NCBI RefSeq assembly: GCF_024168825.1
Contig: NZ_JALJWH010000001.1
Span: 992,001 to 1,056,000, forward strand
Length of the DNA stretch: 64,000 nucleotides
Reading direction: 5' to 3'
Origin: Paenarthrobacter sp. A20
GTDB taxonomy: Bacteria; Actinomycetota; Actinomycetes; Actinomycetales; Micrococcaceae
Shown: piece by piece, positions 1 to 64,000 of the stretch
Numbering within the stretch: position 1 is the first letter of the stretch
How the letters are laid out: the number at the start of each line of letters is the position of its first letter
Position numbers and translations under genes: made by a program
Notes under the pieces: generated by a model
Database searches by the model: none
What the model was told of the DNA's origin: nothing
The model's input: the letters and a program-made list of their open reading frames with translations, nothing else

Positions 1-229
1 CGGCGCTGACCTTGACTGTGCTCTTAGCGGCGTCCACCAGGAGCGACTGGGGCAACGCGTCAAGGAGGATGTGGACGCCGTCGGTGTCGGCCACAGTGTT
101 GAAGGAGTGCCGGGAACCCAGTGCCTTGATCCGCGTTGCGCTTGCTACCAGCTCCTGCAACTCCTCCACCGACGTCGGGCGGTGGATTTCCGCGGACGAG
201 TACTCAAGGTTTCCTGCCCAGTTCTTCAT
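1..229 (-). CDS. Alditol oxidase / FAD-linked lactone oxidase, N-terminal part
   Basis: Only the first 76 codons lie in the window; the rest runs off the left edge. The protein begins MKNWAGNLEY and contains GSRHSFN around residues 38-44. In the AldO / L-gulonolactone oxidase family the histidine of this GxxHSF motif carries the covalently bound FAD (here His41). The family oxidises the terminal hydroxyl of polyols such as xylitol or sorbitol. The ATG at 229 is preceded by GGGAAGA at a good distance. The gene is divergent from the LacI-type regulator at 359, which suggests local control. The substrate cannot be told from this fragment. Confidence 0.8.
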   Translation of the reverse strand, partial: MKNWAGNLEYSSAEIHRPTSVEELQELVASATRIKALGSRHSFNTVADTDGVHILLDALPQSLLVDAAKSTVKVSA

Positions 230-269
230 CGAATGATCTTCCCGCTCGGATACTTAGTGGCTCCCGTAA

Positions 270-285
270 TTGTTAAGGTTCACAA
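270..285. promoter_or_regulatory. Candidate operator between alditol oxidase and LacI genes
   Basis: The stretch from TTGT at 270 to ACAA at 285 is a short imperfect inverted repeat inside an AT-rich patch, between two divergent genes. It could bind the adjacent LacI-type protein. The palindrome is weak and lacks the usual central CG of LacI-family sites, so this is tentative. Confidence 0.25.
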
Positions 286-358
286 CTAATTCCGTCAAGG
301 GGTGTCCACGCCATTGCGGCTAGAGTTCAAGAAACCCGCTGTCTATCAGGAGTGCCAC

Positions 359-1363
359 GTGAGCAAGGGATCCAAGCCCACCATCCGGGACGTAGCGAAG
401 GCGGCTGAGGTCTCGCTGACCACCGTCTCCTACGTACTTTCCGGCCGGCACGGTGGAACCACTCGGATCAGCCAGCCCACGCAGGACCGCGTCCTGGCTG
501 CGGTGAAGGAACTGGGCTATGTACCCAACCAGGCGGCCCGAGGGATGCGCCGGGGCAAAACGGACGTGGTGGCCGTGGCGATCGGAAACCTCGATTGGCC
601 ATGGGACAGGGCCCTCGCCACTGCGGCGGCCCGGATCCTCCCGGAGCATGGGTATCAGCCGGTGATCCTGTTGGGCGACGACTGGCGGAAGTTCATGATG
701 TCCGGCGGTGCGGATGGCGTCATCATTGGCTACTTCCCTGAGGCGAAGTCCGAGGACGAAAGCGTGACGGAGCTCGCCCGCCGCGGTGTCGCCCAGGTGG
801 TGATCTCAGGAACCATGAAGCCCGCTGGGTTCGATGTCCTGGCGCCTGAGGCTGACGCCGGGCTCAAGGAGTGCATGGATTTCCTCACCGCGTCCCACCG
901 CAGGATCGCCTGCATCCGGAGGGCGGACCCGGCCGGCCGTCCCAAGAGCCGTTTCGCCGCCTACGCGGCTGGCCTCGAGAAGGCGGGCATCCCTCTTGAC
1001 GAGTCCTTGGTGAGAACGTCGCAGCACCGTCCGGCCACCGCCTATCAGTCCGCGATTGAGTTGCTCCAGCTACCTGACCGGCCCACGGCCATCCTGTGCA
1101 CGGACGACATGGAGGCGCTGCAGGCCATTCGCGCGGCTTATCGTCTGGGGCTTCGGGTGCCCGAGGACGTCCAGATTGTCGGCGTCGGGAATTCTACCGA
1201 AGGCCAGGACTACGATCCCGCACTGACAACAGTGGGCCCGGAACCGATCTTTGAGCAGGTGGTCCGAATGTTGCTTGATCGCTTGGCCGGGACCACGCCG
1301 ACGGAGGGCATCCGGATTGCATCGCCGTGGAAGTTGCACCACCGGGGAACCACGCAGCGCTAG
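359..1363 (+). CDS. LacI family transcriptional regulator
   Basis: 334 residues. The N-terminus has the LacI helix-turn-helix (TIRDVAKAAEVSLTTVSYVL, about residues 7-26) followed by the hinge region ending GYVPNQAARGMR. The rest is a periplasmic-binding-protein-like sensor domain (for example ILCTDDMEALQ). The GTG at 359 is preferred over the in-frame GTG at 302 because AGGAG lies 7-8 bases upstream and the protein then starts just before the DNA-binding domain, as is usual. It is divergent from the alditol oxidase gene and may repress it in response to a sugar or polyol. The effector is unknown. Confidence 0.9.
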   Translation: MSKGSKPTIRDVAKAAEVSLTTVSYVLSGRHGGTTRISQPTQDRVLAAVKELGYVPNQAARGMRRGKTDVVAVAIGNLDWPWDRALATAAARILPEHGYQPVILLGDDWRKFMMSGGADGVIIGYFPEAKSEDESVTELARRGVAQVVISGTMKPAGFDVLAPEADAGLKECMDFLTASHRRIACIRRADPAGRPKSRFAAYAAGLEKAGIPLDESLVRTSQHRPATAYQSAIELLQLPDRPTAILCTDDMEALQAIRAAYRLGLRVPEDVQIVGVGNSTEGQDYDPALTTVGPEPIFEQVVRMLLDRLAGTTPTEGIRIASPWKLHHRGTTQR

Positions 1364-1366
1364 GCG

Positions 1367-2362
1367 TTAGTCCTTGAGCGGGCGGCGAGCAAGCCAGGCC
1401 GCAACGATGGCACCCGAGACGTTGTGCCACAGCGAGAACACGGCCGACGGCAGGGCAGCCAAAGCGCCGAAGTGTGCCGTGGCCAGCGTCGCGGCTAGAC
1501 CGGAATTCTGCATGCCCACCTCGAACGCCAGGGCGCGGCGTGCTTTGTCGTCCAGGCGGCCGAGCTTGCCGGCCAGGTAGCCGAGTCCCAGGCCAAAGCC
1601 GTTGTGGAGGACCACTGCAAGGAACACGATCGCGCCCGCTGCAACGATCTTGCTGGCACTGCCGGCTACGACAATCGCCACGATCAGTGAAATCACGACG
1701 GCGGATGCCCACGGAAGTGCCGGAAGAACCTTCGCGACGAGCTTCGAGAGGAACAAGCGGGCCAAGAGCCCTGCGATAACTGGCAGGAGCACGGTCTTCA
1801 CGATGTCCATCACCATGGCTCCGGCATCGATGTGAAGGAAAGACCCGGCAAGGAAGAGCGTCAATGCGGGGGTCACGATAGGTGCGATCAACGTGGAAAC
1901 CGAGGCGACAGCTACGGAGAGCGCAACGTCTCCCTTGGCCAGGAACGCCATGACGTTCGATGCAGTACCCGACGGCGCGCAACCCACCAGGATCAGGCCG
2001 ACAGCCAGTTCCGGTGGTAACTGCAGGAGCACGGCAATGAGCCAGCCGGCGCCGGGCATGATGACGTAGTGGGCCACGATGCCCAGAGCTACGGCCCATG
2101 GGCGGCGGGCCACGGAGGCGAAGTCAGGCGGGGTGAGCGTGAGGCCCATGCAGAACATGATGATGCCGAGCAGGTACGGGACTGCGACGCCCATCGGTTT
2201 GAAAAGGTCCGGAAGCAGGAATCCCAGGACGCCGGCAACAACTACCAGAAGGGGGAACACTGTGACGGCAATGCGCGCAATCTTGGCTTCAGCGGCAAGG
2301 GCGGCGTTCACTGGCGCAGCAGGTTCTTCGGTTTTTGAGAGTGTATTGGTTGCCTCAAGCAT
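1367..2362 (-). CDS. Bile acid:sodium symporter (BASS) family transporter
   Basis: 331 residues with about nine or ten hydrophobic segments after a short N-terminal tail. The family signatures GCAPSGTASN (about residues 125-135) and EVGMQNSGLA (about 280-290) are present; these form the Na+ and substrate sites in BASS proteins. Family members import organic anions such as pantoate, 2-keto acids or bile acids by Na+ symport. The gene converges on the LacI gene with three bases between stop codons. A near-perfect FCD-regulator-type palindrome lies about 62 bases upstream of the start. The substrate cannot be assigned. Confidence 0.85.
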   Translation of the reverse strand: MLEATNTLSKTEEPAAPVNAALAAEAKIARIAVTVFPLLVVVAGVLGFLLPDLFKPMGVAVPYLLGIIMFCMGLTLTPPDFASVARRPWAVALGIVAHYVIMPGAGWLIAVLLQLPPELAVGLILVGCAPSGTASNVMAFLAKGDVALSVAVASVSTLIAPIVTPALTLFLAGSFLHIDAGAMVMDIVKTVLLPVIAGLLARLFLSKLVAKVLPALPWASAVVISLIVAIVVAGSASKIVAAGAIVFLAVVLHNGFGLGLGYLAGKLGRLDDKARRALAFEVGMQNSGLAATLATAHFGALAALPSAVFSLWHNVSGAIVAAWLARRPLKD

Positions 2363-2423
2363 TCATCCATGCTCACACTCGGCGACCAAACCGAACGACT
2401 TCTTTACATCCACGCAGGGGAAT

Positions 2424-2434
2424 ATGTCAGACAA
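2424..2434 (-). promoter_or_regulatory. Operator-like palindrome upstream of BASS gene
   Basis: On the minus strand this reads TTGTCTGACAT, one base from the perfect palindrome TTGTCTGACAA found three more times (exactly or with one change) near the GntR/FCD gene at 33.8 kb. It sits about 62 bases upstream of the BASS start, in promoter position. Confidence 0.35.
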
Positions 2435-2467
2435 CCGCTGTTCCGCACTCAGTTGGGCAGGGTGAGG

Positions 2468-3964
2468 TTAGGAGTTGAGCTTGCCGGCCAGTCGCTCGCG
2501 CATGCGGACGCTGGCTTCGTTGAGTCCGATGAACTCCACTTCGCGCCCGTGATTCCGGTACTTCTCCGTGACTGAATCGAGTACGGCGACGGTGGATGCG
2601 TCCCAGATGTGGGAGCCGTGCAGGTCGATGATCACCCGATCTATGCCTTCTGAGGAATCCTTCGCATAGTCGAACTGCGTATAGAGGTCGTTGGATGAGG
2701 CAAAGAAGAGCTCACCGTCCACCGTGTACGTCGCAACGTTCTGGCCATTGAGTTCCAGCTCCGTCCGCTCGACCGTCGCGAAATGGGCCACCCGCCGTGC
2801 GAACAGGACCATGGCGGTCAAGACCCCGACGCCGACACCCACCGCGAGATTGTGGGTCGCCACGACGGCGGCAACCGTAATCAGCATGACTGCGGTTTCA
2901 GACTTGGGCAGCCGCTTGAGCGTGGACAGACGAATCGAATGCCAGTCAAAGGTAATCAGCGAAACGAAGATCATCACGGCTACCAGGGCCGCCATGGGGA
3001 TCATGCCTACAACGTCCCCCAGTACCACCACCAGGATGAGCAGGAAAACCCCGGCAAGGAAGGTCGAGAGCCGGCTCCGTGCACCTGAGCCCTTCACGTT
3101 GATCATGGTCTGCCCGATGACAGCACAACCACCCAAACCGCCCAGGAAGCCCGTGACGATGTTGGCAGCGCCCTGGCCCCAGGACACGCGCGTCTTGTTG
3201 GAACGGGTATCCGTGATGTCGTCCACCAGTTTGGCGGTCATCAGGGATTCCAGCAGGCCCACCAGCGCCATCGATAGCGCGAAGGGTGCGATGATCTGGA
3301 ACGTCTCCAGGTTCAAGGGAACGTTGGGCAGGAAGAGGCCGGGCAGGCTGTCCGGGAGTTCGCCCTTGTCGCTGACGGTGGGGACGTCGATGCCACCCAC
3401 TACAGTCACCAAGGTGATGGCCGCGATCGCCACCAAGGGTGCGGGGATGGCGGTGGTCAGACGGGGCAGCCCGAAAACGATGACAAGACCAACAATGACA
3501 ATCGGGTAGACCATCCACGGCACGTTGAAGAGCTCGGGCATTTGGGACATGAACACCAGGATGGCCAGAGCATTCACGAAGCCGATCATTACCGAGCGCG
3601 GGATGAACCGCATCAGTTTGGTGACGCCAAGGACGGCCAGGACGATCTGGAAAACGCCCGCCAGGATGATCGTGGCGATCAGGTAGTCGAGCCCGTGTTC
3701 CTTCATTACCGGGGCAATCACCAGGGCCACGGCGCCGGTCGCCGCGGAAATCATGGCAGGGCGGCCGCCCACAAGCGCGGTGACTACGCCCATGGTGAAG
3801 GAAGCGAACAGTCCGATGCGGGGATCAACCCCCGCAATCACCGAGAATGCGATGGCCTCCGGGATGAGCGCTAGAGCCACTACGAGTCCCGCGAGGGATT
3901 CCGTCAGAAGGCGGCGGGGTGAGCGGAAAGTCGCCCGCAGTGACATGAGTTGCTCGGGAGTCAT
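2468..3964 (-). CDS. SulP family anion transporter with STAS domain
   Basis: 498 residues. The N-terminal 380 or so residues form the SulP membrane domain (about 10-12 hydrophobic segments, with LVVALALIPEAIAFS near the start); the last 110 or so are a STAS domain, including DLHGSHIWDASTVAVLD. SulP proteins carry sulfate, bicarbonate or other anions; proteins of this length in actinobacteria are often called sulfate permeases, but the substrate is not proven. AAGGA lies upstream of the ATG inside the end of the alarmone synthetase gene, whose stop is only six bases away, so the two are likely one operon. Confidence 0.88.
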   Translation of the reverse strand: MTPEQLMSLRATFRSPRRLLTESLAGLVVALALIPEAIAFSVIAGVDPRIGLFASFTMGVVTALVGGRPAMISAATGAVALVIAPVMKEHGLDYLIATIILAGVFQIVLAVLGVTKLMRFIPRSVMIGFVNALAILVFMSQMPELFNVPWMVYPIVIVGLVIVFGLPRLTTAIPAPLVAIAAITLVTVVGGIDVPTVSDKGELPDSLPGLFLPNVPLNLETFQIIAPFALSMALVGLLESLMTAKLVDDITDTRSNKTRVSWGQGAANIVTGFLGGLGGCAVIGQTMINVKGSGARSRLSTFLAGVFLLILVVVLGDVVGMIPMAALVAVMIFVSLITFDWHSIRLSTLKRLPKSETAVMLITVAAVVATHNLAVGVGVGVLTAMVLFARRVAHFATVERTELELNGQNVATYTVDGELFFASSNDLYTQFDYAKDSSEGIDRVIIDLHGSHIWDASTVAVLDSVTEKYRNHGREVEFIGLNEASVRMRERLAGKLNS

Positions 3965-3970
3965 GGGTCC

Positions 3971-5077
3971 TTAGAGTGCAGTCTGGCGGTATCGCTCAAT
4001 CTGCTTAAGACGCCGCTGGAGGCTGTCGCGCCGCGGGTGCGGAACGACGTCGGGCGCCTCAGCGGTGAGATCAACGTGTTCGGTTCCGTACTGCCACAGC
4101 AGGAGGTCATCCAGGAGGCGGTCGGGACCGGGGGAGTAGCGGTGGTCCAGGGCCTTGCGGACCTCCGTGATCCGGTTGGCGCTGAGCAACCCGGCAAGCT
4201 CCACGGTCTTGGTGAGTCCGTGGGCGGCGAGAAGTTCGGCAGCCCAGCCCCAGTCGTCATCAACTTTACGGTCAACGTGCGGCAGCAGCGTACGCCAGAC
4301 GTCACGAACACGGTTGGGAGTCAGCGGTGAGCCGCCCTCGCCCTCGAGGTCCCAATAGCTGCGGACTTCCTCGTACCGCTCGTGCAGGTCGGCAAATGCG
4401 CTCTCCACGGTCTCCAGCATGGCCGCTGTCGCAGTGAACTGGCGGTCAAAGTGCGGCGTCCAGGCACGAGGATCTTCGGCCTTGAAGCGGATATCGTGCT
4501 CGATCTCGCTCCAGGCATGGGCGAATACAGTACGGATCTGGCATTCGAAGAAGTAGCTGCCATTGGCAGGCATGTCCGGGTTGAACGCCTGCTGGTATTC
4601 CTTGACAGCCTCGTTTTGGATCGTGCGCAGAATGAGATGCCGGCTGGAGTACCCGTACGTGCCCGACTCGATGGAGCCGATGTCCTTCTCGCGGTCGCCA
4701 CGGCAATCGAAGAGTTGACGCTGGCGCTTGATGATGTTGGCAACGGCCGCGTTTTCCGCCGGCAGCTTGGTGATGACACGGATGCCCACCATGTCGTTCA
4801 ACGTGCGGAAGGGGTCCGGGAATTTCAGGACCCGGGGCCCGCCTGGTTCCAGCGGATCATCGGTGCGGGAAATCTTTTCGCGGAAAGACTCCACGGTTTT
4901 GGTCCGTCCGGTGACGAACAAGGGAGTGACCTCGGCGTCATTCAGCATGTCCCGCAAGGTCAGCAGGACATCCCGCGTGACCCGCTTCAGGGCAGGGCGG
5001 ACACGCTCATAGAGCGCCACGTTCGCGTCTACTGCGTCGCGCTGATCCTGGTCCAGGCTGTCCCAATTGCTTGCCAT
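3971..5077 (-). CDS. RelA/SpoT-domain (p)ppGpp synthetase
   Basis: 368 residues. The core (about residues 55-230) matches the RelA/SpoT nucleotidyltransferase: FVTGRTKTVESFREKI, then RTLNDMVGIRVI with the metal-binding Asp, and FECQIRTVFAHAWSEIEHD. There is no HD hydrolase, TGS or ACT domain, so it resembles a stand-alone alarmone synthetase with a longer C-terminal helical region. Such enzymes transfer pyrophosphate from ATP to GDP or GTP under stress. It is followed closely by the SulP gene. It is probably an accessory synthetase beside the genome's full-length Rel. Confidence 0.85.
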   Translation of the reverse strand: MASNWDSLDQDQRDAVDANVALYERVRPALKRVTRDVLLTLRDMLNDAEVTPLFVTGRTKTVESFREKISRTDDPLEPGGPRVLKFPDPFRTLNDMVGIRVITKLPAENAAVANIIKRQRQLFDCRGDREKDIGSIESGTYGYSSRHLILRTIQNEAVKEYQQAFNPDMPANGSYFFECQIRTVFAHAWSEIEHDIRFKAEDPRAWTPHFDRQFTATAAMLETVESAFADLHERYEEVRSYWDLEGEGGSPLTPNRVRDVWRTLLPHVDRKVDDDWGWAAELLAAHGLTKTVELAGLLSANRITEVRKALDHRYSPGPDRLLDDLLLWQYGTEHVDLTAEAPDVVPHPRRDSLQRRLKQIERYRQTAL

Positions 5078-5187
5078 GCCCCCAGCTTACGGGGCGGGTC
5101 CGACACTGAACCGAGCCACTCGCCGTCGGGGTGCCTCTAGCCAAACTAACGAACCGTCACGATAGGCTCAGTACAAAGGAGGGCGCA

Positions 5188-6009
5188 ATGTTGCGGCACA
5201 AGTACAGCTACGGCGAACACCCCAGTCAATGGGGCGAACTCTTCATACCTGAACCGAGTAACGGCAACCATCGCGGCGTATCAACCGTGGCCGGTGGAAT
5301 CGCCGTTGTGATCCATGGCGGCTACTGGCGATCACAGTACGGCGCTGAGTTGGGTGAGCCCCTCGCCCGGGACCTCGCAGCGCACGGCATCACTGCGTGG
5401 AACCTCGAATACCGGCGGGCCGGCAACGGCGGTGGTTGGCCCCATACTTTCGAGGACATCCTGGCCGGCATCGACCATTTGTCCGCCATTGCCGGAGACC
5501 ATGATCTTCAGCTCGGCAAAGTGGTGGCCCTGGGCCACTCAGCCGGCGGCCATTTGGCTGTTTGGGCTGCGGGCCGGGAGCGGCTTTCGGCCATTGGCAC
5601 GCCCGACGCCGACCGCCAGCTCCAGCGCAGCCCCGAGGATAACGCCGTGCACCTGACCGGCGTCGTCAGTCAGTCCGGCCTCTTGAATCTTGCCGCGGCA
5701 GAGAAGCTGAACCTCAGCAACGGCGCCGTCTGCAACCTCATGGGTGGGGACTCCCATAGATTCCCCAAGCGGCATAAGTATGCGGACCCCATGAGTTCGC
5801 TGCCGCTCGACGTCCCGATATATGCCGTCCACGCCACGGACGACGAAGACGTCCCCGCCAGCCAGTCCGAGGCATACGTAGCTGCGGCTACGGCGGCCGG
5901 TAGTGCGGCCCAGCTGCTGCGTGTCCCCGGAGACCATTTTGACCTGATCGATCCCAAAGCCGTCGCTTACAAGAAGTGCCGCGAGCTGGTGCAGCGGCTG
6001 CTCTCGTAA
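5188..6009 (+). CDS. Alpha/beta hydrolase, kynurenine formamidase-like
   Basis: 273 residues. An HGG oxyanion motif (VIHGGYWRS, about residue 35) and the nucleophile elbow GHSAGG (about 112-117) are typical of the arylformamidase/esterase branch of alpha/beta hydrolases. Likely Asp is in TDDEDVP and the His in GDHFD near the C-terminus. The ATG at 5188 has a perfect AAAGGAGGG at 5176-5183, so the longer in-frame GTG start is rejected. There are no kynurenine-pathway genes nearby, so the substrate is open. Confidence 0.82.
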   Translation: MLRHKYSYGEHPSQWGELFIPEPSNGNHRGVSTVAGGIAVVIHGGYWRSQYGAELGEPLARDLAAHGITAWNLEYRRAGNGGGWPHTFEDILAGIDHLSAIAGDHDLQLGKVVALGHSAGGHLAVWAAGRERLSAIGTPDADRQLQRSPEDNAVHLTGVVSQSGLLNLAAAEKLNLSNGAVCNLMGGDSHRFPKRHKYADPMSSLPLDVPIYAVHATDDEDVPASQSEAYVAAATAAGSAAQLLRVPGDHFDLIDPKAVAYKKCRELVQRLLS

Positions 6010-6048
6010 TCTGTGGTTCGCGGGGTCCGCCTCTGGCAGAGTGGTCCC

Positions 6049-6984
6049 ATGCTGACAGTCATTGGTGAGGCCCTGGTCGACGTCGTTCAACGCCCTTCGG
6101 GAATCGAGGCGCACGTCGGTGGGAGCCCGCTCAACGTTGCCGTCGGATTGGCGCGCCTGGATCACCCGGTGCAGTTCATCGGTCGTTATGGCCGCGACGC
6201 CTACGGTGATTCCGTGGCGGCACACCTTCGCTCAAGCTCAGTGATGGTGCCGCTTCCGCCGGACGAGAAGCCCACCAGTGTGGCCACTGCGCAGATCGAC
6301 GACGACGGCGCCGCCACCTACGTGTTCGACCTCGCCTGGGAACTGCCCGGACTCGCCGCACGGTTGCCGCTGATGCTGCAGGGCGCCACTTTGCTGCACA
6401 CAGGTTCCATTGCCACCGCTTTGGAGCCTGGCGCCGCAGACGTGCTTGCCGCCGTCGAGCATGCCCACCCGAGCAGCACTATCAGCTTCGATCCCAACTG
6501 CCGCCCCAGCATCATTACGGACGTTGAGTACGCGCGGGCGCAGGCCGAGCGCTTTGTGGTGCTGTCCGACGTCGTGAAGGCTTCGGACGAGGACCTCGAA
6601 TGGCTGTATCCCGGTGTTGATCCGACCGAATCCGCACGTCGGTGGCTGTCCCTGGGCGGCGAGGAAGGCCCTGCTTTGGTGGTGGTGACCCGCGGTTCAC
6701 GTGGCCCCTGGGGTGTCACCAGGTCAGGCGAAACACAGATTCCGGCGCCTTCGGTGACCGTAGTGGACACGGTGGGTGCGGGAGATTCATTTATGGCAGG
6801 GTTGTTGTCCGCAATTGTGGACCATGGGCTGGATGGCGCGCAGAACCGCGGCGCTCTGAGGGCCTTGCCGGCAGAAACACTGGCCTCGATCATGGATCAC
6901 GCCGCCCGTGCCGCCGCAGTCACGGTCTCGCGCGCGGGAGCCAACCCGCCCACGCGGGCCGAGCTCAACCACGGGGCTGCGTGA
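6049..6984 (+). CDS. PfkB family carbohydrate kinase (fructokinase-like)
   Basis: 311 residues. The start MLTVIGEALVDVV and the GGSPLNVAVGLARLD stretch are PfkB signature 1; DTVGAGDSFMAGLL (about residues 243-256) is signature 2 with the catalytic Asp and anion hole. PfkB kinases phosphorylate fructose, ribose, 2-keto-3-deoxygluconate or nucleosides with ATP. The layout is nearest to bacterial fructokinases. The ATG at 6049 is chosen because the protein core begins there; the ribosome site is weak. It lies 40 bases after the hydrolase and converges on the next gene. Confidence 0.85.
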   Translation: MLTVIGEALVDVVQRPSGIEAHVGGSPLNVAVGLARLDHPVQFIGRYGRDAYGDSVAAHLRSSSVMVPLPPDEKPTSVATAQIDDDGAATYVFDLAWELPGLAARLPLMLQGATLLHTGSIATALEPGAADVLAAVEHAHPSSTISFDPNCRPSIITDVEYARAQAERFVVLSDVVKASDEDLEWLYPGVDPTESARRWLSLGGEEGPALVVVTRGSRGPWGVTRSGETQIPAPSVTVVDTVGAGDSFMAGLLSAIVDHGLDGAQNRGALRALPAETLASIMDHAARAAAVTVSRAGANPPTRAELNHGAA

Positions 6985-6993
6985 GCGGAACCG

Positions 6994-8052
6994 CTAGGAG
7001 GCCCCGTGTCCGGCGGCCACTTCCTCTCCTGCCTTCACCGGCCCTGGCGCAGTGCCATCCCCGAAGGGGCTGCCGCCCAACGCTTCCCGCCCGTGAGGGG
7101 CGAGCCAGCCCGACAGATCCGGGCCCGCAGGGACAATCTGCGTGGGATTAATGTCCTCGTGGACGATGTAGTAGTGCTGCTTGATCTGCACGAAGTCGGT
7201 GGTGTCTCCGAAGCCGGGTGTCTGGAACAAGTCCCGGGCGTAGGCCCATAGTGCCGGCATTTCGCTGAGCTTGTTCCGGTTGCACTTGAAATGCCCGTGG
7301 TAGACGGCGTCAAAGCGCGCCAAAGTGGTGAAGAGCCGGACATCGGCCTCGGTGATGGAGTCACCCACGAGGTATCTCTGCCCGGTCAGCCGCTCCTCGA
7401 GCCAGTCCAACGCGTTCCAGAGCCGGGTGTAGGCGGCGTCGTAGGCTTCCTGGGATCCGGCGAAGCCACACCTGTAAACGCCGTTGTTGACTTCGGTGAA
7501 CACCCGCTTGTTGACCAGGTCGATTTCCTCACGCAGGTGCTCCGGATACAGTTGGGGCGCACCTGGACGGTGGAACTCCGTCCATTCCGTGGAAAAGTCC
7601 AGCGTGATCTGGGGGAAGTTGTTGGTCACCACTTCGCCGCTGCGGATGTCCACCATGGCCGGAACCGTGATGCCGCGGGGGTACTCCGGGAAGCGTCGGA
7701 AGAATGCTTCCTGCAGCCGCTCGATGCCCAGCACGGGGTCCTTGCCGTTGGCGTCGAGGTCGAAGGTCCAGGACCGGGCATCGTGGGTGGGGCCGGGCTG
7801 GCCGAGGCTGATGACGTCCTCGAGCCCCAGGAGCCTGCGGACGATGACGGTGCGGTTGGCCCACGGGCAAGCCCGTGCAGCTATCAGCCGGTACCGTCCG
7901 GGTTCCACCGGCCAACCCGGTTCTCCGTTGGGTCCCGGAGTGCCATCGCGGGTGATGCGGTCCTCGATGTAGTTGGTGTCGCGGTTGAACTCACTGCCAG
8001 TGACGTACGCGCCGCGTGTGCTGTGCTCTTCGCTTGTTGTCTGGTCACTCAT
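6994..8052 (-). CDS. Glutathionyl/mycothiyl-hydroquinone reductase (YqjG/ECM4-like GST)
   Basis: 352 residues. The catalytic Cys62 lies in ARACPWANR, the CPWA motif of the xi-class GST / S-glutathionyl-hydroquinone reductase family. The C-terminal GST domain includes RYLVGDSITEADVRLFTTL and ARFDAVYHGHFKCN, which are also family hallmarks. Members reduce thiol-hydroquinone adducts. Actinobacteria use mycothiol in place of glutathione, so a mycothiol-hydroquinone is the expected substrate (inference). It is a monocistronic gene divergent from the HAD gene. Confidence 0.88.
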   Translation of the reverse strand: MSDQTTSEEHSTRGAYVTGSEFNRDTNYIEDRITRDGTPGPNGEPGWPVEPGRYRLIAARACPWANRTVIVRRLLGLEDVISLGQPGPTHDARSWTFDLDANGKDPVLGIERLQEAFFRRFPEYPRGITVPAMVDIRSGEVVTNNFPQITLDFSTEWTEFHRPGAPQLYPEHLREEIDLVNKRVFTEVNNGVYRCGFAGSQEAYDAAYTRLWNALDWLEERLTGQRYLVGDSITEADVRLFTTLARFDAVYHGHFKCNRNKLSEMPALWAYARDLFQTPGFGDTTDFVQIKQHYYIVHEDINPTQIVPAGPDLSGWLAPHGREALGGSPFGDGTAPGPVKAGEEVAAGHGAS

Positions 8053-8145
8053 TGACCCAGCCTATGCTTCGGGGGTGGCGTTGCATGGGTTCGATCGCGC
8101 TCGATCAAAAGGGAATGCGCCTTGGTGGCACCCACGTAGACTGGC

Positions 8146-8958
8146 ATGATGCGGCTCGTAGCAAGCGATATTGACGGCACCATCCTCGGTCACGACGGCA
8201 AAATCAGTGACCGGACCATCAAGGCATTCCAGGCATGCCGCGACGCAGGGGTGGAACTCGTCTTTGTCACCGGCCGCCCGCCGCGCTGGTTGTATCCGCT
8301 GCAGGAGCAGTTGGGGCACAGCGGAATCGTGATCTGTTCCAACGGTGCCGTGGTGTGGGATCTCGAAACCGAAAAGGCCCTTTCCTCATCTGTCCTGGAC
8401 GCTGAGTCCGTCTTCGACGCCCGCCGGATCATCAAATCGCTCAGGCCGGACGCCCTCTTCGCTGTTGAGACCCTCACGGGTTTCCAGCTTGAACCGGGCT
8501 TCATCGAGAACGAAACCAGCGAGCTGCTCGCCGAGTTCACGCCCGCACCGCTGGCGGACACGCTCACGGCGGATGACGCCGTCGTCAAGTTCCTGGCGAT
8601 CACCCGCAAAGGAACCCCGGACGAATTCCTGGCCGAAGTGCAGCCGGCCGTAGCCCACCTTGTGTCCACAACCCACTCGGCACCCCGGACGGCGATGCTG
8701 GAGATGTCCGTGCCGGGCATCAACAAGGCCGTCACGCTCGCCAAGTACGCCGAGTCGCTGGGCATTGAGGCCGCCGACGTGGTGGCGTTCGGGGACATGC
8801 CCAACGACATCGAAATGCTCCGCTGGGCAGGCCACGGTTATGCCATGGCCAGTGGACACCCGGAGGCCATCCTCGCCGCCGGACAGCAAGCGCCGCACTT
8901 CGACGACGACGGCGTGGCCCAGATTCTCGAGGCAAAGCTGACAGGGCAGCGGGTCTAG
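8146..8958 (+). CDS. HAD family phosphatase (Cof/YbiV type)
   Basis: 270 residues. DIDGTILG at residues 8-15 holds the two catalytic aspartates; FVTGRPPRW is motif II and AFGDMPNDIEML (about residue 213) is the Mg-binding motif. The large cap between them (about 85-180) places it in the Cof-type IIB group, which acts on sugar phosphates and related metabolites. The start may be either of the tandem ATGs at 8146 and 8149. Confidence 0.88.
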   Translation: MMRLVASDIDGTILGHDGKISDRTIKAFQACRDAGVELVFVTGRPPRWLYPLQEQLGHSGIVICSNGAVVWDLETEKALSSSVLDAESVFDARRIIKSLRPDALFAVETLTGFQLEPGFIENETSELLAEFTPAPLADTLTADDAVVKFLAITRKGTPDEFLAEVQPAVAHLVSTTHSAPRTAMLEMSVPGINKAVTLAKYAESLGIEAADVVAFGDMPNDIEMLRWAGHGYAMASGHPEAILAAGQQAPHFDDDGVAQILEAKLTGQRV

Positions 8959-9027
8959 TTACGTCAACAACTGGTTATGTCCGATTTCCGCCAGATATCC
9001 AAAGTCGCAGCTGGTGGAATGGACTCC

Positions 9028-9846
9028 ATGAACCCGGAACAGAACCGAACCGCAGCCCACTTCAGGTCCCTCCATACCAGCCAAAAACCGTTGGCGTTGA
9101 GCAACGCCTGGGACGTCGCCAGCGCCGTCATCACTGAGGCGGCAGGCGCGCCCGCTGTGGCCACAACGAGCGCCGGAGTTGCCTGGTCTCTGGGTCTTCC
9201 CGACGGGGATCGGCTGGAGAGGGAGCGCGCCGTGGCCGTGGTGGCCAGCATCGTTAACGCCGTCACGGTGCCCGTGACAGCTGACATAGAGGGCGGCTAC
9301 TCAGAAACGCTGGAAGGGATCGCCAGGACGGTCGCCGACATTCTTGAGGCCGGCGCTGTCGGGATCAACATGGAAGACGGCTCCCGTGACCCCCTGGACT
9401 TCTGCGCACGGATCTCAGCAGCCCGCGCAGCTGCCCGGAAGGCGGGACAGGACTTGTTCATCAACGCACGCACCGATGTGTTCCTGGCAGGTTTTGGAAC
9501 ATTGGAGCAGCAGATCGCCGAGGTTGTTGCACGGGCGGAGAAGTATGTGGAAGCCGGTGCCGACGGCATCTTTGTTCCGGGAGCATCGGATGCAGACACC
9601 GTTGCCGCGTTGACCGCTGGGATCTCCGTCCCCGTCAACGTCATGGTGGGGGCAGGCTCGCTGAGCGTCAGCGAACTCGGAAGGCTTGGCGTCTCCAGGG
9701 TCAGCCTCGGGTCCAGCATTGCCCAGGCCGCCTACGCCGTGGCCCATCGCGCCGCGGAAGAGCTGAACACCGAGGGCACGTACAAGGCCGTCAGCGAAGC
9801 CATCGACTACGGCACCCTCAACGGGCTGTTCGCCACCACGCACTGA
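9028..9846 (+). CDS. Isocitrate lyase / PEP mutase superfamily protein
   Basis: 272 residues from the chosen start. The fold markers are ADIEGGYS and GINMEDG, Mg-binding and loop positions of the superfamily. The KKCGH motif of true isocitrate and methylisocitrate lyases is absent, so it is more likely an oxaloacetate-decarboxylase-like or PEP-phosphonomutase-like enzyme of unknown substrate. In-frame ATGs occur at 8977, 9019 and 9028; 9028 has GGTGGA eight bases before it, the best ribosome site, although the upstream starts cannot be excluded. Confidence 0.8.
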   Translation: MNPEQNRTAAHFRSLHTSQKPLALSNAWDVASAVITEAAGAPAVATTSAGVAWSLGLPDGDRLERERAVAVVASIVNAVTVPVTADIEGGYSETLEGIARTVADILEAGAVGINMEDGSRDPLDFCARISAARAAARKAGQDLFINARTDVFLAGFGTLEQQIAEVVARAEKYVEAGADGIFVPGASDADTVAALTAGISVPVNVMVGAGSLSVSELGRLGVSRVSLGSSIAQAAYAVAHRAAEELNTEGTYKAVSEAIDYGTLNGLFATTH

Positions 9847-9879
9847 AGCCGGGGGACCTCCGGCCTTGGCCGAGGTTCC

Positions 9880-10803
9880 TCACCAGCGGGGAATCCAGCA
9901 GCGCACTGAATCGCGGTACTGCCGGAATTCAGCGCCAAACCGGTCTTCCAGGTCTGCTTCCTCCAGCGGCCGGACGGCGTAATTCCACAGCAGCGAGCCG
10001 AATACCGCGTACACGATCACAAGCCATGAGCCCAGAATGAGCCCCACGGCGAGCCCTTGAGCGATGCCCGCGACCGCCATCGGATTGCGGACCCAGCGAT
10101 ACGGGCCGGCGATGACAAGGTGGTTGGGCATTGCAGAGGGCAAAGGCGTGCCGCTCCCGCGGGATGACATGGTTACCGCGGAAGAGACCCCCAGGGCGCT
10201 GGCAAGCAGCAGAACCACCACGCCGGCAGGAGCTGTCATAGGGTGGAATGGCAGGGACACCGCCCAGCGCTGTTCCAGCCAAACCAGGGCAAAGGGGAGC
10301 AGCCCCAGGAAGAAGCCCCAAAAGAGTGCCATCTGACCCAAGGTTGCACCTACATGGGCTGCAGTGTGGCGGCGGGCCGGTGCTGGACGGAAGGCAAACG
10401 GTCCCCTCACGATCAACTCGGTGGGGACACGTCCCAGCATGACGAAGCAGAGCGCTACGCCCGAACACGCCGTCGCGGCAAGCATGGTCAGGACACCCCA
10501 GCCTGCCTCGGCAGTGATTGTTGCGTAGCCGGCCAAGGCAACGGCAACGATTCCAGTCCAGCCGGCAGCGACCACCGCTGCTGCCCTCATGCCGAAGGCG
10601 GCGACGGCCGAGCCGATGACGAACAGGGGAACGTCGAAGGCTGCCACGGCGATGGGGTCCAGGCTTCCGAGGGTGGCTGTGCGCACCGCAGGTGACAAGA
10701 AAACCGCAATCCACCACGCGAGCCCAGCCACGGCTTGGACCGCGAAGTAGGCCCGCCCCCACCTCTGCGGGTTGGTTCGGACAGGAGAAGCCCCCTCTTT
10801 CAA
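9880..10803 (-). CDS. Isoprenylcysteine carboxyl methyltransferase family membrane protein
   Basis: About 307 residues, with roughly seven hydrophobic segments. The C-terminus carries the ICMT/PEMT-type S-adenosylmethionine site: GPYRWVRNPM, then LEEADLEDRFGAEFRQYRDSV and RCWIPRW at the end. These small membrane enzymes methylate lipids, isoprenoid carboxyls or quinone-like compounds; the substrate here is unknown. The start is uncertain: a TTG at 10803 overlaps the TGA of the upstream epimerase gene, which suggests translational coupling. Confidence 0.75.
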   Translation of the reverse strand: MKEGASPVRTNPQRWGRAYFAVQAVAGLAWWIAVFLSPAVRTATLGSLDPIAVAAFDVPLFVIGSAVAAFGMRAAAVVAAGWTGIVAVALAGYATITAEAGWGVLTMLAATACSGVALCFVMLGRVPTELIVRGPFAFRPAPARRHTAAHVGATLGQMALFWGFFLGLLPFALVWLEQRWAVSLPFHPMTAPAGVVVLLLASALGVSSAVTMSSRGSGTPLPSAMPNHLVIAGPYRWVRNPMAVAGIAQGLAVGLILGSWLVIVYAVFGSLLWNYAVRPLEEADLEDRFGAEFRQYRDSVRCWIPRW

Positions 10804-11666
10804 GGGTGCCGTACGCCCTCGCCGGCCAACAGCGCGCGGTAGCCCTCCTTGAACGTGGGAAAGATGGGCTCGAAGCCCGTCGCCCGGAGGCGCTCGTTGG
10901 AGCAGCGCTTGTCGCCGGGGCCGGCGTCGGACGCGCCGCCAGGTGCCGCCGTCGGGGGTTCCGGGCACCCAAGTTCTGCCGCGAGGAAGCGCAGGACGTC
11001 GCCCATTTCCGCCGCGTGGTCGTCCACACCGACATACACGGGACCTGGGTCCTCGTCCATGGTGGTGAGGTGGACGATCATGGCTGCGGCGTCGTCCCTG
11101 TGGACGCGATTCGTGTGCCGGGGTTGGGTAGGAATGACCGCCTGGCCGCTGCGGACCTGGTCGATCAGCCGGGTTCGGCCCGGCCCGTAGATTCCGCCAA
11201 GCCGGAGGGAAATGGGCTGGGTCCCGGTTCCATGCGTCCTTGCGAACAGCAGATCCTCGGCCTCCACCAGGACTTTGCCGCTGAAGCGCGTGGGTTCCGT
11301 GGGCGTCGACTCGTCCACCACGGCTCCGCCGGAGTCCTTATACACAGCCGTGGAGGAGACGAAAAGGATCCGCCGCGGGGTGATGGACTGGCGTTCCAGT
11401 GCGTCCAGAACGTTTTTGACGCCGTTCACGTACGCAGCCCGGTATGCCTCTTCGGTGGAGGAATCGGCCGCAATAGCCACCACGACGATGTCCACGTCGG
11501 CGGGCAGCGCGGGCACTTCTTGGGAGAGGTCCGCATATACACCGCGGATTTCGGATGGCAACTTACCGGGGGACCGACGCAGGCCCACAACGTCATGGCC
11601 CGCAGCGACGAAGCGAAGCCCTGCTTCAGTTCCGAGGTCGCCGCATCCGGCAATCAACACACTCAT
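10800..11666 (-). CDS. NAD-dependent epimerase/dehydratase family protein (SDR)
   Basis: 288 residues. The N-terminus MSVLIAGCGDLGTEAG is a Rossmann dinucleotide-binding motif in the GxGxxG form. The segment RILFVSSTAVYKD followed later by GKVLVEAEDLLF corresponds to the extended-SDR active-site region, but the usual YxxxK is replaced (SGKVLVE), as in atypical YeeZ/SDR a5 proteins. It is probably a nucleoside-sugar-epimerase-like protein of unknown substrate. The ATG at 11666 has GGGGG upstream. It overlaps the following methyltransferase gene. Confidence 0.8.
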   Translation of the reverse strand: MSVLIAGCGDLGTEAGLRFVAAGHDVVGLRRSPGKLPSEIRGVYADLSQEVPALPADVDIVVVAIAADSSTEEAYRAAYVNGVKNVLDALERQSITPRRILFVSSTAVYKDSGGAVVDESTPTEPTRFSGKVLVEAEDLLFARTHGTGTQPISLRLGGIYGPGRTRLIDQVRSGQAVIPTQPRHTNRVHRDDAAAMIVHLTTMDEDPGPVYVGVDDHAAEMGDVLRFLAAELGCPEPPTAAPGGASDAGPGDKRCSNERLRATGFEPIFPTFKEGYRALLAGEGVRHP

Positions 11667-11799
11667 GCCCCCAGTTTGCCAGCCCCAAGTGTCACCTGTT
11701 TCCCAGCCTCCATACAACCGGCGTTCAACTTGGCTCCGTAGGCTTCCAGCCAAGGACCCGTTCGCATCGTGTCAACCAGTCGGATTCGCAGGGGGAAAC

Positions 11800-12069
11800 A
11801 TGGCCAAGCGCAGGATCAACAACGTCAATACCGCGCCATTGCGGCGGATTGAGCCGGATCACCACTGGCGTTCACTTCGCCAGGGCGACCGCGTCAACGT
11901 CACCTTGACGCCAGGCTACGAATCGGCCGGTGTGGTGGACGCCGTTACCGGCGATGCCACCGCGGTTTGGGTGGAGCTCGACGGCGGTCGCGGCCGAACG
12001 CTGGTGCACGTCAGTGACGGCGTGGCGGTCGTTCCACAGCCGACGGCGGCCCTCCCGCAGGAGTCCTAG
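11800..12069 (+). CDS. Small hypothetical protein, member of a three-copy family in this window
   Basis: 89 residues, starting MAKRRINNVN after GGGGGA. The core (about residues 23-80) reads WRSLRQGDRVNVTL, then GVVDAVTGD and GRGRTLVHVSDG. The same pattern, a W-x-x-L-x-x-G-D/N start, a G-x-V-D turn, a W/LW strand and a GxxRRL/RTL strand, recurs in the small proteins at 33509 and 48204. It looks like a compact beta-barrel, perhaps SH3-like (inference from alternation of short strands). No function is known to me. It precedes the glycerophosphodiesterase gene. Confidence 0.7.
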   Translation: MAKRRINNVNTAPLRRIEPDHHWRSLRQGDRVNVTLTPGYESAGVVDAVTGDATAVWVELDGGRGRTLVHVSDGVAVVPQPTAALPQES

Positions 12070-12082
12070 CCGCACCTTGGCA

Positions 12083-12880
12083 ATGGGCTACGCTACGGGT
12101 GTGACGCTGCCGTATTTCCTCCGCAAGGACGGTTCTGTGGGCCCTTTGGCCTTCGCCCACCGAGGTTTCTCCCTGGATGGGCTGGAGAATTCCATGGCCG
12201 CGTTCAAAGCTGCAGTGGAACTCGGGACCGTGCACCTTGAAACGGATGTCCACACCACTTCGGACGGAGTGCTCCTGGTCTTCCACGATTTATCGCTGGA
12301 CCGCGTGACTGATTCGGTGGGAGATATTGCATCATTGACTGCCTCGGAAGTCTCCGTGGCGCGGATCGGCGGGGTGGAGCCGGTGCCAACGTTTGATGAG
12401 CTGGTTTCAGCGCTGCCCGGTGCCCGGTTGAACCTGGACGTCAAGGATTGGAACTCCGTGGGGCCCATGGCGGCGGCCATTGAGAAACACGGAATCCATG
12501 ATCTGGTCCTGGTCACTAGCTTCTCGGACAAGCGGCGCCGGGCGGTCTTGTCGCGACTCTCCCGCCGCGTTGCTTCCTCCGCCGGAAGCTCACTGACGGC
12601 GCTCTTCGTCCTCGTGGGCCCCGTGCTGCCGGCACGTTTGGCACGCAAGCTGCTTGCCGGCGTCGACGTTTTCCAAGTTCCCGTCCGTTACGGCCGGCTG
12701 CCGGTGGTGACGCCGGGATTCATCCGCCGCGCTCATCGGTTGGGCAGGCAGGTGCACGTGTGGACCATCAACGAACCCGCGGAGATGGAGCGCCTGCTGG
12801 ACCTCGGCGTCGATGGAATTGTGTCCGACCGCCTGGACCTCCTCAAGGAAGTCCTGGTGCGCCGGGGCCAGTGGGTCTAA
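12083..12880 (+). CDS. Glycerophosphodiester phosphodiesterase
   Basis: 265 residues. The GDPD signature is complete: FAHRGFSLDGLENSMAAF (His-Arg and Glu-Asn), HLETDVHTTSDGVLLVFHD (metal-binding Glu and Asp, then the second His) and the C-terminal VHVWTINEPAEMERLLDLG. The enzyme hydrolyses glycerophosphodiesters to sn-glycerol-3-phosphate plus an alcohol. There is no clear signal peptide, so it probably acts inside the cell. The start may be ATG 12083 or GTG 12101; neither has a strong ribosome site. Confidence 0.88.
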   Translation: MGYATGVTLPYFLRKDGSVGPLAFAHRGFSLDGLENSMAAFKAAVELGTVHLETDVHTTSDGVLLVFHDLSLDRVTDSVGDIASLTASEVSVARIGGVEPVPTFDELVSALPGARLNLDVKDWNSVGPMAAAIEKHGIHDLVLVTSFSDKRRRAVLSRLSRRVASSAGSSLTALFVLVGPVLPARLARKLLAGVDVFQVPVRYGRLPVVTPGFIRRAHRLGRQVHVWTINEPAEMERLLDLGVDGIVSDRLDLLKEVLVRRGQWV

Positions 12881-12893
12881 AAGCCTCCCCAAA

Positions 12894-12961
12894 CCCCCGC
12901 GATATGCCATTTGATGACAGTCCCACGCCGAAACATGGGCATTAAATGCCATCTCGGCGGG
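12894..12961. terminator. Imperfect inverted repeat between convergent genes
   Basis: The left arm (about 12896-12916, with ATGCCATTT) and right arm (12939-12961, with AAATGCCATCTCGGCGGG) pair with a few mismatches around a 22-base loop. It lies between the ends of the phosphodiesterase and GH2 genes, so it may end transcription from both sides. It may also belong to a repeated palindromic family of the genome. Confidence 0.45.
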
Positions 12962-14791
12962 CTAGTGCTGGGTTTCGATCGCCGCCGGGCGCACTTGGCT
13001 CGCGCGGATCCTGTCGAGGTCGAACTTTGTGCCGCGGTCAAAGGTGAAGATGCCGTTCTTCTCTTGGAAAACGTCCGTCAGTTGGGTGTAGCAGTAGCCG
13101 AACATGTCCGGGTTATCCAGCAGGACTGAGCAGAGCCCGTCGAAGCGGGTGTAGAACTCTTCTTCCGAGCTGACGCGCTGGCCATACCCCCACGAGGAGG
13201 CGACGTCGGTCCCTTCCACGGCCTGACGGGCTTCGGCTTCGTTCCACCAGATGCCGCCGAACTCCGAAACGAAGTAGGGCTGGCCGGCGTAGGGCACCGA
13301 GTATTCCTCGCCGTCCGCCTTGCGGTTGATGTACGGCTTCCCGTCCGCCAGGCCTTGCTGTTCGATGGCGAAGCGGTCCGGGTCCTGCTCGTAGGAGTGG
13401 GAATCGTAGATGTCCGTCTCCCGGATCCGGTGCGCGTAACCGGAAGCATCGATCACTGGCCGGGTGGGATCGGCAAGTTTGGTGGCGAGGAACATGGCCT
13501 CGGTGACGTCGTCCAGCACCGTCAGGCGGTCGTGCAGGATCTGGTGTGTCTCGTTGAGGGGGCACCAGCCGATGATGGAGGGGTGGTTGAAGTCGCGTTT
13601 GAGCACTTCGAGCCACTGGGCTACGAAGCTGGCGGTCGGCTTCTGGTTGTGGCCGATGGTGCCGCCGCCGGAGACGCCCCAGTCGCCGAACTCGCCCCAC
13701 ACGAGATACCCGAGACGGTCCGCGTGAAAAAGGAAACGCTCCTCGAACACCTTCTGGTGCAGGCGGGCGCCGTTGAATCCCGCAGCCATGGACAGTTCGA
13801 TGTCCTTGATCAGTGCTGATTCGTCCGGGGAGGTCATGAGCGATTCCGGCCAGTAGCCCTGGTCCAGGACCAGCCGTTGGAAGACCGGCTTCCCGTTGAT
13901 GCGGACCACTTTTCCGTCCAAGGCGATGGACCGGACTGCCGCATAGCTGCTGGCCTGATCAACTATTCCGCCGGACCCGTCCCGCACGCTGACATCAAGG
14001 TCGTAGAGGAACGGATCCTCAATGGACCAGGGGCGCAGGGCCTCGGCAGGGATGTTCAGCCGAAGTGAGGGGGTGAGGTCCAGATCCGCCCGCGCAGAGG
14101 CCTCAATGCGAATCCCCGAGCCGTCAGTGAGCACCGCGGAAACCGTGTGCCCCGTCCGGTTCTGGCTGATGGGCACCTCCACAGAGATGCTTGAGTCCGC
14201 CAGGTTGGGAGTCATGCGGAGTCGTTTGATGTAGACCTCGGGCACGGCTTCCATCCACACCGTCTGCCAAATTCCCGTGGTCCGGGTGTACTGGCAGTGG
14301 GTGTTGTTGTACCAGGTGGCCTGCTTGCCGCGGGCTTGCATCTCGTGCCGGGAATCCCGGGCGCGGACCACGATCACCGCGTCGGCACCGGCCTCCACCA
14401 CACCGCCCAAGTCCGCGGTAAAGGGCGTGAACCCGCCCCGGTGCCGGGCAACTTCGACCCCGTTCACCCACACCGTGGCGTCGTGATCCACGGCGCCGAA
14501 GTGCAGCAGCACATTCTGACCGGCCCATTCCTGTGGGATGGATACCGTTCGCCGATACCAAACGGCCTCCATGAAGTCGACGTGCTCGATCCCCGAAAGC
14601 GCTGATTCCGGCGCGAACGGAACCAAGATCTCCCCGGCGAGTTCGCGGGTGGTGAGGCCGCGCTCCACACCGGAATCACCGGCGTCGATCTCAAATCCCC
14701 AGGTTCCGTTGAGGTTCATCCACTTCTCGCGGATCAGTTGTGGGCGGGGGTGCTCGGGCTTGGGCATGGCGGAGGTCACATTTTGGCTCAC
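12962..14791 (-). CDS. Glycoside hydrolase family 2 protein (beta-galactosidase/glucuronidase-like)
   Basis: About 609 residues. The sugar-binding jelly-roll domain is N-terminal (LNGTWGFEID, WYRRTVSIP, HFGAVDHDATVWVNG), followed by an immunoglobulin-like domain and a TIM barrel. The acid/base Glu is in NHPSIIGWCPLNETHQ and the nucleophile Glu in PYFVSEFGGIWW. There is no signal peptide, so it would act on an imported oligosaccharide. The GTG at 14791 is the best start in front of the conserved domain, but the ribosome site is weak. It is divergent from the hydroxyacid dehydrogenase. Confidence 0.88.
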   Translation of the reverse strand: MSQNVTSAMPKPEHPRPQLIREKWMNLNGTWGFEIDAGDSGVERGLTTRELAGEILVPFAPESALSGIEHVDFMEAVWYRRTVSIPQEWAGQNVLLHFGAVDHDATVWVNGVEVARHRGGFTPFTADLGGVVEAGADAVIVVRARDSRHEMQARGKQATWYNNTHCQYTRTTGIWQTVWMEAVPEVYIKRLRMTPNLADSSISVEVPISQNRTGHTVSAVLTDGSGIRIEASARADLDLTPSLRLNIPAEALRPWSIEDPFLYDLDVSVRDGSGGIVDQASSYAAVRSIALDGKVVRINGKPVFQRLVLDQGYWPESLMTSPDESALIKDIELSMAAGFNGARLHQKVFEERFLFHADRLGYLVWGEFGDWGVSGGGTIGHNQKPTASFVAQWLEVLKRDFNHPSIIGWCPLNETHQILHDRLTVLDDVTEAMFLATKLADPTRPVIDASGYAHRIRETDIYDSHSYEQDPDRFAIEQQGLADGKPYINRKADGEEYSVPYAGQPYFVSEFGGIWWNEAEARQAVEGTDVASSWGYGQRVSSEEEFYTRFDGLCSVLLDNPDMFGYCYTQLTDVFQEKNGIFTFDRGTKFDLDRIRASQVRPAAIETQH

Positions 14792-14853
14792 ACTCAAAAA
14801 CCTAACGTGAGATGGGGTTGAGTACCACCGGCCGCCGCGCGAGGATAAGGGAC

Positions 14854-15816
14854 GTGACCCGATTCCGTTTAGCCATCCTGGACGATTACCAGCAGGTCTC
14901 CGGCGATTACGCGCCGTGGGATTCATTGCTCGACGACGGCGTGAAGGTGAGCGTTTTCAGCGCGCCTTTTGTATCGGAAGAGCAAGCGTTGGCCGCCTTG
15001 GAGCCGTTCGACATCATTGTGGCGATGCGCGAACGCACGCGTTTTCCACAGCACGTCCTTGAGTCGTTGCCGAACCTGAAGCTGTTGGTGACCACTGGCA
15101 TGGCGAACGCCGCCATTGACCTTGAGGCCGCCTCCGAGCGCGGGATTGTGGTGTGCGGGACCAGTGGCTCGCCGGCCGCGGCGCCCGAGCTGACGTGGGC
15201 GCTGCTGCTGGCTTTCGCAAGGAACCTGGTTGTGGAGGAGAACTCGCTTCGAGCAGGTGACTGGCAGGCCGGCGTCGGGTTTGAACTGGAAGGCAAGACA
15301 CTGGGAATCGTTGGCCTGGGCAAGATCGGCAAGCGAATCGCGGGCTATGCCAAGGCTTTCGGTATGGATGTCCTGGCCTGGAGCCAAAATCTCACTGCCG
15401 ACGACGCCAAGGCCGCCGGCGTCCGGAAGGTCAGCAAAGAGGAGTTGTTCCGTGAGTCTGACGTTGTGACCTTGCACCTCCGTTTGTCCGAGCGGACGGA
15501 GGGGATCGTCGGTGCAAAAGAGTTGCGTCTCCTGGGCCCGGAGGGCGTGCTGGTCAACACCGCTCGGGGACCTTTGGTGGATGAGGCCGCGTTGATCCAG
15601 GCTTTGGAAGAGGGATGGATCCGCGGCGCCGCGCTGGATGTGTTCGACGACGAACCCCTTCCGGCCAGCCACGCATTGCTGCATTCTTCGCGGACAGCGC
15701 TCTCGCCGCATGTCGGGTACGTGACGCATGAGAGTTACCGGCAGTTCTATGGTGGAGCGTTCGAGGACGTGAAGGCGTGGCTGGGCGGGGCTCCTGTTCG
15801 GGTGCTCAGCGCGTAA
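14854..15816 (+). CDS. D-2-hydroxyacid dehydrogenase family protein
   Basis: 320 residues. The NAD-binding Rossmann motif GIVGLGKIGKRIAGYAKAFGM lies about residues 149-169. Downstream are VNTARGPLVDEAALIQAL with the substrate-binding Arg, the GAALDVFDDEPLP stretch with Asp/Glu, and the catalytic His in LSPHVGYVTHES. The family reduces 2-keto acids to D-2-hydroxyacids, as in phosphoglycerate, glyoxylate or lactate dehydrogenases. The GTG at 14854 has AGGATAAGGG upstream. The adjacent glycerate kinase makes a glyoxylate/hydroxypyruvate reductase role attractive, but this is inference. Confidence 0.87.
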   Translation: MTRFRLAILDDYQQVSGDYAPWDSLLDDGVKVSVFSAPFVSEEQALAALEPFDIIVAMRERTRFPQHVLESLPNLKLLVTTGMANAAIDLEAASERGIVVCGTSGSPAAAPELTWALLLAFARNLVVEENSLRAGDWQAGVGFELEGKTLGIVGLGKIGKRIAGYAKAFGMDVLAWSQNLTADDAKAAGVRKVSKEELFRESDVVTLHLRLSERTEGIVGAKELRLLGPEGVLVNTARGPLVDEAALIQALEEGWIRGAALDVFDDEPLPASHALLHSSRTALSPHVGYVTHESYRQFYGGAFEDVKAWLGGAPVRVLSA

Positions 15817-15838
15817 ACTGACCGCTACATTACGCGTG

Positions 15839-15852
15839 GGCAAGCGCTTTCC
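15839..15852. promoter_or_regulatory. LacI-family operator-like palindrome
   Basis: GGCAAGCGCTTTCC has the central AAGCGCTT that is characteristic of LacI/GalR-family operators. It lies 24 bases upstream of the glycerate kinase start. A LacI-type protein, possibly the one at 359, may control this gene. Confidence 0.5.
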
Positions 15853-15876
15853 GAGCGAAGCTGGCAAGATGGACCC

Positions 15877-17019
15877 ATGCGTATCCTCATCGCCCCTGAC
15901 AAGTTCAAGGGATCCCTGACCGCCGCCGAAGCCGCGTCAGCCATGGCCGAAGGTGCCCTCCGTGTCTACCCGGATGCCGTGACCACCCAGTTCCCGGTTG
16001 CCGACGGCGGCGAAGGAACTCTGGATGCCGCGATCGCCGCGGGCTACGAGGAGCGGAACAACGCAGTTGTCGGACCGATCCTCAAGCCTGTGGGAGCCTC
16101 ATGGGCGATCCGCAAGGATTCCTTGGGTGGAGCCAGCGCCGTCATCGAGACCGCGATGGCTTCCGGCCTGGCACACATGGAGCCGACGCCTGAGAACTCA
16201 CTGCGCGCCCACAGCTACGGCTGCGGCCAGCTGATCGCCGCCGCCCTCGATGCCGGGGCCACGGAGATCGTGCTCGGCTTGGGTGGCTCGGCAATGTCCG
16301 ACGCCGGTAGTGGCGCCCTGCGTGCACTGGGGCTCAAGCCCCTTGATGCGGCCGGAAATGTGGTGCCGCTCGGTGGAGGTTCCCTCATCGACGTCGTCGC
16401 CTTGGATGTCTCCGAGCTGGATCCGCGGCTATCGTCCGTGAAGTTCCGCATCGCCGTCGACGTCCAGAACCCGCTGTACGGTCCGGAGGGTGCCGCGCAT
16501 GTTTTCGGTCCGCAAAAGGGTGCCGATGAGGACGCCGTTGAGAAGCTCGACGCCGGTCTCCGCAACTGGGCTTCGCTGCTTCGGGAAGCCACGGGCCGGG
16601 ACGTGAACGTTCCGGGGGCCGGGGCGGCAGGCGGGTTCCCGGCGTCGTTCCTGGCTTTCACTGACGCTGCGCTGGAAGGCGGCTTCGCGCTGGTGGCCGG
16701 ACTCACGGGCCTCGCCTCACACTTGAGCGGGGCGGACCTGGTGATCACCGGCGAGGGCTCCATGGACGAGCAGTCACTTACTGGCAAGGCGCCGATCGCC
16801 CTCGCCGACGCCGCGAGCTTGCACGGAATTCCCGTCATCGCTGTCGCTGGGCGCATCACCGTGACACCTGAAGACCTGGCCAAGCATGGGATTGTGGCTG
16901 CTGCGCAGTTGTTGGACGTTGCCCAGCGCAAGGATGGTGTCCCGGATGTAGCCGACGCCGTCGCCAACGCCGCCAAGTACCTTGCATGGGCTACCAGCCA
17001 GGTCCTCGAGGGAGCGTAG
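15877..17019 (+). CDS. Glycerate kinase (GarK/GlxK family), first copy
   Basis: 380 residues. It begins [16 protein letters not shown], the family hallmark, and has VADGGEGTLDA, the glycine-rich LGLGGSAMSDAGSGALRALG, and DLVITGEGSMDEQSLTGKAP near the C-terminus. The family phosphorylates D-glycerate, mostly to 2-phosphoglycerate, feeding lower glycolysis. A second copy at 43042-44202 sits in the tartrate cluster, so this one is probably for general glycerate or glyoxylate metabolism. It follows the hydroxyacid dehydrogenase by 60 bases, with a LacI-type site in the gap. Confidence 0.92.
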   Translation: MRILIAPDKFKGSLTAAEAASAMAEGALRVYPDAVTTQFPVADGGEGTLDAAIAAGYEERNNAVVGPILKPVGASWAIRKDSLGGASAVIETAMASGLAHMEPTPENSLRAHSYGCGQLIAAALDAGATEIVLGLGGSAMSDAGSGALRALGLKPLDAAGNVVPLGGGSLIDVVALDVSELDPRLSSVKFRIAVDVQNPLYGPEGAAHVFGPQKGADEDAVEKLDAGLRNWASLLREATGRDVNVPGAGAAGGFPASFLAFTDAALEGGFALVAGLTGLASHLSGADLVITGEGSMDEQSLTGKAPIALADAASLHGIPVIAVAGRITVTPEDLAKHGIVAAAQLLDVAQRKDGVPDVADAVANAAKYLAWATSQVLEGA

Positions 17020-17256
17020 TTACTGCCGGTAGCCCTCGACTTCGTTGACGCTTCGGGCCGAGGCGTCGTCCGGGTTCCCGCCGGCGTCCTTCTTGGCGCG
17101 GCGTTGGCGCAGCAGGTCCCAGCATTGGTCGAGCTGGGCTTCCAGCTGGGCCAGGCGTCCTGTGTCATCGCCCATTCCTGAGGTGGCGGAGTCGCGCAGG
17201 CGGTGCTCTTCTTCGACCAGCGACTGAATGCGTTCCAAGAGATCTTGGTTGTCCAT
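17020..17256 (-). CDS. DUF2630 family small protein
   Basis: 78 residues. The sequence runs from LLERIQSLVEEEHRLRD to LEAQLDQCWDLLRQRRAKKD and ends EVEGYRQ, the conserved pattern of DUF2630 proteins of actinobacteria. It is highly charged and helical, probably a short coiled coil. The ATG at 17256 has a strong AAAGGAGA. The function is unknown. It is divergent from the DUF1905 gene and converges on the glycerate kinase. Confidence 0.85.
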   Translation of the reverse strand: MDNQDLLERIQSLVEEEHRLRDSATSGMGDDTGRLAQLEAQLDQCWDLLRQRRAKKDAGGNPDDASARSVNEVEGYRQ

Positions 17257-17347
17257 GGGTGTCTCCTTTGGTGGGGGATTGTGGTTATTTCGAAAGTAGT
17301 CCTGTCGGTGCAGTGCGTCTACCAATGGCCAACGGCATACTTGGGAC

Positions 17348-17791
17348 ATGAAATTCACAACCACCATCATTGGCGAGGGCAACAAGGCCGGCATCGAAGT
17401 TCCCGACGAGATCGTTGACGGGCTGGGTGCCGGCAAGCGGCCCCCAGTGGTGGTGACCATCAACGGCCAGAGCTACCGCAGCAGCATCGCCGTGATGGGC
17501 GGCAAATACATGGTGGGCGTCAGCGCCGCCAACCGCGAACTCACCGGCGCGGCTGCAGGCGACACCGTCGAGGTGGGCCTTGAAGTGGACACCCAGCCGC
17601 GCGTTATTGAGGTGCCCGCGGACTTGGGTGCCGCGCTGGATGCCGAACCGGAGGCGAAGGCCTTCTACGGGACCCTGAATTACAGCAGCCAGCGGCGGTA
17701 CGTGGAGCCGATCGCGGACGCCAAGACGGAGGAAACGCGTGCCCGGCGGATCGCGAAGGTGGTTGCGGACCTGAAAGCCGGGAAGAAGTAG
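17348..17791 (+). CDS. DUF1905 / YdeI-OmpD-associated domain protein
   Basis: 147 residues. The N-terminal 95 or so residues (FTTTIIGEG, then GIEVPDEIVDGLGAGKRPPV and VGVSAANRELTGAAAGDTV) match DUF1905. The C-terminal AFYGTLNYSSQRRYVEPIADAKTEETRARRI region is the bacteriocin-protection, YdeI/OmpD-associated segment. The pair of domains is widespread in actinobacteria; a biochemical role is not established. Translation starts at an ATG eight bases after GGCATACTTGGG. Confidence 0.85.
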   Translation: MKFTTTIIGEGNKAGIEVPDEIVDGLGAGKRPPVVVTINGQSYRSSIAVMGGKYMVGVSAANRELTGAAAGDTVEVGLEVDTQPRVIEVPADLGAALDAEPEAKAFYGTLNYSSQRRYVEPIADAKTEETRARRIAKVVADLKAGKK

Positions 17792-17803
17792 CTTCCTGCC
17801 GCC

Positions 17804-19348
17804 CTACTCCGGCTTATCCATCAACAAGCTCCGGCATGCGAGCTGCAGCGCCAGCCGGGCTTCGGGGTCCTCCAGATTGATGGCGATGAGTGACTGAATC
17901 CGCCTGATGCGATCACTGACCGTGTTGCGGTGCACATTGAGGATCGCAGCTGTTTCGGTCAGCGAAGACTCACAGTCCAGGAACGTGGTGAGGGTTTGCA
18001 GGAGTTCGGGTCCGGCTTTGAGGAGTGGCGCCAGGAGCTCCCGGGCGGCGGGGCGGAACGTGTCGGTGCGGGTCCAGATCAGCAGCAGCTGGGCCATATC
18101 CAATCGGTCCACGTGCACAAAGTAGCCGGAGTTCTCCCTTGCCCCGGCGATGCGGGCGGCATCATTGGCTTCCTCAAGTGAACGGACGATTCCTTCCGGC
18201 TGCGCCTGCATCCTCCCCACCCCGAATTGAGTGGCAATGGTGGACGCGAGCTCCCGTTGAGCCCTGCGGAGGGCGTTGCTGATCCTGCTGACCTCGGCCG
18301 GGTCCGGTTTGGAGGGGAAGGAGATCCATCCTGCCCAGCCGTCGGACTGCTCCACCGTTGCAGCATCGATCTTTTCGCGTAGGAGGGCACGGTCCAGATC
18401 CGGCTTTCGGGCCACCAAGTCCACCGGCTGGCGGGTGATCACCCGGAAAGCTATGTGAAAGCCGTCCAAGGTCCAGCCCAGCTCCAATGCCCTGGCCCTG
18501 AAGGATGGGCTGACGGTCCCGGCGTTGTCGATCAGTTCGCCCAACAGGGCAATCCGGTGCCGGGCATCGCGCTCCCTTTCAAGGCGCTGCCGGGACAGCA
18601 GCTCGGAAACCGCGATGGCTGCCACTTCCAAAGCCGCCCGGACGGCGGCCCGTTCCTGATCCGGTGCGGGACCAAGTATCACCCTCAGCCGGGGACTGTT
18701 GTCCTGCTCCCGATGAACAGGGGCGAGAATCTCCGTGCCACCGGACTGCGTATCTCCGTCGGCACGCGGACCGCTGTCTTCAGCGGAAATCAGTTTCCCG
18801 GAAGGATCCACCAGCATCACCTCATGCCCGATCGCCACTCCCAATCGCTGTAACAGATGGCTGAGCGAGCCGTACGGCATCCGGCACTCGGCCGCAACGC
18901 GGGAGATCAACTGCCCCTGACGATGCGCGGCGCCGGACAGAAGCTCCTGTGCAGCCATCCCGAACTGCCACGTGTTGTGGACGGCCAACACCACCAGCCC
19001 CAAGCGTTCGGCGAGCCTTGTCACGTTGGGCGGCAACGCGCCGTCGTCGTTCTGCAGTTTTACGGCAAGGGCCACGACGCCGGACGTGGACGCCAGCGCC
19101 AACAGCGCCTCCACGTCCCAGGAGACGCCGGAGGGCAACGGCTCAAGGGGTAGCAGGATGCAGCTGCGGAGGGTGAGGGGGTCGCCGTCGAGGTTCCGCT
19201 GTTCGCGGACCTGGCGATTGACCTCGGCCAGGTTCCCCGTCAAGGCCACCAGCGACGAAACCGTTGCGATACCAGGTTCCCCGACGCTCTCCACCACGCC
19301 CGCCGGGAGGTGAGTCGTGACGGACCACAGCGGGATCGGAGGGATCAT
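17804..19348 (-). CDS. PucR family transcriptional regulator
   Basis: 514 residues. The N-terminal half resembles the PucR purine-catabolism regulator sensor region; the C-terminus is the PucR-type helix-turn-helix (FLDCESSLTETAAILNVHRN, then TVSDRIRRIQSLI). PucR proteins activate purine or allantoin use, or other nitrogen catabolic genes. It lies last on the strand of the permease-hydantoinase-DUF917 gene set, 103 bases after the DUF917 gene, so it very likely controls that set. The ATG at 19348 is just after a short GAAGCTGA-like sequence. Confidence 0.87.
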   Translation of the reverse strand: MIPPIPLWSVTTHLPAGVVESVGEPGIATVSSLVALTGNLAEVNRQVREQRNLDGDPLTLRSCILLPLEPLPSGVSWDVEALLALASTSGVVALAVKLQNDDGALPPNVTRLAERLGLVVLAVHNTWQFGMAAQELLSGAAHRQGQLISRVAAECRMPYGSLSHLLQRLGVAIGHEVMLVDPSGKLISAEDSGPRADGDTQSGGTEILAPVHREQDNSPRLRVILGPAPDQERAAVRAALEVAAIAVSELLSRQRLERERDARHRIALLGELIDNAGTVSPSFRARALELGWTLDGFHIAFRVITRQPVDLVARKPDLDRALLREKIDAATVEQSDGWAGWISFPSKPDPAEVSRISNALRRAQRELASTIATQFGVGRMQAQPEGIVRSLEEANDAARIAGARENSGYFVHVDRLDMAQLLLIWTRTDTFRPAARELLAPLLKAGPELLQTLTTFLDCESSLTETAAILNVHRNTVSDRIRRIQSLIAINLEDPEARLALQLACRSLLMDKPE

Positions 19349-19451
19349 TCAGCTTCTCCGGTTCTCCTCGATGGTTACCTTCCCATAATGCCACCGCCGC
19401 GCCGCCAACTGTCGTTGGGGACGCGGCGGCGGGCCAAACGTTCGACGGCGG

Positions 19452-20594
19452 TCAGCTGCGGTAACGCTCGATGGACTCGGTGTGTTCTTCGGGCGTCCCG
19501 TCCCATCTGTGGGAAGGGACGCCGTACCCGAAGTACTCCGGTCCGGCCAATGCCAGTCCCTCAGTGGTGTGCCAGCGAGGGTCACTGGGCGCAGTCAGGA
19601 TGCACAAGCGCTGCCCATAGCGCAGGTTCTCCGTGGTGACCGGTTCGGCGGATTCGGCGTCCACCACGATGATGAGGTCCGGCGTCGTGGTCACCACGGT
19701 TCCGTCCTTGGTGGCGAGCAGGTGCTCGTTCTGGAAATGCAACGAAAGAACGGAACCGGCGTCCGCGCCCATGCCCTCGATCATGGCCTGGCCCTTGGCG
19801 AACCCGCCGGTCGTCTGGCGCTGCAGGTCCGTGACCTTGCCCAGATGAACAATGCGCCCCCTCAGCGTTTCCGCCAACACGTCGCAGGGGTTGAGGTTGT
19901 GGTGTTGGGCGTTGGCAACGGCGTCTCCGATGGCGATGGCGAAGGACATGGAGCCGGCCACGAAGCTCTCACGGGCCTGCGCGCCGGTCATGGCATAGGT
20001 GCTGTTGAAGGCGTTGCATCCCATTTCGATGGAGGCCTGCCGGGCAAAGCGCTCGGCCCAGAACGAGTCGATCGCCTCGATGACAAGCGTGTTGCCCTTC
20101 TCATCAGCGAGTGCCATGGGAGTGGCATGGATTCCGTACAGCGGTGCCATTCCCATTTGTATTTCAGGGAAGGCCCGGCCGATCAGGTCACCGTCGATCA
20201 GGGGGATTCCCAGTTGCGCTGCCGCCACGATGGGCAGCAGGGAGTTTGATCCGCCGATCTCCAGGCAGGCGGTGTGGGTTGCGGTCCTGTTGACGGATGC
20301 CGCGAGCTTCTCGATGGTCAGGTACAGGTTTTCCACGGTGTCGAGCTTCTCCACGGCTACCGTGGGAGCGCCGATGGCAGCAATGGGAACGATGAAGGCA
20401 TCATCTGCCAGGTCCTCAACGGAGACGAGTTCCACTGGACCGAACTCTTCGATTGCCTGTTTCGCCAGGAGGGCGCCAATATAGGGATCGCCGCCTCCAC
20501 CCGTGCCAAGGATGGCCGCCCCGCGCGCCAGGGAATCAATATCGTCCATGGTGATCTTCTTCAGTTTGCGGCCGTGTGCCACTTCCAGTGTCAT
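19452..20594 (-). CDS. DUF917 family protein
   Basis: 380 residues. It begins with an alarm of glycines, GAAILGTGGGGDPYIGAL (about residues 25-42), and has LIDGDLIGRAFPEIQM and EAIDSFWAERFARQASIEMG, matching DUF917, a domain related to the hydantoinase/oxoprolinase group. Its start follows the hydantoinase stop by one base, so the two are translated together and may form a complex. The catalysed reaction is unknown; hydrolysis of a cyclic amide is a guess from the neighbour. Confidence 0.83.
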   Translation of the reverse strand: MTLEVAHGRKLKKITMDDIDSLARGAAILGTGGGGDPYIGALLAKQAIEEFGPVELVSVEDLADDAFIVPIAAIGAPTVAVEKLDTVENLYLTIEKLAASVNRTATHTACLEIGGSNSLLPIVAAAQLGIPLIDGDLIGRAFPEIQMGMAPLYGIHATPMALADEKGNTLVIEAIDSFWAERFARQASIEMGCNAFNSTYAMTGAQARESFVAGSMSFAIAIGDAVANAQHHNLNPCDVLAETLRGRIVHLGKVTDLQRQTTGGFAKGQAMIEGMGADAGSVLSLHFQNEHLLATKDGTVVTTTPDLIIVVDAESAEPVTTENLRYGQRLCILTAPSDPRWHTTEGLALAGPEYFGYGVPSHRWDGTPEEHTESIERYRS

Positions 20595-20595
20595 C

Positions 20596-22152
20596 TCATT
20601 TTCCTAACGTGAGGTTGCCGGCTGCCTTGACCCGAACGCGCATGGCGTTTCCGGGAAGGTAGGGGATGGGAATGGCTTCCTGCTCAACAATCGTCACCGT
20701 GTCCGGGTTGGCACCGGCGGCAACGGCGCGGTCAACAGCCTCCTGCCGGGCGGATTCCATGGCGCGCTTCTGATCCCCGTCCGCAATGGATGACACACGG
20801 TCCACCTCCCCGCTGATCTGGGCGATGGCGGCCCCGTACGCGTTGGCGACGTCGAAATTCCCGGGGCGGTGGATGGTGCCCAGGCCGTCCAGTTTTTCTG
20901 CCAGCAGGATGGATCCACCGCCGACGGCGACAACCGGCAGTTCAGCGGACGAAGTCCGGATCCGGTCCGCAATATCGGCGATGGTGCGATCGATCTGTTC
21001 CAGGGCTGACCTGACCACAGAGTCGCTGATGTGGCTCACCAAAGACGCGTCTCCGACGTCGGCCCTTCCGCTGCGGACAGCGATGTCAGTTGCCGTCAGG
21101 ACAGACCCGCCAAAGACCAGCGACTCGTCGGTGAGGCGGTAGCCCACCGAATCCGGGCCCACGGTTCCCTGATCGGTCCTCACCCGGGACCCACCTCCGA
21201 GGCCTGCGGAGAGGACGTCCGGCATCCGGAAGTTGGTGCGGAGCCCTGCGAGCCTCACGTGGGTGCTGGACTCACGCGGGAAACCGTTCACCAGGACGCC
21301 GACGTCCGTGGTGGTGCCGCCGATGTCCACGATCAGGCAGTCGGAGAATCCGGAGAGCGCAGCGGCCCCGCGCATGGAGTTGGTGGGACCTGAAGCGAAC
21401 GTGGCTACGGGGTAGCGCCGCGTGTATTCAATGTCCATGAGCGTGCCGTCGTTCTGGCTGACGTACAGAGGCGCCGTGATGCCCTGCTCCAGCACAGCTT
21501 TGGCCAGGCCATCAACAATCCGGTTCGCCATTTCGGCGAGGGATGCGTTGACGATGGTTGCGTTCTCCCGTTCCAGGAGGCCCACCCTGCCGATCTCGTG
21601 TGACAGGGACACGGGGAACTCCGGGCCCAGCTCTTCGCGGAGGATGGCCAGGGTGCGCTGCTCGAATTCGTCGTTGACGGGCGAGAAGACGCTGGACACC
21701 GCCACGGAGCGGATGCCGTGTGCGGCGATGTCGGCTGCGTGGCGCCTTATTTCGTCCGGATCGAAGGGGCTGATGGGGCGGCCGTCGAACTCGTGGCCCC
21801 CGTGGGCCATGTAGGCGCGGCCCTTGACGGCAGTGGTGAGGGTGTCAGGCCAATCCGTGAACGGCGGCAGGGAAGCGGTGGCGGGAAGTCCCAGCCGGAT
21901 GGCCGCCGTCGGGCTGAGGTCCCGTGCCTCAATGAGGGCATTGATGAAATGGGTGGTCCCGATCATCACACCGCGGATATGGTCCGGGCTGAAGCCGTTC
22001 AGTTCCTTCAGCGCCGTGAGGACTTGGGTGATGCCGCTGGTGACGTCCCTGGTGGTGGGGACTTTGGTGGAGGCGAGCACCTGCGCGCCATCCAGCAGCA
22101 CGGCGTCTGTGTTGGTGCCGCCGACGTCAATGCCGATTCTCAGGCTACTCAT
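20596..22152 (-). CDS. Hydantoinase/oxoprolinase family protein (HyuA-like)
   Basis: 518 residues. The ASKHA-type ATP-binding start LRIGIDVGGTNTDAVLLDG is typical of the hydantoinase A / oxoprolinase N-terminal domain, and LIVDIGGTTTDVGVL (about residue 285) is the second phosphate motif. Family members open lactam or hydantoin rings using ATP. Its ATG overlaps the permease stop (ATGA), and the DUF917 gene follows within one base. Together they suggest ATP-dependent hydrolysis of an imported cyclic amide or nucleobase-like compound. No HyuB partner is present; DUF917 may take its place. Confidence 0.87.
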   Translation of the reverse strand: MSSLRIGIDVGGTNTDAVLLDGAQVLASTKVPTTRDVTSGITQVLTALKELNGFSPDHIRGVMIGTTHFINALIEARDLSPTAAIRLGLPATASLPPFTDWPDTLTTAVKGRAYMAHGGHEFDGRPISPFDPDEIRRHAADIAAHGIRSVAVSSVFSPVNDEFEQRTLAILREELGPEFPVSLSHEIGRVGLLERENATIVNASLAEMANRIVDGLAKAVLEQGITAPLYVSQNDGTLMDIEYTRRYPVATFASGPTNSMRGAAALSGFSDCLIVDIGGTTTDVGVLVNGFPRESSTHVRLAGLRTNFRMPDVLSAGLGGGSRVRTDQGTVGPDSVGYRLTDESLVFGGSVLTATDIAVRSGRADVGDASLVSHISDSVVRSALEQIDRTIADIADRIRTSSAELPVVAVGGGSILLAEKLDGLGTIHRPGNFDVANAYGAAIAQISGEVDRVSSIADGDQKRAMESARQEAVDRAVAAGANPDTVTIVEQEAIPIPYLPGNAMRVRVKAAGNLTLGK

Positions 22153-23492
22153 GGTGCGGTTACCGATTCTTCCTTTGTGGTGGTTTCGCTTGTGGGTTGG
22201 TTGTCGCCGTAGGACCGCAGGAGGTTCAGTTTGCCGGCGACGATGTAGAGGACGAATGCCGCGGCGAGCGAGGTGAAGGCAGGGAGCCCGAAGGTGACGA
22301 AGTAGCCCAGTGCCGCAGAGATCGCCCAAATGACGAAGGTTGCAGGGATCCAGTTGGGTGATTTGGCTGGTGGGAGTCCGGAATCGCGGCTTGCCTCCAA
22401 CAGGGGCCGCCACTTCTTGACCACGAAATACTCGGCCATGATGATGCCGGCTACCGGCGGGAAGACGACGCCCAGGACCATGAGGATGTCGATGAACTTG
22501 TCCAGGATGCCGATCGCGGCGAGGACACTTCCGAAAACGCCGAGCAGCAGCGTCACGTGCCCACGGTTCAAGCGCTTGTTCATGGCGCTGTTGAAGAAGG
22601 ACACCACGCCTAGCCCGGCGCTGTAGAGGTTCCAGTCGTTGATCTTGGATGTGCCCAGGACAATGATCAGGATGCCCACCCAGCCCACGGAGGAGAAGAT
22701 GATCTGGGTGACGTCTGCCGTTTTGACGGCGTGGGCCAGCAGGACACCGATCATGCCGATGCTGTAGTTGCCCAGGGTCATCCCGACGACGGTTTGCTTG
22801 ACGACGTCGCCGGCGCTCCTGTTGTAGCGGGTCATGTCGGGCGTGATGACTGCTCCGAGCACGGCACTTCCAGCAACGATGGTGGTAGCCGTGACGAAAT
22901 CCAGTTGTGGGCCCGGAGGGGCATCGTTGATGAGCTGGCTGATGGAGTGGTTGCTGAGCTCCGCCCATGCTGCCCAAGCGATCAGGATCATGAACAGCGG
23001 CACGGTGATGTTGGCCAACCACTGCATTGATTCAAATCCGCGGACCACGATCAGCGTGACCACCAAGCCAAAGACCAAGGACCACGCCCACGTGGGAATT
23101 TCGGGCACGATTTGGTTCAGTCCAGCGCCGGAAATCCCTGACTGGATACCGAACCAGCCGATGAGGCTGATGCAGATGGCCAGGCCAAGCACCGAGGCGC
23201 CGCCGCGGCCGAAGCCGGTCCAGCGGGCAAGCATGGATGTTGTGAGTCCCTGGCGCATGCCGGCGATGCCGACGAAAATCATGAGTGCTTCGACGATCAA
23301 TGCGCCTACCGTGAATGCCCAGAAGGCGTCCCAGAAGGTCATGCCGAAGCCAAAGGTTGCCCCGAGAAGAAACTGGCTCAGGTCAGAAGTCTGGCCAAAG
23401 CGTTGGACCGCGATGCCGAACCAGTGCTTCCGCTTCGTTGCGGGAACCCTGGTGATGGGGTAGTCATCGTGCCCTGTGTCGGAGGTGGACAT
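22149..23492 (-). CDS. NCS1 / CodB-type nucleobase permease
   Basis: 447 residues, about 12 hydrophobic segments. It resembles cytosine permease CodB: DLSQFLLGATFGFGMTFWDAF near the start, GFGRGGASVLGL, and SAVLGAVITPDMTRYNRSAGD. NCS1 proteins import cytosine, allantoin, hydantoins or related compounds with H+ or Na+. AAAGGA lies nine bases before the ATG at 23492, so the in-frame starts upstream are rejected. It is the first gene of a four-gene set; a 9-base inverted repeat lies just upstream. Confidence 0.87.
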   Translation of the reverse strand: MSTSDTGHDDYPITRVPATKRKHWFGIAVQRFGQTSDLSQFLLGATFGFGMTFWDAFWAFTVGALIVEALMIFVGIAGMRQGLTTSMLARWTGFGRGGASVLGLAICISLIGWFGIQSGISGAGLNQIVPEIPTWAWSLVFGLVVTLIVVRGFESMQWLANITVPLFMILIAWAAWAELSNHSISQLINDAPPGPQLDFVTATTIVAGSAVLGAVITPDMTRYNRSAGDVVKQTVVGMTLGNYSIGMIGVLLAHAVKTADVTQIIFSSVGWVGILIIVLGTSKINDWNLYSAGLGVVSFFNSAMNKRLNRGHVTLLLGVFGSVLAAIGILDKFIDILMVLGVVFPPVAGIIMAEYFVVKKWRPLLEASRDSGLPPAKSPNWIPATFVIWAISAALGYFVTFGLPAFTSLAAAFVLYIVAGKLNLLRSYGDNQPTSETTTKEESVTAP

Positions 23493-23505
23493 GACATACA
23501 TTCCT

Positions 23506-23545
23506 TTCGAGTGATTCACTTCACAGTATCTGCGGGTCACTCGAA
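23506..23545. promoter_or_regulatory. Perfect 9-base inverted repeat before the permease operon
   Basis: TTCGAGTGA at 23506-23514 and TCACTCGAA at 23537-23545 are exact reverse complements, centred 31 bases apart, about three helical turns. The near arm is 14 bases upstream of the start codon and overlaps the ribosome site. It is a good candidate for PucR or another regulator of this operon. Confidence 0.5.
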
Positions 23546-23614
23546 GGTCATTGGGCAATGTGCAGTGCTTGGTGACGCTGGATATGCGAAGTGCACAGAA
23601 GCGTTGCTCGGCCT

Positions 23615-24736
23615 CTAATCCGCCCGCGTCGCTGAACCGGCCACCCGCCGTCGTTTGCTTTCGCGTGCGTCAACCATCTGCGCACCAGTCAGAACCCCGG
23701 AAAGTCCGCGCGACTTTGTGAGGGGAACCGCCACGAATGCTGCCAAAAGGACCAGGCCCGTGAGTGGGCCGAACGCGGAGGTAGGCAGCAATGCGCCAAG
23801 GAACGACAACACCACATAGAGCCCGCCGGTGACGCTCGCCCGGAGCAATGTCCGACGGCGGGTGGCCGGCCACTGCGGTTGCAGCCACACCGCGCGCTGG
23901 CCGAGGGAGGCTCCCGGGCCTACGAGCGCCGGAAGGTAGAACACCAGGAACCCGGGGACGAGGTGCATCAGGGCGAGGGAGATGGCGTCGTCGTTGCCGG
24001 GGAGATCCGCGCCGATCGCAAGCAACCCGATCCTGTACGTGACGACGAAGGCGAAGCCGAGGAACGCGAGCGACACGTAGTCGATGACCATTCCCAACCA
24101 GCGCCGCCAAACGGTGACTGGGCGACTCTGGACGCGGGCCGCGCGGAGTTCGCGTCGTTGCGGCATGAACCAGAGGACGAGGGGTGCGATGAGCGCGCCG
24201 ATCAAGGCGCCCAGGGTGTTGGTGATGAGGTCGTCGACGTCGGCCAGGCGGTAGGCGCAGTCGTAGAGGCCCCACAGCCCGGTGAACTGTGTGGCTTCGA
24301 TGAGCCCGGAGGCGACGGCGCCGGTCAAGGTGGAGGCCGCGATGTTCCAGGAAAGGTAGCGCCGCGCGATGATCCCCCACGGAATGAACAGCACCACGTT
24401 GAACACCACTTGCAGTGTTGCGCGGCTGGTCAGCGTGCCGGTGATCCCAAGGCCTGACGTTTCACGGTGGATGTCGTCCAGGAATTGGAACGGGATCGCT
24501 TGGAACGTGCTTCCACCCGGGCCGCACTTCAGCAGGCTGGGGTCGGGAAGTGGCAGCAGCGTGTAGGCCACCAGGGCCACACCGTAGACGCTCAGCCCGG
24601 CAGCGCCCAGGAACCGACGCCAGGTGAATCTGCCGTACATCCTGTACTGGACCGCAACGATCGGCACCATGAACACGCCAAAGAGGAGCACCCCTCCCAG
24701 CACACCCACGTACGCGGGCCACACCCATTCCCCCAT
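23615..24736 (-). CDS. VanZ family membrane protein with RDD domain
   Basis: 373 residues. The N-terminal part is VanZ-like, with TLLPLPDP, NVVLFIPWGI and GLIEATQF-like segments, including the conserved NxxLFxPxG. The second half (about residue 205 on: VTVWRRWLGMVIDYVSLAFLG) is an RDD domain with two or three more membrane helices. VanZ proteins are linked to teicoplanin resistance in some hosts, but the common chromosomal ones have no known role. There is no other resistance gene nearby. Confidence 0.82.
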   Translation of the reverse strand: MGEWVWPAYVGVLGGVLLFGVFMVPIVAVQYRMYGRFTWRRFLGAAGLSVYGVALVAYTLLPLPDPSLLKCGPGGSTFQAIPFQFLDDIHRETSGLGITGTLTSRATLQVVFNVVLFIPWGIIARRYLSWNIAASTLTGAVASGLIEATQFTGLWGLYDCAYRLADVDDLITNTLGALIGALIAPLVLWFMPQRRELRAARVQSRPVTVWRRWLGMVIDYVSLAFLGFAFVVTYRIGLLAIGADLPGNDDAISLALMHLVPGFLVFYLPALVGPGASLGQRAVWLQPQWPATRRRTLLRASVTGGLYVVLSFLGALLPTSAFGPLTGLVLLAAFVAVPLTKSRGLSGVLTGAQMVDARESKRRRVAGSATRAD

Positions 24737-24871
24737 GATTCCCTTTCGCTTGTTAACTCCATGGTTTCAGGATGGGGGGTTCAATTCCTCCGTCTGGGTG
24801 GTGATGTTGCTCGCGGCGGGCTGGTACCGGGGACGGAGACACGCGGTGGCTTGGGCGCTCGCTCGGCCCGC

Positions 24872-26137
24872 CTAGGTGAGTACCGCCGTCGTCGAGGCTT
24901 TCCGCGCTATCAGCGCGACACCCGCCGCCGACGCAATGAAGACAGCGCCCAGGATTGCCCAGCCCAGCGTGCCATGTTCGACGACGGTAGCGGTCACCAC
25001 CAGCGGTGCCAGCATGGCCCCTAGGGCGGAGCCCATGCCGAACATCCCTTGGTAAGCGCCGGCTTGGAGGGGATTGGCGAGTTCGAAGCTCAGCCCCCAG
25101 GCTCCTGCTTGCGAAAGGATTTCCGCCAACGAGTGCAGCAGCGCCGCTCCGCACAGGAGCGTGATGGCGGCGATGACCGGCAGGCCGCCCGCCATTGCGT
25201 AGAGTGCGCAGGCTGCGGCCATGAGCACGCCACCTGTCATCACGATCTTTCCTGCACGGCGAGGCTGGTCGGTGCCGCGCGAGAGCGGGACTTGCAGCAG
25301 GACGACACACACGGTGTTGATCACCAAGACCACGGATATGAGCACATCGGGCGCGCTGGTGTCCTGTGAAATCCACAGCGGAACGCCCATCTCGGCGAGA
25401 CCGAACTGCATGCCGAAAATGCCTGAGAGCACGGTCAGCAGTATGTACCGGCGGTCCCGGAAGGGGGAGATGCCCCGCGGGGGAGCAGGGTTGGCGGGAT
25501 CGTGGCGCGGTGCATCAACGCGGTTGGGGAGCCGGCGGAGATGCAGCGCGCTCAGGATGTAGACCACACCGGCGCTGATCATCATCCACCGGAACGCGTC
25601 GGCGGTTCCGGCCATCAGTGCGAGTCCGGCGATCATGCCTCCCACCGCGATGCCCACGTTGGTGATGGTGCGGAGGACTGCGCGGGCATTCACGCGGTTC
25701 GGCCCGTCAAAGGCCCGGGCGATGATCGCGGAGCGCGTGGCGTTGGCGCCCCGGTCCACGCCTACCGTAATGCAGGCAATCACGACGGCGGTGCTGAAGT
25801 TCCCGGCGAAGGTATAGCTCGCGATCGCGAGACCTTGGACGGCCACCATCCCCGCCAGGAGCCGTCGCGCGGAAAAGCGATCGGCAAGGCGACCGCCGAT
25901 ATAGGACGTCGCGACGCCAACACCGCTGGAAACCGAGAGGATCACTGCGATTTCAACGGCGCTTAGCCCGACGAAGCGGCTGAAGTACAGCACAGTGAGG
26001 GTGAGGAAGATGCCCCGTCCCAAGGTGGAGACGAGGATGGCCGAAGCCAGAATCTTGAGGGTGGGATCTGAGAGCGCGACCCGGAGGGTGTGCTGTGGAG
26101 CGGGGGCCGTGTCGGCGGGGGATTTAGTCACACACAT
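24872..26137 (-). CDS. MFS transporter
   Basis: 421 residues with about 12 hydrophobic segments in two halves. The loop motif GGRLADRFSARRLL (about residues 80-93) is the MFS motif A. It is a drug- or metabolite-efflux type of MFS protein. It is divergent from the ArsR-like gene at 26188, and the 50-base gap contains a CCATCC/GGATGG palindrome, which suggests that the regulator controls it. The substrate is unknown. Confidence 0.87.
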   Translation of the reverse strand: MCVTKSPADTAPAPQHTLRVALSDPTLKILASAILVSTLGRGIFLTLTVLYFSRFVGLSAVEIAVILSVSSGVGVATSYIGGRLADRFSARRLLAGMVAVQGLAIASYTFAGNFSTAVVIACITVGVDRGANATRSAIIARAFDGPNRVNARAVLRTITNVGIAVGGMIAGLALMAGTADAFRWMMISAGVVYILSALHLRRLPNRVDAPRHDPANPAPPRGISPFRDRRYILLTVLSGIFGMQFGLAEMGVPLWISQDTSAPDVLISVVLVINTVCVVLLQVPLSRGTDQPRRAGKIVMTGGVLMAAACALYAMAGGLPVIAAITLLCGAALLHSLAEILSQAGAWGLSFELANPLQAGAYQGMFGMGSALGAMLAPLVVTATVVEHGTLGWAILGAVFIASAAGVALIARKASTTAVLT

Positions 26138-26144
26138 AGTTCTG

Positions 26145-26161
26145 CCATCCGCGGAGGATGG
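26145..26161. promoter_or_regulatory. Palindrome in the MFS/ArsR divergent promoter
   Basis: CCATCC, five bases, then GGATGG form an exact inverted repeat between the MFS gene and its divergent regulator gene. The position suits an operator for the ArsR-type protein. Confidence 0.4.
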
Positions 26162-26187
26162 GCGATACTGATGTAGCGTAGTGCTTC

Positions 26188-27141
26188 ATGTTGAAGTACG
26201 AGTTGTCCGACGCAGATCTGGGCGGCGTGCGCTTTGGCATCTCACCTTTGTGTGAACTCGGACTTTCCCTGAGAGCTATTCGGGATCCCAGCCAGTATCC
26301 ACTCCAGCTGCCATGGTTGCGTCGGACCGAAGAGGCCCGGTCACGCTTGGACCTCGATGGCTTGCTGGCCCTGGTGGATGACAGGCTGTGGACGCCGGAC
26401 TTCCTGAACCCCCGGCCTGAGTCCCCACTCACCCGGATTGATGACGAGTTCGCGGCACTGGAGCGGATTTCCGCCGAGCAGTTTCACGGCGACCTGATCC
26501 GGGTGCACGGCGCTGTCCCGAGTGTCTTTTCCGGCCCTGTTGGACCAGCCATACAGCGGATGGTCCGCATCCTCCGGGAATTCTGGGACACCTGCTTCGC
26601 GCCGCACTGGCTTCGCATGCGCACCATCCTGGAGGCGGATATTGTCTACCGTGGCCGGCAGATCGCGCAGGGCGGCCTGGTCACGATGCTCAACGATTTG
26701 TCCGGTGCCGTGGAATTCGACGGCCGCGTCATTTCCGTGCGGCTCAAGAACCCGGCGTCGCGGACCGAGAAGACTGACGGCTTGGGGCTGACCCTGGTTC
26801 CCACCATGTTCACCCGAAGGGCCTCTGCCCCTGTGAACCATGGCGATCCGCCGCTGCTGATGTACCCGGCCCGCGGGCAGGGGGCCATGTGGGAGGCCGA
26901 GCAGGTGCGGAACCCTGCCGCTGTTGTGGCGGTGCTCGGCGAGGTCCGGACCAGCTTGCTAACTGCCTTGGCCGCGCCGGCGTCATCCACCGAGCTCGGT
27001 GTGCGCTTTGGCGTCACGACTTCCGCTGTGAATCAACACCTTCGGGTGCTTCGAGACGCCGGACTGGTGACGTCCACCCGCTACGGCCGCAGCGTCCTGT
27101 ACTTCAGAAGCGAGCTGGGTGCCGCGTTGCTGCTGGGGTGA
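26188..27141 (+). CDS. ArsR-type regulator with DUF5937-like N-terminal domain
   Basis: 317 residues. The first 230 or so residues are a domain often seen on actinobacterial ArsR-like regulators (DUF5937-like; LRMRTILEADIVYRGRQIAQG). The C-terminus is a winged helix-turn-helix: STELGVRFGVTTSAVNQHLR, then VLRDAGLVTSTRYGRSVLY. No metal-binding cysteine set is visible, so it probably senses an organic ligand. It is divergent from the MFS exporter, the likely target. The TTG or ATG start is at 26188, with GTAGTGC upstream. Confidence 0.82.
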   Translation: MLKYELSDADLGGVRFGISPLCELGLSLRAIRDPSQYPLQLPWLRRTEEARSRLDLDGLLALVDDRLWTPDFLNPRPESPLTRIDDEFAALERISAEQFHGDLIRVHGAVPSVFSGPVGPAIQRMVRILREFWDTCFAPHWLRMRTILEADIVYRGRQIAQGGLVTMLNDLSGAVEFDGRVISVRLKNPASRTEKTDGLGLTLVPTMFTRRASAPVNHGDPPLLMYPARGQGAMWEAEQVRNPAAVVAVLGEVRTSLLTALAAPASSTELGVRFGVTTSAVNQHLRVLRDAGLVTSTRYGRSVLYFRSELGAALLLG

Positions 27142-27188
27142 TCGCCGTCGGGGGTGGCCGCACGAGCTGAGTCCCGCCGTCGTGCGTT

Positions 27189-27740
27189 TTAGTCTTTGCG
27201 GAGGCTGTACGTGCTGATCACGTTGCCCTTGCTGGTGGCGTACTGGTCCTCCAGTACGAGCCGGTTCTGTGGGTCGCCGTCCTCGAACAACCGGCGCCCA
27301 CTGCCCGCCACGACGGGGTGGGTCATGAGTGTCAGCTCGTCGAGCACGCCGGCGAACAGCAGTTGGCGAACCAGGGAGATGCTGCCGCAGACGGCGATCT
27401 CGCCGCCGCCGCGGTTCTTCAGTTCTGCGACGAACTGCTCCACGTCACCTTCGATCAGGTGCGAGTTCTCCCATTCAAGCGGCTCGGTCAAAGTGCGGGA
27501 TGCGACGAACTTCTCCACGGGATTGATGAAGGCCGCAAAGTCATCATCCTGTGAAGCATTCGGCCAATACCCGGCCCACTCCTGATAGCTGACACGACCC
27601 AAGACCACGGTGTCCACCGCGGTGATCATCTTGGTGAGTCCCTTACCGAGGTCGTCGTCGAAGCTGTCGAACTGGAACTTGAACGGGTCCTGGACCACGC
27701 CATCAACGGAGTGGAACAGGCCGGCGGTGACTTTGCGCAT
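27189..27740 (-). CDS. Dihydrofolate reductase family protein (RibD C-terminal-like)
   Basis: 183 residues. It begins MRKVTAGLFHSVDGVVQDP and has VVLGRVSYQEWAGYWP and ELKNRGGGEIAVCGSISLVRQLL, the NADPH-binding pattern of RibD-C/YwjB-type reductases. These small cytoplasmic proteins are common in actinobacteria and mostly lack an assigned substrate. A good ribosome site AGGAGA lies before the ATG. The downstream neighbour (27189) ends 48 bases from the end of the ArsR gene. Confidence 0.87.
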   Translation of the reverse strand: MRKVTAGLFHSVDGVVQDPFKFQFDSFDDDLGKGLTKMITAVDTVVLGRVSYQEWAGYWPNASQDDDFAAFINPVEKFVASRTLTEPLEWENSHLIEGDVEQFVAELKNRGGGEIAVCGSISLVRQLLFAGVLDELTLMTHPVVAGSGRRLFEDGDPQNRLVLEDQYATSKGNVISTYSLRKD

Positions 27741-27760
27741 GGGTTCTCCTGTTAGGCGGC

Positions 27761-28081
27761 TTAGGCGGCGCGGCTGGTTGTCTGAAGTTCGCGTGACGGC
27801 AGGGCCGTCACATTGTTGTTTTGGAGGCGGACTGGGACCTCGTGAAGCTCGGCGAACACCTGGAGCTGTTGCAACGCGTCCGCATCAACGGTCGCTTCCG
27901 TCAGGTCCATTTCGACGCCGAGGCCGCCGCCCAGGCTCCGGGTGCGTTGGACCACGGGGTAGAGGCCTTGAAGGCTGGTTGCGGTCACATGACCGGTCGC
28001 TGCGATCTGGATCTGTTCGCCGTCAACATCGACGCGAACAACTACGGAGAGCTTGTCGCTGGACAATGTGTTGCCTTTCAT
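27761..28081 (-). CDS. Small protein of unknown function, STAS-like fold possible
   Basis: 106 residues. MKGNTLSSDKLSVVVRVDVD is followed by alternating strand and helix segments (IQIAATGHVTATSLQGLYPV, then GGGLGVEMDLTEATVDADAL). The pattern of a short beta strand, a helix and a DLTEA turn resembles STAS/anti-sigma-antagonist domains, but I cannot confirm the family. The ATG at 28081 is chosen because upstream residues look non-coding. It ends 21 bases before the start of the reductase gene on the same strand, but no shared function is evident. Confidence 0.55.
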   Translation of the reverse strand: MKGNTLSSDKLSVVVRVDVDGEQIQIAATGHVTATSLQGLYPVVQRTRSLGGGLGVEMDLTEATVDADALQQLQVFAELHEVPVRLQNNNVTALPSRELQTTSRAA

Positions 28082-28739
28082 CAGGTTGCTGCCACGCTGC
28101 AGCGACCCCCAGCGTATGTGTCCGATGTGACCTACGCAACATTGCGACGGCGGGGCTGGCCTGGGTGCGGCCACCCGTTTCGCAAGGTGGGCGGGTGCAA
28201 GCGGCCACCAGCCGGGCCACTATGTCCGCAGCGTGGATATGGGCTCGTGGCCCACAATCCAGCTGTCCCGGAAGTTGTCTTAGTGACAGCTGTTTGAAGG
28301 GGATGTTTTGGGACAACATACGGGACGGCAATGTTACGCGGACGCTGGACGGGGATTTCATCAGCCCCGACCGCGTCTGAATGCATGCGCAAAGCCGCCT
28401 GCACGGCATGGTGCGACGGCAGGAATGCTGCGAATGGCCCCGAATCCGCAAATGGGCGGTGTCCCACCAGGAGTGTCCCAGTTCCAAGGATGTGGGACGG
28501 TTCAATGACGGCACTTTAACCGCAAGGAGCTCTGCGCCCGCTTCTCTACCCTAGGAGCGGGAGTTTGAAGTTCAACCCTGTCACGCGCTGGGACGACTGC
28601 CTGCCGGGACTAACGTCCCTTCCGTCCAATGTCATCAGAGCGCCGATGGCTGACCCCGACTTCTCAACGATGAGGATAACTTCGCGGGTCGGAGGTTCGG
28701 GGGAGCAGGTATTTACCCTAGAGCATCACATTGCTAGTC
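28082..28739. other. Long intergenic region without a clear gene
   Basis: About 650 bases between the small protein and the SDR gene. Several open frames cross it, but none has both a ribosome site and protein-like composition. It contains one copy of the GTGTCCCA palindromic repeat (28459-28500) and ends at the TTGTCTGACAA operator. It may mark the left edge of the accessory catabolic block. Confidence 0.5.
28459..28500. repeat. Dispersed GTGTCCCA palindromic repeat, copy 1
   Basis: GGTGTCCCACCAGGAGTGTC leads into CCAGTTCCAAGGATGTGGGAC: two direct GTGTCCCA units, the second pairing with TGGGAC across a short loop. The same arrangement recurs at 48804, 51412, 52906 and (short form) 53589. 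Confidence 0.7.
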
Positions 28740-28750
28740 TTGTCTGACAA
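28740..28750. promoter_or_regulatory. FCD/GntR-type operator TTGTCTGACAA, site 1
   Basis: This perfect palindrome lies 31 bases upstream of the SDR start. The identical sequence is found upstream of the FCD-type gntR gene (34562) and with one change upstream of the oxidase gene (29459). FCD-family regulators such as LldR bind TTGTNNGACAA-like sites. Confidence 0.65.
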
Positions 28751-28781
28751 TCTGTCACCCAAACAAAAGGAGCAATGCGCC

Positions 28782-29375
28782 GTGAGGGTTCTCGTAGTAG
28801 GTGGGAGTGGGTTGCTAGGCTCAGTGGCCGCGGCGGCACTTGATGAGCGACATCAAGTCATCAAGGCCTCCCGGTCAAGCAAGATTCGGGTGGATTTGGC
28901 AAAGCCTGAATCCATAGAAAACCTGTTCAGGGATATCGGGGTGGTGGATGCGGTCATCTCTTGCATGGGGTCCGCTCCATTCAAGCCGCTGGCCGAGCTG
29001 ACCAGTCAGGACTTCAGGGCTGGCTTCGAGGACAAGGTTCTCGGCCAAATCAATCTCGTTCAGGTTGGCATCCAGTATTTGGCGGAGGGGGGCTCCTTTA
29101 CCCTGACCACGGGAGTCCTCGCGCGCGAACCCATCCTCGCGGGGGCGGCTGCTTCCCTTGCCAATGGAGCGCTTGAATCGTTCGTGATGGCAGCGGCCCC
29201 GGAACTTCCAAATGGCATTCGCATCAACGCCGTCAGCCCGTCGGTACTGGCCGAGGCCAGGGGATATCACGCGTCCTTTCCGGGCTTCCCGCAGATCGCG
29301 GGCAGTGAGGTGGGCCGAGCCTATGTGAAATCCGTTGAGGGCATCCAGACGGGCCAGGTTTATGCATTGGGCTAG
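28782..29375 (+). CDS. Short-chain dehydrogenase/reductase family protein
   Basis: 197 residues. It begins VRVLVVGGSGLLGSVAAAAL, an NAD(P)-binding glycine motif, and continues with VDAVISCMGSAPFKPLAELT and PNGIRINAVSPSVLAEA, the SDR C-terminal helix region. The usual catalytic YxxxK is not obvious (the residues there are ASLANGALE), so activity is uncertain. The GTG at 28782 has AAAAGGAG nine bases upstream; an overlapping ATG at 28774 is out of frame. It opens the catabolic block and has the FCD operator in its promoter. Confidence 0.82.
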   Translation: MRVLVVGGSGLLGSVAAAALDERHQVIKASRSSKIRVDLAKPESIENLFRDIGVVDAVISCMGSAPFKPLAELTSQDFRAGFEDKVLGQINLVQVGIQYLAEGGSFTLTTGVLAREPILAGAAASLANGALESFVMAAAPELPNGIRINAVSPSVLAEARGYHASFPGFPQIAGSEVGRAYVKSVEGIQTGQVYALG

Positions 29376-29458
29376 ACCCAGGTGCCCCGCAGATCTTCGC
29401 CAGAAACTATGCGCTAAGGGCTGGACGTGGCGCTAGTCACAGCACTAAGCTGACTTTA

Positions 29459-29469
29459 TTGTTTGACAA
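29459..29469. promoter_or_regulatory. FCD/GntR-type operator TTGTTTGACAA, site 2
   Basis: One base from the TTGTCTGACAA palindrome. It sits 60 bases upstream of the FAD oxidase start, in a very AT-rich stretch (ATTGTTTGACAATATAACAA) that may include the -10 region. Confidence 0.6.
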
Positions 29470-29528
29470 TATAACAATCTTTTTAGCTGTCCAATCAGCG
29501 ATATCAATAGGAACCGAGAGGTCATAGT

Positions 29529-30791
29529 GTGCACACCTTAGTGATTGGTGGAGGCGTCATTGGCCTGACGCAGGCTTACCACCTCGCCCGCGAAGGCGGG
29601 ACTGTCACCGTCATCGACGCCCGAGCCACAGGCCTGGGAGCCTCCAAGGTCAACGCTGGCTGGATCTGCCCGGCGGAATCGGCACCGGTACCGGGCCCTG
29701 GCGTCGTCCTGAAGTCCATGAAATGGATGCTCCGCCCTGACAGCCCCCTGTACATCAAGCCCTCACTCCAGCCAGACTTCGTGAGATTCATGTTTGGCAT
29801 GTGGCGCAAGTCCAACGCCCGTGACCAGCGCGCGGGATTCGAAGGTCACCTCCGCCTTGCCGCTGACACCCTGCAGATCTTTGACGAGTACCGCGCCGAT
29901 GGCATGGACTTCGAAATGCACACCGACGGACTGCTCATGGCGTTCATGGAACAGGACAACTTCGACCATCACATCGACAACTTGGATCTCGCCTCGCAGT
30001 ACGGGCGCCAACCACGTGTACTGAACCGGGACGCCGTTCACGAGCAGGAACCACAGCTCACCGACGAAGTCCTCGGCGGCATCTACTTCCCACACGAACG
30101 GCACGTTGATCCGGGAGCAATGACGGCAGCGCTGCACCAGCGGCTGTCAGCAATGGGCGTCGAGATCATCGAGAACTCGCCGATCGATGCTGTGGAACGC
30201 AAAGGCGACCAAGTAACCACGGTGCATAGCGGGGGAAACCGGTACACCGCTGACAACTTTGTCCTCGCTGCAGGCGCCTGGAGCGGGAAGCTGTCCCGGC
30301 AGTTTGGGGTGGCGCTACCCGTGCGACCAGGGAAAGGCTACAGCGTTGAGGTTCCCGCCCTGGGCCTGCGCAGCGCGGTGAACCTTTGGGACGCAAAAGT
30401 TGCGGTGACCCCGTTCAACGAACGACTTCGCCTGGCCGGCACCATGGAGTTCGGCGGACTGGACGAGAAGATCAACCAGGTCCGCGTCGATGCCATCCTG
30501 CGCGCGCCCTCGAAATACTTCCGCAACTGGGAGGCGCCCGCTGTGAAGCCAACACCGATGGCCGGCATGCGGCCGATGACGCCTGACGGACTTCCGGTCA
30601 TCGGCCACCTTGGACAACTGCAGAACACCTTCGTCTCAACCGGCCACGGAATGATGGGCATCACCCTGGCACCCGGCACCGCCGCTGCCCTCACGGATCT
30701 GATCGTTCACGGCCGTACGGCGCCCACCCTTCAGCCCTTCAGAGCCGACCGTTTCCGGGGCGTTCAACGCCAACCGGTCCCGGCCCTATAA
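29529..30791 (+). CDS. FAD-dependent amino-acid oxidase/dehydrogenase (DadA-like)
   Basis: 420 residues. The FAD-binding GGGVIGLTQAYHLAREG at residues 7-23 and the C-terminal PVIGHLGQLQNTFVSTGHGMM are typical of the DAO family, which includes D-amino-acid dehydrogenase DadA and D-hydroxyproline dehydrogenase. The enzyme oxidises an amine alpha to a carboxylate and passes electrons to a carrier or oxygen. The GTG at 29529 has GAGAGG eight bases upstream. DapA-type and aldehyde dehydrogenase genes follow within 40 and 155 bases, as in hydroxyproline pathways. No 4-hydroxyproline epimerase is present. Confidence 0.85.
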   Translation: MHTLVIGGGVIGLTQAYHLAREGGTVTVIDARATGLGASKVNAGWICPAESAPVPGPGVVLKSMKWMLRPDSPLYIKPSLQPDFVRFMFGMWRKSNARDQRAGFEGHLRLAADTLQIFDEYRADGMDFEMHTDGLLMAFMEQDNFDHHIDNLDLASQYGRQPRVLNRDAVHEQEPQLTDEVLGGIYFPHERHVDPGAMTAALHQRLSAMGVEIIENSPIDAVERKGDQVTTVHSGGNRYTADNFVLAAGAWSGKLSRQFGVALPVRPGKGYSVEVPALGLRSAVNLWDAKVAVTPFNERLRLAGTMEFGGLDEKINQVRVDAILRAPSKYFRNWEAPAVKPTPMAGMRPMTPDGLPVIGHLGQLQNTFVSTGHGMMGITLAPGTAAALTDLIVHGRTAPTLQPFRADRFRGVQRQPVPAL

Positions 30792-30831
30792 GACCTCCCC
30801 CTCGTCAAACACCCGAAAAGGACTTCACACC

Positions 30832-31743
30832 ATGTCTCACATCAAAAAGGAACTCCGCGGCATCCTTGCTGCCGTCACCACCCCGTTCAACCAGGACGGC
30901 AGCGCAATCGACGAATCCGCCCTGCAGCGCCAAGTTGACCGCTTGGTTAAGGCCGGCATCCACGGCATCGTCCCCACCGGCACCACCGGTGAATTCACCA
31001 CCCTGTCAGCTGACGAATACCGCCGCGTCATCGAGCTTTACGTCAAGGGTGCCGACGGACGGATTCCTGTAGTCGCAGGCATCGGCGCACTCTCCACACA
31101 GGGGGCCATCGATCTTGCACAGCACGCCGAGTCTGTCGGTGCCGACGCGATCATGCTGGTCCCGCCCTTCTATGATCCCCTTGACCTGAAAACCCTCAAG
31201 TCCTTCCTGTCAGCAGTCGCAGAATCCATCACCATCCCGATCGTCTACTACAACGTTCCGGGAGCCACCGGAATCCAGCTCACTGCCGCTGAGCTCGCCG
31301 AGCTGGGCGACATCGACGGGGTCGACTACATCAAGAACACCTCCGACGACGCTGTTGGCCTTGCCGAACTCTTGGCCGCACGCACCGACCGCATCAAGGC
31401 CTTCAACGGCTGGGACACCCTCACGTTCTTCGGCATCGCTTCCGGCGCTGAAGCCTCCGTATGGGGCACCGCGGGTGTGGTTCCAGAACTCGCCGTCGAA
31501 TTCTGGAACGCGCTGGCGGAAGAGAAGGACCTGATCCGCGCCCGCGAACTGTGGAAACACCTCTGGGCCATCAGCGACTTCCTCGAGTCCGTCAACTACG
31601 TAGCGGGCATCAAAGCCGGTCTGGAACTCATCGGTGAACCCGTGGGACCGGTCCGCCTGCCCATCCAGCCCCTGCCCGCCGAAGAGCGCGAACGCTTCGC
31701 GACTATCCTGCGCGCCGCAGGCGTCCATCTGGTAGCGCCATAG
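30832..31743 (+). CDS. DapA family lyase/deaminase
   Basis: 303 residues. The family markers are PTGTTGEFTTLSADEYRRV, YNVPGATGIQL with the catalytic Tyr, and the Schiff-base lysine Lys168 in DYIKNTSDD. Members include dihydrodipicolinate synthase, N-acetylneuraminate lyase and 1-pyrroline-4-hydroxy-2-carboxylate deaminase. The setting between an amino-acid oxidase and a semialdehyde-type dehydrogenase favours the deaminase or another catabolic role over lysine synthesis (inference). GAAAAGGACTT supports the ATG at 30832. Confidence 0.85.
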   Translation: MSHIKKELRGILAAVTTPFNQDGSAIDESALQRQVDRLVKAGIHGIVPTGTTGEFTTLSADEYRRVIELYVKGADGRIPVVAGIGALSTQGAIDLAQHAESVGADAIMLVPPFYDPLDLKTLKSFLSAVAESITIPIVYYNVPGATGIQLTAAELAELGDIDGVDYIKNTSDDAVGLAELLAARTDRIKAFNGWDTLTFFGIASGAEASVWGTAGVVPELAVEFWNALAEEKDLIRARELWKHLWAISDFLESVNYVAGIKAGLELIGEPVGPVRLPIQPLPAEERERFATILRAAGVHLVAP

Positions 31744-31897
31744 CGTCTCCTGACGCTCACGCGACAACCTGATTACCCCAGGATGAAGGGCCTCTGGGAC
31801 ATCTCCGGCAAATTGCCGAAGGACCCAGCGGCGCTCCCGTGGTCACAGACAGCCCCAGTAAAGGGACGCGCGCCAAGTGCCCAATCCACAGCAAAGA

Positions 31898-33388
31898 ATG
31901 AAAGCAGGAGTTGTGAGCCAGTTCATTAATGGCAAGATCGTCAACGGAACCACCGGGGAAACCGTGGACATCATCGACCCGTCCAACGGAACAACCATCG
32001 CCACTCTCACCCTCGCCGGCAGTGACGATGTAAAGCTCGCCGTTCAGGCTGCCCGGAATGCCTTCCCGGCCTGGTCCCGCGCCACCCCGGCTGAGCGCTC
32101 CGCGGTGCTGACTAAGTTCGCGGCCCTCATGGAAGAGCGAGCCGAGGAATTCGCGCAGCTCGAAACCCGCCAGGCCGGCAAACCCATCCGCCTCACACGG
32201 GAGTTCGACGTCCCGGGCACCATCGACAACATTGCTTTCTTTGCGGGGGCTGCCCGCAACCTCGAAGGCAAGGCCACCGGCGAATACTCGCCAGATCACA
32301 CCTCTTCCATCCGCCGCGAAGCGATCGGCGTCATTGCTTCCATCTCGCCGTGGAACTACCCCCTGCAGATGGCTGCATGGAAGATCCTGCCAGCCATCGC
32401 CGCCGGCAACACAATCGTCCTCAAACCCGCCGAGATCACCCCCTTGACCTCCCTGCTGTTCGCCGAAGTGGCAACGGCAGCGGGCCTGCCCCACGGTGTC
32501 GTGAATGTCCTTACGGGCCGCGGGTCCACTGTCGGAGCCGAGCTGCTGCGCCACCCGGACGTGGATATGCTCTCCTTCACCGGCTCCACCAGCGTGGGCC
32601 GGACCGTACTGGAGGCTGCAGCAACCACCGCCAAACGGGTTCACTTGGAACTCGGCGGCAAGGCACCATTCGTAGTGTTCGACGACGCCGACCTCGAAGC
32701 AGCCATCCACGGTGCGGTCGCAGGAAGCCTCATCAACACCGGTCAGGACTGCACCGCAGCCACCCGCGCCATAGTCCACCGCTCCTTGTACGAAGACTTC
32801 ATTTCCGGTGTTGCTGAGCTGTACGCCAAAGTAAAGCTCGGCCGCACCCAGGACCCCGCAACGGACCTCGGCCCACTCGTCTCACAGGCCCACCGGCAGA
32901 AGGTAGCCGAAATGGTGGACCGGGCACGCGGCTACGCCCGTGTCTTCGGAGGCGGAATTCCCGGCGGCGACTTAGCCGCCGGCTCGTACTACCGACCCGC
33001 CCTGGTAGCCGACGCGACTCCGGACAGCGAAATCTTCCGAGACGAAGTCTTTGGACCGGTCCTCGCCGTCACCCCGTTCGATACCGACGACGAAGCCATC
33101 ACCCTCGCCAATGACACCCCTTACGGCCTCGCCGCTTCCGTCTGGACCAAAGACATTTACCGCAGCCTCCGAGCCACCCGCGAAATCCGCGCAGGCGCAG
33201 TCTGGGTCAACGACCACATCCCCATCATCAGCGAAATGCCCCACGGCGGTATGAAACAGTCAGGCTTCGGCAAAGACATGTCCACCTACTCCCTGGACGA
33301 GTACACAGTCATCAAGCACGTCATGTTCGACCTCACCGGAGATAAAGCCAAGAGCTGGCACCGGACCATCTTTGCCCTCGAACAATAG
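31898..33388 (+). CDS. Aldehyde dehydrogenase (semialdehyde type)
   Basis: 496 residues. The catalytic Cys285 is in GQDCTAATRA, the general-base Glu in HLELGGKAPFVVF, and SPWNYPLQMAAWK is the cofactor region. It resembles gamma-aminobutyraldehyde, betaine-aldehyde and 2-oxoglutarate-semialdehyde dehydrogenases. In this cluster, oxidation of a product semialdehyde to a TCA intermediate is likely. Starts at 31877 (GTG), 31898 (ATG) and 31913 (GTG) are all possible; 31898 gives the family-normal eight or so residues before FINGK. Confidence 0.87.
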   Translation: MKAGVVSQFINGKIVNGTTGETVDIIDPSNGTTIATLTLAGSDDVKLAVQAARNAFPAWSRATPAERSAVLTKFAALMEERAEEFAQLETRQAGKPIRLTREFDVPGTIDNIAFFAGAARNLEGKATGEYSPDHTSSIRREAIGVIASISPWNYPLQMAAWKILPAIAAGNTIVLKPAEITPLTSLLFAEVATAAGLPHGVVNVLTGRGSTVGAELLRHPDVDMLSFTGSTSVGRTVLEAAATTAKRVHLELGGKAPFVVFDDADLEAAIHGAVAGSLINTGQDCTAATRAIVHRSLYEDFISGVAELYAKVKLGRTQDPATDLGPLVSQAHRQKVAEMVDRARGYARVFGGGIPGGDLAAGSYYRPALVADATPDSEIFRDEVFGPVLAVTPFDTDDEAITLANDTPYGLAASVWTKDIYRSLRATREIRAGAVWVNDHIPIISEMPHGGMKQSGFGKDMSTYSLDEYTVIKHVMFDLTGDKAKSWHRTIFALEQ

Positions 33389-33390
33389 GC

Positions 33391-33436
33391 AGAACTGGCG
33401 GGCAGGGACTCTTCGCGGCCCCCGCCCGCCCGTTCT
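33391..33436 (+). terminator. Hairpin after the aldehyde dehydrogenase gene
   Basis: AGAACtGGCGGGC at 33391-33403 pairs with GCCCGCCcGTTCT at 33424-33436, followed by TCC. It would end or attenuate transcription after the aldehyde dehydrogenase. Confidence 0.5.
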
Positions 33437-33508
33437 TCCTTGACCACACAGGAAACCTGACGCAATTGAAGCCATTGTCCGGAGCAAACAAGTAAGAGAG
33501 GAATTACC

Positions 33509-33763
33509 GTGGACCTCAGACGCATAGATGACTGGTCAACACTGAGCGGCGCCAACGTGCAGATCCGCTTGCACGGACATACTGTCTGCGCCGGAATTGT
33601 GGATGCAGTTACCGAGAACGGACGGATTCTCTGGATCCTGCCCACGGGGGACAGCAGAAGGCTCTACGAGCAGGACGGATCTTATGAGGTCTGGGCTACT
33701 GAAGAGAAGGCCGGCTTCCATTACCGAGTGTCGCTGGGTCTAACGTGCGCGCTTAGGGTCTGA
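33509..33763 (+). CDS. Small hypothetical protein, second member of the three-copy family
   Basis: 84 residues, GTG start with GAGAGG eight bases upstream. The sequence DWSTLSGANVQIRLHGHTVC is followed by AGIVDAVTENGRILWILPTG and SRRLYEQDGSYEVW. It matches the small proteins at 11800 and 48204 in length, order of strands and in the WxxL, GxVDxxxxxxxxxW and RRL positions. Placed between the aldehyde dehydrogenase and the end of gntR, it may be a cargo or modulator; its role is unknown. Confidence 0.7.
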   Translation: MDLRRIDDWSTLSGANVQIRLHGHTVCAGIVDAVTENGRILWILPTGDSRRLYEQDGSYEVWATEEKAGFHYRVSLGLTCALRV

Positions 33764-33846
33764 CAGACCCGCGGACCGTGACGTCCTAAGGCGCACCGAC
33801 ACGAAAGAGATTCGGGCAGGCTGGTGGTAGAAGCCCTTTCCTGGAG

Positions 33847-34536
33847 CTAGGACGCACTCCGGCTGGCAAGCAGAGTGATGAGATCCTGAGCGCTTTTAAT
33901 CGTGTGGTCAGTAAAGGCTGCCTTGATGACTTCCAAGTCACGCGTCCTCAAAGCTTCCACCAAGTGCTCGTGTACGCGATGGGCGCGGGCTGGGTCGGCG
34001 CGGGTCGCCTGATCCTGGGCAAGCACAATGGTGAGATGGGCCTCTGTGACTGGCCAAAGCCTCAGCAGAAGCGCGTTCTCAGATGCAGCCCAGATATTGC
34101 GGTGGAAAGCAACATGGTTTTCGTGTTGCACCAACGGATCGGGATCCATGGACAGCCGGCTGTACTGTTCCCAACTGTCTTCGACCATCTGCATCCGCCG
34201 CCCTGAGGGGTCATCGACTATGGCAGAGGCCGCGAGGAGATCCAAGGCAAGCCTGGCATGGGCGAGGTCCATGATTCCCGTGGCATCAAGAGTAGCGACT
34301 CGTAAACCGCGATACGGCTCCTGCACAAGAAGACCCTCCTGGGCCATCTGATTCAGGGCCTCGCGAACCGTCGGGCGACTAACGTTGAGCCATTCTGAAA
34401 GCTGCACTTCGGTGAGCTTCTCGCCCGGTTTAATGTTGCCGAGCACAACTGCCCGCCGGATCTCGTTGACAACGCCATCCCGGCGCGAAATCGTCGCCAC
34501 GGGAGACATCCTTGTCACTTCAGGAGCTGACCCCAC
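33847..34536 (-). CDS. GntR family regulator, FCD subfamily
   Basis: 229 residues. The winged helix-turn-helix (VNEIRRAVVLGNIKPGEKLT, VQLSEWLNVSRPTVREALNQ) is N-terminal, and the all-helical FCD effector domain has the metal-ligand positions in HENHVAFHRNIW and in RVHEHLVEAL and FTDHT. FCD proteins sense carboxylates or amino acids. The GTG at 34536 has GGAGG five bases upstream; the longer frame would translate through the operator. It lies between the two halves of the catabolic block and probably controls both and itself. Confidence 0.88.
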   Translation of the reverse strand: MGSAPEVTRMSPVATISRRDGVVNEIRRAVVLGNIKPGEKLTEVQLSEWLNVSRPTVREALNQMAQEGLLVQEPYRGLRVATLDATGIMDLAHARLALDLLAASAIVDDPSGRRMQMVEDSWEQYSRLSMDPDPLVQHENHVAFHRNIWAASENALLLRLWPVTEAHLTIVLAQDQATRADPARAHRVHEHLVEALRTRDLEVIKAAFTDHTIKSAQDLITLLASRSAS

Positions 34537-34561
34537 TTTTACCTCCATAAATATCCGCAGA

Positions 34562-34572
34562 TTGTCTGACAA
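34562..34572. promoter_or_regulatory. FCD/GntR-type operator TTGTCTGACAA, site 3
   Basis: Perfect palindrome 26 bases upstream of the gntR start, identical to site 1. The position fits autoregulation. Confidence 0.65.
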
Positions 34573-34656
34573 AACGATAGTGCATTTGGGGCCGGGTGTA
34601 AATCACCCGGCCCCCAGAGCGAACAATATCGAGTGAACTCGTACCGCCTCGCAGGA

Positions 34657-36246
34657 TCAGACCATGGTCGTCGTTTCCTCCGCTGTCATTGGTGCAGCTT
34701 CGGTGACGCTCCCTTGTCGGACATATCCCTTGCGCTCCACGTCGGGAAATGCGTCACCGCTGACGACGAACCGCGATGACGCTTCAACGGTTGAGCCGGT
34801 CTTCCAGTCACGAGTCCGGCCCATGGAGAGCGCTTGGGTAACCAGTCGTCGGTCGTTCTGGCTGGAAATGATGCGTTCTCGGAGACCTATGACATCGAAG
34901 CGTTCGAAGATCAAATCCCGGAGGTGGAGTTCCACTTCCTGGTGTTCGTCCTGTCCTGCCAGGTTTTTGAGTTCGTGGGGATCGAGTCTCAGATTGAACA
35001 GCATTGGGGCGTATGCCTCCGAGTAAACAAGCTTGTAATCACCTTCCCGGACCATGAACCGCGGCGCGACGGTGGCGTTGTCGTGTCCTTCAACGAAAGC
35101 CACCGTCGAGATGTCTGACTTTGTGTTGTCCAGAAGGTCAGGGGCAAGGGATGTCCCATCGAGGTGTGGGTGTCCTTGCTCGCTTCTTGCGCCGACAAGA
35201 TCCAGCACCGTTGGCAGGACGTCAACAAGTGAAACCGGCCCTGTGGAGCGCCGTGGTGTGATCCGACCGGGGTAGGAGATCAGCAACGGGACTTGAACTG
35301 AAGGTTCAAAGAATGTCTTTTTGAACCACATTCCTCTTTCGCCCAGCATCTCGCCATGATCAGAGGTGAATACGACCACGGTGTCCTGGGCTTGACCGGT
35401 TTCTTCGAGGGCTTGGAGAACGGCGCCGATTTTAGTGTCAACGTAACTGATCATCGCGAAGTACGCTCGTCGGGCCCGCCGGGTCTCGGATTCACCGATG
35501 GAGTATTTGGCCATTCCGTTGATTTCGTAGACGAGTTTGCTGTGCTCGTCGAGGTCCTCGTAATTGACGGGGGACACGGCAGGCATCGGAATTGTGTTCT
35601 CGTCGTAGAGGTCGAGGTACTCCTGTGAAATCACGAAGGGATCGTGGGGGGATGTGAAGGAAACTGTTGCCATCCATGGGCGTAAACGGCCGGCCCTGGC
35701 GGCATTGAGAATGTGGTGGCGCGCCAGAAGAGACACTTCTTCGTCGTGTTCCATCTGCATTGTCCAGACCGCGGGTCCCGAGTCCAGGACCGTCCCAACG
35801 TCCGAGTTGCCTGCTCCCGTTTCGTAGGGGTATCGGGTAGCATCGCGCTGCCACCGGGGTGTCCAGGAGAAGTCACATGGATAGAGCTCAGGGGTCAGCC
35901 GGTTCTCGAATCCGTGTAATTGGTCGGGTCCGAGGAAGTGCATCTTGCCGATCAGTGTCGTGTCGTAGCCTTCGTTGCGTAAGTAGTGGGCGATCGTTGG
36001 GACCGATGCGGGGAATTCAGCGCCGTTGTCGTACGCTCCGATGTTACTGGGCAGGCGCCCGCTCATCAGCGATGCCCTTGAAGGGGAGCAAAGTGGGTAT
36101 GCGCAGTAGGCGTCGGCAAAGTTGGCCGAGCGCTCAATGAGCTTGGCGATGTTTGGCGCGACGATATCGCCCTTGGTGATTAGGTCGATGCTTGCGGAGG
36201 TCATCTGGTCCGCCATCAGAACCAGAACGTTAGGTTGAGAAGCCAT
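34657..36246 (-). CDS. Choline-sulfatase-like sulfatase
   Basis: 529 residues. Cys53 in LCSPSRASLMSG is the CxPSR sulfatase motif whose Cys is converted to formylglycine. Metal ligands are visible in LVLMADQ at the start and in FTSDHGEMLGE (about residue 300). The stretches YDNGAEFP, GKMHFLGPDQLHGFE and SWTPRW are closest to choline-sulfatase BetC. It has no signal peptide, so it cleaves a sulfate ester inside the cell. TAGGA is five bases before the ATG. A formylglycine-generating enzyme is encoded at 40283. No choline oxidation genes are nearby, so the real substrate may differ. Confidence 0.85.
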   Translation of the reverse strand: MASQPNVLVLMADQMTSASIDLITKGDIVAPNIAKLIERSANFADAYCAYPLCSPSRASLMSGRLPSNIGAYDNGAEFPASVPTIAHYLRNEGYDTTLIGKMHFLGPDQLHGFENRLTPELYPCDFSWTPRWQRDATRYPYETGAGNSDVGTVLDSGPAVWTMQMEHDEEVSLLARHHILNAARAGRLRPWMATVSFTSPHDPFVISQEYLDLYDENTIPMPAVSPVNYEDLDEHSKLVYEINGMAKYSIGESETRRARRAYFAMISYVDTKIGAVLQALEETGQAQDTVVVFTSDHGEMLGERGMWFKKTFFEPSVQVPLLISYPGRITPRRSTGPVSLVDVLPTVLDLVGARSEQGHPHLDGTSLAPDLLDNTKSDISTVAFVEGHDNATVAPRFMVREGDYKLVYSEAYAPMLFNLRLDPHELKNLAGQDEHQEVELHLRDLIFERFDVIGLRERIISSQNDRRLVTQALSMGRTRDWKTGSTVEASSRFVVSGDAFPDVERKGYVRQGSVTEAAPMTAEETTTMV

Positions 36247-36272
36247 GGAATTCCTAAAGGTAGTATCGCGTA

Positions 36273-37040
36273 TCAATGCGTGAAGGTCGGTGGGAGGCAA
36301 GCCCGGTAAACCAGCGAGGCCATTGCTGTGAAGTCGAAAACTGGCAGGCCGGTTTCTCTTGCCAGGCGGTGGGCGTAGGGAGGGATGTCTGAGCATTCCA
36401 ACACCAGTGCACCAACGTCAGGATGGCTGCGGAGCATGTCAGCAACTTCGCCTACCAGCTGGTCCTCAAAGGCTTGGGAGTCGAGATCGGGTTTGCGCTG
36501 AGTGCGGATGACGTCCACGAACTCGGGGCAAGAGTCGACTGCGGCGACGGCCAGAGCTGTTGATTGGCTAACTCCGGACTGTTGAAGGAAACCGTGTTCG
36601 AAAATGCGGTTTCCCGCAGCGGTCACCACACCGACTTTCCGGTCTGGGCCGATCATTCCTGCGACCATCGGGATCAGCATCAGCGGCGAAGTGAAGACTG
36701 GAACATTCAATTCTCGTGCCGCATGTTCCTGGAAGACAGCGAACAGTCCGCACGTCGTTGTAATTGCGGCCGCGCCCTGTCGTTCCAGTTCCAATGCAGC
36801 CGTCATGAAGGCCTCACGGATGGATTGGTCTGGTCCCTGTCCTTCAAGCCACCATCCGGGCCTGATCTTTGCAGTGGCATACTTCACCGGGAAATCGAAG
36901 CTGGACGGGTTGGCCATGTTGCCTCGCGCCTTGGGATAGGTCGAATCCAGCTCAACAATTCCAAGGACCGGACGTGTGGCGTAGTCCCCTGAGGTGAGCC
37001 TTTGCGGAGACGCTTCAGTGTCGTGAGCTGTCGTCGGCAT
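36273..37040 (-). CDS. Aspartate/glutamate racemase superfamily protein
   Basis: 255 residues. Two cysteines in family positions, TTTCGLFAVF (about residue 97) and LVLECSDIPPYA (about residue 215), match the two-base mechanism of Asp/Glu/hydantoin racemases and maleate isomerase. GAGGAGG lies nine bases upstream of the ATG at 37040. The gene overlaps the end of the TctA gene by 26 bases and runs into the sulfatase gene 26 bases on, so it is part of the transporter-sulfatase operon. It may supply the D-form for the FAD oxidase; the substrate is not known. Confidence 0.82.
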   Translation of the reverse strand: MPTTAHDTEASPQRLTSGDYATRPVLGIVELDSTYPKARGNMANPSSFDFPVKYATAKIRPGWWLEGQGPDQSIREAFMTAALELERQGAAAITTTCGLFAVFQEHAARELNVPVFTSPLMLIPMVAGMIGPDRKVGVVTAAGNRIFEHGFLQQSGVSQSTALAVAAVDSCPEFVDVIRTQRKPDLDSQAFEDQLVGEVADMLRSHPDVGALVLECSDIPPYAHRLARETGLPVFDFTAMASLVYRACLPPTFTH

Positions 37041-38568
37041 TGGTGGGTGCCTCCTCTGTAGTTAGCGGCTGGGGGAGGGTGCGCTGCCCTTTGGCCCTCG
37101 CGCGGCGCTTGCGGATAAGGCGGAATGCCGAGTAGGCCGCAGCGGCCACTGCCAGCGCTATCAAGGTTCCAGAGATCGGGCGGGTCATGAAGATCGTCAG
37201 GTCCCCACGTGAGAGCAGGAGTGATTGACGGAAGGCGGGTTCCAGGATGGATCCGAAGACGAATCCGAGGATCAGCGGTCCGCCTTCGAAGCCGGCCTTG
37301 CGGAGGAAGAAGCCGACGATGCCGGCGATGATAGCGACCCAGATGTTGAAAACGTCATTTGCTGCCGAGAAGGCGCCCACGAGGAGTACAAGCATCGTGC
37401 CGGTTGTCATCAAAGCGACAGGCACCCTGGCCACCTTCACCCATACCCGGACGAGCGGCAGGTTGAGGATCAGGAGCACAAGGTTACCGATGAACATCGA
37501 GGCGATCACGCCCCAAAAGATGTCAGGATGTTCCACGACCAAGGAAGGGCCCGGCGTGATGCCCTGGATCAAGAGAGCGCCGAAGATGACGGCAAGAATG
37601 GGATTGGGAGGCAACCCCAAAGTCAGTAGCGGGATGAATGTCGCAACGGCTCCAGCGTTGTTTGCCGTCTCAGGCCCGGCAACCCCTTCGATGGCGCCCT
37701 TGCCGAAGCGGCTTGGGTCTTTGGCTAGGCGCCGTTCGAGCGAGTAGGACGCCACGGAGGGAAGATCCCCGCCACCGCCCGGGACGGTTCCCAAAAGACT
37801 GCCCAGGATCGAGCCCCGAATGATCGGTCCGGCGCTCCGGCGCATGTCGTCTCGCGTAGGAAGTACCTTCCCGACGGGGCCTGCGGCGGCAGTGGGTGTC
37901 GGCTCCATAAGTCCGGAAAGCAACTCGCTGATGCCATAGACACCAATGATGATGACCACAAGGTTGAACCCGTCCAGCAGTTCGGGCACACCGAAATCCA
38001 AGCGTGGGGCGGCGTCAACGGGGTCCAAACCTACGACAGCCAGCAGAAGACCGATGCCGGCGGAAATGACGCCCTTGATCAGCGGGCCTTGGCTCATAGC
38101 GCTGACCAGCAGCAAGCCCAAGAGTGCAATCACCGTGTATTCCGGGGGGCCAATTCTGAGGCCGAACTCGGCCATGAGCGGAGCGATGAGCACCAGGGCG
38201 CAAGTGGCGACCAGGCCGCCGACGAAGGAGCCGATTGCCGCGATACCCAGGGCCGCGCCGGCTCTTCCTTGGCGTGCCATTTGGTAGCCGTCAAAGGTGG
38301 TCACTACCGAGGCGGACTCGCCAGGAAGTTTTAGTAGCACGGCGGTGATGGTGCCGCCATACATGGCCCCGTAGTAGACGCCGGCCAGCATGATGACAGC
38401 TGTGGAAGGCTCAAGTGTAAAGGTGAGCGGGAGGAGTAAAGCGACCGTTGGTCCCGGGCCCAGCCCGGGAAGAACACCGATCAGCATGCCGATCAGCACA
38501 CCAATCAAGACGAAGAGAAGATTCGCAGGCGTGAAGGCAACCATGAATCCATCAATGATTCCCTGCAT
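37015..38568 (-). CDS. tctA: Tripartite tricarboxylate transporter large permease, TctA
   Basis: 517 residues with about 12 hydrophobic segments. Typical TctA motifs are present: GVLPGLGPGPTVALLLPLTF near the start, AMYGGTITAVLL, and VPGGGGDLPSVASYSLE. With TctB and TctC it forms a secondary transporter that brings organic acids into the cell. Its ATG overlaps the TctB stop by one base (TAATG). It is followed by the racemase and sulfatase genes, so its cargo is probably their substrate. Confidence 0.92.
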   Translation of the reverse strand: MQGIIDGFMVAFTPANLLFVLIGVLIGMLIGVLPGLGPGPTVALLLPLTFTLEPSTAVIMLAGVYYGAMYGGTITAVLLKLPGESASVVTTFDGYQMARQGRAGAALGIAAIGSFVGGLVATCALVLIAPLMAEFGLRIGPPEYTVIALLGLLLVSAMSQGPLIKGVISAGIGLLLAVVGLDPVDAAPRLDFGVPELLDGFNLVVIIIGVYGISELLSGLMEPTPTAAAGPVGKVLPTRDDMRRSAGPIIRGSILGSLLGTVPGGGGDLPSVASYSLERRLAKDPSRFGKGAIEGVAGPETANNAGAVATFIPLLTLGLPPNPILAVIFGALLIQGITPGPSLVVEHPDIFWGVIASMFIGNLVLLILNLPLVRVWVKVARVPVALMTTGTMLVLLVGAFSAANDVFNIWVAIIAGIVGFFLRKAGFEGGPLILGFVFGSILEPAFRQSLLLSRGDLTIFMTRPISGTLIALAVAAAAYSAFRLIRKRRARAKGQRTLPQPLTTEEAPTNADDSSRH

Positions 38569-39116
38569 TAGAGGGACCCTCCAAAGATCAGCCCGGCCGG
38601 CAGTGAAATTCCCAGCCCGACAATGAATATTACGTAGACCGCAGCAGTAAGGATCAATGCCCAAAGCAACGAATACTTCGTTGAGCATCCGTGGAGCACC
38701 TTCAACGAGTAGAAGGCCAGCAGGGCAGCGGCGATCGGCGTTCCGGCCACTAGAAGAAGAGGCACGAAGAGAAGCAGAGGCAGGATGGCCAACGCGAGGA
38801 GCCGCCACTGGCTTATAGTCAGCGGTTGATTCGAAGCCGAATCAAGGTGCGGCGTAAAGAGAAGTACGATGCACAGCACAATGACCACCGAGGCGATAAT
38901 GGCTGGCCAAAATCCGGGACCAGGCGCTGTCGGATCTCCAACCCGGTAACTCAACGAGATAGCGAGTATTGCTGCAGCCGTGGCCATGATGCTCAGGGTG
39001 ACAACGTGTTTGGACAAGAAGCCGTGTCGCTTACGTTCCACGTCCTCGATCCTTTGCTCGTTGTCCGGGACGGTGTTCCCCTCATTGAAGGGCTTTTTGT
39101 TCATATCTACAAGCAT
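38568..39116 (-). CDS. tctB: Tripartite tricarboxylate transporter small permease, TctB
   Basis: 182 residues with four hydrophobic segments after a charged 35-residue N-terminal tail; APGPGFWPAIIASVVI is the typical TctB signature region (GPGxFP in many members). It pairs with TctA. ATGs at 39116 and 39104 and a GTG at 39125 are possible starts; 39116 has GGTGGA before it. The TctC stop lies 11 bases upstream. Confidence 0.85.
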   Translation of the reverse strand: MLVDMNKKPFNEGNTVPDNEQRIEDVERKRHGFLSKHVVTLSIMATAAAILAISLSYRVGDPTAPGPGFWPAIIASVVIVLCIVLLFTPHLDSASNQPLTISQWRLLALAILPLLLFVPLLLVAGTPIAAALLAFYSLKVLHGCSTKYSLLWALILTAAVYVIFIVGLGISLPAGLIFGGSL

Positions 39117-39127
39117 TGCTTCCACCC

Positions 39128-40105
39128 CTACTGGGCGACCTTGATGTCCAATTTCGTGATCAGGTCATTGACTTGGGTCAGGGTCTGGGACATCTGGTCA
39201 TCCAGTCCCGCGCCGGAGACATCCCCGGCCTCGTAAACGCTGTTCTTGAGGAATCCTGAGACCTTCTCGGTTGCCAGGGCGTCCTTGACCGCTCCCTCGA
39301 GAGCATCTGCGATTTCCTTGGGCAAGCCCTTCGGTGCCAGCAACACTTCACTGGCAGTAATGCCTGCGTCAGGGAAGCCCGCTTCACTGACGGTTGGGAC
39401 GTCAGGCAGCTGCTCGACGCGCTTTGGCGTTGAGACGCTCAGGGCTTTGAGCTGACCGGACTTGATGTACGGCAGAGCAACACCAACTTCGGTAGCTGTG
39501 GTGTCCACCTGGCCTCCCAGCAGGGCTGTGACAGATGGCGCGGACCCGTCGAAGGGAACGCCTTGGGCGTCGACCTTAGCGGTACTGAACAAGGAAGCCT
39601 GGCCAACCTGCACCATGCCACCTACGCCCGGGTGGGCATAAGTGAGCTTGCCTGCTTTGAGCATGTCACCCAAGCTGTTCCAAGGAGAGTCTGCTTTCAC
39701 GACTTGAACCAAACCGTATGAGCTCTCCTCCGCAATCGGGTCAAAATTCTCCGACGTGTAGGACGTGTTGCGCAGCTTCTGCTGCGCTGTGAAGGCAAAG
39801 CTGTTGGTCGACAGCAGCGTGTAACCGTCGGGCTTGGCCTTGCTCACGGCATCAGTGCCCAACACTCCTGCTGCCCCGGGCTTGTTCTCGACGATGAACG
39901 TACCGTCCAACTCGTCCTCTAGCTGAGAGGCGATCTGGCGCGCCACAGCATCACTGCCACCACCGGCATTGAACGGAACAACGATCTTTACCGGACTCTT
40001 GGGGTAATTCTGCACAGCGTTGGCAGCTCCACCTGAACCGCAGGATGCCGTACCGAGGAGAACGACGGCAAGAGCAGCGAGGGAGGGAAATAGACGTTTC
40101 TTCAC
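39128..40105 (-). CDS. tctC: Tripartite tricarboxylate transporter substrate-binding lipoprotein, TctC
   Basis: 325 residues. The signal peptide runs to a lipobox TASCG at about residue 22, so it is anchored outside the membrane. The mature protein has the TctC pattern: PVKIVVPFNAGGGSDAVARQ, then VENKPGAAGVLGTDAVSKAK and DGYTLLSTN. TctC proteins bind carboxylate-bearing ligands with high affinity. The GTG at 40105 has GGAG eight bases upstream. It heads the tctC-tctB-tctA-racemase-sulfatase operon. Confidence 0.92.
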   Translation of the reverse strand: MKKRLFPSLAALAVVLLGTASCGSGGAANAVQNYPKSPVKIVVPFNAGGGSDAVARQIASQLEDELDGTFIVENKPGAAGVLGTDAVSKAKPDGYTLLSTNSFAFTAQQKLRNTSYTSENFDPIAEESSYGLVQVVKADSPWNSLGDMLKAGKLTYAHPGVGGMVQVGQASLFSTAKVDAQGVPFDGSAPSVTALLGGQVDTTATEVGVALPYIKSGQLKALSVSTPKRVEQLPDVPTVSEAGFPDAGITASEVLLAPKGLPKEIADALEGAVKDALATEKVSGFLKNSVYEAGDVSGAGLDDQMSQTLTQVNDLITKLDIKVAQ

Positions 40106-40134
40106 AGTGACACTCCGTTGAAGTAGGATGCTGA

Positions 40135-40145
40135 TTGTTAGACGA
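40135..40145. promoter_or_regulatory. Degenerate FCD-type operator upstream of tctC, site 4
   Basis: TTGTTAGACGA matches the TTGTCTGACAA consensus at eight of eleven positions. It lies 30 bases upstream of tctC and between tctC and the divergent formylglycine-generating enzyme gene, so it could link both to the FCD regulator. Confidence 0.35.
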
Positions 40146-40282
40146 TCTGCATTCAGGCTAGTTACTTGGGTCACACAATTCAAGGGGTGGTCGGAAATAG
40201 CGGCAGCCAATCACGGGGCTACGTCAGCCCGACGTCGCTGCATGGCTGAGTAAGCGGGCCGCGTACAAAGAAGAAGGAACAC

Positions 40283-41257
40283 ATGGAGACACGTCAGGAC
40301 TCGGAAGAACCCGAAAGCAGGGCATGTTGTACGCCGCCGCGTCGGGCCGCAGCTCCGGTCAGCTCAATGAATCTGTCGGGAATCACAGGAGGGCTGAGGG
40401 GCGCGATCTCCCACGAAGATGTACGCATTCCGGCCGGCAACTTCCGTATGGGCGATGCCTTCGGAGAGGGGTACCCAGCAGACGGCGAGGGTCCGGTTCA
40501 TGAAGTAGAACTCGACAGCTTCCAAATCGATGTCGTAACCGTGACCAACGAAATGTTTGCTACTTTCGTCCAAGCCACCGGGTACACGACAGAAGCGGAA
40601 GTCTTCGGCTCATCCGCGGTGTTCCACCTGATTTCCACCGCCCCTCAGAGCTATGTCCTAGGCGTTGCTGAGGGAGCGCCATGGTGGCTAAATGTCCAGG
40701 GTGCAGATTGGGCCCACCCGGCTGGGCCATCATCGACAGTCGAGGAAATACTCGACCATCCCGTGGTGCACGTGTCCCACAACGACGCCAAAGAGTACTG
40801 CCGCTGGTCAGGCCGCCGGCTACCGACAGAAGCTGAATGGGAATTCGCCGCCCGGGGCGGTCAGAGCGGCAAGCGCTATCCCTGGGGGGACGAACTGACG
40901 CCCCAGGACGAACACCGTTGCAACATTTGGCAGGGCACGTTCCCGCAGTCGAACACCATCGAAGACGGATATCTTGGCACCGCTCCCGTACGTTCCTACC
41001 CGCCTAACGGGTACGGACTCCATGAAATGGCAGGGAACGTCTGGGAGTGGTGCTCAGACTGGTTTCTGCCCAAGTATTACCGCGCCTCGCCTTCTAGCAA
41101 CCCCTCGGGCCCAAGCATAGGGGCGGGACGAGTCATGCGTGGTGGCTCCTACCTCTGCCACGAGTCGTACTGTAACCGCTACCGCGTAGCTGCAAGGACA
41201 GCTAACTCCCCGGAATCATCGTCCGGTAACTGCGGGTTTCGAACGGTAACCATCTAA
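40283..41257 (+). CDS. Formylglycine-generating enzyme (sulfatase-modifying factor)
   Basis: 324 residues. VRIPAGNFRMGDAFGEGYPADGE, GRRLPTEAEWEFAARGG, YGLHEMAGNVWEWCSDWF and MRGGSYLCHESYCNRYRVAA are the SUMF1/FGE signatures. The catalytic pair is Cys292 and Cys297, five residues apart as in the actinobacterial enzyme. It oxidises the CxPSR cysteine of sulfatases to formylglycine. AAGGA is five bases before the ATG. It is divergent from tctC; the sulfatase at 34657 is its obvious client. Confidence 0.92.
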   Translation: METRQDSEEPESRACCTPPRRAAAPVSSMNLSGITGGLRGAISHEDVRIPAGNFRMGDAFGEGYPADGEGPVHEVELDSFQIDVVTVTNEMFATFVQATGYTTEAEVFGSSAVFHLISTAPQSYVLGVAEGAPWWLNVQGADWAHPAGPSSTVEEILDHPVVHVSHNDAKEYCRWSGRRLPTEAEWEFAARGGQSGKRYPWGDELTPQDEHRCNIWQGTFPQSNTIEDGYLGTAPVRSYPPNGYGLHEMAGNVWEWCSDWFLPKYYRASPSSNPSGPSIGAGRVMRGGSYLCHESYCNRYRVAARTANSPESSSGNCGFRTVTI

Positions 41258-41458
41258 TGAGCCGACAGACCACCGAGGAACAGGGGGAGGAAGTGCAAGC
41301 AGCGTTACTCGAGCGCGCACACCTTGATCCTGCCGTCCGCAGCGGCTTATCGGCTCGGATCCTGCGAGGGGGTAGCGAGCCCGATCCGCGCTTCACTCTG
41401 GGCCTCGGTCAAGGTTTCACGACTGACGGATTGAACGGGTTGGGTGTTCGGCCACGTA

Positions 41459-42938
41459 TTATGCCCTTTTCTTCTTTTCCGGCCACGGGCCAACAGGCTC
41501 CTTGCGCGACGAGTCCACGGTGGACGTGTCGGCGAGGTCGCCTACCTTGTGGACCTTCAGGGAGTTGGTGGAACCGGCCTGTCCTGGAGGCGAACCGGCT
41601 GCGATGACCACCAGGTCGCCTTCCTCCACAAGCTTCATGTCCAGAAGGCTGCGGTCAACCTGTGCAGTCATTTCGTCGGTGTGGCCCACGGTGGGGACCA
41701 GTACCGGCTGAATGCCCCAGGTGAGTGCCAGCTGGTTCCAGACGTGCTCCACCGGGGTGAAGGCGAAGACGGGCTTGACGGGGCGCAGACGCGAGAGGCG
41801 TCGTGCCGAGTCGCCGGACTGGGTGAAAGTACAGATGTACTTCGCGTCCAGCTGGTCGGCGATTTCGACGGCGGCGCGGGTGATGGCCGCGGGTCTTGGG
41901 CTTGGTGCCCAGCGGGGGTACGCGCTCAAGACCGTGCACTTCGGTGGACTCGATGATCCTTGCCATGACCTTGACGGTCTCGATGGGGTACTGGCCCACG
42001 GAGGTTTCGCCGGACAGCATCACCGCGTCGGCGCCGTCGAGAACTGCGTTGGCGCAGTCGGAAGCCTCGGCGCGCGTCGGACGCGGGTTGTCGATCATGG
42101 ACTCGAGGACCTGGGTGGCCACGATGACCGGCTTGGCCCAACGGCGTGCCAATTCAATGGCGCGCTTCTGGACGATCGGCACCTCTTCAAGCGGCAGTTC
42201 CACACCGAGGTCGCCACGGGCAACCATGATCGCGTCGAAGGCGTCGATGATTTCGTGGAGCTGCTCCACTGCCTGAGGCTTCTCGATCTTGGCGATCACC
42301 GGTACGCGGCGGCCTTCTTCATCCATGATCTCGTGGACGCGCTTGATGTCTGATGCATCACGCACGAACGAGAGGGCGATGAGGTCAGCGCCACGCTTGA
42401 GGGCCCAACGGAGGTCGTCCTCGTCCTTTTCGCTCAAAGCGGGGACGTTGACGGCAACACCGGGCAGGTTGATGCCCTTGTTGTTGGATACCTTGCCGCC
42501 GACTGTCACGACAGTGACCACCTTGACGTCGTCTACTTCCACGGCACGCAGTGCCACCTTGCCATCGTCAATGAGCAGGGCGTCGCCCACGTTGACGTCT
42601 TCGGTAAGGCTCTTGAGCGTGGTGGAGCAGATGTCCTTGGTGCCGGGGACATCTTCGGTGGTGATGGTGAAGGTGTCTCCGACGGCCAACTCGTGGGGTC
42701 CGTCAACAAAACGGCCAAGACGGATCTTGGGTCCTTGGAGGTCGGCCATGATGGCCACAGGCTTGCCGAGCTGGGCAGCAGCCTTGCGGACGTTTTCGTA
42801 GGTGATGTCATGCACGGAGTAGTCGCCGTGGCTCATGTTCATGCGAGCAACGTCGACGCCGGCCTCCAGCACCGCGAGGGTGTTCTCGAAGCTGGAGATA
42901 GCCGGTCCGAAAGTTGCCACAATTTTCGCGCGTCGCAT
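41459..42938 (-). pseudogene. pyk: Pyruvate kinase, frame broken near codon 350
   Basis: The first 350 or so codons from the ATG at 42938 encode a normal pyruvate kinase ([33 protein letters not shown], the active-site [10 protein letters not shown] and [13 protein letters not shown]). After GTKPKTRG, at about 41888, the frame is lost; the correct C-terminal part ([20 protein letters not shown] to PEKKKRA) continues in another frame to the TAA at 41459. A net shift of +1 (for example a five-base loss in a GC-rich TRGGAIT stretch) explains this. It may be a real mutation or a sequence error. It lies at the end of the tartrate cluster. Confidence 0.85.
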
Positions 42939-43041
42939 ATACCTACCCTTGTACCTTTCTGTTGTCTGGATTTCGGGCATGGAAACACTCGCCTGCGTTT
43001 CCCCGGGCGGGTGTTTCTGCTTCCGGCGGTATGTAGTTCGG

Positions 43042-44202
43042 CTAGAGGAGGCTTGTTCCGATGTCTTTGCCGATTTGTTGGAGCAGGGCGGCGGAGAGAT
43101 AGGAGTCTTTGGAGGAGTCTTGATCGGTGTATTCGGTCAGGGTGTAGACCCGGGTGAGGGCCATCTCGGACCATCGGTTCTGGGGGAGCAATGAGCGGCC
43201 GGCCACGGCGATGATAGGGAGGGTGCCTGAGCGTCGTGCAACAGCAGCGGGCAGTTTCCCGGCCAAGGTTTGTTCGTCGATGCTTCCTTCTCCGGTGATC
43301 ACCACGTCGCAGCTGTCCTTGCGGGTGTTGAAGTCCAGCAGGTCCAGGAAGTAGTCGGCTCCGGATACCTGTTTGGCGCCCAGGAGCAGGCAGGCGTAGC
43401 CAATGCCACCGGCGCTTCCGGCGCCTTCATGTGCTGCCAGTGACTCGGCGTCGGCGAATCCGGCTTCTGCCATCTTGGTCACGAAGTGCCTCAGACTCTC
43501 ATCAAGGAATGCAACGTCCTCCCTCGTGGCACCCTTTTGTGGGGCGAAGACCGCCGGTGCGCCGTGGGGGCCACGGAGGGGGTTGTGGACATCGCTCGCA
43601 ACGACAAGTTCGGTGTCGTGCAGTTCCGGGAGGGCGGTGCGGTGAACGGATTGGATCTGTCCCAACGCCGCTCCACTGCCATAGAGCTGGTGCCCTTCGG
43701 AGTCGTGGAAGCTGTAGCCCAGGGCGGTGAGCATTCCCATGCCGCCGTCGGTGCTTGCGCTGCCGCCCAATGCCAGCACGATCTTTGCAGGTTTAAGGCT
43801 GAGCGCGAACTGGACGGCTTCACCGAATCCGCGGCTGGAGGAGTTCAATGCTTCCAGTTCGCCTCCGGGTAGCAGTCCGAGCCCGCAGGTGTTGGCCACC
43901 TCGACGACGGCGGTGCTGCCGTCGAATGCGATGCTGGTTTGGACGGGCTGTCCGGTGGGGCCGACCACAGTGTAGTTGTGGCGGGTGAATCCGGAGGTGA
44001 CGGCGGCATCGACGCTCCCGTCACCTCCGTCCGCCAGGGGAAGCAGTTCACAATGAACTGCTCCGGCCGTGCCTGGGACGTTCGCGGCGGAGCGGATCCC
44101 TGTTGCCAGGGCCTGCGCTACTTCGCTGGCTGTGAGGCTGCCCTTGAACTTGTCGGGTGCGATGAGGGTCCGCACGGTTTTGGGGCCGGTGGTTGTGTTC
44201 AT
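43042..44202 (-). CDS. Glycerate kinase (GarK/GlxK family), tartrate-cluster copy
   Basis: 386 residues. It has [20 protein letters not shown] at the start, [14 protein letters not shown], the glycine-rich [20 protein letters not shown] and [19 protein letters not shown]. It phosphorylates D-glycerate, here the likely product of tartrate dehydrogenase/decarboxylase. The start is five bases after the DctA stop, so it is in one operon with it, and pyruvate kinase follows. It is about as long as the copy at 15877 but clearly different in sequence. Confidence 0.92.
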
Positions 44203-44207
44203 GTCAG

Positions 44208-45686
44208 TTAGACAGTCTCCGAGTGGGTGGGGCGAGTCCCTGCTGGGGCAAGCTCGGTAACTGGGCCTGCGGGCTTGGAAACACTTTCCTTGGATCCGTG
44301 GTGGCCGTATTCGGTGAGGTCTTCATCGATGTCGGTGACCTCCTCAAGGTGGATGGGGTCCTCCGAGGGCATGGGCTCGACGGTTTCGCCGGCGAAGACG
44401 CGGCGGGCGCGGTCTGCGTCGAGTGTGCGGTCCCACCAGGCGATGAAGAGGGTGGCTACGGCGTTTCCGGTGAAGTTCACCAGGGCGCGGCATTCGGACA
44501 TGAACTTGTCGATGCCGAAGATGAGCATGATGCCGGCCGCGGGGATGGTGCCGATGGTGGTCAGGGTTGCGGTCAGGGCGATGAATCCGCCACCGGCAAC
44601 TCCTGCCGCGCCCTTGGATGTCAGCAGCATGACTGCGAGGAGACCCAGTTGCTGGCCGATGGTGAGGTCCGTGTTGGTGGCCTGAGCGATGTAGAGGGCA
44701 GCGAGGGAGAGGTAGATCGCGGCCCCGTCGAGGTTGAAGCTGTATCCGGTGGGAACAACCAGGCCTACTGTTTCCTTCTTCACGCCGGCGTGCTCCAGCT
44801 TGCGCATCAGGCCGGGCAGGGCAGGTTCCGCGGTGGAGGTGCCCAGGATGAGCATGTACTCCTCCTTCAGGTGGCGGATCATCGTAAAGATGTTCAGCTT
44901 CAGGAAAGCCATGACGGAACCGAGGACAACGACGACGAAGAGGATCGAGGTGACGTAGAACAGGGCGATCAGTCCGCCCATGCTGGTCAGCGACGAGACA
45001 CCGTACTTGCCCACAGCGAAGGCCATCGCGCCGAAGGCACCGATGGGGGCGGCCTTCATGATGAAGCTCAGGATCTTGAACATGACACCGGTGAGGCGCT
45101 GCACACCGTCCAGTACAGGGGCGCCGACCTTGCCCATGGCGTTCAGGGCGATGCCGAAGACCACGGCGATGAAGATGATCTGCAGGATGTCGCCCTCGAC
45201 GAAAGGGCCAACAATGCTGTTCGGGATGATGTGCGTGAGGAATTGCCACCATTCCTGGTGCGCGCCTGCGTCAATCAGCTTTGCCGCGGAATCAGAGGTC
45301 TTGATGGTGCTGGCGTCCGCGTTGACGCCGTCGCCCAGACGGAAGATGTTGATGGCCACGAGGCCGAAGACCATTGCGAAAATGGTGCCGACTTGAAAGT
45401 ACGTCAGGGCCTTCAGGCCGGTCATGCCGACCTTTTTCAGGTCAGCGACGCTGGCGATTCCGCCAACGATGGTGAGGAACACGATGGGGCCGATGAGCAT
45501 CTTCATCGAGTTCACGAACGTAGTGCCGATGGGCTCCATGGCGATTCCGACGGCCGGTGCCAGCCAGCCGACCAGGATGCCGATAACAATGGCTGTCAGT
45601 ACCCAGAAGTAAAGCTGCCGGTACCAGCGGGTTTTGGGCGCCTTCGTGGCTGCCGCTGTTCCGCCGGCGGTGTTGATGTGATCCAT
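44208..45686 (-). CDS. dctA: Dicarboxylate/cation symporter, DctA-type
   Basis: 492 residues with about eight membrane segments and two re-entrant hairpins. Characteristic parts are MLIGPIVFLTIVGGIASVAD, ILGTSTAEPALPGLMRKLE, VVPTGYSFNLDGAAIYLSLA and LLTSKGAAGVAGGGFIAL. DctA proteins import C4-dicarboxylates with Na+ or H+. Its placement between tartrate dehydrogenase and glycerate kinase points to tartrate as a cargo. The ATG at 45686 has GAGGTAGGA upstream. The C-terminal 60 residues are an acidic tail. Confidence 0.9.
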   Translation of the reverse strand: MDHINTAGGTAAATKAPKTRWYRQLYFWVLTAIVIGILVGWLAPAVGIAMEPIGTTFVNSMKMLIGPIVFLTIVGGIASVADLKKVGMTGLKALTYFQVGTIFAMVFGLVAINIFRLGDGVNADASTIKTSDSAAKLIDAGAHQEWWQFLTHIIPNSIVGPFVEGDILQIIFIAVVFGIALNAMGKVGAPVLDGVQRLTGVMFKILSFIMKAAPIGAFGAMAFAVGKYGVSSLTSMGGLIALFYVTSILFVVVVLGSVMAFLKLNIFTMIRHLKEEYMLILGTSTAEPALPGLMRKLEHAGVKKETVGLVVPTGYSFNLDGAAIYLSLAALYIAQATNTDLTIGQQLGLLAVMLLTSKGAAGVAGGGFIALTATLTTIGTIPAAGIMLIFGIDKFMSECRALVNFTGNAVATLFIAWWDRTLDADRARRVFAGETVEPMPSEDPIHLEEVTDIDEDLTEYGHHGSKESVSKPAGPVTELAPAGTRPTHSETV

Positions 45687-45835
45687 GATTCCTACCTCGT
45701 TGTGGAATAGCTGGAGAGTCTTTGATGAATGTGGGGCCGACAGAAATGAGCGGCGGCGGTATGCTGCACCGCCGCCCATTCCGGGCTGTGTACTGAGCGC
45801 CAGGGCTGGTCGGCCCCGGCGGCCGGAGTTTCTGG

Positions 45836-46933
45836 TTAGACGGTCGCTGGTGCGAGGGTCAGTGCCTTGACGATTGCCTCGGTGACATCGTCAGTGTTGG
45901 CGCTCCCGCCGACGTCGCGGGTCAGGTGACCGGAGCCGGTAGCGGTCTCGATGGCGGCTTCAACCTTGCGCGCTTCCTCATGCAGACCGAAGTGGTCCAG
46001 CATCAGGGCGGCGGAGGCGATCGCACCGATCGGGTTGCTGATGCCCTGGCCGGCGATGTCCGGAGCCGAACCGTGGACCGGTTCGAACATGGACGGGAAG
46101 CGGCGCTCCGGGTTCAGGTTCGCGCTGGCCGCAAGACCCAAGCTGCCGGCAAGCGCCGATCCGAGGTCAGAGAGGATATCGGCGTTCAGGTTGGACGCCA
46201 CGACGACGGACAGGTCTTCGGGCTTGAGGATAAACTTGGCGCTCATCGCATCAACAAGTACGCTCTCGGTCTGCACGTCCGGGTAGTCCAGGGCAACGCG
46301 GTTGAAGACTTCGTCCCAGAGGACCATGCCGTACTGCTGGGCGTTGGACTTGGTGACCGAGGAAACCTTCTTCACGGTGCGGGTGCGGGCCAGGTCGAAG
46401 GCGAAGCGCATGATGCGTTCGCAGCCCTTCTCAGTGAAGAGCGCGGTCTGCAGGGCTACTTCGTTGCCGGGGCCGCGTCCGCTGAGGTTGCGCCCGCCAA
46501 GGCCGGCGTATTCGCCTTCGCTGTTTTCGCGGACTACAACCCAGTCCAGTTCGGTGTTGTCGGCCTTGCGCAACGGGGACTGGACGCCGGGGAGGAACTT
46601 CACCGGGCGGATGTTGGCCCACTGGTCAAAGTTTTGGGTGATGTTCAGGCGCAGGCCCCAGAGGCTGATGTGATCCGGGACGTTTTCCCAGCCGACGGCG
46701 CCGAAGTAGATCGCGTCGAAGTCCTTCAGGGTCTCCAGGCCGTCGTCGGCCATCATTTTGCCGGTTTCTGCGTAGTAGCCGCAACCCCAGGGGAATTCGG
46801 TCCAGTCGAAGGCGAACTTGCCGTTGGAGTTCTCGGCCAGGGCATCCAGGACGCGGCGGCCGGCGGAAACGACTTCCTTGCCGACACCGTCGGCGGGGAT
46901 GGATGCGATGCGGAAATTCTGGGTGGCGCTCAT
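45836..46933 (-). CDS. Tartrate dehydrogenase/decarboxylase family protein
   Basis: 365 residues of the isocitrate/isopropylmalate dehydrogenase superfamily. It begins NFRIASIPADGVGKEVV; DAIYFGAVGWENVPDHISLW and VVRENSEGEYAGLGGRN fit tartrate dehydrogenases better than LeuB. FEPVHGSAPDIAGQGISNPIGAI is the Asp/NAD-binding end. The known family enzymes oxidise L-tartrate to oxaloglycolate and convert meso-tartrate to D-glycerate. GAGGAGG precedes the ATG at 46933. Transport, glycerate kinase and pyruvate kinase genes follow on the same strand. Confidence 0.88.
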   Translation of the reverse strand: MSATQNFRIASIPADGVGKEVVSAGRRVLDALAENSNGKFAFDWTEFPWGCGYYAETGKMMADDGLETLKDFDAIYFGAVGWENVPDHISLWGLRLNITQNFDQWANIRPVKFLPGVQSPLRKADNTELDWVVVRENSEGEYAGLGGRNLSGRGPGNEVALQTALFTEKGCERIMRFAFDLARTRTVKKVSSVTKSNAQQYGMVLWDEVFNRVALDYPDVQTESVLVDAMSAKFILKPEDLSVVVASNLNADILSDLGSALAGSLGLAASANLNPERRFPSMFEPVHGSAPDIAGQGISNPIGAIASAALMLDHFGLHEEARKVEAAIETATGSGHLTRDVGGSANTDDVTEAIVKALTLAPATV

Positions 46934-47053
46934 GTGCCTACCTCCTCGTTGAGTGTTTAGCAGTGAGCCTGTTAGCGGGGTCACACTGTTCTTCCTCTTC
47001 AAGTAGACGGCTTGCTCTTATGCGGCGTCCAAGACCAAGATTCGATACGGCTT

Positions 47054-47068
47054 ATAGGAGATGCCTAT
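47054..47068. promoter_or_regulatory. LysR-type box upstream of the tartrate operon
   Basis: ATAGG, five bases, CCTAT form an inverted repeat that satisfies T-N11-A. It lies 121 bases upstream of the tartrate dehydrogenase start. The same half-sites with the same spacing, followed by CGA in both, occur upstream of the lysR gene. Confidence 0.6.
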
Positions 47069-47087
47069 CGATGGGGGTGGTGGCTGC

Positions 47088-47981
47088 TCAGGGTCCAGGG
47101 GAGGCATGGAGTTCTGCCACGGCCAGGAAGGCTAGGGCGGCGGGTGTCAGATCTTCCTTCCGGCTCAAGATCGCAACGTCCAGATGGGAGACGGGTTCGA
47201 TGAGCCGGGTTCTGAGTCCTGACTTGTGGGCCAGGGGCGCCCAGGATGAAGGCATGACCGCGTGCCCGACGCCGGCGAGCACGAGGGGGAGGATGGAGGT
47301 CCGGTGGGCGACTTCGACAACGATTTCGGTGTCGACACCGTGGGCCAGCGCGTCATCGACCAGCCAGCGCATCAGGGAACCCCGCTGACTTGCGATCAGC
47401 CGGTGACCGCCCAAATCTTCTCGTTGTATCGCGGTTCCGGGGTTAAAGGTGTCCGCATGCGGGTTGACGATGAGAATCAGAGGTTGGCGCTCCAACTCAA
47501 GGACCTGGACTCCCGGCACCTTGATCGGCGTGGGAGAGCCGGCGAGCCCGATCTCGGTGCTGCCGGTCCGGACGGACTCTATGACTTCTTCGGGCGTGAA
47601 GGCGGCGCTGACGTTGAGCCGTACAGAAGGATGCAGCCGGGTGAAGCCGGCGATCATGGATGTCAGCGGTTCGATGCCCGGGGAGGGCATGGTGATGATA
47701 TCCAACCGACCACTCCGGACGCCGCGCAGTGCCTGTACGGCCGAGGCCGCAGCATCAAGGTCCCGCATAACCAGCCTGGCGGGTCCGACGAGTTCCTTTC
47801 CCGCTTCGCTGAGGACGGCGCGGCGGCCAATGCGATGAAACAGCGGCACTCCTAAGTCCTTTTCCAGACTTGCGATGGTCTGCGAGAGCGAGGGCTGGGC
47901 GATCAGTAAATGTTCTGCCGCTCGGTTGAAGCCGTCGTGATCAACCACGGCCAGAAAGTACTTCAGCTTTCGCGTATCCAA
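47088..47981 (-). CDS. LysR family transcriptional regulator of the tartrate operon
   Basis: 297 residues. The N-terminal HTH is typical (LKYFLAVVDHDGFNRAAEHL, then LIAQPSLSQTIASLEKDLGV), followed by the two-lobed effector domain (RLDIITMPSPGIEPLTSMIA). It is on the same strand and immediately upstream of the tartrate genes; two matching ATAGG-N5-CCTAT boxes lie in front of the operon and in front of lysR itself. It is the probable tartrate-responsive activator and autoregulator (inference). Confidence 0.9.
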   Translation of the reverse strand: MDTRKLKYFLAVVDHDGFNRAAEHLLIAQPSLSQTIASLEKDLGVPLFHRIGRRAVLSEAGKELVGPARLVMRDLDAAASAVQALRGVRSGRLDIITMPSPGIEPLTSMIAGFTRLHPSVRLNVSAAFTPEEVIESVRTGSTEIGLAGSPTPIKVPGVQVLELERQPLILIVNPHADTFNPGTAIQREDLGGHRLIASQRGSLMRWLVDDALAHGVDTEIVVEVAHRTSILPLVLAGVGHAVMPSSWAPLAHKSGLRTRLIEPVSHLDVAILSRKEDLTPAALAFLAVAELHASPGP

Positions 47982-48056
47982 GTCAGCTTCCCTAGGTTTC
48001 AGTCATTACGGTTGCAGGCAATTCTGCCCTGCTGCGCGTTGGCGAGGCGCCCTTTG

Positions 48057-48071
48057 ATAGGTTGCGCCTAT
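48057..48071. promoter_or_regulatory. LysR-type box upstream of lysR
   Basis: ATAGG-N5-CCTAT, a second copy of the palindrome at 47054, 76 bases upstream of the lysR start. The matching half-sites and following CGA make chance unlikely and support autoregulation. Confidence 0.55.
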
Positions 48072-48203
48072 CGAGTGTATTGCTTCTAGGTCTTGGACGC
48101 TGCCGCAGAGGAGTGGCTCTAATGGGAACAATAGAGCAACCTGCTTGGAAGCGATGTTTGCGTAAATCAGACGTCTCCACTGGCATCCTACGAAGGTCAT
48201 CAC

Positions 48204-48488
48204 ATGTACATCTCGAATCAACGGGCCTCCCTTGCTGTGCCCAGCTCACTTCGCTTGGAAGTGACGACCTGGCACCAGCTGAACGCCGGCGACACGATCG
48301 TGCTGTTGACCTCAGACAAACTCAATCCACGGTTCGCGGGACGCGTCGATGACATCTCCCCGGATAGTCGCTACTTATGGCTGATCCAGAGCAACGGTGC
48401 CGGGCGCCGTCTATTCCACCGCGCCGAGGGGTTTACGACCCTTCTGGACTCAGTAGCGCCTAGGAATACGGATGCCGATATAAGGTAA
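48204..48488 (+). CDS. Small hypothetical protein, third member of the three-copy family
   Basis: 94 residues; ATG preceded by AAGGT. The segment TWHQLNAGDTIVLLTSDKLN, then FAGRVDDISPDSRYLWLIQS and GAGRRLFHRAEGFTTLL follows the same plan as the proteins at 11800 and 33509: W-x-x-L near the start, G-x-V-D, a tryptophan or LW strand and RRL/RTL. The role is unknown. It lies just upstream of the cut SRAP gene. Confidence 0.7.
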   Translation: MYISNQRASLAVPSSLRLEVTTWHQLNAGDTIVLLTSDKLNPRFAGRVDDISPDSRYLWLIQSNGAGRRLFHRAEGFTTLLDSVAPRNTDADIR

Positions 48489-48541
48489 TTCGAAGCCACG
48501 CGCGGCCTCCGCTTTAGCGGTTTTATGGGCAGAATGGGCTC

Positions 48542-48787
48542 ATGTGCGGCAGATACGTGATGTCCAAAGCAACAAGCGACCTTCTGAGCCACTTCGATGC
48601 CAAGGAAGTTGAAGGCAACCCACCGGGGCCGAGCTGGAACGTCGCCCCCACCCAGAACGTGCCGATCGTAGCCGAACGCTTAGACGAAGGAGCCCTTGAC
48701 CGGCGCCTCCTGATCGCCAAATGGGGTCTGGTGCCGTCCTGGGCAAAGGACACCAAGATCGGCTCCAAGCTTCTCTGCACTAACTGA
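48542..48787 (+). pseudogene. Truncated SRAP/YedK (HMCES-like) peptidase
   Basis: 81 codons. MCGRYVMSKATSDLLSHFDA has the catalytic Cys2 of SRAP proteins, which form a protective thiazolidine crosslink at abasic sites in single-stranded DNA. WNVAPTQNVPIVAER and AKWGLVPSWAKDTKIGSKL follow as in the family, but full-length proteins continue with an INARSE motif and 140 or so more residues. Here the frame changes to LCTN and stops, next to the palindromic repeat at 48804. The missing part is not found at the other end of the island. It is probably inactive. Confidence 0.85.
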
Positions 48788-48803
48788 TCATCAGCAATTG
48801 GGC

Positions 48804-48848
48804 AGTGTCCCATCGAGGAGTGTTCCACTTCTAAGGAAGTGGGACATG
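48804..48848. repeat. Dispersed GTGTCCCA palindromic repeat, copy 2
   Basis: AGTGTCCCATCGAGGAGTGT is followed by TCCACTTCTAAGGAAGTGGG and ACA. It lies 17 bases after the end of the cut SRAP gene and marks the left boundary of the island. Confidence 0.7.
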
Positions 48849-48967
48849 GAATTAAGCTCCGTATATGCCCGGGCACGAGGGGCTCATGACCTGATACGTG
48901 TATCGCGGTGCGTCTGGGGCTGCGGGTCGATGCGGGGAATGCGTATTAGACGTCAGAGAATGGGGGG

Positions 48968-50209
48968 ATGGGAAAACCTTCACGCCGTGAGAACCGACGG
49001 AACCGAAAGAAGGACCGCCAAGTTCCCCTTAGCGGGCTGAAAGTTGCTGTCGCTACGACTCCTGGTTCGTCTTCCTCGCTGTCGGTGGTAAAGGAACTCG
49101 AGCTTGTGAAAGCGGCGGTTCTCTACGCTGACCAGGTGAGTCTCCTAAGCCCTGTGGCTGCCCTGACCCTCGGCGTGCACCAACTTACGATTTCTGATGA
49201 TGAACAGCTGCTGGATTTCATGTTCAGTTTGGACGATAGAACCCTTAGCAGGATCGGCGTCAGCCAGCAGCATTCCGAGGCTCTTAACCCGTTACGGAAG
49301 CTGACGTCACATTACGGATCTGCTCACCTGGCGGGCATACGGGATTCCACACTCACTTACGAAGATGCTAGAGACATGCTGTCACGGGATACAGGCCAAG
49401 AGGCCTTGAACAAGATGCGGCAGGACCTCCAGTCCGATCTAGGCCTCCGTGGCGGGACGGAGCTGCAACTTGGTGTTGCCTCGGGGCTCGTCCAAGTGTC
49501 CGACGGAAGCCTCCCGGTTGATATCACGTCTAATGATGAGCTGATAAGAATTTATGTCGACACACTGGTAGGCATGCTCCGCGATCCATCGACCCACCTG
49601 ATCTTTGATGACTCAACGGGGACGCTGGTCCAAGCCTTGATCGACGGAAACAAAATCAGTCCAGATGCTCTCTCCCTTGCTCACTCAAAGAATGTGTCGG
49701 TAGGAAGCGGCCTCATCCGCAAGCTTCCTGCCCTCACGTCGGCACCGATGGACGAAATCCTTGACCTTCGCCGAGAGGCAAACGGTTCTCTGAGCAGATA
49801 CCGCCGGGCCGTATCCAACCTCACCCCGAAAATCGCTTCGGCAGCGTTTGGTTCTGACTTCAACGAAGAAGTAAACGACCTGTGGTTAAGGGAAGTCGAA
49901 CCAGCCATCGACGAAATCAAAGAGACCCTGGCCGATCACACCCTCGTCCGAGAAGCTGCCCGTCATCTTTCGATCGATCTCAAGAGTTATGTCTTTGCCG
50001 CCACGGGGCCATTCGTGGCAGTCGGAGTGCAGACCCTAGGCACTCTGGACACCTTGATGACAGCGGCTCTTTCGGCCACACCAGCCGCACTAGCTGGAGT
50101 GCAATTGCTCGCCGGAGCTGATCGAGATCGCCGAGCAGGACTCAAACAGGCGCAGAAAAGCGATCTTTTCTATCTCTATGATCTTGGGTCGAGACTCAAA
50201 TCTCGCTAG
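48968..50209 (+). CDS. Protein of unknown function, first gene of a pair with a PIN-like nuclease
   Basis: 413 residues. The N-terminus is very basic (GKPSRRENRRNRKKDRQ), perhaps nucleic-acid binding. A segment with alternating charge follows, including VKAAVLYADQVSLLSPVAAL. The part from about 255 to 335 (MDEILDLRREANGSLSRYRR, EVNDLWLREVEPAIDEIKET) looks like helical coiled coil. Near the C-terminus, residues 335-385 (SYVFAATGPFVAVGVQTLGT, AALSATPAALAGVQLLAGA) are hydrophobic and could insert in a membrane. I do not recognise the family. The third codon position is visibly richer in A/T than in neighbouring chromosome, which suggests transfer. Confidence 0.7.
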   Translation: MGKPSRRENRRNRKKDRQVPLSGLKVAVATTPGSSSSLSVVKELELVKAAVLYADQVSLLSPVAALTLGVHQLTISDDEQLLDFMFSLDDRTLSRIGVSQQHSEALNPLRKLTSHYGSAHLAGIRDSTLTYEDARDMLSRDTGQEALNKMRQDLQSDLGLRGGTELQLGVASGLVQVSDGSLPVDITSNDELIRIYVDTLVGMLRDPSTHLIFDDSTGTLVQALIDGNKISPDALSLAHSKNVSVGSGLIRKLPALTSAPMDEILDLRREANGSLSRYRRAVSNLTPKIASAAFGSDFNEEVNDLWLREVEPAIDEIKETLADHTLVREAARHLSIDLKSYVFAATGPFVAVGVQTLGTLDTLMTAALSATPAALAGVQLLAGADRDRRAGLKQAQKSDLFYLYDLGSRLKSR

Positions 50210-50273
50210 GGCATCTCTTCAGAAAGTCTGGACCTGTTTGTGGCGGTCGAGGTGAGCATGGAAGGTAGTTGTG

Positions 50274-51374
50274 ATGGATGGATCTGGTGGACGACCGCTT
50301 GGACGTCCTGACGTCGCGCCCGTGGATCTGGTTTGGCCTCCGGATCTGCTGCCGCCTTCAAGACCGCCAGCGTTGCTCTATCTGGACCTGAATCATTGGA
50401 TCGGACTCTCTAAAGCGCGGTTGGGCCGGGAGACTGGAACCCGGTATCAGCCATTGCTTGAAGCTTTGCGGCTGGTCATCGAAGGTCGCAGGGTTAGGAT
50501 TTTGCTGTCGGGTTCCCTTGTCCAAGAAATCTCCGCAATCCGGGATCCTGGCCAGAGGGAGCACCTGGCCGCGGTGATTGAGGAACTCACTGAGTTTGAG
50601 TACTTAGCGGGACTTGTTGATGTAAGAAAACTTGAGCTACAGGCGGTCATGGATGCCATGACCGGGACACGCGGTCTTGGTCATGGGCCTGTTCAACTGA
50701 TAGGGAAATCTCTCCTTCATTCATTTGGAATGGTCGGCGGCCTGCGGGTCGTCGACGCAAATGGTGAACCGATGGCCGTTGGAGCCCAAGATCGCCAGCG
50801 TCTCGCTGGGCTTGAACGGATCGCGGAAAAGATGTTTGTAGCCGGCCCGACTGATGACGAGGTGTCTGGACTGCAGGAATTGGGCTACGCACCCGAGATC
50901 CCAAGAGATGCTTTGGTAACCAACGCTTTGATTGAGCAGAATTTCGCGGATAGCCAGTTGAGCGAAACGTGGCGCCGCGGGCGTCTCCGTGACGTACTCA
51001 TAGCCCGTGAAGTAAATCTGGAGCTGAACGAGATGCTCGGAACGGAGTTGCATGCCAGAGGACTGAGTCTTGCAGACGTAGCAACGAGCCTTCCCGAGGC
51101 CAGGGGGCTTGTTCTTAGCATGCCGAGCAGCTGCGTGGTGGTGGAGATGAAAACCTCTTATCATCGAGACTCACGTAAGAGATGGACGATCAACGACCTT
51201 CACGACATCAGTGCCATGTCTCTTGCGGTTCCATATTGTGACATCGTATTCACCGATGCCGCGGCGCGTGACGCACTCAGGAGAGCCAAGTTACACGAAC
51301 GAATGAACACTCTTCTACCTCGAACGCCGGAAGAACTCCGCGAGATTCTGCAGGGACTGCCGGGGAGCGGTTAA
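50274..51374 (+). CDS. PIN-like domain protein, putative nuclease
   Basis: 366 residues. ALLYLDLNHWIGLSKARLG near the N-terminus supplies the first acidic residue (Asp38). The C-terminal stretch TINDLHDISAMSLAVPYCD then IVFTDAAARDAL holds further acids (Asp308, Asp311, Asp323, Asp328). This first-strand D and C-terminal ND..D...YCD..FTD arrangement is typical of PIN-like RNases. It lies 64 bases after the 413-residue gene on the same strand. The pair may be an effector with a sensor or antidote; this is inference. Confidence 0.7.
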   Translation: MDGSGGRPLGRPDVAPVDLVWPPDLLPPSRPPALLYLDLNHWIGLSKARLGRETGTRYQPLLEALRLVIEGRRVRILLSGSLVQEISAIRDPGQREHLAAVIEELTEFEYLAGLVDVRKLELQAVMDAMTGTRGLGHGPVQLIGKSLLHSFGMVGGLRVVDANGEPMAVGAQDRQRLAGLERIAEKMFVAGPTDDEVSGLQELGYAPEIPRDALVTNALIEQNFADSQLSETWRRGRLRDVLIAREVNLELNEMLGTELHARGLSLADVATSLPEARGLVLSMPSSCVVVEMKTSYHRDSRKRWTINDLHDISAMSLAVPYCDIVFTDAAARDALRRAKLHERMNTLLPRTPEELREILQGLPGSG

Positions 51375-51411
51375 GGTAACCAGCCGGGAACCGGCATTTG
51401 CGTAGTTCTTG

Positions 51412-51454
51412 TCATTCCCAGCAGGGTGTCCAGGTACCAAGGGAATGGAACATC
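51412..51454. repeat. Dispersed palindromic repeat, divergent copy 3
   Basis: CATTCCCAGCAGGGTGTCCA, then GGTACCAAGGGAATGGAACATCC. It keeps the GTGTCC-like unit, the central CAAGG and the TGGAACAT end of the family, but has several changes. It follows the PIN-like gene by 38 bases. Confidence 0.45.
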
Positions 51455-51482
51455 CTTGGTTGGGAACGACCGTGTTAGTTAC

Positions 51483-51839
51483 GTGTGTTCTTTGTTTTTT
51501 TGGGGCTACCCGGATGCTCTGCGCCAGGGCTGCGGTGCCAAGCCAAAGTGGACTCTATTCAAATTGACATTGCCTGTACCGGTAACAGACGTGAGTTTGG
51601 AGAACTTTGGGTACAGTTTTCAGTGTTGGGCCGATGGTGCGGCGCAGGTGGACAGGACGACGCCCGGGTGGCGTCTGAGTACAGAGCGATTCTGGTCAAT
51701 ATCACTGGAAGCTATCGCCCGCCGGCTTGCCCAGCCAGACGTGGCGTGCCTCGTAGAGGAGCCCTCGGTAGATGCCGGGTTGGAACGTCAACCTCCTGCG
51801 GCGCAGCCGGCAATCGGTGGAACCGCAGGAGGTTACTAA
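51483..51839 (+). CDS. Possible small ORF of unknown function
   Basis: About 118 codons from a GTG at 51483. The internal stretch TLFKLTLPVPVTDVSLENFG and FWSISLEAIARRLAQPDVAC looks protein-like, but there is no ribosome site, and the end runs through the inverted repeat that appears to terminate the TIR gene. It could be the remnant of a larger gene. Weakly supported. Confidence 0.25.
   Translation: MCSLFFWGYPDALRQGCGAKPKWTLFKLTLPVPVTDVSLENFGYSFQCWADGAAQVDRTTPGWRLSTERFWSISLEAIARRLAQPDVACLVEEPSVDAGLERQPPAAQPAIGGTAGGY
51790..51834 (-). terminator. Hairpin after the TIR-domain gene
   Basis: AACCTCCTGCGG at 51790-51801 and CCGCAGGAGGTT at 51823-51834 are exact reverse complements (12 base pairs) just beyond the TIR gene stop codon. 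It can serve as a terminator. Confidence 0.6.
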
Positions 51840-52585
51840 ACCCGGCGGGTGCGCAGGTTGCTATCAATCCGTGCGCCAAGGCTGCGGAGCTCACGGATAA
51901 ATCTGTCGAATTCTTGATGTTGTGCAGCGCCAGGTGAAGACAATTTGAAGCTAGACCGGGCGGCTCGTGGGCTGACCACCCTGAGCGTCGTGCGCGCAGG
52001 GTTCCACCGGACCCGCCAACCTTGGGCCACAAGATTGTTTTCCAAGGTTTCAAGGTCATTGCTGAGGTGCGGGCGGTTGGCTGAAACAACCGTCGTTAAC
52101 GAAACAGTCTCCCGAACTGCTCGTGGCCCTCTTCTGTGTATCTGATCGCCGAGCGTCATCACAGCAGGGCGGAGGGCAGATCTAAGGTTGCCGTCTGAAC
52201 GAGCCGCGCTGTACCGGGCCTGAGTAATCCCTGCAAGATCCGATGGGAGCTTTAGGGAAACTCCGTTCGGGTGGACCATATAGGTTCGGTCCTTGCCCAA
52301 GGCGCCTACGAACAAGCCCAGCTCAAAAATGACATTGTCGCGCGGCGCCTGAAACAACACCTCTCTGCTTTCGACGGCATCGTCAGGGCTCAGAACCAAG
52401 ACGGCGTAGTCGACAGACTTTGCTTGCTCCATCAAGCCATCGAGCACATGAGTGCCGACGTCGAACACGCCCTGAGTCCAGACCGTGGACTCAATCGAGC
52501 CCATCTCCTCGAGGCCTACAGCCAACCGCTCGGCCACGTCCTTGCCTTCGCTGGAAGAACCGATGAACACACGTGAGACAGTCAA
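51836..52585 (-). CDS. TIR-domain effector, CAP12/Pycsar-type (PF10137-like)
   Basis: 249 residues. The first 130 residues are the TIR-like nucleotide-binding domain: SRVFIGSSSEGKDVAERLA, WTQGVFDVGTHVLDGLM, DYAVLVLSPDDAVES and PRDNVIFELGLFVGALGKDR, with the probable catalytic Glu88 in NVIFELG. Such domains cleave NAD+ in CBASS, Pycsar and related anti-phage systems. The last 110 residues (MTLGDQIHRRGPRA to SLGARIDSNLRTRRV) are not recognised and may bind the activating signal. No cyclase is in the window. The start is a TTG after AGGAGG, closely following the small ORF at 52591. Confidence 0.82.
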   Translation of the reverse strand: MTVSRVFIGSSSEGKDVAERLAVGLEEMGSIESTVWTQGVFDVGTHVLDGLMEQAKSVDYAVLVLSPDDAVESREVLFQAPRDNVIFELGLFVGALGKDRTYMVHPNGVSLKLPSDLAGITQARYSAARSDGNLRSALRPAVMTLGDQIHRRGPRAVRETVSLTTVVSANRPHLSNDLETLENNLVAQGWRVRWNPARTTLRVVSPRAARSSFKLSSPGAAQHQEFDRFIRELRSLGARIDSNLRTRRV

Positions 52586-52590
52586 GCCTC

Positions 52591-52755
52591 CTACTTCCCC
52601 GGATTGGCAGGAATTACCACTCCCGCAGACCGGAGCCGCACCAATACTTCATGTGCGGCATGTTCGAGAGCTTCTCCGGAGATTTCGTACCGAAGTGCAT
52701 CCACCGCGACCGCGTGGAGCTCCTCGTAGGTGGGTGCTAGATGGTTATGGGTCAT
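52591..52755 (-). CDS. Small ORF (54 residues) upstream of the TIR effector
   Basis: The ATG at 52755 opens a frame of 54 residues: MTHNHLAPTYEELHAVAVDA, then LRYEISGEALEHAAHEVLVR, LRSAGVVIPANPGK. It is acidic and helical, and ends at a TAG that overlaps the AGGAGG in front of the TIR gene. The position five bases upstream suggests co-translation with the effector, perhaps as a partner or antidote. There is no strong ribosome site for this ORF itself. Confidence 0.5.
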   Translation of the reverse strand: MTHNHLAPTYEELHAVAVDALRYEISGEALEHAAHEVLVRLRSAGVVIPANPGK

Positions 52756-52905
52756 ACAAGGCAGATTACTTTACGGCCGAATGTAAGGGTGCACTTCCCT
52801 CGTGCCCTGCGAAGGTGTTCCGTGTTCCGGTTCCGGGGATGTGGGAGGCCGGTACGTCTCGGTGGGCAACCCGCAGCACAAGGATCCACCTGGATCTCCA
52901 CAGGG

Positions 52906-52950
52906 GAGTGTCCCACTAATGGTGTCCCACTTCTAAGGATGTGGGACACC
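52906..52950. repeat. Dispersed GTGTCCCA palindromic repeat, copy 4
   Basis: GAGTGTCCCACTAATGGTGT, then CCCACTTCTAAGGATGTGGGACACC. This is the most regular copy: GTGTCCCAC pairs with GTGGGACAC around TTCTAAGGAT. The surrounding 250 bases (52756-53018) contain no gene that I can support. Confidence 0.75.
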
Positions 52951-53018
52951 GAAACCGCAATGGAGCAGGGAGGCCCGATTAGGGTGATTTCCTAGCGAGT
53001 AAGAAGGCGCGAGTACAT

Positions 53019-53534
53019 TTACATGTCCTTGCGCTGGCCGCCAATCTCTAGCCAGCTCCTCAAGGTCCCTTCCCGTACGAACCCGCTGCGCTCGGCTGCG
53101 CGCCAGGAGCCCTCATTCCAAGGCTCGACGTAGAGTTCCAATCGCTGAATCCCGGGTTGCGCAAGACCCCAGACGGCGAGGGCAGCTAAAGCAGAGGAAG
53201 CAGCTCCCTTCCCACGATGACTTGGCGCCACCCAATAGCCAATGCTCGCCCGGCCCTGGCTGAGGTTCTTCAGCCACAGCCCGATTTGGCCAACCGCCTG
53301 ATCGGAGGAGGAATCAGCAATAGCGAAGGAGTACCCGGTGCCATCAACTAGGCGTTGGTGCTGTCTTTCGATGAAGGCCAGAGCTGCCTGGCGTGAACCG
53401 CTGGCGGGAACTGTCGTGATGGCAGGAATTAGTGGATCGCGCGAGGCTTCCTGGACCACAGGAACATCGGCTGTCGTAAACGGACGGAGCCTGTAAGGGG
53501 GCGCAACGAGTACAGGCTGCTCCAAGGGGTTCAT
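53019..53534 (-). CDS. GNAT family N-acetyltransferase (RimJ/RimL type)
   Basis: 171 residues. YRLRPFTTADVPVVQEASRD opens the fold, the acetyl-CoA loop is in WVAPSHRGKGAASSALAALA, and LELYVEPWNEGSWRAAERSGF is the second conserved block, with GTLRSWLEIGGQRKDM at the end. Family proteins usually go on MYxYxLL after KDM. Here a TAA follows, then ATG TAC and the in-frame MYSRLLTR, so one base change may have removed the last nine residues. Likely still active. The ORF starts at ATG 53534 after CCTTGGAGCA. Confidence 0.85.
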   Translation of the reverse strand: MNPLEQPVLVAPPYRLRPFTTADVPVVQEASRDPLIPAITTVPASGSRQAALAFIERQHQRLVDGTGYSFAIADSSSDQAVGQIGLWLKNLSQGRASIGYWVAPSHRGKGAASSALAALAVWGLAQPGIQRLELYVEPWNEGSWRAAERSGFVREGTLRSWLEIGGQRKDM

Positions 53535-53588
53535 TCTCAGACTCTACGCGGAGCCCCCATAGCAGCGTTCGAGATACCGAAACTGCCA

Positions 53589-53618
53589 CCGTCCCACTCC
53601 CAAGGAAGCGGAACATCC
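53589..53618. repeat. Dispersed palindromic repeat, short copy 5
   Basis: CCGTCCCACTCCCAAGGAAG, then CGGAACATCC. It has the second unit of the family (GTCCCACT), the central CAAGGA and the GGAACAT end. It marks the right side of the island. Confidence 0.5.
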
Positions 53619-53642
53619 GGATGACCTAGGTCAGGGAAACGC

Positions 53643-53689
53643 CAAGTGCCGCCGTCGTACTTCTACATGAAGTACGACGGCGGCACTTG
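53643..53689 (-). terminator. Long perfect hairpin after the DJ-1/PfpI gene
   Basis: A 20-base arm (53643-53662, beginning CAAGTGCCGCCG) is fully complementary to the arm at 53670-53689, around a loop of seven. It is downstream of the DJ-1/PfpI gene and may work as a terminator. Confidence 0.6.
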
Positions 53690-53710
53690 CCGTATGTGCC
53701 TCGGTGGCCG

Positions 53711-54277
53711 CTAAGCGGTCTGGCCAGCGTGCTGCCCCTCGGAGATTTCCTCCACGAGCTTGCTATTGAATGCCGGGAGGTCGTCCGGGTTGCGGCTGGT
53801 GACCAGGCCTTGATCGCACACCACTTCTTCGTCGGTCCAGTTGGCGCCGGCGTTCTTCAGGTCCGATTGGAGCGTGTGGTACGACGTGACGTTGCGGCCC
53901 TTGATCACGCCGGCGTCGATGAAGATCCACGGTCCGTGGCAGATCGAAGCCACCGGTTTGTGCTGCTCAAAGAAGGCCCGCGTGAAGTTCTGCGCGTCCT
54001 TGTCCACGCGGAGGTTGTCCGCGTTCACGACGCCACCCGGGAGTACCAGTGCGTCAAAGTCGGAGGCGTTGGCGTCGGCCACTGCGAGGTCGACGTCGAA
54101 CGTGTCGCCCTTCTCCACGCCGTTGAATCCCTGGAGCTTTCCTGTGGAAAGCGCTACAAGCGTGGGCTCGCCACCTGCATCCTTCACGGCCTGCCAGGGG
54201 CTGGTGAGCTCAACCTGCTCCACGCCGTCTGTCAGGAGAAAAGCGACCTTCTTGCCTGCGATGTTGTGTTCTGACAT
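53711..54277 (-). CDS. DJ-1/PfpI family type 1 glutamine amidotransferase-like protein
   Basis: 188 residues. KKVAFLLTDGVEQVELTSPW opens the fold, with the conserved Glu; the nucleophile elbow is VASICHGPWIF (Cys about 115) with His following. The ALVLPGGVVNADNLRVDKDA block is typical of PfpI-like proteins, which include stress-linked proteases, glyoxalases and deglycases; the exact activity is uncertain. The ATG at 54277 has AGGAGG five bases upstream. Confidence 0.9.
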   Translation of the reverse strand: MSEHNIAGKKVAFLLTDGVEQVELTSPWQAVKDAGGEPTLVALSTGKLQGFNGVEKGDTFDVDLAVADANASDFDALVLPGGVVNADNLRVDKDAQNFTRAFFEQHKPVASICHGPWIFIDAGVIKGRNVTSYHTLQSDLKNAGANWTDEEVVCDQGLVTSRNPDDLPAFNSKLVEEISEGQHAGQTA

Positions 54278-54470
54278 TGTTCCTCCTCGTTGCGCAGCGG
54301 GGTGCTTTTTGGGCGATACCGCCGCTGTGAGAGTTGTTTGTCTGACCTGTTCCAGCCTAGGTAAGGGCGCTTTAGTAAGCAAGCTGACTATTTCCTCTCC
54401 TAACATTGGATCGATTGCATAACGATCGAATCTCGATAGAATCAGGTTGTTGTTCGATAAAGGAGTTCCG

Positions 54471-54962
54471 ATGGGTAAGCTGACGATCCTCGCATTGCGG
54501 GTTGTGATCGCGATGGTGCTGGCAGGCTCGCTGTTCGTCCAGGTGTGGATGGTGCCGCTGCTTTCTACGGACCTTGTTGAGGTCGGTGCGCCCGACGGTC
54601 CGCGGATTACGCTGCTGGTGATTGTGGTTCTGGGAATCCTCTGCATGCAGGTAGTTGCGGTCTGCGTGTGGAGGTTGCTGACGATGGTGCGCCGCGGGAC
54701 GGTGTTCTCCCACGGGGCTTTCCGGTTTGTGGACATCATCTTCGGGGCTGTATCTGTGGCCGCACTGCTGATGTTTACGATTGCGGCGCTGCTGGCTCCG
54801 GGCGACATTGCGCCCGGTGTTGTTCTGCTCATTTGCGGCGCTGCGTTGATGATCGGGGGAGTGGCTCTTCTGGTGCTGATCTTGCGTACGCTGCTGGCCC
54901 AGGCCGTTGCGCGTGACGTTGAGGCTGCTGGCTTGCGGGCCGAGCTCGACGAGGTGATCTGA
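54471..54962 (+). CDS. DUF2975 membrane protein
   Basis: 163 residues with four hydrophobic segments (ALRVVIAMVLAGSLFVQVW, LLVIVVLGILCMQVVAV and others) and a conserved TVFSHGAFRFVDIIFGAV patch between the second and third, as in DUF2975 proteins. AAAGGAG is five bases before the ATG at 54471. Its TGA overlaps the ATG of the HTH gene (TGATG). DUF2975 and YozG-like HTH pairs are common and may form a membrane-tethered regulatory unit. The function is unknown. Confidence 0.85.
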   Translation: MGKLTILALRVVIAMVLAGSLFVQVWMVPLLSTDLVEVGAPDGPRITLLVIVVLGILCMQVVAVCVWRLLTMVRRGTVFSHGAFRFVDIIFGAVSVAALLMFTIAALLAPGDIAPGVVLLICGAALMIGGVALLVLILRTLLAQAVARDVEAAGLRAELDEVI

Positions 54963-55165
54963 TGCCGATCATCGTGGACATCGACGTCATGCTGGCCAAG
55001 CGCAAGATGCCGGTGGGTGTGCTTGCCGAGCGAGTGGGGATCACGCCGGCCAACTTGGCTGTGCTCAAGAACGGGCGGGCGAAGGCGGTTCGGTTTACCA
55101 CGCTGGAGGCGTTGTGCGAGGTGCTCGAGTGCCAGCCCGGCGACCTGCTGCGCTGGGAGGCCTAA
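54962..55165 (+). CDS. XRE/YozG-like helix-turn-helix protein
   Basis: 67 residues. VDIDVMLAKRKMPVGVLAER and VGITPANLAVLKNGRAKAVR make up a Cro/CI-type HTH, then FTTLEALCEVLECQPGDLLR is the typical end of these short regulators. It is translationally coupled to the DUF2975 gene and probably autoregulates the pair. Confidence 0.87.
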   Translation: MPIIVDIDVMLAKRKMPVGVLAERVGITPANLAVLKNGRAKAVRFTTLEALCEVLECQPGDLLRWEA

Positions 55166-55234
55166 GCCGGATAGTAGGCTGTGCTGAATGACGTGGGGGC
55201 GCCGGTTCCTCCCGCACTCCTAAGGAATCGTCGA

Positions 55235-56665
55235 ATGAAGTTCTCCATGTCCCGCTGCCCAGGTCGCCTGAAAGCCACGGCTGTGCTGCTAGCCACCGTG
55301 GTGCTCGCCGCGTCGGGGGCAGGGGCGGCCATCGCGTCTGAAGAACCGCCCGCAACCCAGAACGACCACGCCATGGGATCGACACTTCGTGATCATGAAA
55401 GAGCGGACCAGAAGTTGTTTTCCATCCAAGGCACGGAGTCCGCTTTAGCAGTGCCGTCCGGCGTGCGCGGAATGGACGTCAGCAGCCACCAAGGCGTGGT
55501 GGACTGGACCAAGGCCGCAGCCAACGGTGCCAAATTTGCGTACGTGAAGGCCAGCGAGGGGACCGCCTACCGCAATCCCTACTTCCAGGCCCAATACTCG
55601 GGGGCTGCTTCTGCCGGCTTGCTGCACGGCGCCTACCATTTCGCCCTCCCCAATGCGTCGTCCGGTGCAGCGCAAGCCAACTACTTCCTCCAGAGCGGTG
55701 CGGCCTGGAAGCCGGATGGGAAAACGCTGCCTGCCCTGCTGGACCTGGAATACAGCCCCTATGGCGACGGCGCCTGCTATGGAATGACCCCCGCCCAGAT
55801 GGTTTCGTGGATCTCCGACTTCGCAACCACCATCCTGTCGCGAACCGGCCGCCTTCCCGCCATCTACACCACCACTAATTGGTGGGAGGACTGCACGGGT
55901 AAGGCCAACGGTTTCGGGAACCATCCGCTCCACATCGCGAGCTGGGCGTCGACGCCCGGAGCGATGCCGGCCGGTTGGAAAAACTACACCTTGTGGCAGC
56001 ACGCCGAGTCCGGAGTGTTCCCGGGGGACCAGAACGTCTTCAGGGGTTCGCTCACCGAGTTGACCGCGTTCGCCAAGAACCCGGGATCCATCTTCTCTGA
56101 TATCTCCGGCGGCCAATTCACTGCCGAAGTCAACTGGCTCGGGTCCCGCGGCATTTCGACAGGGTGGACCGAGGCCAACGGTGCCAGGACCTACCGACCT
56201 CTTGCCCCTGTAGCCCGTGATGCGATGGCCGCGTTCATGTACCGTTTGGCCGGCTCGCCCGCCTTCACGGCCCCTGCCAAGTCGCCGTTTGCCGATGTTG
56301 CCACGGATAACCCGTTCTACAAGCAGATCACGTGGCTTGCCAGCAAGGGCATCAGTACCGGGTGGACCGAGGCGAATGGGACCAAGACGTACCGGCCGCT
56401 TGAACCGGTAGCCCGTGATGCGATGGCCGCGTTCATGTACCGTTTGGCCGGCTCGCCCGCTTTCACCGCTCCCGCGAAGTCGCCGTTTGCCGATGTTGCC
56501 ACGAACAACCCGTTCTACAAACAGATCACCTGGCTCGCGAGCAGCGGCATCAGTACCGGGTGGGCCGAGGCTAACGGGACTAAGACGTATCGGCCGCTTG
56601 AGCCGGTTGCCCGTGATGCCATGGCCGCGTTTATGAGCCGTTTCGACACCAAGTTCGGGAGCTAG
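55235..56665 (+). CDS. Secreted GH25 muramidase with three C-terminal SLH-like repeats
   Basis: 476 residues. A signal peptide (about residues 1-35, ending GAGAAIA) leads to a GH25 lysozyme domain: GMDVSSHQGVVDW, AKFAYVKASEGTAYRNPYF and PALLDLEY with the catalytic acids. The last 185 residues are three 66-residue repeats (NWLGSRGISTGWTEANG, YRPLEPVARDAMAAFMYRLA and related) similar to S-layer homology domains of actinobacterial hydrolases, which attach to the wall. It would cut peptidoglycan. The ATG at 55235 has AAGGA eight bases upstream. Confidence 0.9.
   Translation: MKFSMSRCPGRLKATAVLLATVVLAASGAGAAIASEEPPATQNDHAMGSTLRDHERADQKLFSIQGTESALAVPSGVRGMDVSSHQGVVDWTKAAANGAKFAYVKASEGTAYRNPYFQAQYSGAASAGLLHGAYHFALPNASSGAAQANYFLQSGAAWKPDGKTLPALLDLEYSPYGDGACYGMTPAQMVSWISDFATTILSRTGRLPAIYTTTNWWEDCTGKANGFGNHPLHIASWASTPGAMPAGWKNYTLWQHAESGVFPGDQNVFRGSLTELTAFAKNPGSIFSDISGGQFTAEVNWLGSRGISTGWTEANGARTYRPLAPVARDAMAAFMYRLAGSPAFTAPAKSPFADVATDNPFYKQITWLASKGISTGWTEANGTKTYRPLEPVARDAMAAFMYRLAGSPAFTAPAKSPFADVATNNPFYKQITWLASSGISTGWAEANGTKTYRPLEPVARDAMAAFMSRFDTKFGS
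56112..56660 (+). repeat. Three tandem 198-base repeats coding for SLH-like modules
   Basis: The segment GTAGCCCGTGATGCGATGGC recurs at 56210 and 56408, with a diverged copy at 56606, exactly 198 bases apart. Units one and two are almost identical at the DNA level, so recombination could change the copy number. Confidence 0.8.
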
Positions 56666-56708
56666 CGGGGCCGCCGCTTCAGCACCAGCGCGGTGTTAGC
56701 GTTCGAGA

Positions 56709-57521
56709 GTGCATTCTGTTGAATTTGGGGCGGGGACCCCAGTCCTGGTCATCCACGGATTCTGCGTCGATCATCGACTCTTGCTTGGCCTCGACCCGGT
56801 GTTCGATGCTCACGGTCAATGGCGGCGGGTCTATGTCGACTTGCCAGGTATGGGCCAAACCGCGGCGGGGCCTGAGATCGACAGCACAGATGCTGTCGCA
56901 AACGCCGTTGTCTCGTTCACGCGGGAGACTTTCGGCGATGCGGAGTTTGCCATCCTCGGAAACTCCTTCGGTGGCATGATCGCCCGTCACTTGGTAGCCG
57001 AATTCGGGGATCAAGTGCTGGGCGTTGCACTCCTCTGCCCGGTGGTCCTTGCGGATCACGGGTCACGAGCGGTGCCTCAGCGAACGGTGATCCGAACAAA
57101 CCCTGCGCTGATGGCAACCTTGGATCCCGTGGATGCTGCGGACTACGAAGCAATGTCCGTGGTCCAATCTCCCGGGAACTGGTCCCGCTTCCGGGATGCG
57201 GCGCTGCCAGGGTTGCGGATCTTCGACCCGGCCGCCATTGAGCGAATATCGAAGAACTATGCGCTCCGCGAAGAGCCTGAGGGCCGGTTCGCCGCCTTCC
57301 AAGGACCCACTCTGATCCTGGCCGGGCGCCAAGACCATGTGGTCGGGTTTCAGGATCAGATTGCTCTGGCCAATAGTTACCCGCAGTCCACGATCGTGGT
57401 CCTCGATCACGCTGGCCATAACGCACATTTGGACCAGCCTGTGCTGACAGCGGCCCTCGTCAAAGATTGGCTAACCCGCGTCAAAGCCTGGAAGAAGTCC
57501 TCGAACGTCAGTAAGACTTGA
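56709..57521 (+). CDS. Alpha/beta hydrolase fold protein
   Basis: 270 residues. PVLVIHGFCVDHRL is the oxyanion part, AILGNSFGGMIARHL (about residue 85) the nucleophile elbow, with Asp in LILAGRQDHVVGF and His in LDHAGHNAHLD near the end. It is similar to haloalkane-dehalogenase- or BioH-like esterases, but the substrate is unknown. It starts with GTG at 56709 without a strong ribosome site. The next gene follows by 20 bases. Confidence 0.8.
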   Translation: MHSVEFGAGTPVLVIHGFCVDHRLLLGLDPVFDAHGQWRRVYVDLPGMGQTAAGPEIDSTDAVANAVVSFTRETFGDAEFAILGNSFGGMIARHLVAEFGDQVLGVALLCPVVLADHGSRAVPQRTVIRTNPALMATLDPVDAADYEAMSVVQSPGNWSRFRDAALPGLRIFDPAAIERISKNYALREEPEGRFAAFQGPTLILAGRQDHVVGFQDQIALANSYPQSTIVVLDHAGHNAHLDQPVLTAALVKDWLTRVKAWKKSSNVSKT

Positions 57522-57541
57522 AATCCATCAGGAGATCACCG

Positions 57542-58234
57542 TTGGAACTGCACGACACGCCCAGGGTGACACTAACGTTCGCATCCCTCGGTCCGCGACC
57601 CAACCATAGAGACATAGAGCATTTCCTCCGTGAAAATGGCTGGGCGTCTTGCGGCGCTGGAGACTGGGCGATTGCGCTCCGCTCGCCGAATGGCGCCGTT
57701 GTAGCGCGAATCAGCCCATTCGATCCAGTGGGTCCCTTCACAGCAGAGTTCTACCGTGAAGCAGCCGGCACTCGTCAGGTCCCGGAACTCCATGATCATC
57801 GCCGTTTGAACGGGGGAGGTGACCTGCAGATCATGGAATGGCTTCTCCCGGTATCAGAGGAGGAGGCAAAGGGGTTCTTGCTGAAAATAGCGAAGGGGAG
57901 CCCTGAAATGGAGGTCCTTGCCGGCATATTGCGAGGCGTCCACGAGCAGGCCAGAAACAGCTTGCCTTGGTGCGGGCCTCTGGACGAAAATCCACACAAC
58001 GTCATGCGCACCCGCGACGGACGCCTGGTCCTCACCGATCCCTTTTACGCCGACGGACCCAACCTGTACGCCGCTGCTGCGTCCACGCCCGATCTCGTTG
58101 CTGCCCGGATTCCGAAGGAACAGAGAAAGTACATCACCGAAATCCCCCTCGCCGGTTCAGGCGGCTGGGACGAGGGGGGTCAGGAAAAGATCCGGCAAGG
58201 TCTTAGGGCGGCCGACGCAGAGGTACGTCGCTGA
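57542..58234 (+). CDS. Hypothetical protein with kinase-like C-terminal motif
   Basis: 230 residues. The TTG at 57542 has AGGAG seven bases upstream; the in-frame TTG at 57518 overlaps the preceding gene. LDENPHNVMRTRDGRLVLTD then PFYADGPNLY resembles the D-x-x-x-x-N and D-P catalytic loop of aminoglycoside/protein-kinase-like folds, although the first Asp and the preceding P-loop are not clear. It may be a small phosphotransferase or an inactive relative. It probably shares an operon with the hydrolase at 56709. Confidence 0.65.
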   Translation: MELHDTPRVTLTFASLGPRPNHRDIEHFLRENGWASCGAGDWAIALRSPNGAVVARISPFDPVGPFTAEFYREAAGTRQVPELHDHRRLNGGGDLQIMEWLLPVSEEEAKGFLLKIAKGSPEMEVLAGILRGVHEQARNSLPWCGPLDENPHNVMRTRDGRLVLTDPFYADGPNLYAAAASTPDLVAARIPKEQRKYITEIPLAGSGGWDEGGQEKIRQGLRAADAEVRR

Positions 58235-58242
58235 GCCAAGCC

Positions 58243-58285
58243 CGACGGCGGTCCTCGCCTTAGGCCGAGGTGAGGACCGCCGTCG
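58243..58285 (+). terminator. Terminator hairpin after the kinase-like gene
   Basis: CGACGGCGGTCCTC at 58243-58256 pairs perfectly with GAGGACCGCCGTCG at 58272-58285. It lies nine bases after the stop codon. The remaining bases to 58515 hold no gene that I can support. Confidence 0.65.
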
Positions 58286-58515
58286 TGGTTCAGCCAGCCA
58301 CGGGCATCCCGCGTGCTGAACTTGAATCCTGCAAAGGCCACGAGACCGGCTGTCCAGGTAAAAGTTACTATCGCAGCGGTGAGGGCACCCAGGTCCGAGT
58401 CCGGGTAGGACCCTCTAACCAAGCATTGATGGGACGCATGATTCAGCATCAACCGAAGTTCTCCAGGTGACTAGTTCAAAGGAGTGGATTCCTCATCCGG
58501 AGATCACTCCCACCC

Positions 58516-59871
58516 CTACTTCCCCTTCTTCCCGCCCCGCTTGGCCGCCGCATTCATCGCCGACTTCACCGCAGGTGGCAGCCCCGCCGTCTCAGTTTCC
58601 GGCTCAGCGACGGTCCCGCGCCAGCGAGCCAGCCCCTTCATGCCGTGGTAGATCACCAGGGCAGCAGCGGAACCAAGGGCAATGCCCGTGAACTTCAGCT
58701 CGCCGATGGTCCACGTGTAGTCGGCGATGCCAATAATCAAAGCCACAGCGGCCGTCGTCAGGTTGATCGGGTTGGAGAAGTTGACCTTGTTCTGCACCCA
58801 GATCTTAACGCCGAGCACGCCGATCATGCCGTAGAGCATCGTCGCGGCACCGCCCAGCACACCAGCCGGCACGGTCGCGATCAGTTCGCCGAATTTCGGG
58901 GAGAAGCTCAGCAGGATGGCGAAAATACCGGCCACCCAGTAGGCCGCCGTCGAATACACCTTGGTGGCGGCCATGACGCCGATGTTCTCCGCGTACGTCG
59001 TCGTACCGGAACCTCCGCCGAACCCGGCAAGTACCGTCGCCGCGCCGTCGGCCATCAGCGCGCGGCCGGAGACGCCGTCGAGGTTCTGCCCCGTCATCGC
59101 AGCCACGGACTTCACGTGCCCCACGTTCTCAGCCACCAGCACCAGCACCACCGGAACAAACAACCCCACCACGCCGATGTGGAACTCGGGCGTCTGGAAG
59201 AAAGGCAGTCCAATCCACGCGGCGGCGTCCATCTTTTCGTAGGAAACCTCGCCACGCATAATCGCCACGAGGTACCCCACCACCACGCCCACCAGGATGC
59301 TCAAGCGGCCCAGAATTCCGCGGAAAAGAACAGAAACCAGGATGATCGTGACCAACGTGATCAGTGCGGTAACCGGTGCGAGGTCGAAGTTCGCCTTGGC
59401 AGCCGGGGCCAGGTTCAGGCCGATCAGCGCCACGATGGCGCCGGTGACGATCGGGGGCATCAGCCGGTTGATCCACTCGGCGCCGAACTTCTGGACCACC
59501 GCACCAATTAGCGCCAGTACGACGCCGGCAAGCACCACGCCGCCCAAGGCGCCACTGACGCCGTACTGCTGCTGGGACGCCATGATCGGGGCAATGAACG
59601 CGAAGCTCGACCCCAGGTAGCTGGGCACGCGGCCCTTGGTGATCACCAGGAACAGCAGGGTGCCGATGCCGGAGAAGAAGAGGGTGGTGGCCGGCGGCAT
59701 GCCCGTGATGATGGGGACCAGGAAGGTGGCGCCGAACATGGCCACCACGTGCTGCATGCCGATGCCGATGGTCAAAGGCCAGGCGACCCGCTCGTCGGGT
59801 GCCACCACGTGGCCGGGGCGAATGGACTTGCCGTTGCCGTGGAGCTTCCATTTCATGCCGAGCATGCTCAT
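58516..59871 (-). CDS. Uracil/xanthine permease (NCS2, UraA-like)
   Basis: 451 residues with about 12-14 hydrophobic segments. FGATFLVPIITGMPPATTLF, GSSFAFIAPIMASQ and the core GGGSGTTTYAENIGVMAATK (about residue 275) with the substrate-binding Glu are typical of UraA/RutG-type permeases. It imports uracil or a related pyrimidine with protons. GAGGAAGG supports the ATG at 59871. It is divergent from the RutE-like reductase at 60128, and both may belong to pyrimidine breakdown. Confidence 0.88.
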   Translation of the reverse strand: MSMLGMKWKLHGNGKSIRPGHVVAPDERVAWPLTIGIGMQHVVAMFGATFLVPIITGMPPATTLFFSGIGTLLFLVITKGRVPSYLGSSFAFIAPIMASQQQYGVSGALGGVVLAGVVLALIGAVVQKFGAEWINRLMPPIVTGAIVALIGLNLAPAAKANFDLAPVTALITLVTIILVSVLFRGILGRLSILVGVVVGYLVAIMRGEVSYEKMDAAAWIGLPFFQTPEFHIGVVGLFVPVVLVLVAENVGHVKSVAAMTGQNLDGVSGRALMADGAATVLAGFGGGSGTTTYAENIGVMAATKVYSTAAYWVAGIFAILLSFSPKFGELIATVPAGVLGGAATMLYGMIGVLGVKIWVQNKVNFSNPINLTTAAVALIIGIADYTWTIGELKFTGIALGSAAALVIYHGMKGLARWRGTVAEPETETAGLPPAVKSAMNAAAKRGGKKGK

Positions 59872-60127
59872 GGCCGGGCCTTCCTCAGAAAAGTGTTGGG
59901 ATTCGGTGCAACATTACCGCCATTGCGGGGCCTGCTCTACGCGCCTCGCGCGCTCGGGAGCGCGCACAACAGGCCTCACAACTCAAAGAAACGACACGCG
60001 AAGTCACGCTGTGTGCCCAACGTCACGGGCCGTCACGGGAAGAGGACAACGGAAGTTGAAGTTGCAACCATGGAAAGCAGAAGTGCCCGGCCGCCTGTAA
60101 GGCCAGGGCCCAGCGAAAGGTTTACGA

Positions 60128-60733
60128 ATGACGATCGCCCACGAAGAAGCAGTCATTGACGCCGCAGCAGTCGACGCCATTTTTGCCGAAGCCCGCACCG
60201 CCAACAGCTTCGCCGGTGAGGTCACCGACGAGCAGGCCCGCGCCATCTACGAGCTCACCAAGTTCGGCCCCACCGCCTTCAACTCCCAGCCGCTCCGCGT
60301 GACCTATGTCCGCTCGGACGAAGCCCGCGCCAAGCTGGTGGACACCCTTTCCAACGGCAACAAGGCCAAGACCGCCTCCGCGCCGCTGGTCGCCGTCCTC
60401 TCCTACGACACTGACTGGCAGGGTCAGTGGGACAAGTTCCTGCCCGCCTACGGCGCGCCGAAGGCAATGTACGACGCCGATCCCGCCTTCGCCGCTGCTA
60501 CTGGAAACAACAACGCTCATTTGCAGGCCGGCTACTTCATCCTGGCCGTGCGCTCCCTCGGTTTCGCAGCCGGCCCGATGACCGGCGCTGACTTCTCCGC
60601 CATCGACGCCGAGTTCTTCCCGGCCGGTGACCAGAAGAGCTTCCTGGTGGTCAACATCGGCCAGCCCGGTCCGGACGCCTGGGGCGAAGCAAAGCCGAAG
60701 TTCGCTTACGACGACGTCGTTCGCACCGTCTAA
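60128..60733 (+). CDS. rutE: Malonic semialdehyde reductase, RutE-like nitroreductase
   Basis: 201 residues. The nitroreductase fold is seen in FAEARTANSFAGEVTDEQAR and IYELTKFGPTAFNSQPLRVT, with the FMN-binding end VVNIGQPGPDAWGEAKPKF. This matches RutE/HadB-type proteins that reduce malonic semialdehyde to 3-hydroxypropionate in the Rut pyrimidine pathway. The other Rut enzymes are not in the window, so a general aldehyde detoxifying role is also possible. It ends at a strong bidirectional terminator. Confidence 0.85.
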   Translation: MTIAHEEAVIDAAAVDAIFAEARTANSFAGEVTDEQARAIYELTKFGPTAFNSQPLRVTYVRSDEARAKLVDTLSNGNKAKTASAPLVAVLSYDTDWQGQWDKFLPAYGAPKAMYDADPAFAAATGNNNAHLQAGYFILAVRSLGFAAGPMTGADFSAIDAEFFPAGDQKSFLVVNIGQPGPDAWGEAKPKFAYDDVVRTV

Positions 60734-60743
60734 GACTCCACAA

Positions 60744-60778
60744 AAAACGCCCGCTCACCGTACGTGAGCGGGCGTTTT
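60744..60778. terminator. Bidirectional terminator between RutE and DHA2 genes
   Basis: AAAACGCCCGCTCAC at 60744-60758 and GTGAGCGGGCGTTTT at 60764-60778 are exact complements (15 base pairs, 5-base loop) with A and T runs on the two sides. It serves both convergent genes. Confidence 0.88.
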
Positions 60779-60791
60779 GCGTTCGTGGCGG

Positions 60792-62264
60792 TCAGGCAGC
60801 TTCGTCGAAGTCGTCGATCCCCGCAGCTTCCGCATTCCGGCGCCGTTGCACCCGGGACGGAACAACGAGCGCAGCGAGGAGCGCCAGCACGCCAATCCCG
60901 GCGGATACCCAGAAGCCGATGGTGAACGCATCGTCCGAAGGCGCGCCCTGCGGGGTGATGTTTGAGGAGATGAGCGCGGCAATGACGGCCGTACCAATGC
61001 TGCTGCCGACGGTGCGCAGCACGGTGTTGGCACTGATGGCCTCGCCGGTCTGGGTCGCAGGAACACTTTCGACAATCGCGTTTGATGTCGCGGCCAGTGC
61101 CATGCCGATGCCGATGCCGGTGAGGATGCCCGAGACCACGATCTGCCACTCTTCACCGTGTCCCAATGCCGGAATGATGAACGCGACGGTGACGGCCACA
61201 GCGCCGAGGATCATCGGAATCTTGGGCCCCACCTTGCGGATGAGGGCGCCAGCAATGACGCCGGAGATCACCATAGCGACGACGGTCGGCAGCAGGTAGA
61301 TGCCAGCTTCGCTGACGGTCTTGCCGAACCCGTAGCCAAGGACCGTTGGCAGTTGAAGGATCGTGGGAACCAGGACGAAGGTTCCAAACATTGCGAAGCC
61401 GAAGGCCAACGCCACGATGTGCGCGGTCCACACGCCACGGTTGCGGAACAGTCGCACGTCAATCAGCGGTTCTGCCACGCGCAATTCCACGAACACGAAC
61501 ACGATCAGCGCGATGCCGCCACCGAGGAGCAGGCTGATGGTCTTGCCGTCGCCCCAGCCCCAGGTCTGGCCCTCGCTGATGGCCAGAAGCACGGCTACAA
61601 GGCCGACGGAAAGAATGCCGGTGCCCAGGAGATCGAGCTTGCCTGGGGTTTTGACGGGAGATTCGGGCATTCCGAAGATAGCTCCGAGGAGGGCGATCAG
61701 TACGAGCCCGGCCGGTAACCAGAACAGCCAGTGCCAGGACAGTGCCTCAACAATCGGACCAGCAGCGACAATTCCAACACCGGCGCCGATGCCGAAGATC
61801 GCGGACAGCAGGCCGATGGTGACGCTGACGCGTTCCTTCGGAAGCTCGTCGCGGACGATGCCGATGGATAGTGGCATCACCGCACCCGCGGCGCCTTGAA
61901 GCACGCGGCCAATGATCAGGACCGTCAGGTTGGGTGCAATAGCGGCGAGAACCGCGCCGACCAGAAGCAGGGAGAGCACCACGATCAGGACCTTGCGCTT
62001 GCCCACCATGTCGCCGAGGCGCCCAAGGATCGGAGTCAGCACGGAAGCGGAGAGCAGGTAAGCCGTCAGCACCCAGCTTGCGTCGCTTGTTGCTACGCCA
62101 AGGTCCTTCCCGATGGTGCCCAGGGCGGGTGCGACCAAGGACTGCAGGACCGCGAATGAAAGGCCGCCGAGGGAGAGATAGGCGATGATCGCCTTGCCGC
62201 GTTTGCGGTGAGCCTCCGTACCCGGTGCCGGTGCGCTTGTCGGGCGCTCAATGGTGCTGGACAT
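60792..62264 (-). CDS. DHA2 family MFS drug exporter (EmrB/QacA type)
   Basis: 490 residues with about 14 hydrophobic segments. LGVATSDASWVLTAYLLSAS is the DHA2 first motif, GRLGDMVGKRKVLIV motif A, and GAVMPLSIGIVRDELPKERV another family stretch. It exports drugs, dyes or metabolites by proton antiport. The ATG at 62264 has GAGGAGA five bases upstream; the frame upstream of it is rejected. It is divergent from the TetR gene, with several GTAA...TTAC palindromes between. Confidence 0.88.
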   Translation of the reverse strand: MSSTIERPTSAPAPGTEAHRKRGKAIIAYLSLGGLSFAVLQSLVAPALGTIGKDLGVATSDASWVLTAYLLSASVLTPILGRLGDMVGKRKVLIVVLSLLLVGAVLAAIAPNLTVLIIGRVLQGAAGAVMPLSIGIVRDELPKERVSVTIGLLSAIFGIGAGVGIVAAGPIVEALSWHWLFWLPAGLVLIALLGAIFGMPESPVKTPGKLDLLGTGILSVGLVAVLLAISEGQTWGWGDGKTISLLLGGGIALIVFVFVELRVAEPLIDVRLFRNRGVWTAHIVALAFGFAMFGTFVLVPTILQLPTVLGYGFGKTVSEAGIYLLPTVVAMVISGVIAGALIRKVGPKIPMILGAVAVTVAFIIPALGHGEEWQIVVSGILTGIGIGMALAATSNAIVESVPATQTGEAISANTVLRTVGSSIGTAVIAALISSNITPQGAPSDDAFTIGFWVSAGIGVLALLAALVVPSRVQRRRNAEAAGIDDFDEAA

Positions 62265-62279
62265 GGTTCTCCTCGGCAT

Positions 62280-62340
62280 GTAAACGATTGATTACTTAGA
62301 GCGTAAATCAATTTAGTTACCTATGTCAACAATCGTTTAC
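62280..62340. promoter_or_regulatory. TetR-type operators in the exporter/tetR intergenic region
   Basis: GTAAACGATTG at 62280-62290 and CAATCGTTTAC at 62330-62340 are exact complements. Between them are TGATTAC...GTAAATCA and GTAA...TTAC (62303-62320). They cover the AT-rich promoter region and are probable sites for the adjacent TetR repressor. Confidence 0.6.
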
Positions 62341-62369
62341 TTGCGGGTTTGCCGGGCTAGAGTGGGGGA

Positions 62370-63026
62370 GTGGGCAACGAAGTACAGGAACCAAAACATC
62401 TCGACGGCGGGGCAGCTTTGGCGGACGACGAATTGATTCGTTCGGGTCGGGACGCGGACGTCACCCGGCGGGCGCTGGTTCGCGCCGCCCGCAGGCGCTT
62501 CGCAACCGAGGGCTATCGCGCCACCACTGTTCGCCACATCGCAGCGGATGCGGGCGTCAACGTAGCCCTCATCAACCGGTATTTCGGCTCCAAAGAGGGC
62601 CTCTTCGAAGCGTGCATGAACCGCACTGTGGATGAGCTGGATCCCCAAACCCGGGCTCGCGCGGCCAGCGTTGACGAGGTGATCGCCCGGCTCCTGGCGC
62701 ACGTCGTCGAGGCTCCCAACGCCGACGACCCCCTGCAACTCCTGCTCCTGCTCCGTTCATCCGGCGACGAGAACGCCGATGCGATCCGCCGCAGGACCTT
62801 GGAGCGCTTCACCGAACAACTCGCCGCAGCCGCAGGTTGGAGTGCGGATGACTCCGCTTCGCAGCCGCTTCTCCTTCGAGCCCAAATGGCTATCGCGCTG
62901 ATGCTGGGATTGGTGATGCTGCGGACGGCCACGGAAGTGCAGCCCCTCGTCTCAGCTTCCGCCGATCAACTGACGGAGCCCCTCGAGCAAGTCCTCCGAG
63001 TCCTGCTCGACTCCCGAGGTGCGTAA
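62370..63026 (+). CDS. TetR family transcriptional regulator
   Basis: 218 residues. The helix-turn-helix is TRRALVRAARRRFATEGYRA, TTVRHIAADAGVNVALINRY and FGSKEGLF (about residues 32-75); the rest is an all-helical ligand domain. It is divergent from the DHA2 exporter and likely represses it until an exporter substrate binds. The GTG at 62370 is 30 bases from the last palindrome. Confidence 0.88.
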   Translation: MGNEVQEPKHLDGGAALADDELIRSGRDADVTRRALVRAARRRFATEGYRATTVRHIAADAGVNVALINRYFGSKEGLFEACMNRTVDELDPQTRARAASVDEVIARLLAHVVEAPNADDPLQLLLLLRSSGDENADAIRRRTLERFTEQLAAAAGWSADDSASQPLLLRAQMAIALMLGLVMLRTATEVQPLVSASADQLTEPLEQVLRVLLDSRGA

Positions 63027-63030
63027 GTAA

Positions 63031-63059
63031 AGAGAGCATCCGCCCTTCCGACGCTCTCT
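63031..63059 (+). terminator. Short hairpin after tetR
   Basis: AGAGAGC at 63031-63037 pairs with GCTCTCT at 63053-63059, starting a few bases after the tetR stop. Weak terminator candidate. Confidence 0.35.
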
Positions 63060-63134
63060 CACCTTTCGTCGCCTTTCCGGAAACGCTCGATCACTTCCGG
63101 CGTGTGAACGCGGGCGGAAGCATGAGGGCCAAAC

Positions 63135-63287
63135 CTATTGGCGGAATGCGCCCGGATCTTGATCGTCGTTTCGGCTGGCAAGAGTTCGCATAACCAGGCC
63201 AACTATCAGGATCACTGCGATCGCGACGACCACGGCCACAAGCAGGCCGAGAATTACCAGGACGTGCCAACCTTCAAGCCTCATCAT
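63135..63287 (-). CDS. Small membrane protein (50 residues)
   Basis: ATG ATG at 63287/63284, with GGGGGA just upstream. The protein MMRLEGWHVLVILGLLVAVV, VAIAVILIVGLVMRTLASRN, DDQDPGAFRQ has one long hydrophobic helix and a charged tail. Similar one-helix proteins occur in related bacteria, but no role is known. It fills the gap between tetR and the 2H phosphoesterase. Confidence 0.6.
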   Translation of the reverse strand: MMRLEGWHVLVILGLLVAVVVAIAVILIVGLVMRTLASRNDDQDPGAFRQ

Positions 63288-63405
63288 TTCCCCCAGATTC
63301 AGATTGCGCTTGCCCCGACCCTATAGGGAAGTGAGAGAGGGCTTGGGATATTGCCGCGGGAGGTGGGAGAGGATCCGGGAATTGGGGCCGGGAGGTGAGA
63401 GGGCG

Positions 63406-63933
63406 ATGAAGCCGGGGTGGCAAACTATGCCTATGCGGAACCTCATCTGGGTGGCGTTCACGGAGCCCGTGCAGCCGGGGCTGGTTTTTCCGCGCAGCGA
63501 CTGGCCGCTTCACATCACGCTGCTAAGGTTCGACGCCGGCACTGAGGTGAGTGCCGACGTCGCCGATGTTCTGACGGACTTGGCCGAAGCGCCAGTCAAG
63601 GGAGCCCTCGGAACCAGGCTAACCGTGGGTGAAGAGGCGGGCTTTGGGCACATGGGGTCCATCCCGGTGAGCTTGATCCACCACAACCCGTTGCTGCAGG
63701 GACTGCACGAAGAGATGGTGGATGCCGTGACCAGCATCGGCGGGAGGATCGCTACGCCGAACTACATCCTTGACCACTATCGGCCGCACATCTCGCACCA
63801 TGACGGCAGGCGCCCCAAGTCAGGAGACGTCGTCGTGCTTGACCACATAGCCCTGGTGGACATGGCGCCGGAGGGCGACCACACCATCCGGCGCATCCTC
63901 AAGCTCTGGACCCGGGACGCCCAGAGCCACTGA
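63406..63933 (+). CDS. 2'-5' RNA ligase family (2H phosphoesterase) protein
   Basis: 175 residues. The two H-x-S/T motifs of the 2H superfamily are HITLL (about residue 39) and HISHH (about 135). LIWVAFTEPVQPGLVFPRSD is the usual first strand. Members act on 2'-5' linkages or cyclic phosphates of RNA; the substrate here is not known. The ATG at 63406 has GGGAGGTGA upstream; 63427 is another possible start. Confidence 0.85.
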   Translation: MKPGWQTMPMRNLIWVAFTEPVQPGLVFPRSDWPLHITLLRFDAGTEVSADVADVLTDLAEAPVKGALGTRLTVGEEAGFGHMGSIPVSLIHHNPLLQGLHEEMVDAVTSIGGRIATPNYILDHYRPHISHHDGRRPKSGDVVVLDHIALVDMAPEGDHTIRRILKLWTRDAQSH

Positions 63934-63938
63934 GGAAC

Positions 63939-64000
63939 CTACGCGATGACTCCGTCCACCAGCGCCTTGGCCTCTTCCTGCACCTGCTTCAAGTGGTCCG
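63939..64000 (-). CDS. C-terminal end of an unidentified protein
   Basis: Only the last 19 residues (DHLKQVQEEAKALVDGVIA) are in the window; the TAG is at 63939-63941. The helix-rich end is not enough to name the family. It converges on the 2H phosphoesterase gene. Confidence 0.55.
   Translation of the reverse strand, partial: DHLKQVQEEAKALVDGVIA

Follow-up and report, generated by a model that had tools for sequence, protein, structure and literature searches.

Integrons combine a tyrosine integrase with attC sites, and the segments of their arrays are separated by sites that all lie in the same orientation. Hin/Gin invertases and Tn3-type resolvases use sites that are 12+2+12 palindromes with a CCAAGG or CTAAGG centre, and these sites lie just upstream of the recombinase gene. 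In the pdif/dif modules of Acinetobacter, gene segments stand in rows bounded by short recombination sites, on chromosomes as well as plasmids, and the modules are ascribed to the tyrosine recombinases XerC and XerD, with C/D and D/C sites alternating (PMC12907356). Among the papers listed by literature searches there was no description of the site reported here, or of serine-recombinase cassettes in this bacterial group; the nearest concept that it returned was the Xer dif/pdif module.

The locus analysed here lies in a stretch of 64,000 nucleotides from Paenarthrobacter sp. A20, which we refer to as the window. A first-pass annotation had drawn attention to two ORFs, here called gene 1 and gene 2, as a possible abortive-infection or toxin-antidote pair in which the gene 1 protein senses or restrains a PIN-like nuclease encoded by gene 2. 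The two co-directional ORFs are real and lie where they had been placed; the gap between them is 61-64 bases depending on the start of gene 2, and the 64 bases given originally are obtained with the ATG at 50274. Since relatives of both proteins exist elsewhere, neither gene is a chance ORF. Residue numbers count from the GTG start of gene 2, i.e. the residues previously called Asp38 and Asp328 are Asp39 and Asp329 here. Between 48 and 53 kb the local G+C content is as low as 0.56-0.57, compared with 0.61-0.66 in most of the other 2-kb intervals, and there is a second dip (0.57-0.60) at 33-41 kb. A repeat search revealed that an imperfect direct repeat flanks gene 1, gene 2 and a TIR gene. The features of the region are as follows (E-values are those of the site model described below):

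28454..28501, + strand: further site copy (core 28474), 20 kb upstream, in the same orientation; E 2.1e-12
48542..48787, + strand: SRAP-domain gene fragment to the left of site 1, matching approximately the first 76 positions of a 214-position profile
48800..48846, + strand: site 1, consisting of a half-site and the 26-bp palindrome (48821-48846); left end of the segment with gene 1 and gene 2; E 8.7e-13
48968..50209, + strand: gene 1, ATG start, 413 aa, uncharacterised family
50271..51374, + strand: gene 2, 367 aa from GTG (366 aa from ATG 50274), predicted PIN-fold protein
51427..51452, + strand: candidate decayed site between gene 2 and the TIR gene; five mismatches to the IUPAC consensus
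51836..52585, - strand: TIR-domain protein, 249 aa, CAP12/Pycsar-type TIR (PF10137)
52903..52951, + strand: site 2, with its palindrome at 52923-52948; it marks the right end of the segment and the left end of the GNAT cassette; E 4.6e-14
53019..53534, - strand: GNAT acetyltransferase cassette gene; the same two-site-bounded DNA block is present in other genomes
53588..53617, + strand: site 3, degenerate (core 53590), right boundary of the GNAT cassette; E 1.5e-4

Two 12-bp arms around a 2-base centre make up the core of the repeat, a 26-bp palindrome with the sequence TGTCCCACTTC(T/C)AAGGA(A/T)GTGGGACA, and in many copies this core is preceded by a half-site. All four window cores (48821, 52923, 28474 and the degenerate 53590) lie on the + strand; its palindromic nature gives the core at 48821 a weak additional match on the other strand. 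We built a model of the site from 47 copies outside the window's genome, and this model found the copies at 48821, 52923 and 28474 with E-values of 4.6e-14 to 2.1e-12 and that at 53590 with 1.5e-4. The copy at 51427..51452 was not found by the model; 300 kb of shuffled sequence searched as a control contained no match with six or fewer mismatches, and this copy is probably a decayed site in the same orientation as the others. If it is accepted, the window array consists of three segments (gene 1 with gene 2, then TIR, then GNAT); otherwise it consists of two (gene 1, gene 2 and TIR together, then GNAT).

The IUPAC pattern of the site, with up to three mismatches allowed, is present in 44 of 198 genus genomes, and the reversed control pattern is absent from the matches listed. 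The model finds the site in 98 of the 198 at E<=0.01, a count that includes the training genomes; the 47 training copies come largely from genomes of this survey and partly from recombinase loci, with the window's own genome excluded. The site also occurs on 19 plasmid records (13 of Arthrobacter, three of Corynebacterium, two of Paenarthrobacter and one of Pseudarthrobacter). On the second replicon of the window's own genome (L115, 6222-11072), four same-orientation copies approximately 1.5-1.8 kb apart, two of them degenerate and one with six mismatches, have ORFs between them and look like a plasmid-borne array. In the window itself a near-perfect 25-bp inverted repeat with a 5-base loop (53639-53693), perhaps a terminator, lies to the right of site 3.

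Comparison between genomes left several traces of exchange at these sites. Among the 150 sites listed, adjacent copies within 15 kb of each other have the same orientation in all 32 pairs (from 20 genomes), although these pairs are not independent because many cassettes are related by descent; pairs further apart are in the same orientation in 11 cases and in opposite orientations in six. Close copies of the GNAT gene of the window (91-96% protein identity) are present in seven other genomes. In five of these the DNA homology of the block (88-93%) starts at window position 52903-52922 and ends at 53605-53618, so that both limits fall inside these two sites (2 and 3) or at their edges. The sixth has the same left boundary but the homology continues to the right, giving at least 3.3 kb from site 2 to window position 56258 that is 96% identical; this homology stops in site 2, beyond which that genome carries a different segment, containing a 126-aa ORF and a further site, and the same chromosomal position therefore holds different cargo. 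The seventh has the gene alone in common, without sites. In two further genomes the sequence to the right of site 3 is present (86-88%), with homology starting at window positions 53619 and 53637, which are 2 and 20 bases right of site 3; in these genomes other genes lie between the right-flank sequence and the last detected sites, 2.5 and 3.5 kb away. On the left side, the SRAP fragment that flanks site 1 has counterparts ahead of three further copies of the site, of which two are on other replicons of the same genome, with 67-87% identity among the four, and the right flanks of these copies have no mutual similarity. The common orientation, the limits of the GNAT block, the replacement of cargo and the flank homologies together support segments that are bounded and exchanged at the site; recombination between sites is inferred from these comparative traces. 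Relatives of gene 1 and gene 2 are mostly not beside a site (a copy is present at two of 21 loci, 12 of gene 1 and nine of gene 2, at 2.5 and 5.7 kb from the gene), so the two families are not obligate cassette genes.

A DJ-1/PfpI-family gene lies to the right of site 3 (window 53711-54832). This region immediately adjoins a site array in locus L168, and in L161 and L162 it is 2.5-3.5 kb away from the last site detected, which suggests an insertion hot spot. A small, secreted-looking ORF of 126 aa stands beside sites in L165 and L168, both of the same genus, and may be another recurring cassette.

On an Arthrobacter plasmid and a Paenarthrobacter plasmid the palindrome lies approximately 130 bp upstream of a gene annotated 'recombinase family protein', in the opposite orientation to it; on a Corynebacterium plasmid it lies approximately 280 bp upstream of a more distant recombinase, in the same orientation. 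The Arthrobacter and Paenarthrobacter plasmid enzymes and one from a third genome share 81-85% mutual identity, and the Corynebacterium enzyme is 37-40% identical to these three. With the Arthrobacter recombinase as query, 27 of the 198 genomes yielded a total of 33 matches at E<=1e-60. A palindromic site beside the recombinase gene, as in res and hix systems, was present in 19 of the 30 loci returned, 104-110 bp upstream (measured from the edge of the model match to the first matched codon) and in the opposite orientation, the other strand scoring equally in one of the 19; in the other 11 loci there was no site there at E<=0.01. The central CCAAGG/CTAAGG and the 12+2+12 layout resemble those of Hin/Gin invertase sites. 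The window's own genome has three resolvase-family genes, none of which belongs to the site-linked subfamily at E<=1e-60, and the window array may thus now be immobile or served in trans.

The repeats might alternatively be transposon or IS ends, resolution sites that former transposons left in place, or terminator hairpins that flank genes by chance. Many copies do have a core that forms a perfect hairpin, and IS genes are frequent on the relevant plasmids. In L165 two transposase genes, one of them of the ISL3 type, are situated 2-3 kb away from sites, and in L160 (136-3961) a row of three genes, encoding in order a resolvase, a transposase of the Mu type and an ATPase of the AAA type, stands 0.8-3.8 kb before an exact copy of the site. 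However, transposon ends would face each other, whereas the close pairs are all the same way round; in addition, the repeat keeps a fixed distance to the genes of one serine recombinase family, upstream of them, the GNAT homology begins and ends at sites, and the layout and central bases are those of invertase sites. We therefore regard this explanation as rather unlikely for the array, while the transposase genes near some copies mean that the site may have begun as a transposon resolution site. The L160 gene row is a possible source of the site-recombinase pair.

As in integrons, arrays of segments lie between same-orientation sites, but the linked gene encodes a small serine recombinase. 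The sites share their 12+2+12 palindrome, their centre and their place upstream of a recombinase gene with those of the Hin/Gin and Tn3-type systems; here, however, the copies are dispersed and bound many different cargo genes, as opposed to serving one inversion or one transposon. Rows of gene segments bounded by short sites, on chromosomes and plasmids, recall the pdif modules, but the window-type site is hix/res-like, is linked to a serine recombinase and has its close copies in one orientation. A pdif (Xer) module was considered for the array and rejected, since the 32 close pairs are uniform in orientation and the site is a 12+2+12 palindrome.

In the mechanism that we propose, segments are bounded by same-orientation, 26-bp (12+2+12) hix/res-like sites with an upstream half-site, and a small serine recombinase, which has the same site upstream of its own gene, would excise segments and insert them at existing copies, possibly via circular intermediates. 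Repeated insertion at sites would build arrays, in this case gene 1 with gene 2, TIR and GNAT. Whether this amounts to a general integron-like or pdif-like system of the Arthrobacter group is in our judgement evenly balanced: small serine recombinases would run it, dispersed same-orientation sites of approximately 46 bp on chromosomes and plasmids would exchange cassettes of approximately 0.6-5 kb, including some with nuclease, TIR and acetyltransferase genes, and the window would be a short array at one chromosomal insertion point. If so, the exchange of site-bounded segments would not be confined to the tyrosine recombinases of integrons and Xer modules; a resolvase/invertase-type enzyme would move cassettes in soil bacteria, linking plasmids and chromosomes.

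The proteins encoded by the cargo were analysed individually. Searches of Pfam, PADLOC and NCBIfam gave nothing meaningful for gene 2, and no family of NCBIfam reached E<=1. Its predicted model is confident (pLDDT 95) and the best structural matches of this model are PIN and protein-only RNase P domains: nine of the first 15 rows are named PIN, VapC or protein-only RNase P and the other six are presumably PIN proteins as well, while Foldseek alone gave no significant match with the model. Protein searches returned 77 relatives at E<=0.001 (approximately 8000 best candidates scored; the lists of relatives for both genes include the window's own or near-identical copies). Among the aligned relatives that have a residue at the position, D39 is conserved in 67 of 67, E86 in 68 of 68 and D312 in 68 of 68, and position 329 is D or E in 68 of 68; D39, E86, D312 and D329 form the predicted active site. 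The first-pass description of gene 2 as PIN-like with acidic residues is thus borne out by the predicted fold and the conserved quartet, and gene 2 looks like a PIN-domain nuclease, probably one that cuts RNA. By sequence comparison the family is spread over several bacterial phyla and, by profile, archaeal contigs; it adds to the known PIN proteins a family that is absent from Pfam, NCBIfam and PADLOC.

Gene 2 differs from VapC toxins and the SMG6 PIN domain in size, being approximately 2.5 times as long as the VapC chains among the structural matches because of a large helical insert of approximately 170 residues (approximately residues 115-285). Nor does it have, as VapC does, a recurrent neighbour suited to the role of antitoxin: the immediate neighbours of its relatives (ORFs of at least 60 aa, called, like all ORFs around the compared loci, by a simple longest-ORF rule, so that some are spurious) vary between loci, and in 148 of 285 near-neighbour ORFs (110-900 aa) each Pfam family occurred at most twice, with no sign of the conserved small antitoxin gene of a VapBC pair. 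Restraint of the nuclease would perhaps come from its helical insert or from a low level of expression.

The best structural row for gene 2 is the minimal protein-only RNase P HARP (7og5, 8ssg, 8kda). HARP has a helical insert in its PIN core, and the two proteins are alike in that the core is split in this way. With HARP and PRORP, both protein-only RNase P, among its best structural rows, gene 2 could be an ordinary RNA-processing enzyme (RNase P-like or another housekeeping PIN protein) and neither a toxin nor a defence nuclease. A housekeeping role is argued against by the sporadic distribution of the family, which was found in three of the 197 other genus genomes, and a place among RNase P proteins by the missing sequence-level match, i.e. 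no NCBIfam family at the threshold given above and no match to a HARP sequence of the PDB at E<=10. On both counts gene 2 differs from HARP, and we consider the housekeeping explanation very unlikely.

For gene 1, searches returned 11 relatives with the protein as query and 37 with the alignment as query (E<=0.001, approximately 8000 best candidates scored). The basic tail, helical middle and hydrophobic C-terminal region attributed to the protein were all found, the first at the N-terminus in the sequence, the second in a low-confidence model (pLDDT 62.5) in which the N-terminal part is alpha/beta, and the third as a moderately hydrophobic stretch whose best 19-residue Kyte-Doolittle mean is 1.48 at residue 363; this is below the usual cut-off of 1.6, and some relatives have values of 1.6-1.8. 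The predicted model has no nameable fold. In an alignment of 30 sequences of the family three elements stand out: the motif VAT-x-P ... LVKAAVLYAD, conserved near the N-terminus, a block RLP ... DLR in the centre, and LFYLY after the C-terminal hydrophobic stretch, the motif with which gene 1 ends.

For gene 1, too, Pfam, PADLOC and NCBIfam yielded nothing meaningful; a single weak row from Pfam (MitMem_reg, E 0.032) is far under the cut-off. When its profile was compared by hhalign with two actinobacterial DUF6236 proteins, a collinear match was obtained over residues 259-409 (E 4.5e-4, probability 33%), and the control comparison of gene 2 with the same DUF6236 profile gave nothing. One of 30 gene 1 relatives has a weak DUF6236 match (E 0.08), which like the profile match is below the Pfam cut-off, and the window protein itself has none. 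Gene 1 represents a separate uncharacterised family, and the collinear match to two sequences suggests that it is perhaps a distant relative of DUF6236 (PF19749), a domain on which our literature search found no paper.

We then counted how often the two families occur together. Gene 1 profiles had no match at E<0.1 in the surroundings of 76 gene 2 loci (up to 8 kb on each side; 57 of these loci have at least 2 kb on both sides and 19 have less than 2 kb on one side), and a wider gene 1 profile gave a single match below E=1, at the chance-level value of 0.82. Conversely, the gene 2 profile had no match at E<1 in 21 gene 1 loci representing 12 distinct places. Among the 198 genus genomes each family is present in the window's own genome and in three others, and the overlap is the own genome alone; in a sample of the class, gene 1 relatives were present in six of 394 genomes, the own genome included. 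Five plasmid records contain the gene 2 family and eight the gene 1 family, with none shared. A functional pair with gene 1 as the sensor or restraint of the nuclease is thus not borne out: the families are rarely found together, the outcome that the first-pass annotation had itself set against its proposal, and of that proposal the PIN-like gene 2 stands and the functional pairing does not. The lack of co-occurrence, together with the variable neighbours of gene 2, indicates that neither gene depends on the other in evolution.

It could still be argued that gene 1 and gene 2 form a recently assembled, lineage-specific toxin-restraint or abortive-infection operon that moves as one cassette. 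The genes are close together on the same strand and within one site-bounded segment, some relatives of each are near TIR, SIR2 or restriction genes, and the co-occurrence counts cover loci other than the metagenome contigs with the closest copies of gene 1 (89-90%) and gene 2 (94%). However, an operon of this kind is decidedly unlikely given that the families are not found together at any of the gene 2 loci, gene 1 places, plasmid records or genus genomes except the window's own. The reading that we favour, and hold to be probable, is that gene 2 is a stand-alone PIN nuclease, gene 1 is an unrelated accessory protein and both are cargo of a serine-recombinase cassette system. In this reading the predicted nuclease, probably acting on RNA, would have no need of gene 1, and the two would be neighbours because both are carried in one site-bounded segment. 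If this reading holds, genes of defence-like appearance that adjoin each other in an array may have no functional link.

A defence role for the cargo is plausible from the TIR neighbour, which matches CAP12/PycTIR models, and from the surroundings of some relatives, where TIR, SIR2, OGG-like or restriction genes lie near gene 1 or gene 2; defence genes near relatives showed no enrichment over more distant neighbours. The TIR protein of the window (51836-52585) is stand-alone and of the CAP12/Pycsar type, with its C-terminal part unmatched. In L101 (4385-13348), of the same genus, a gene 2 relative with 65% identity is flanked on one side by two genes, one with a SIR2_2 domain and one OGG-like, and on the other by a 1613-aa gene that is helicase-like by eye; a divergent gene 2 relative in L103 adjoins a large gene similar to the 1613-aa one. 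On plasmid pA of Paenarthrobacter ureafaciens (L104, 4223-9161) an SRAP gene, a TIR gene and a gene 1 relative are close together without the site, a grouping reminiscent of the window with its SRAP fragment, its gene 1 and its TIR gene, and in L098 a ThsB-type TIR gene lies near a gene 1 relative.
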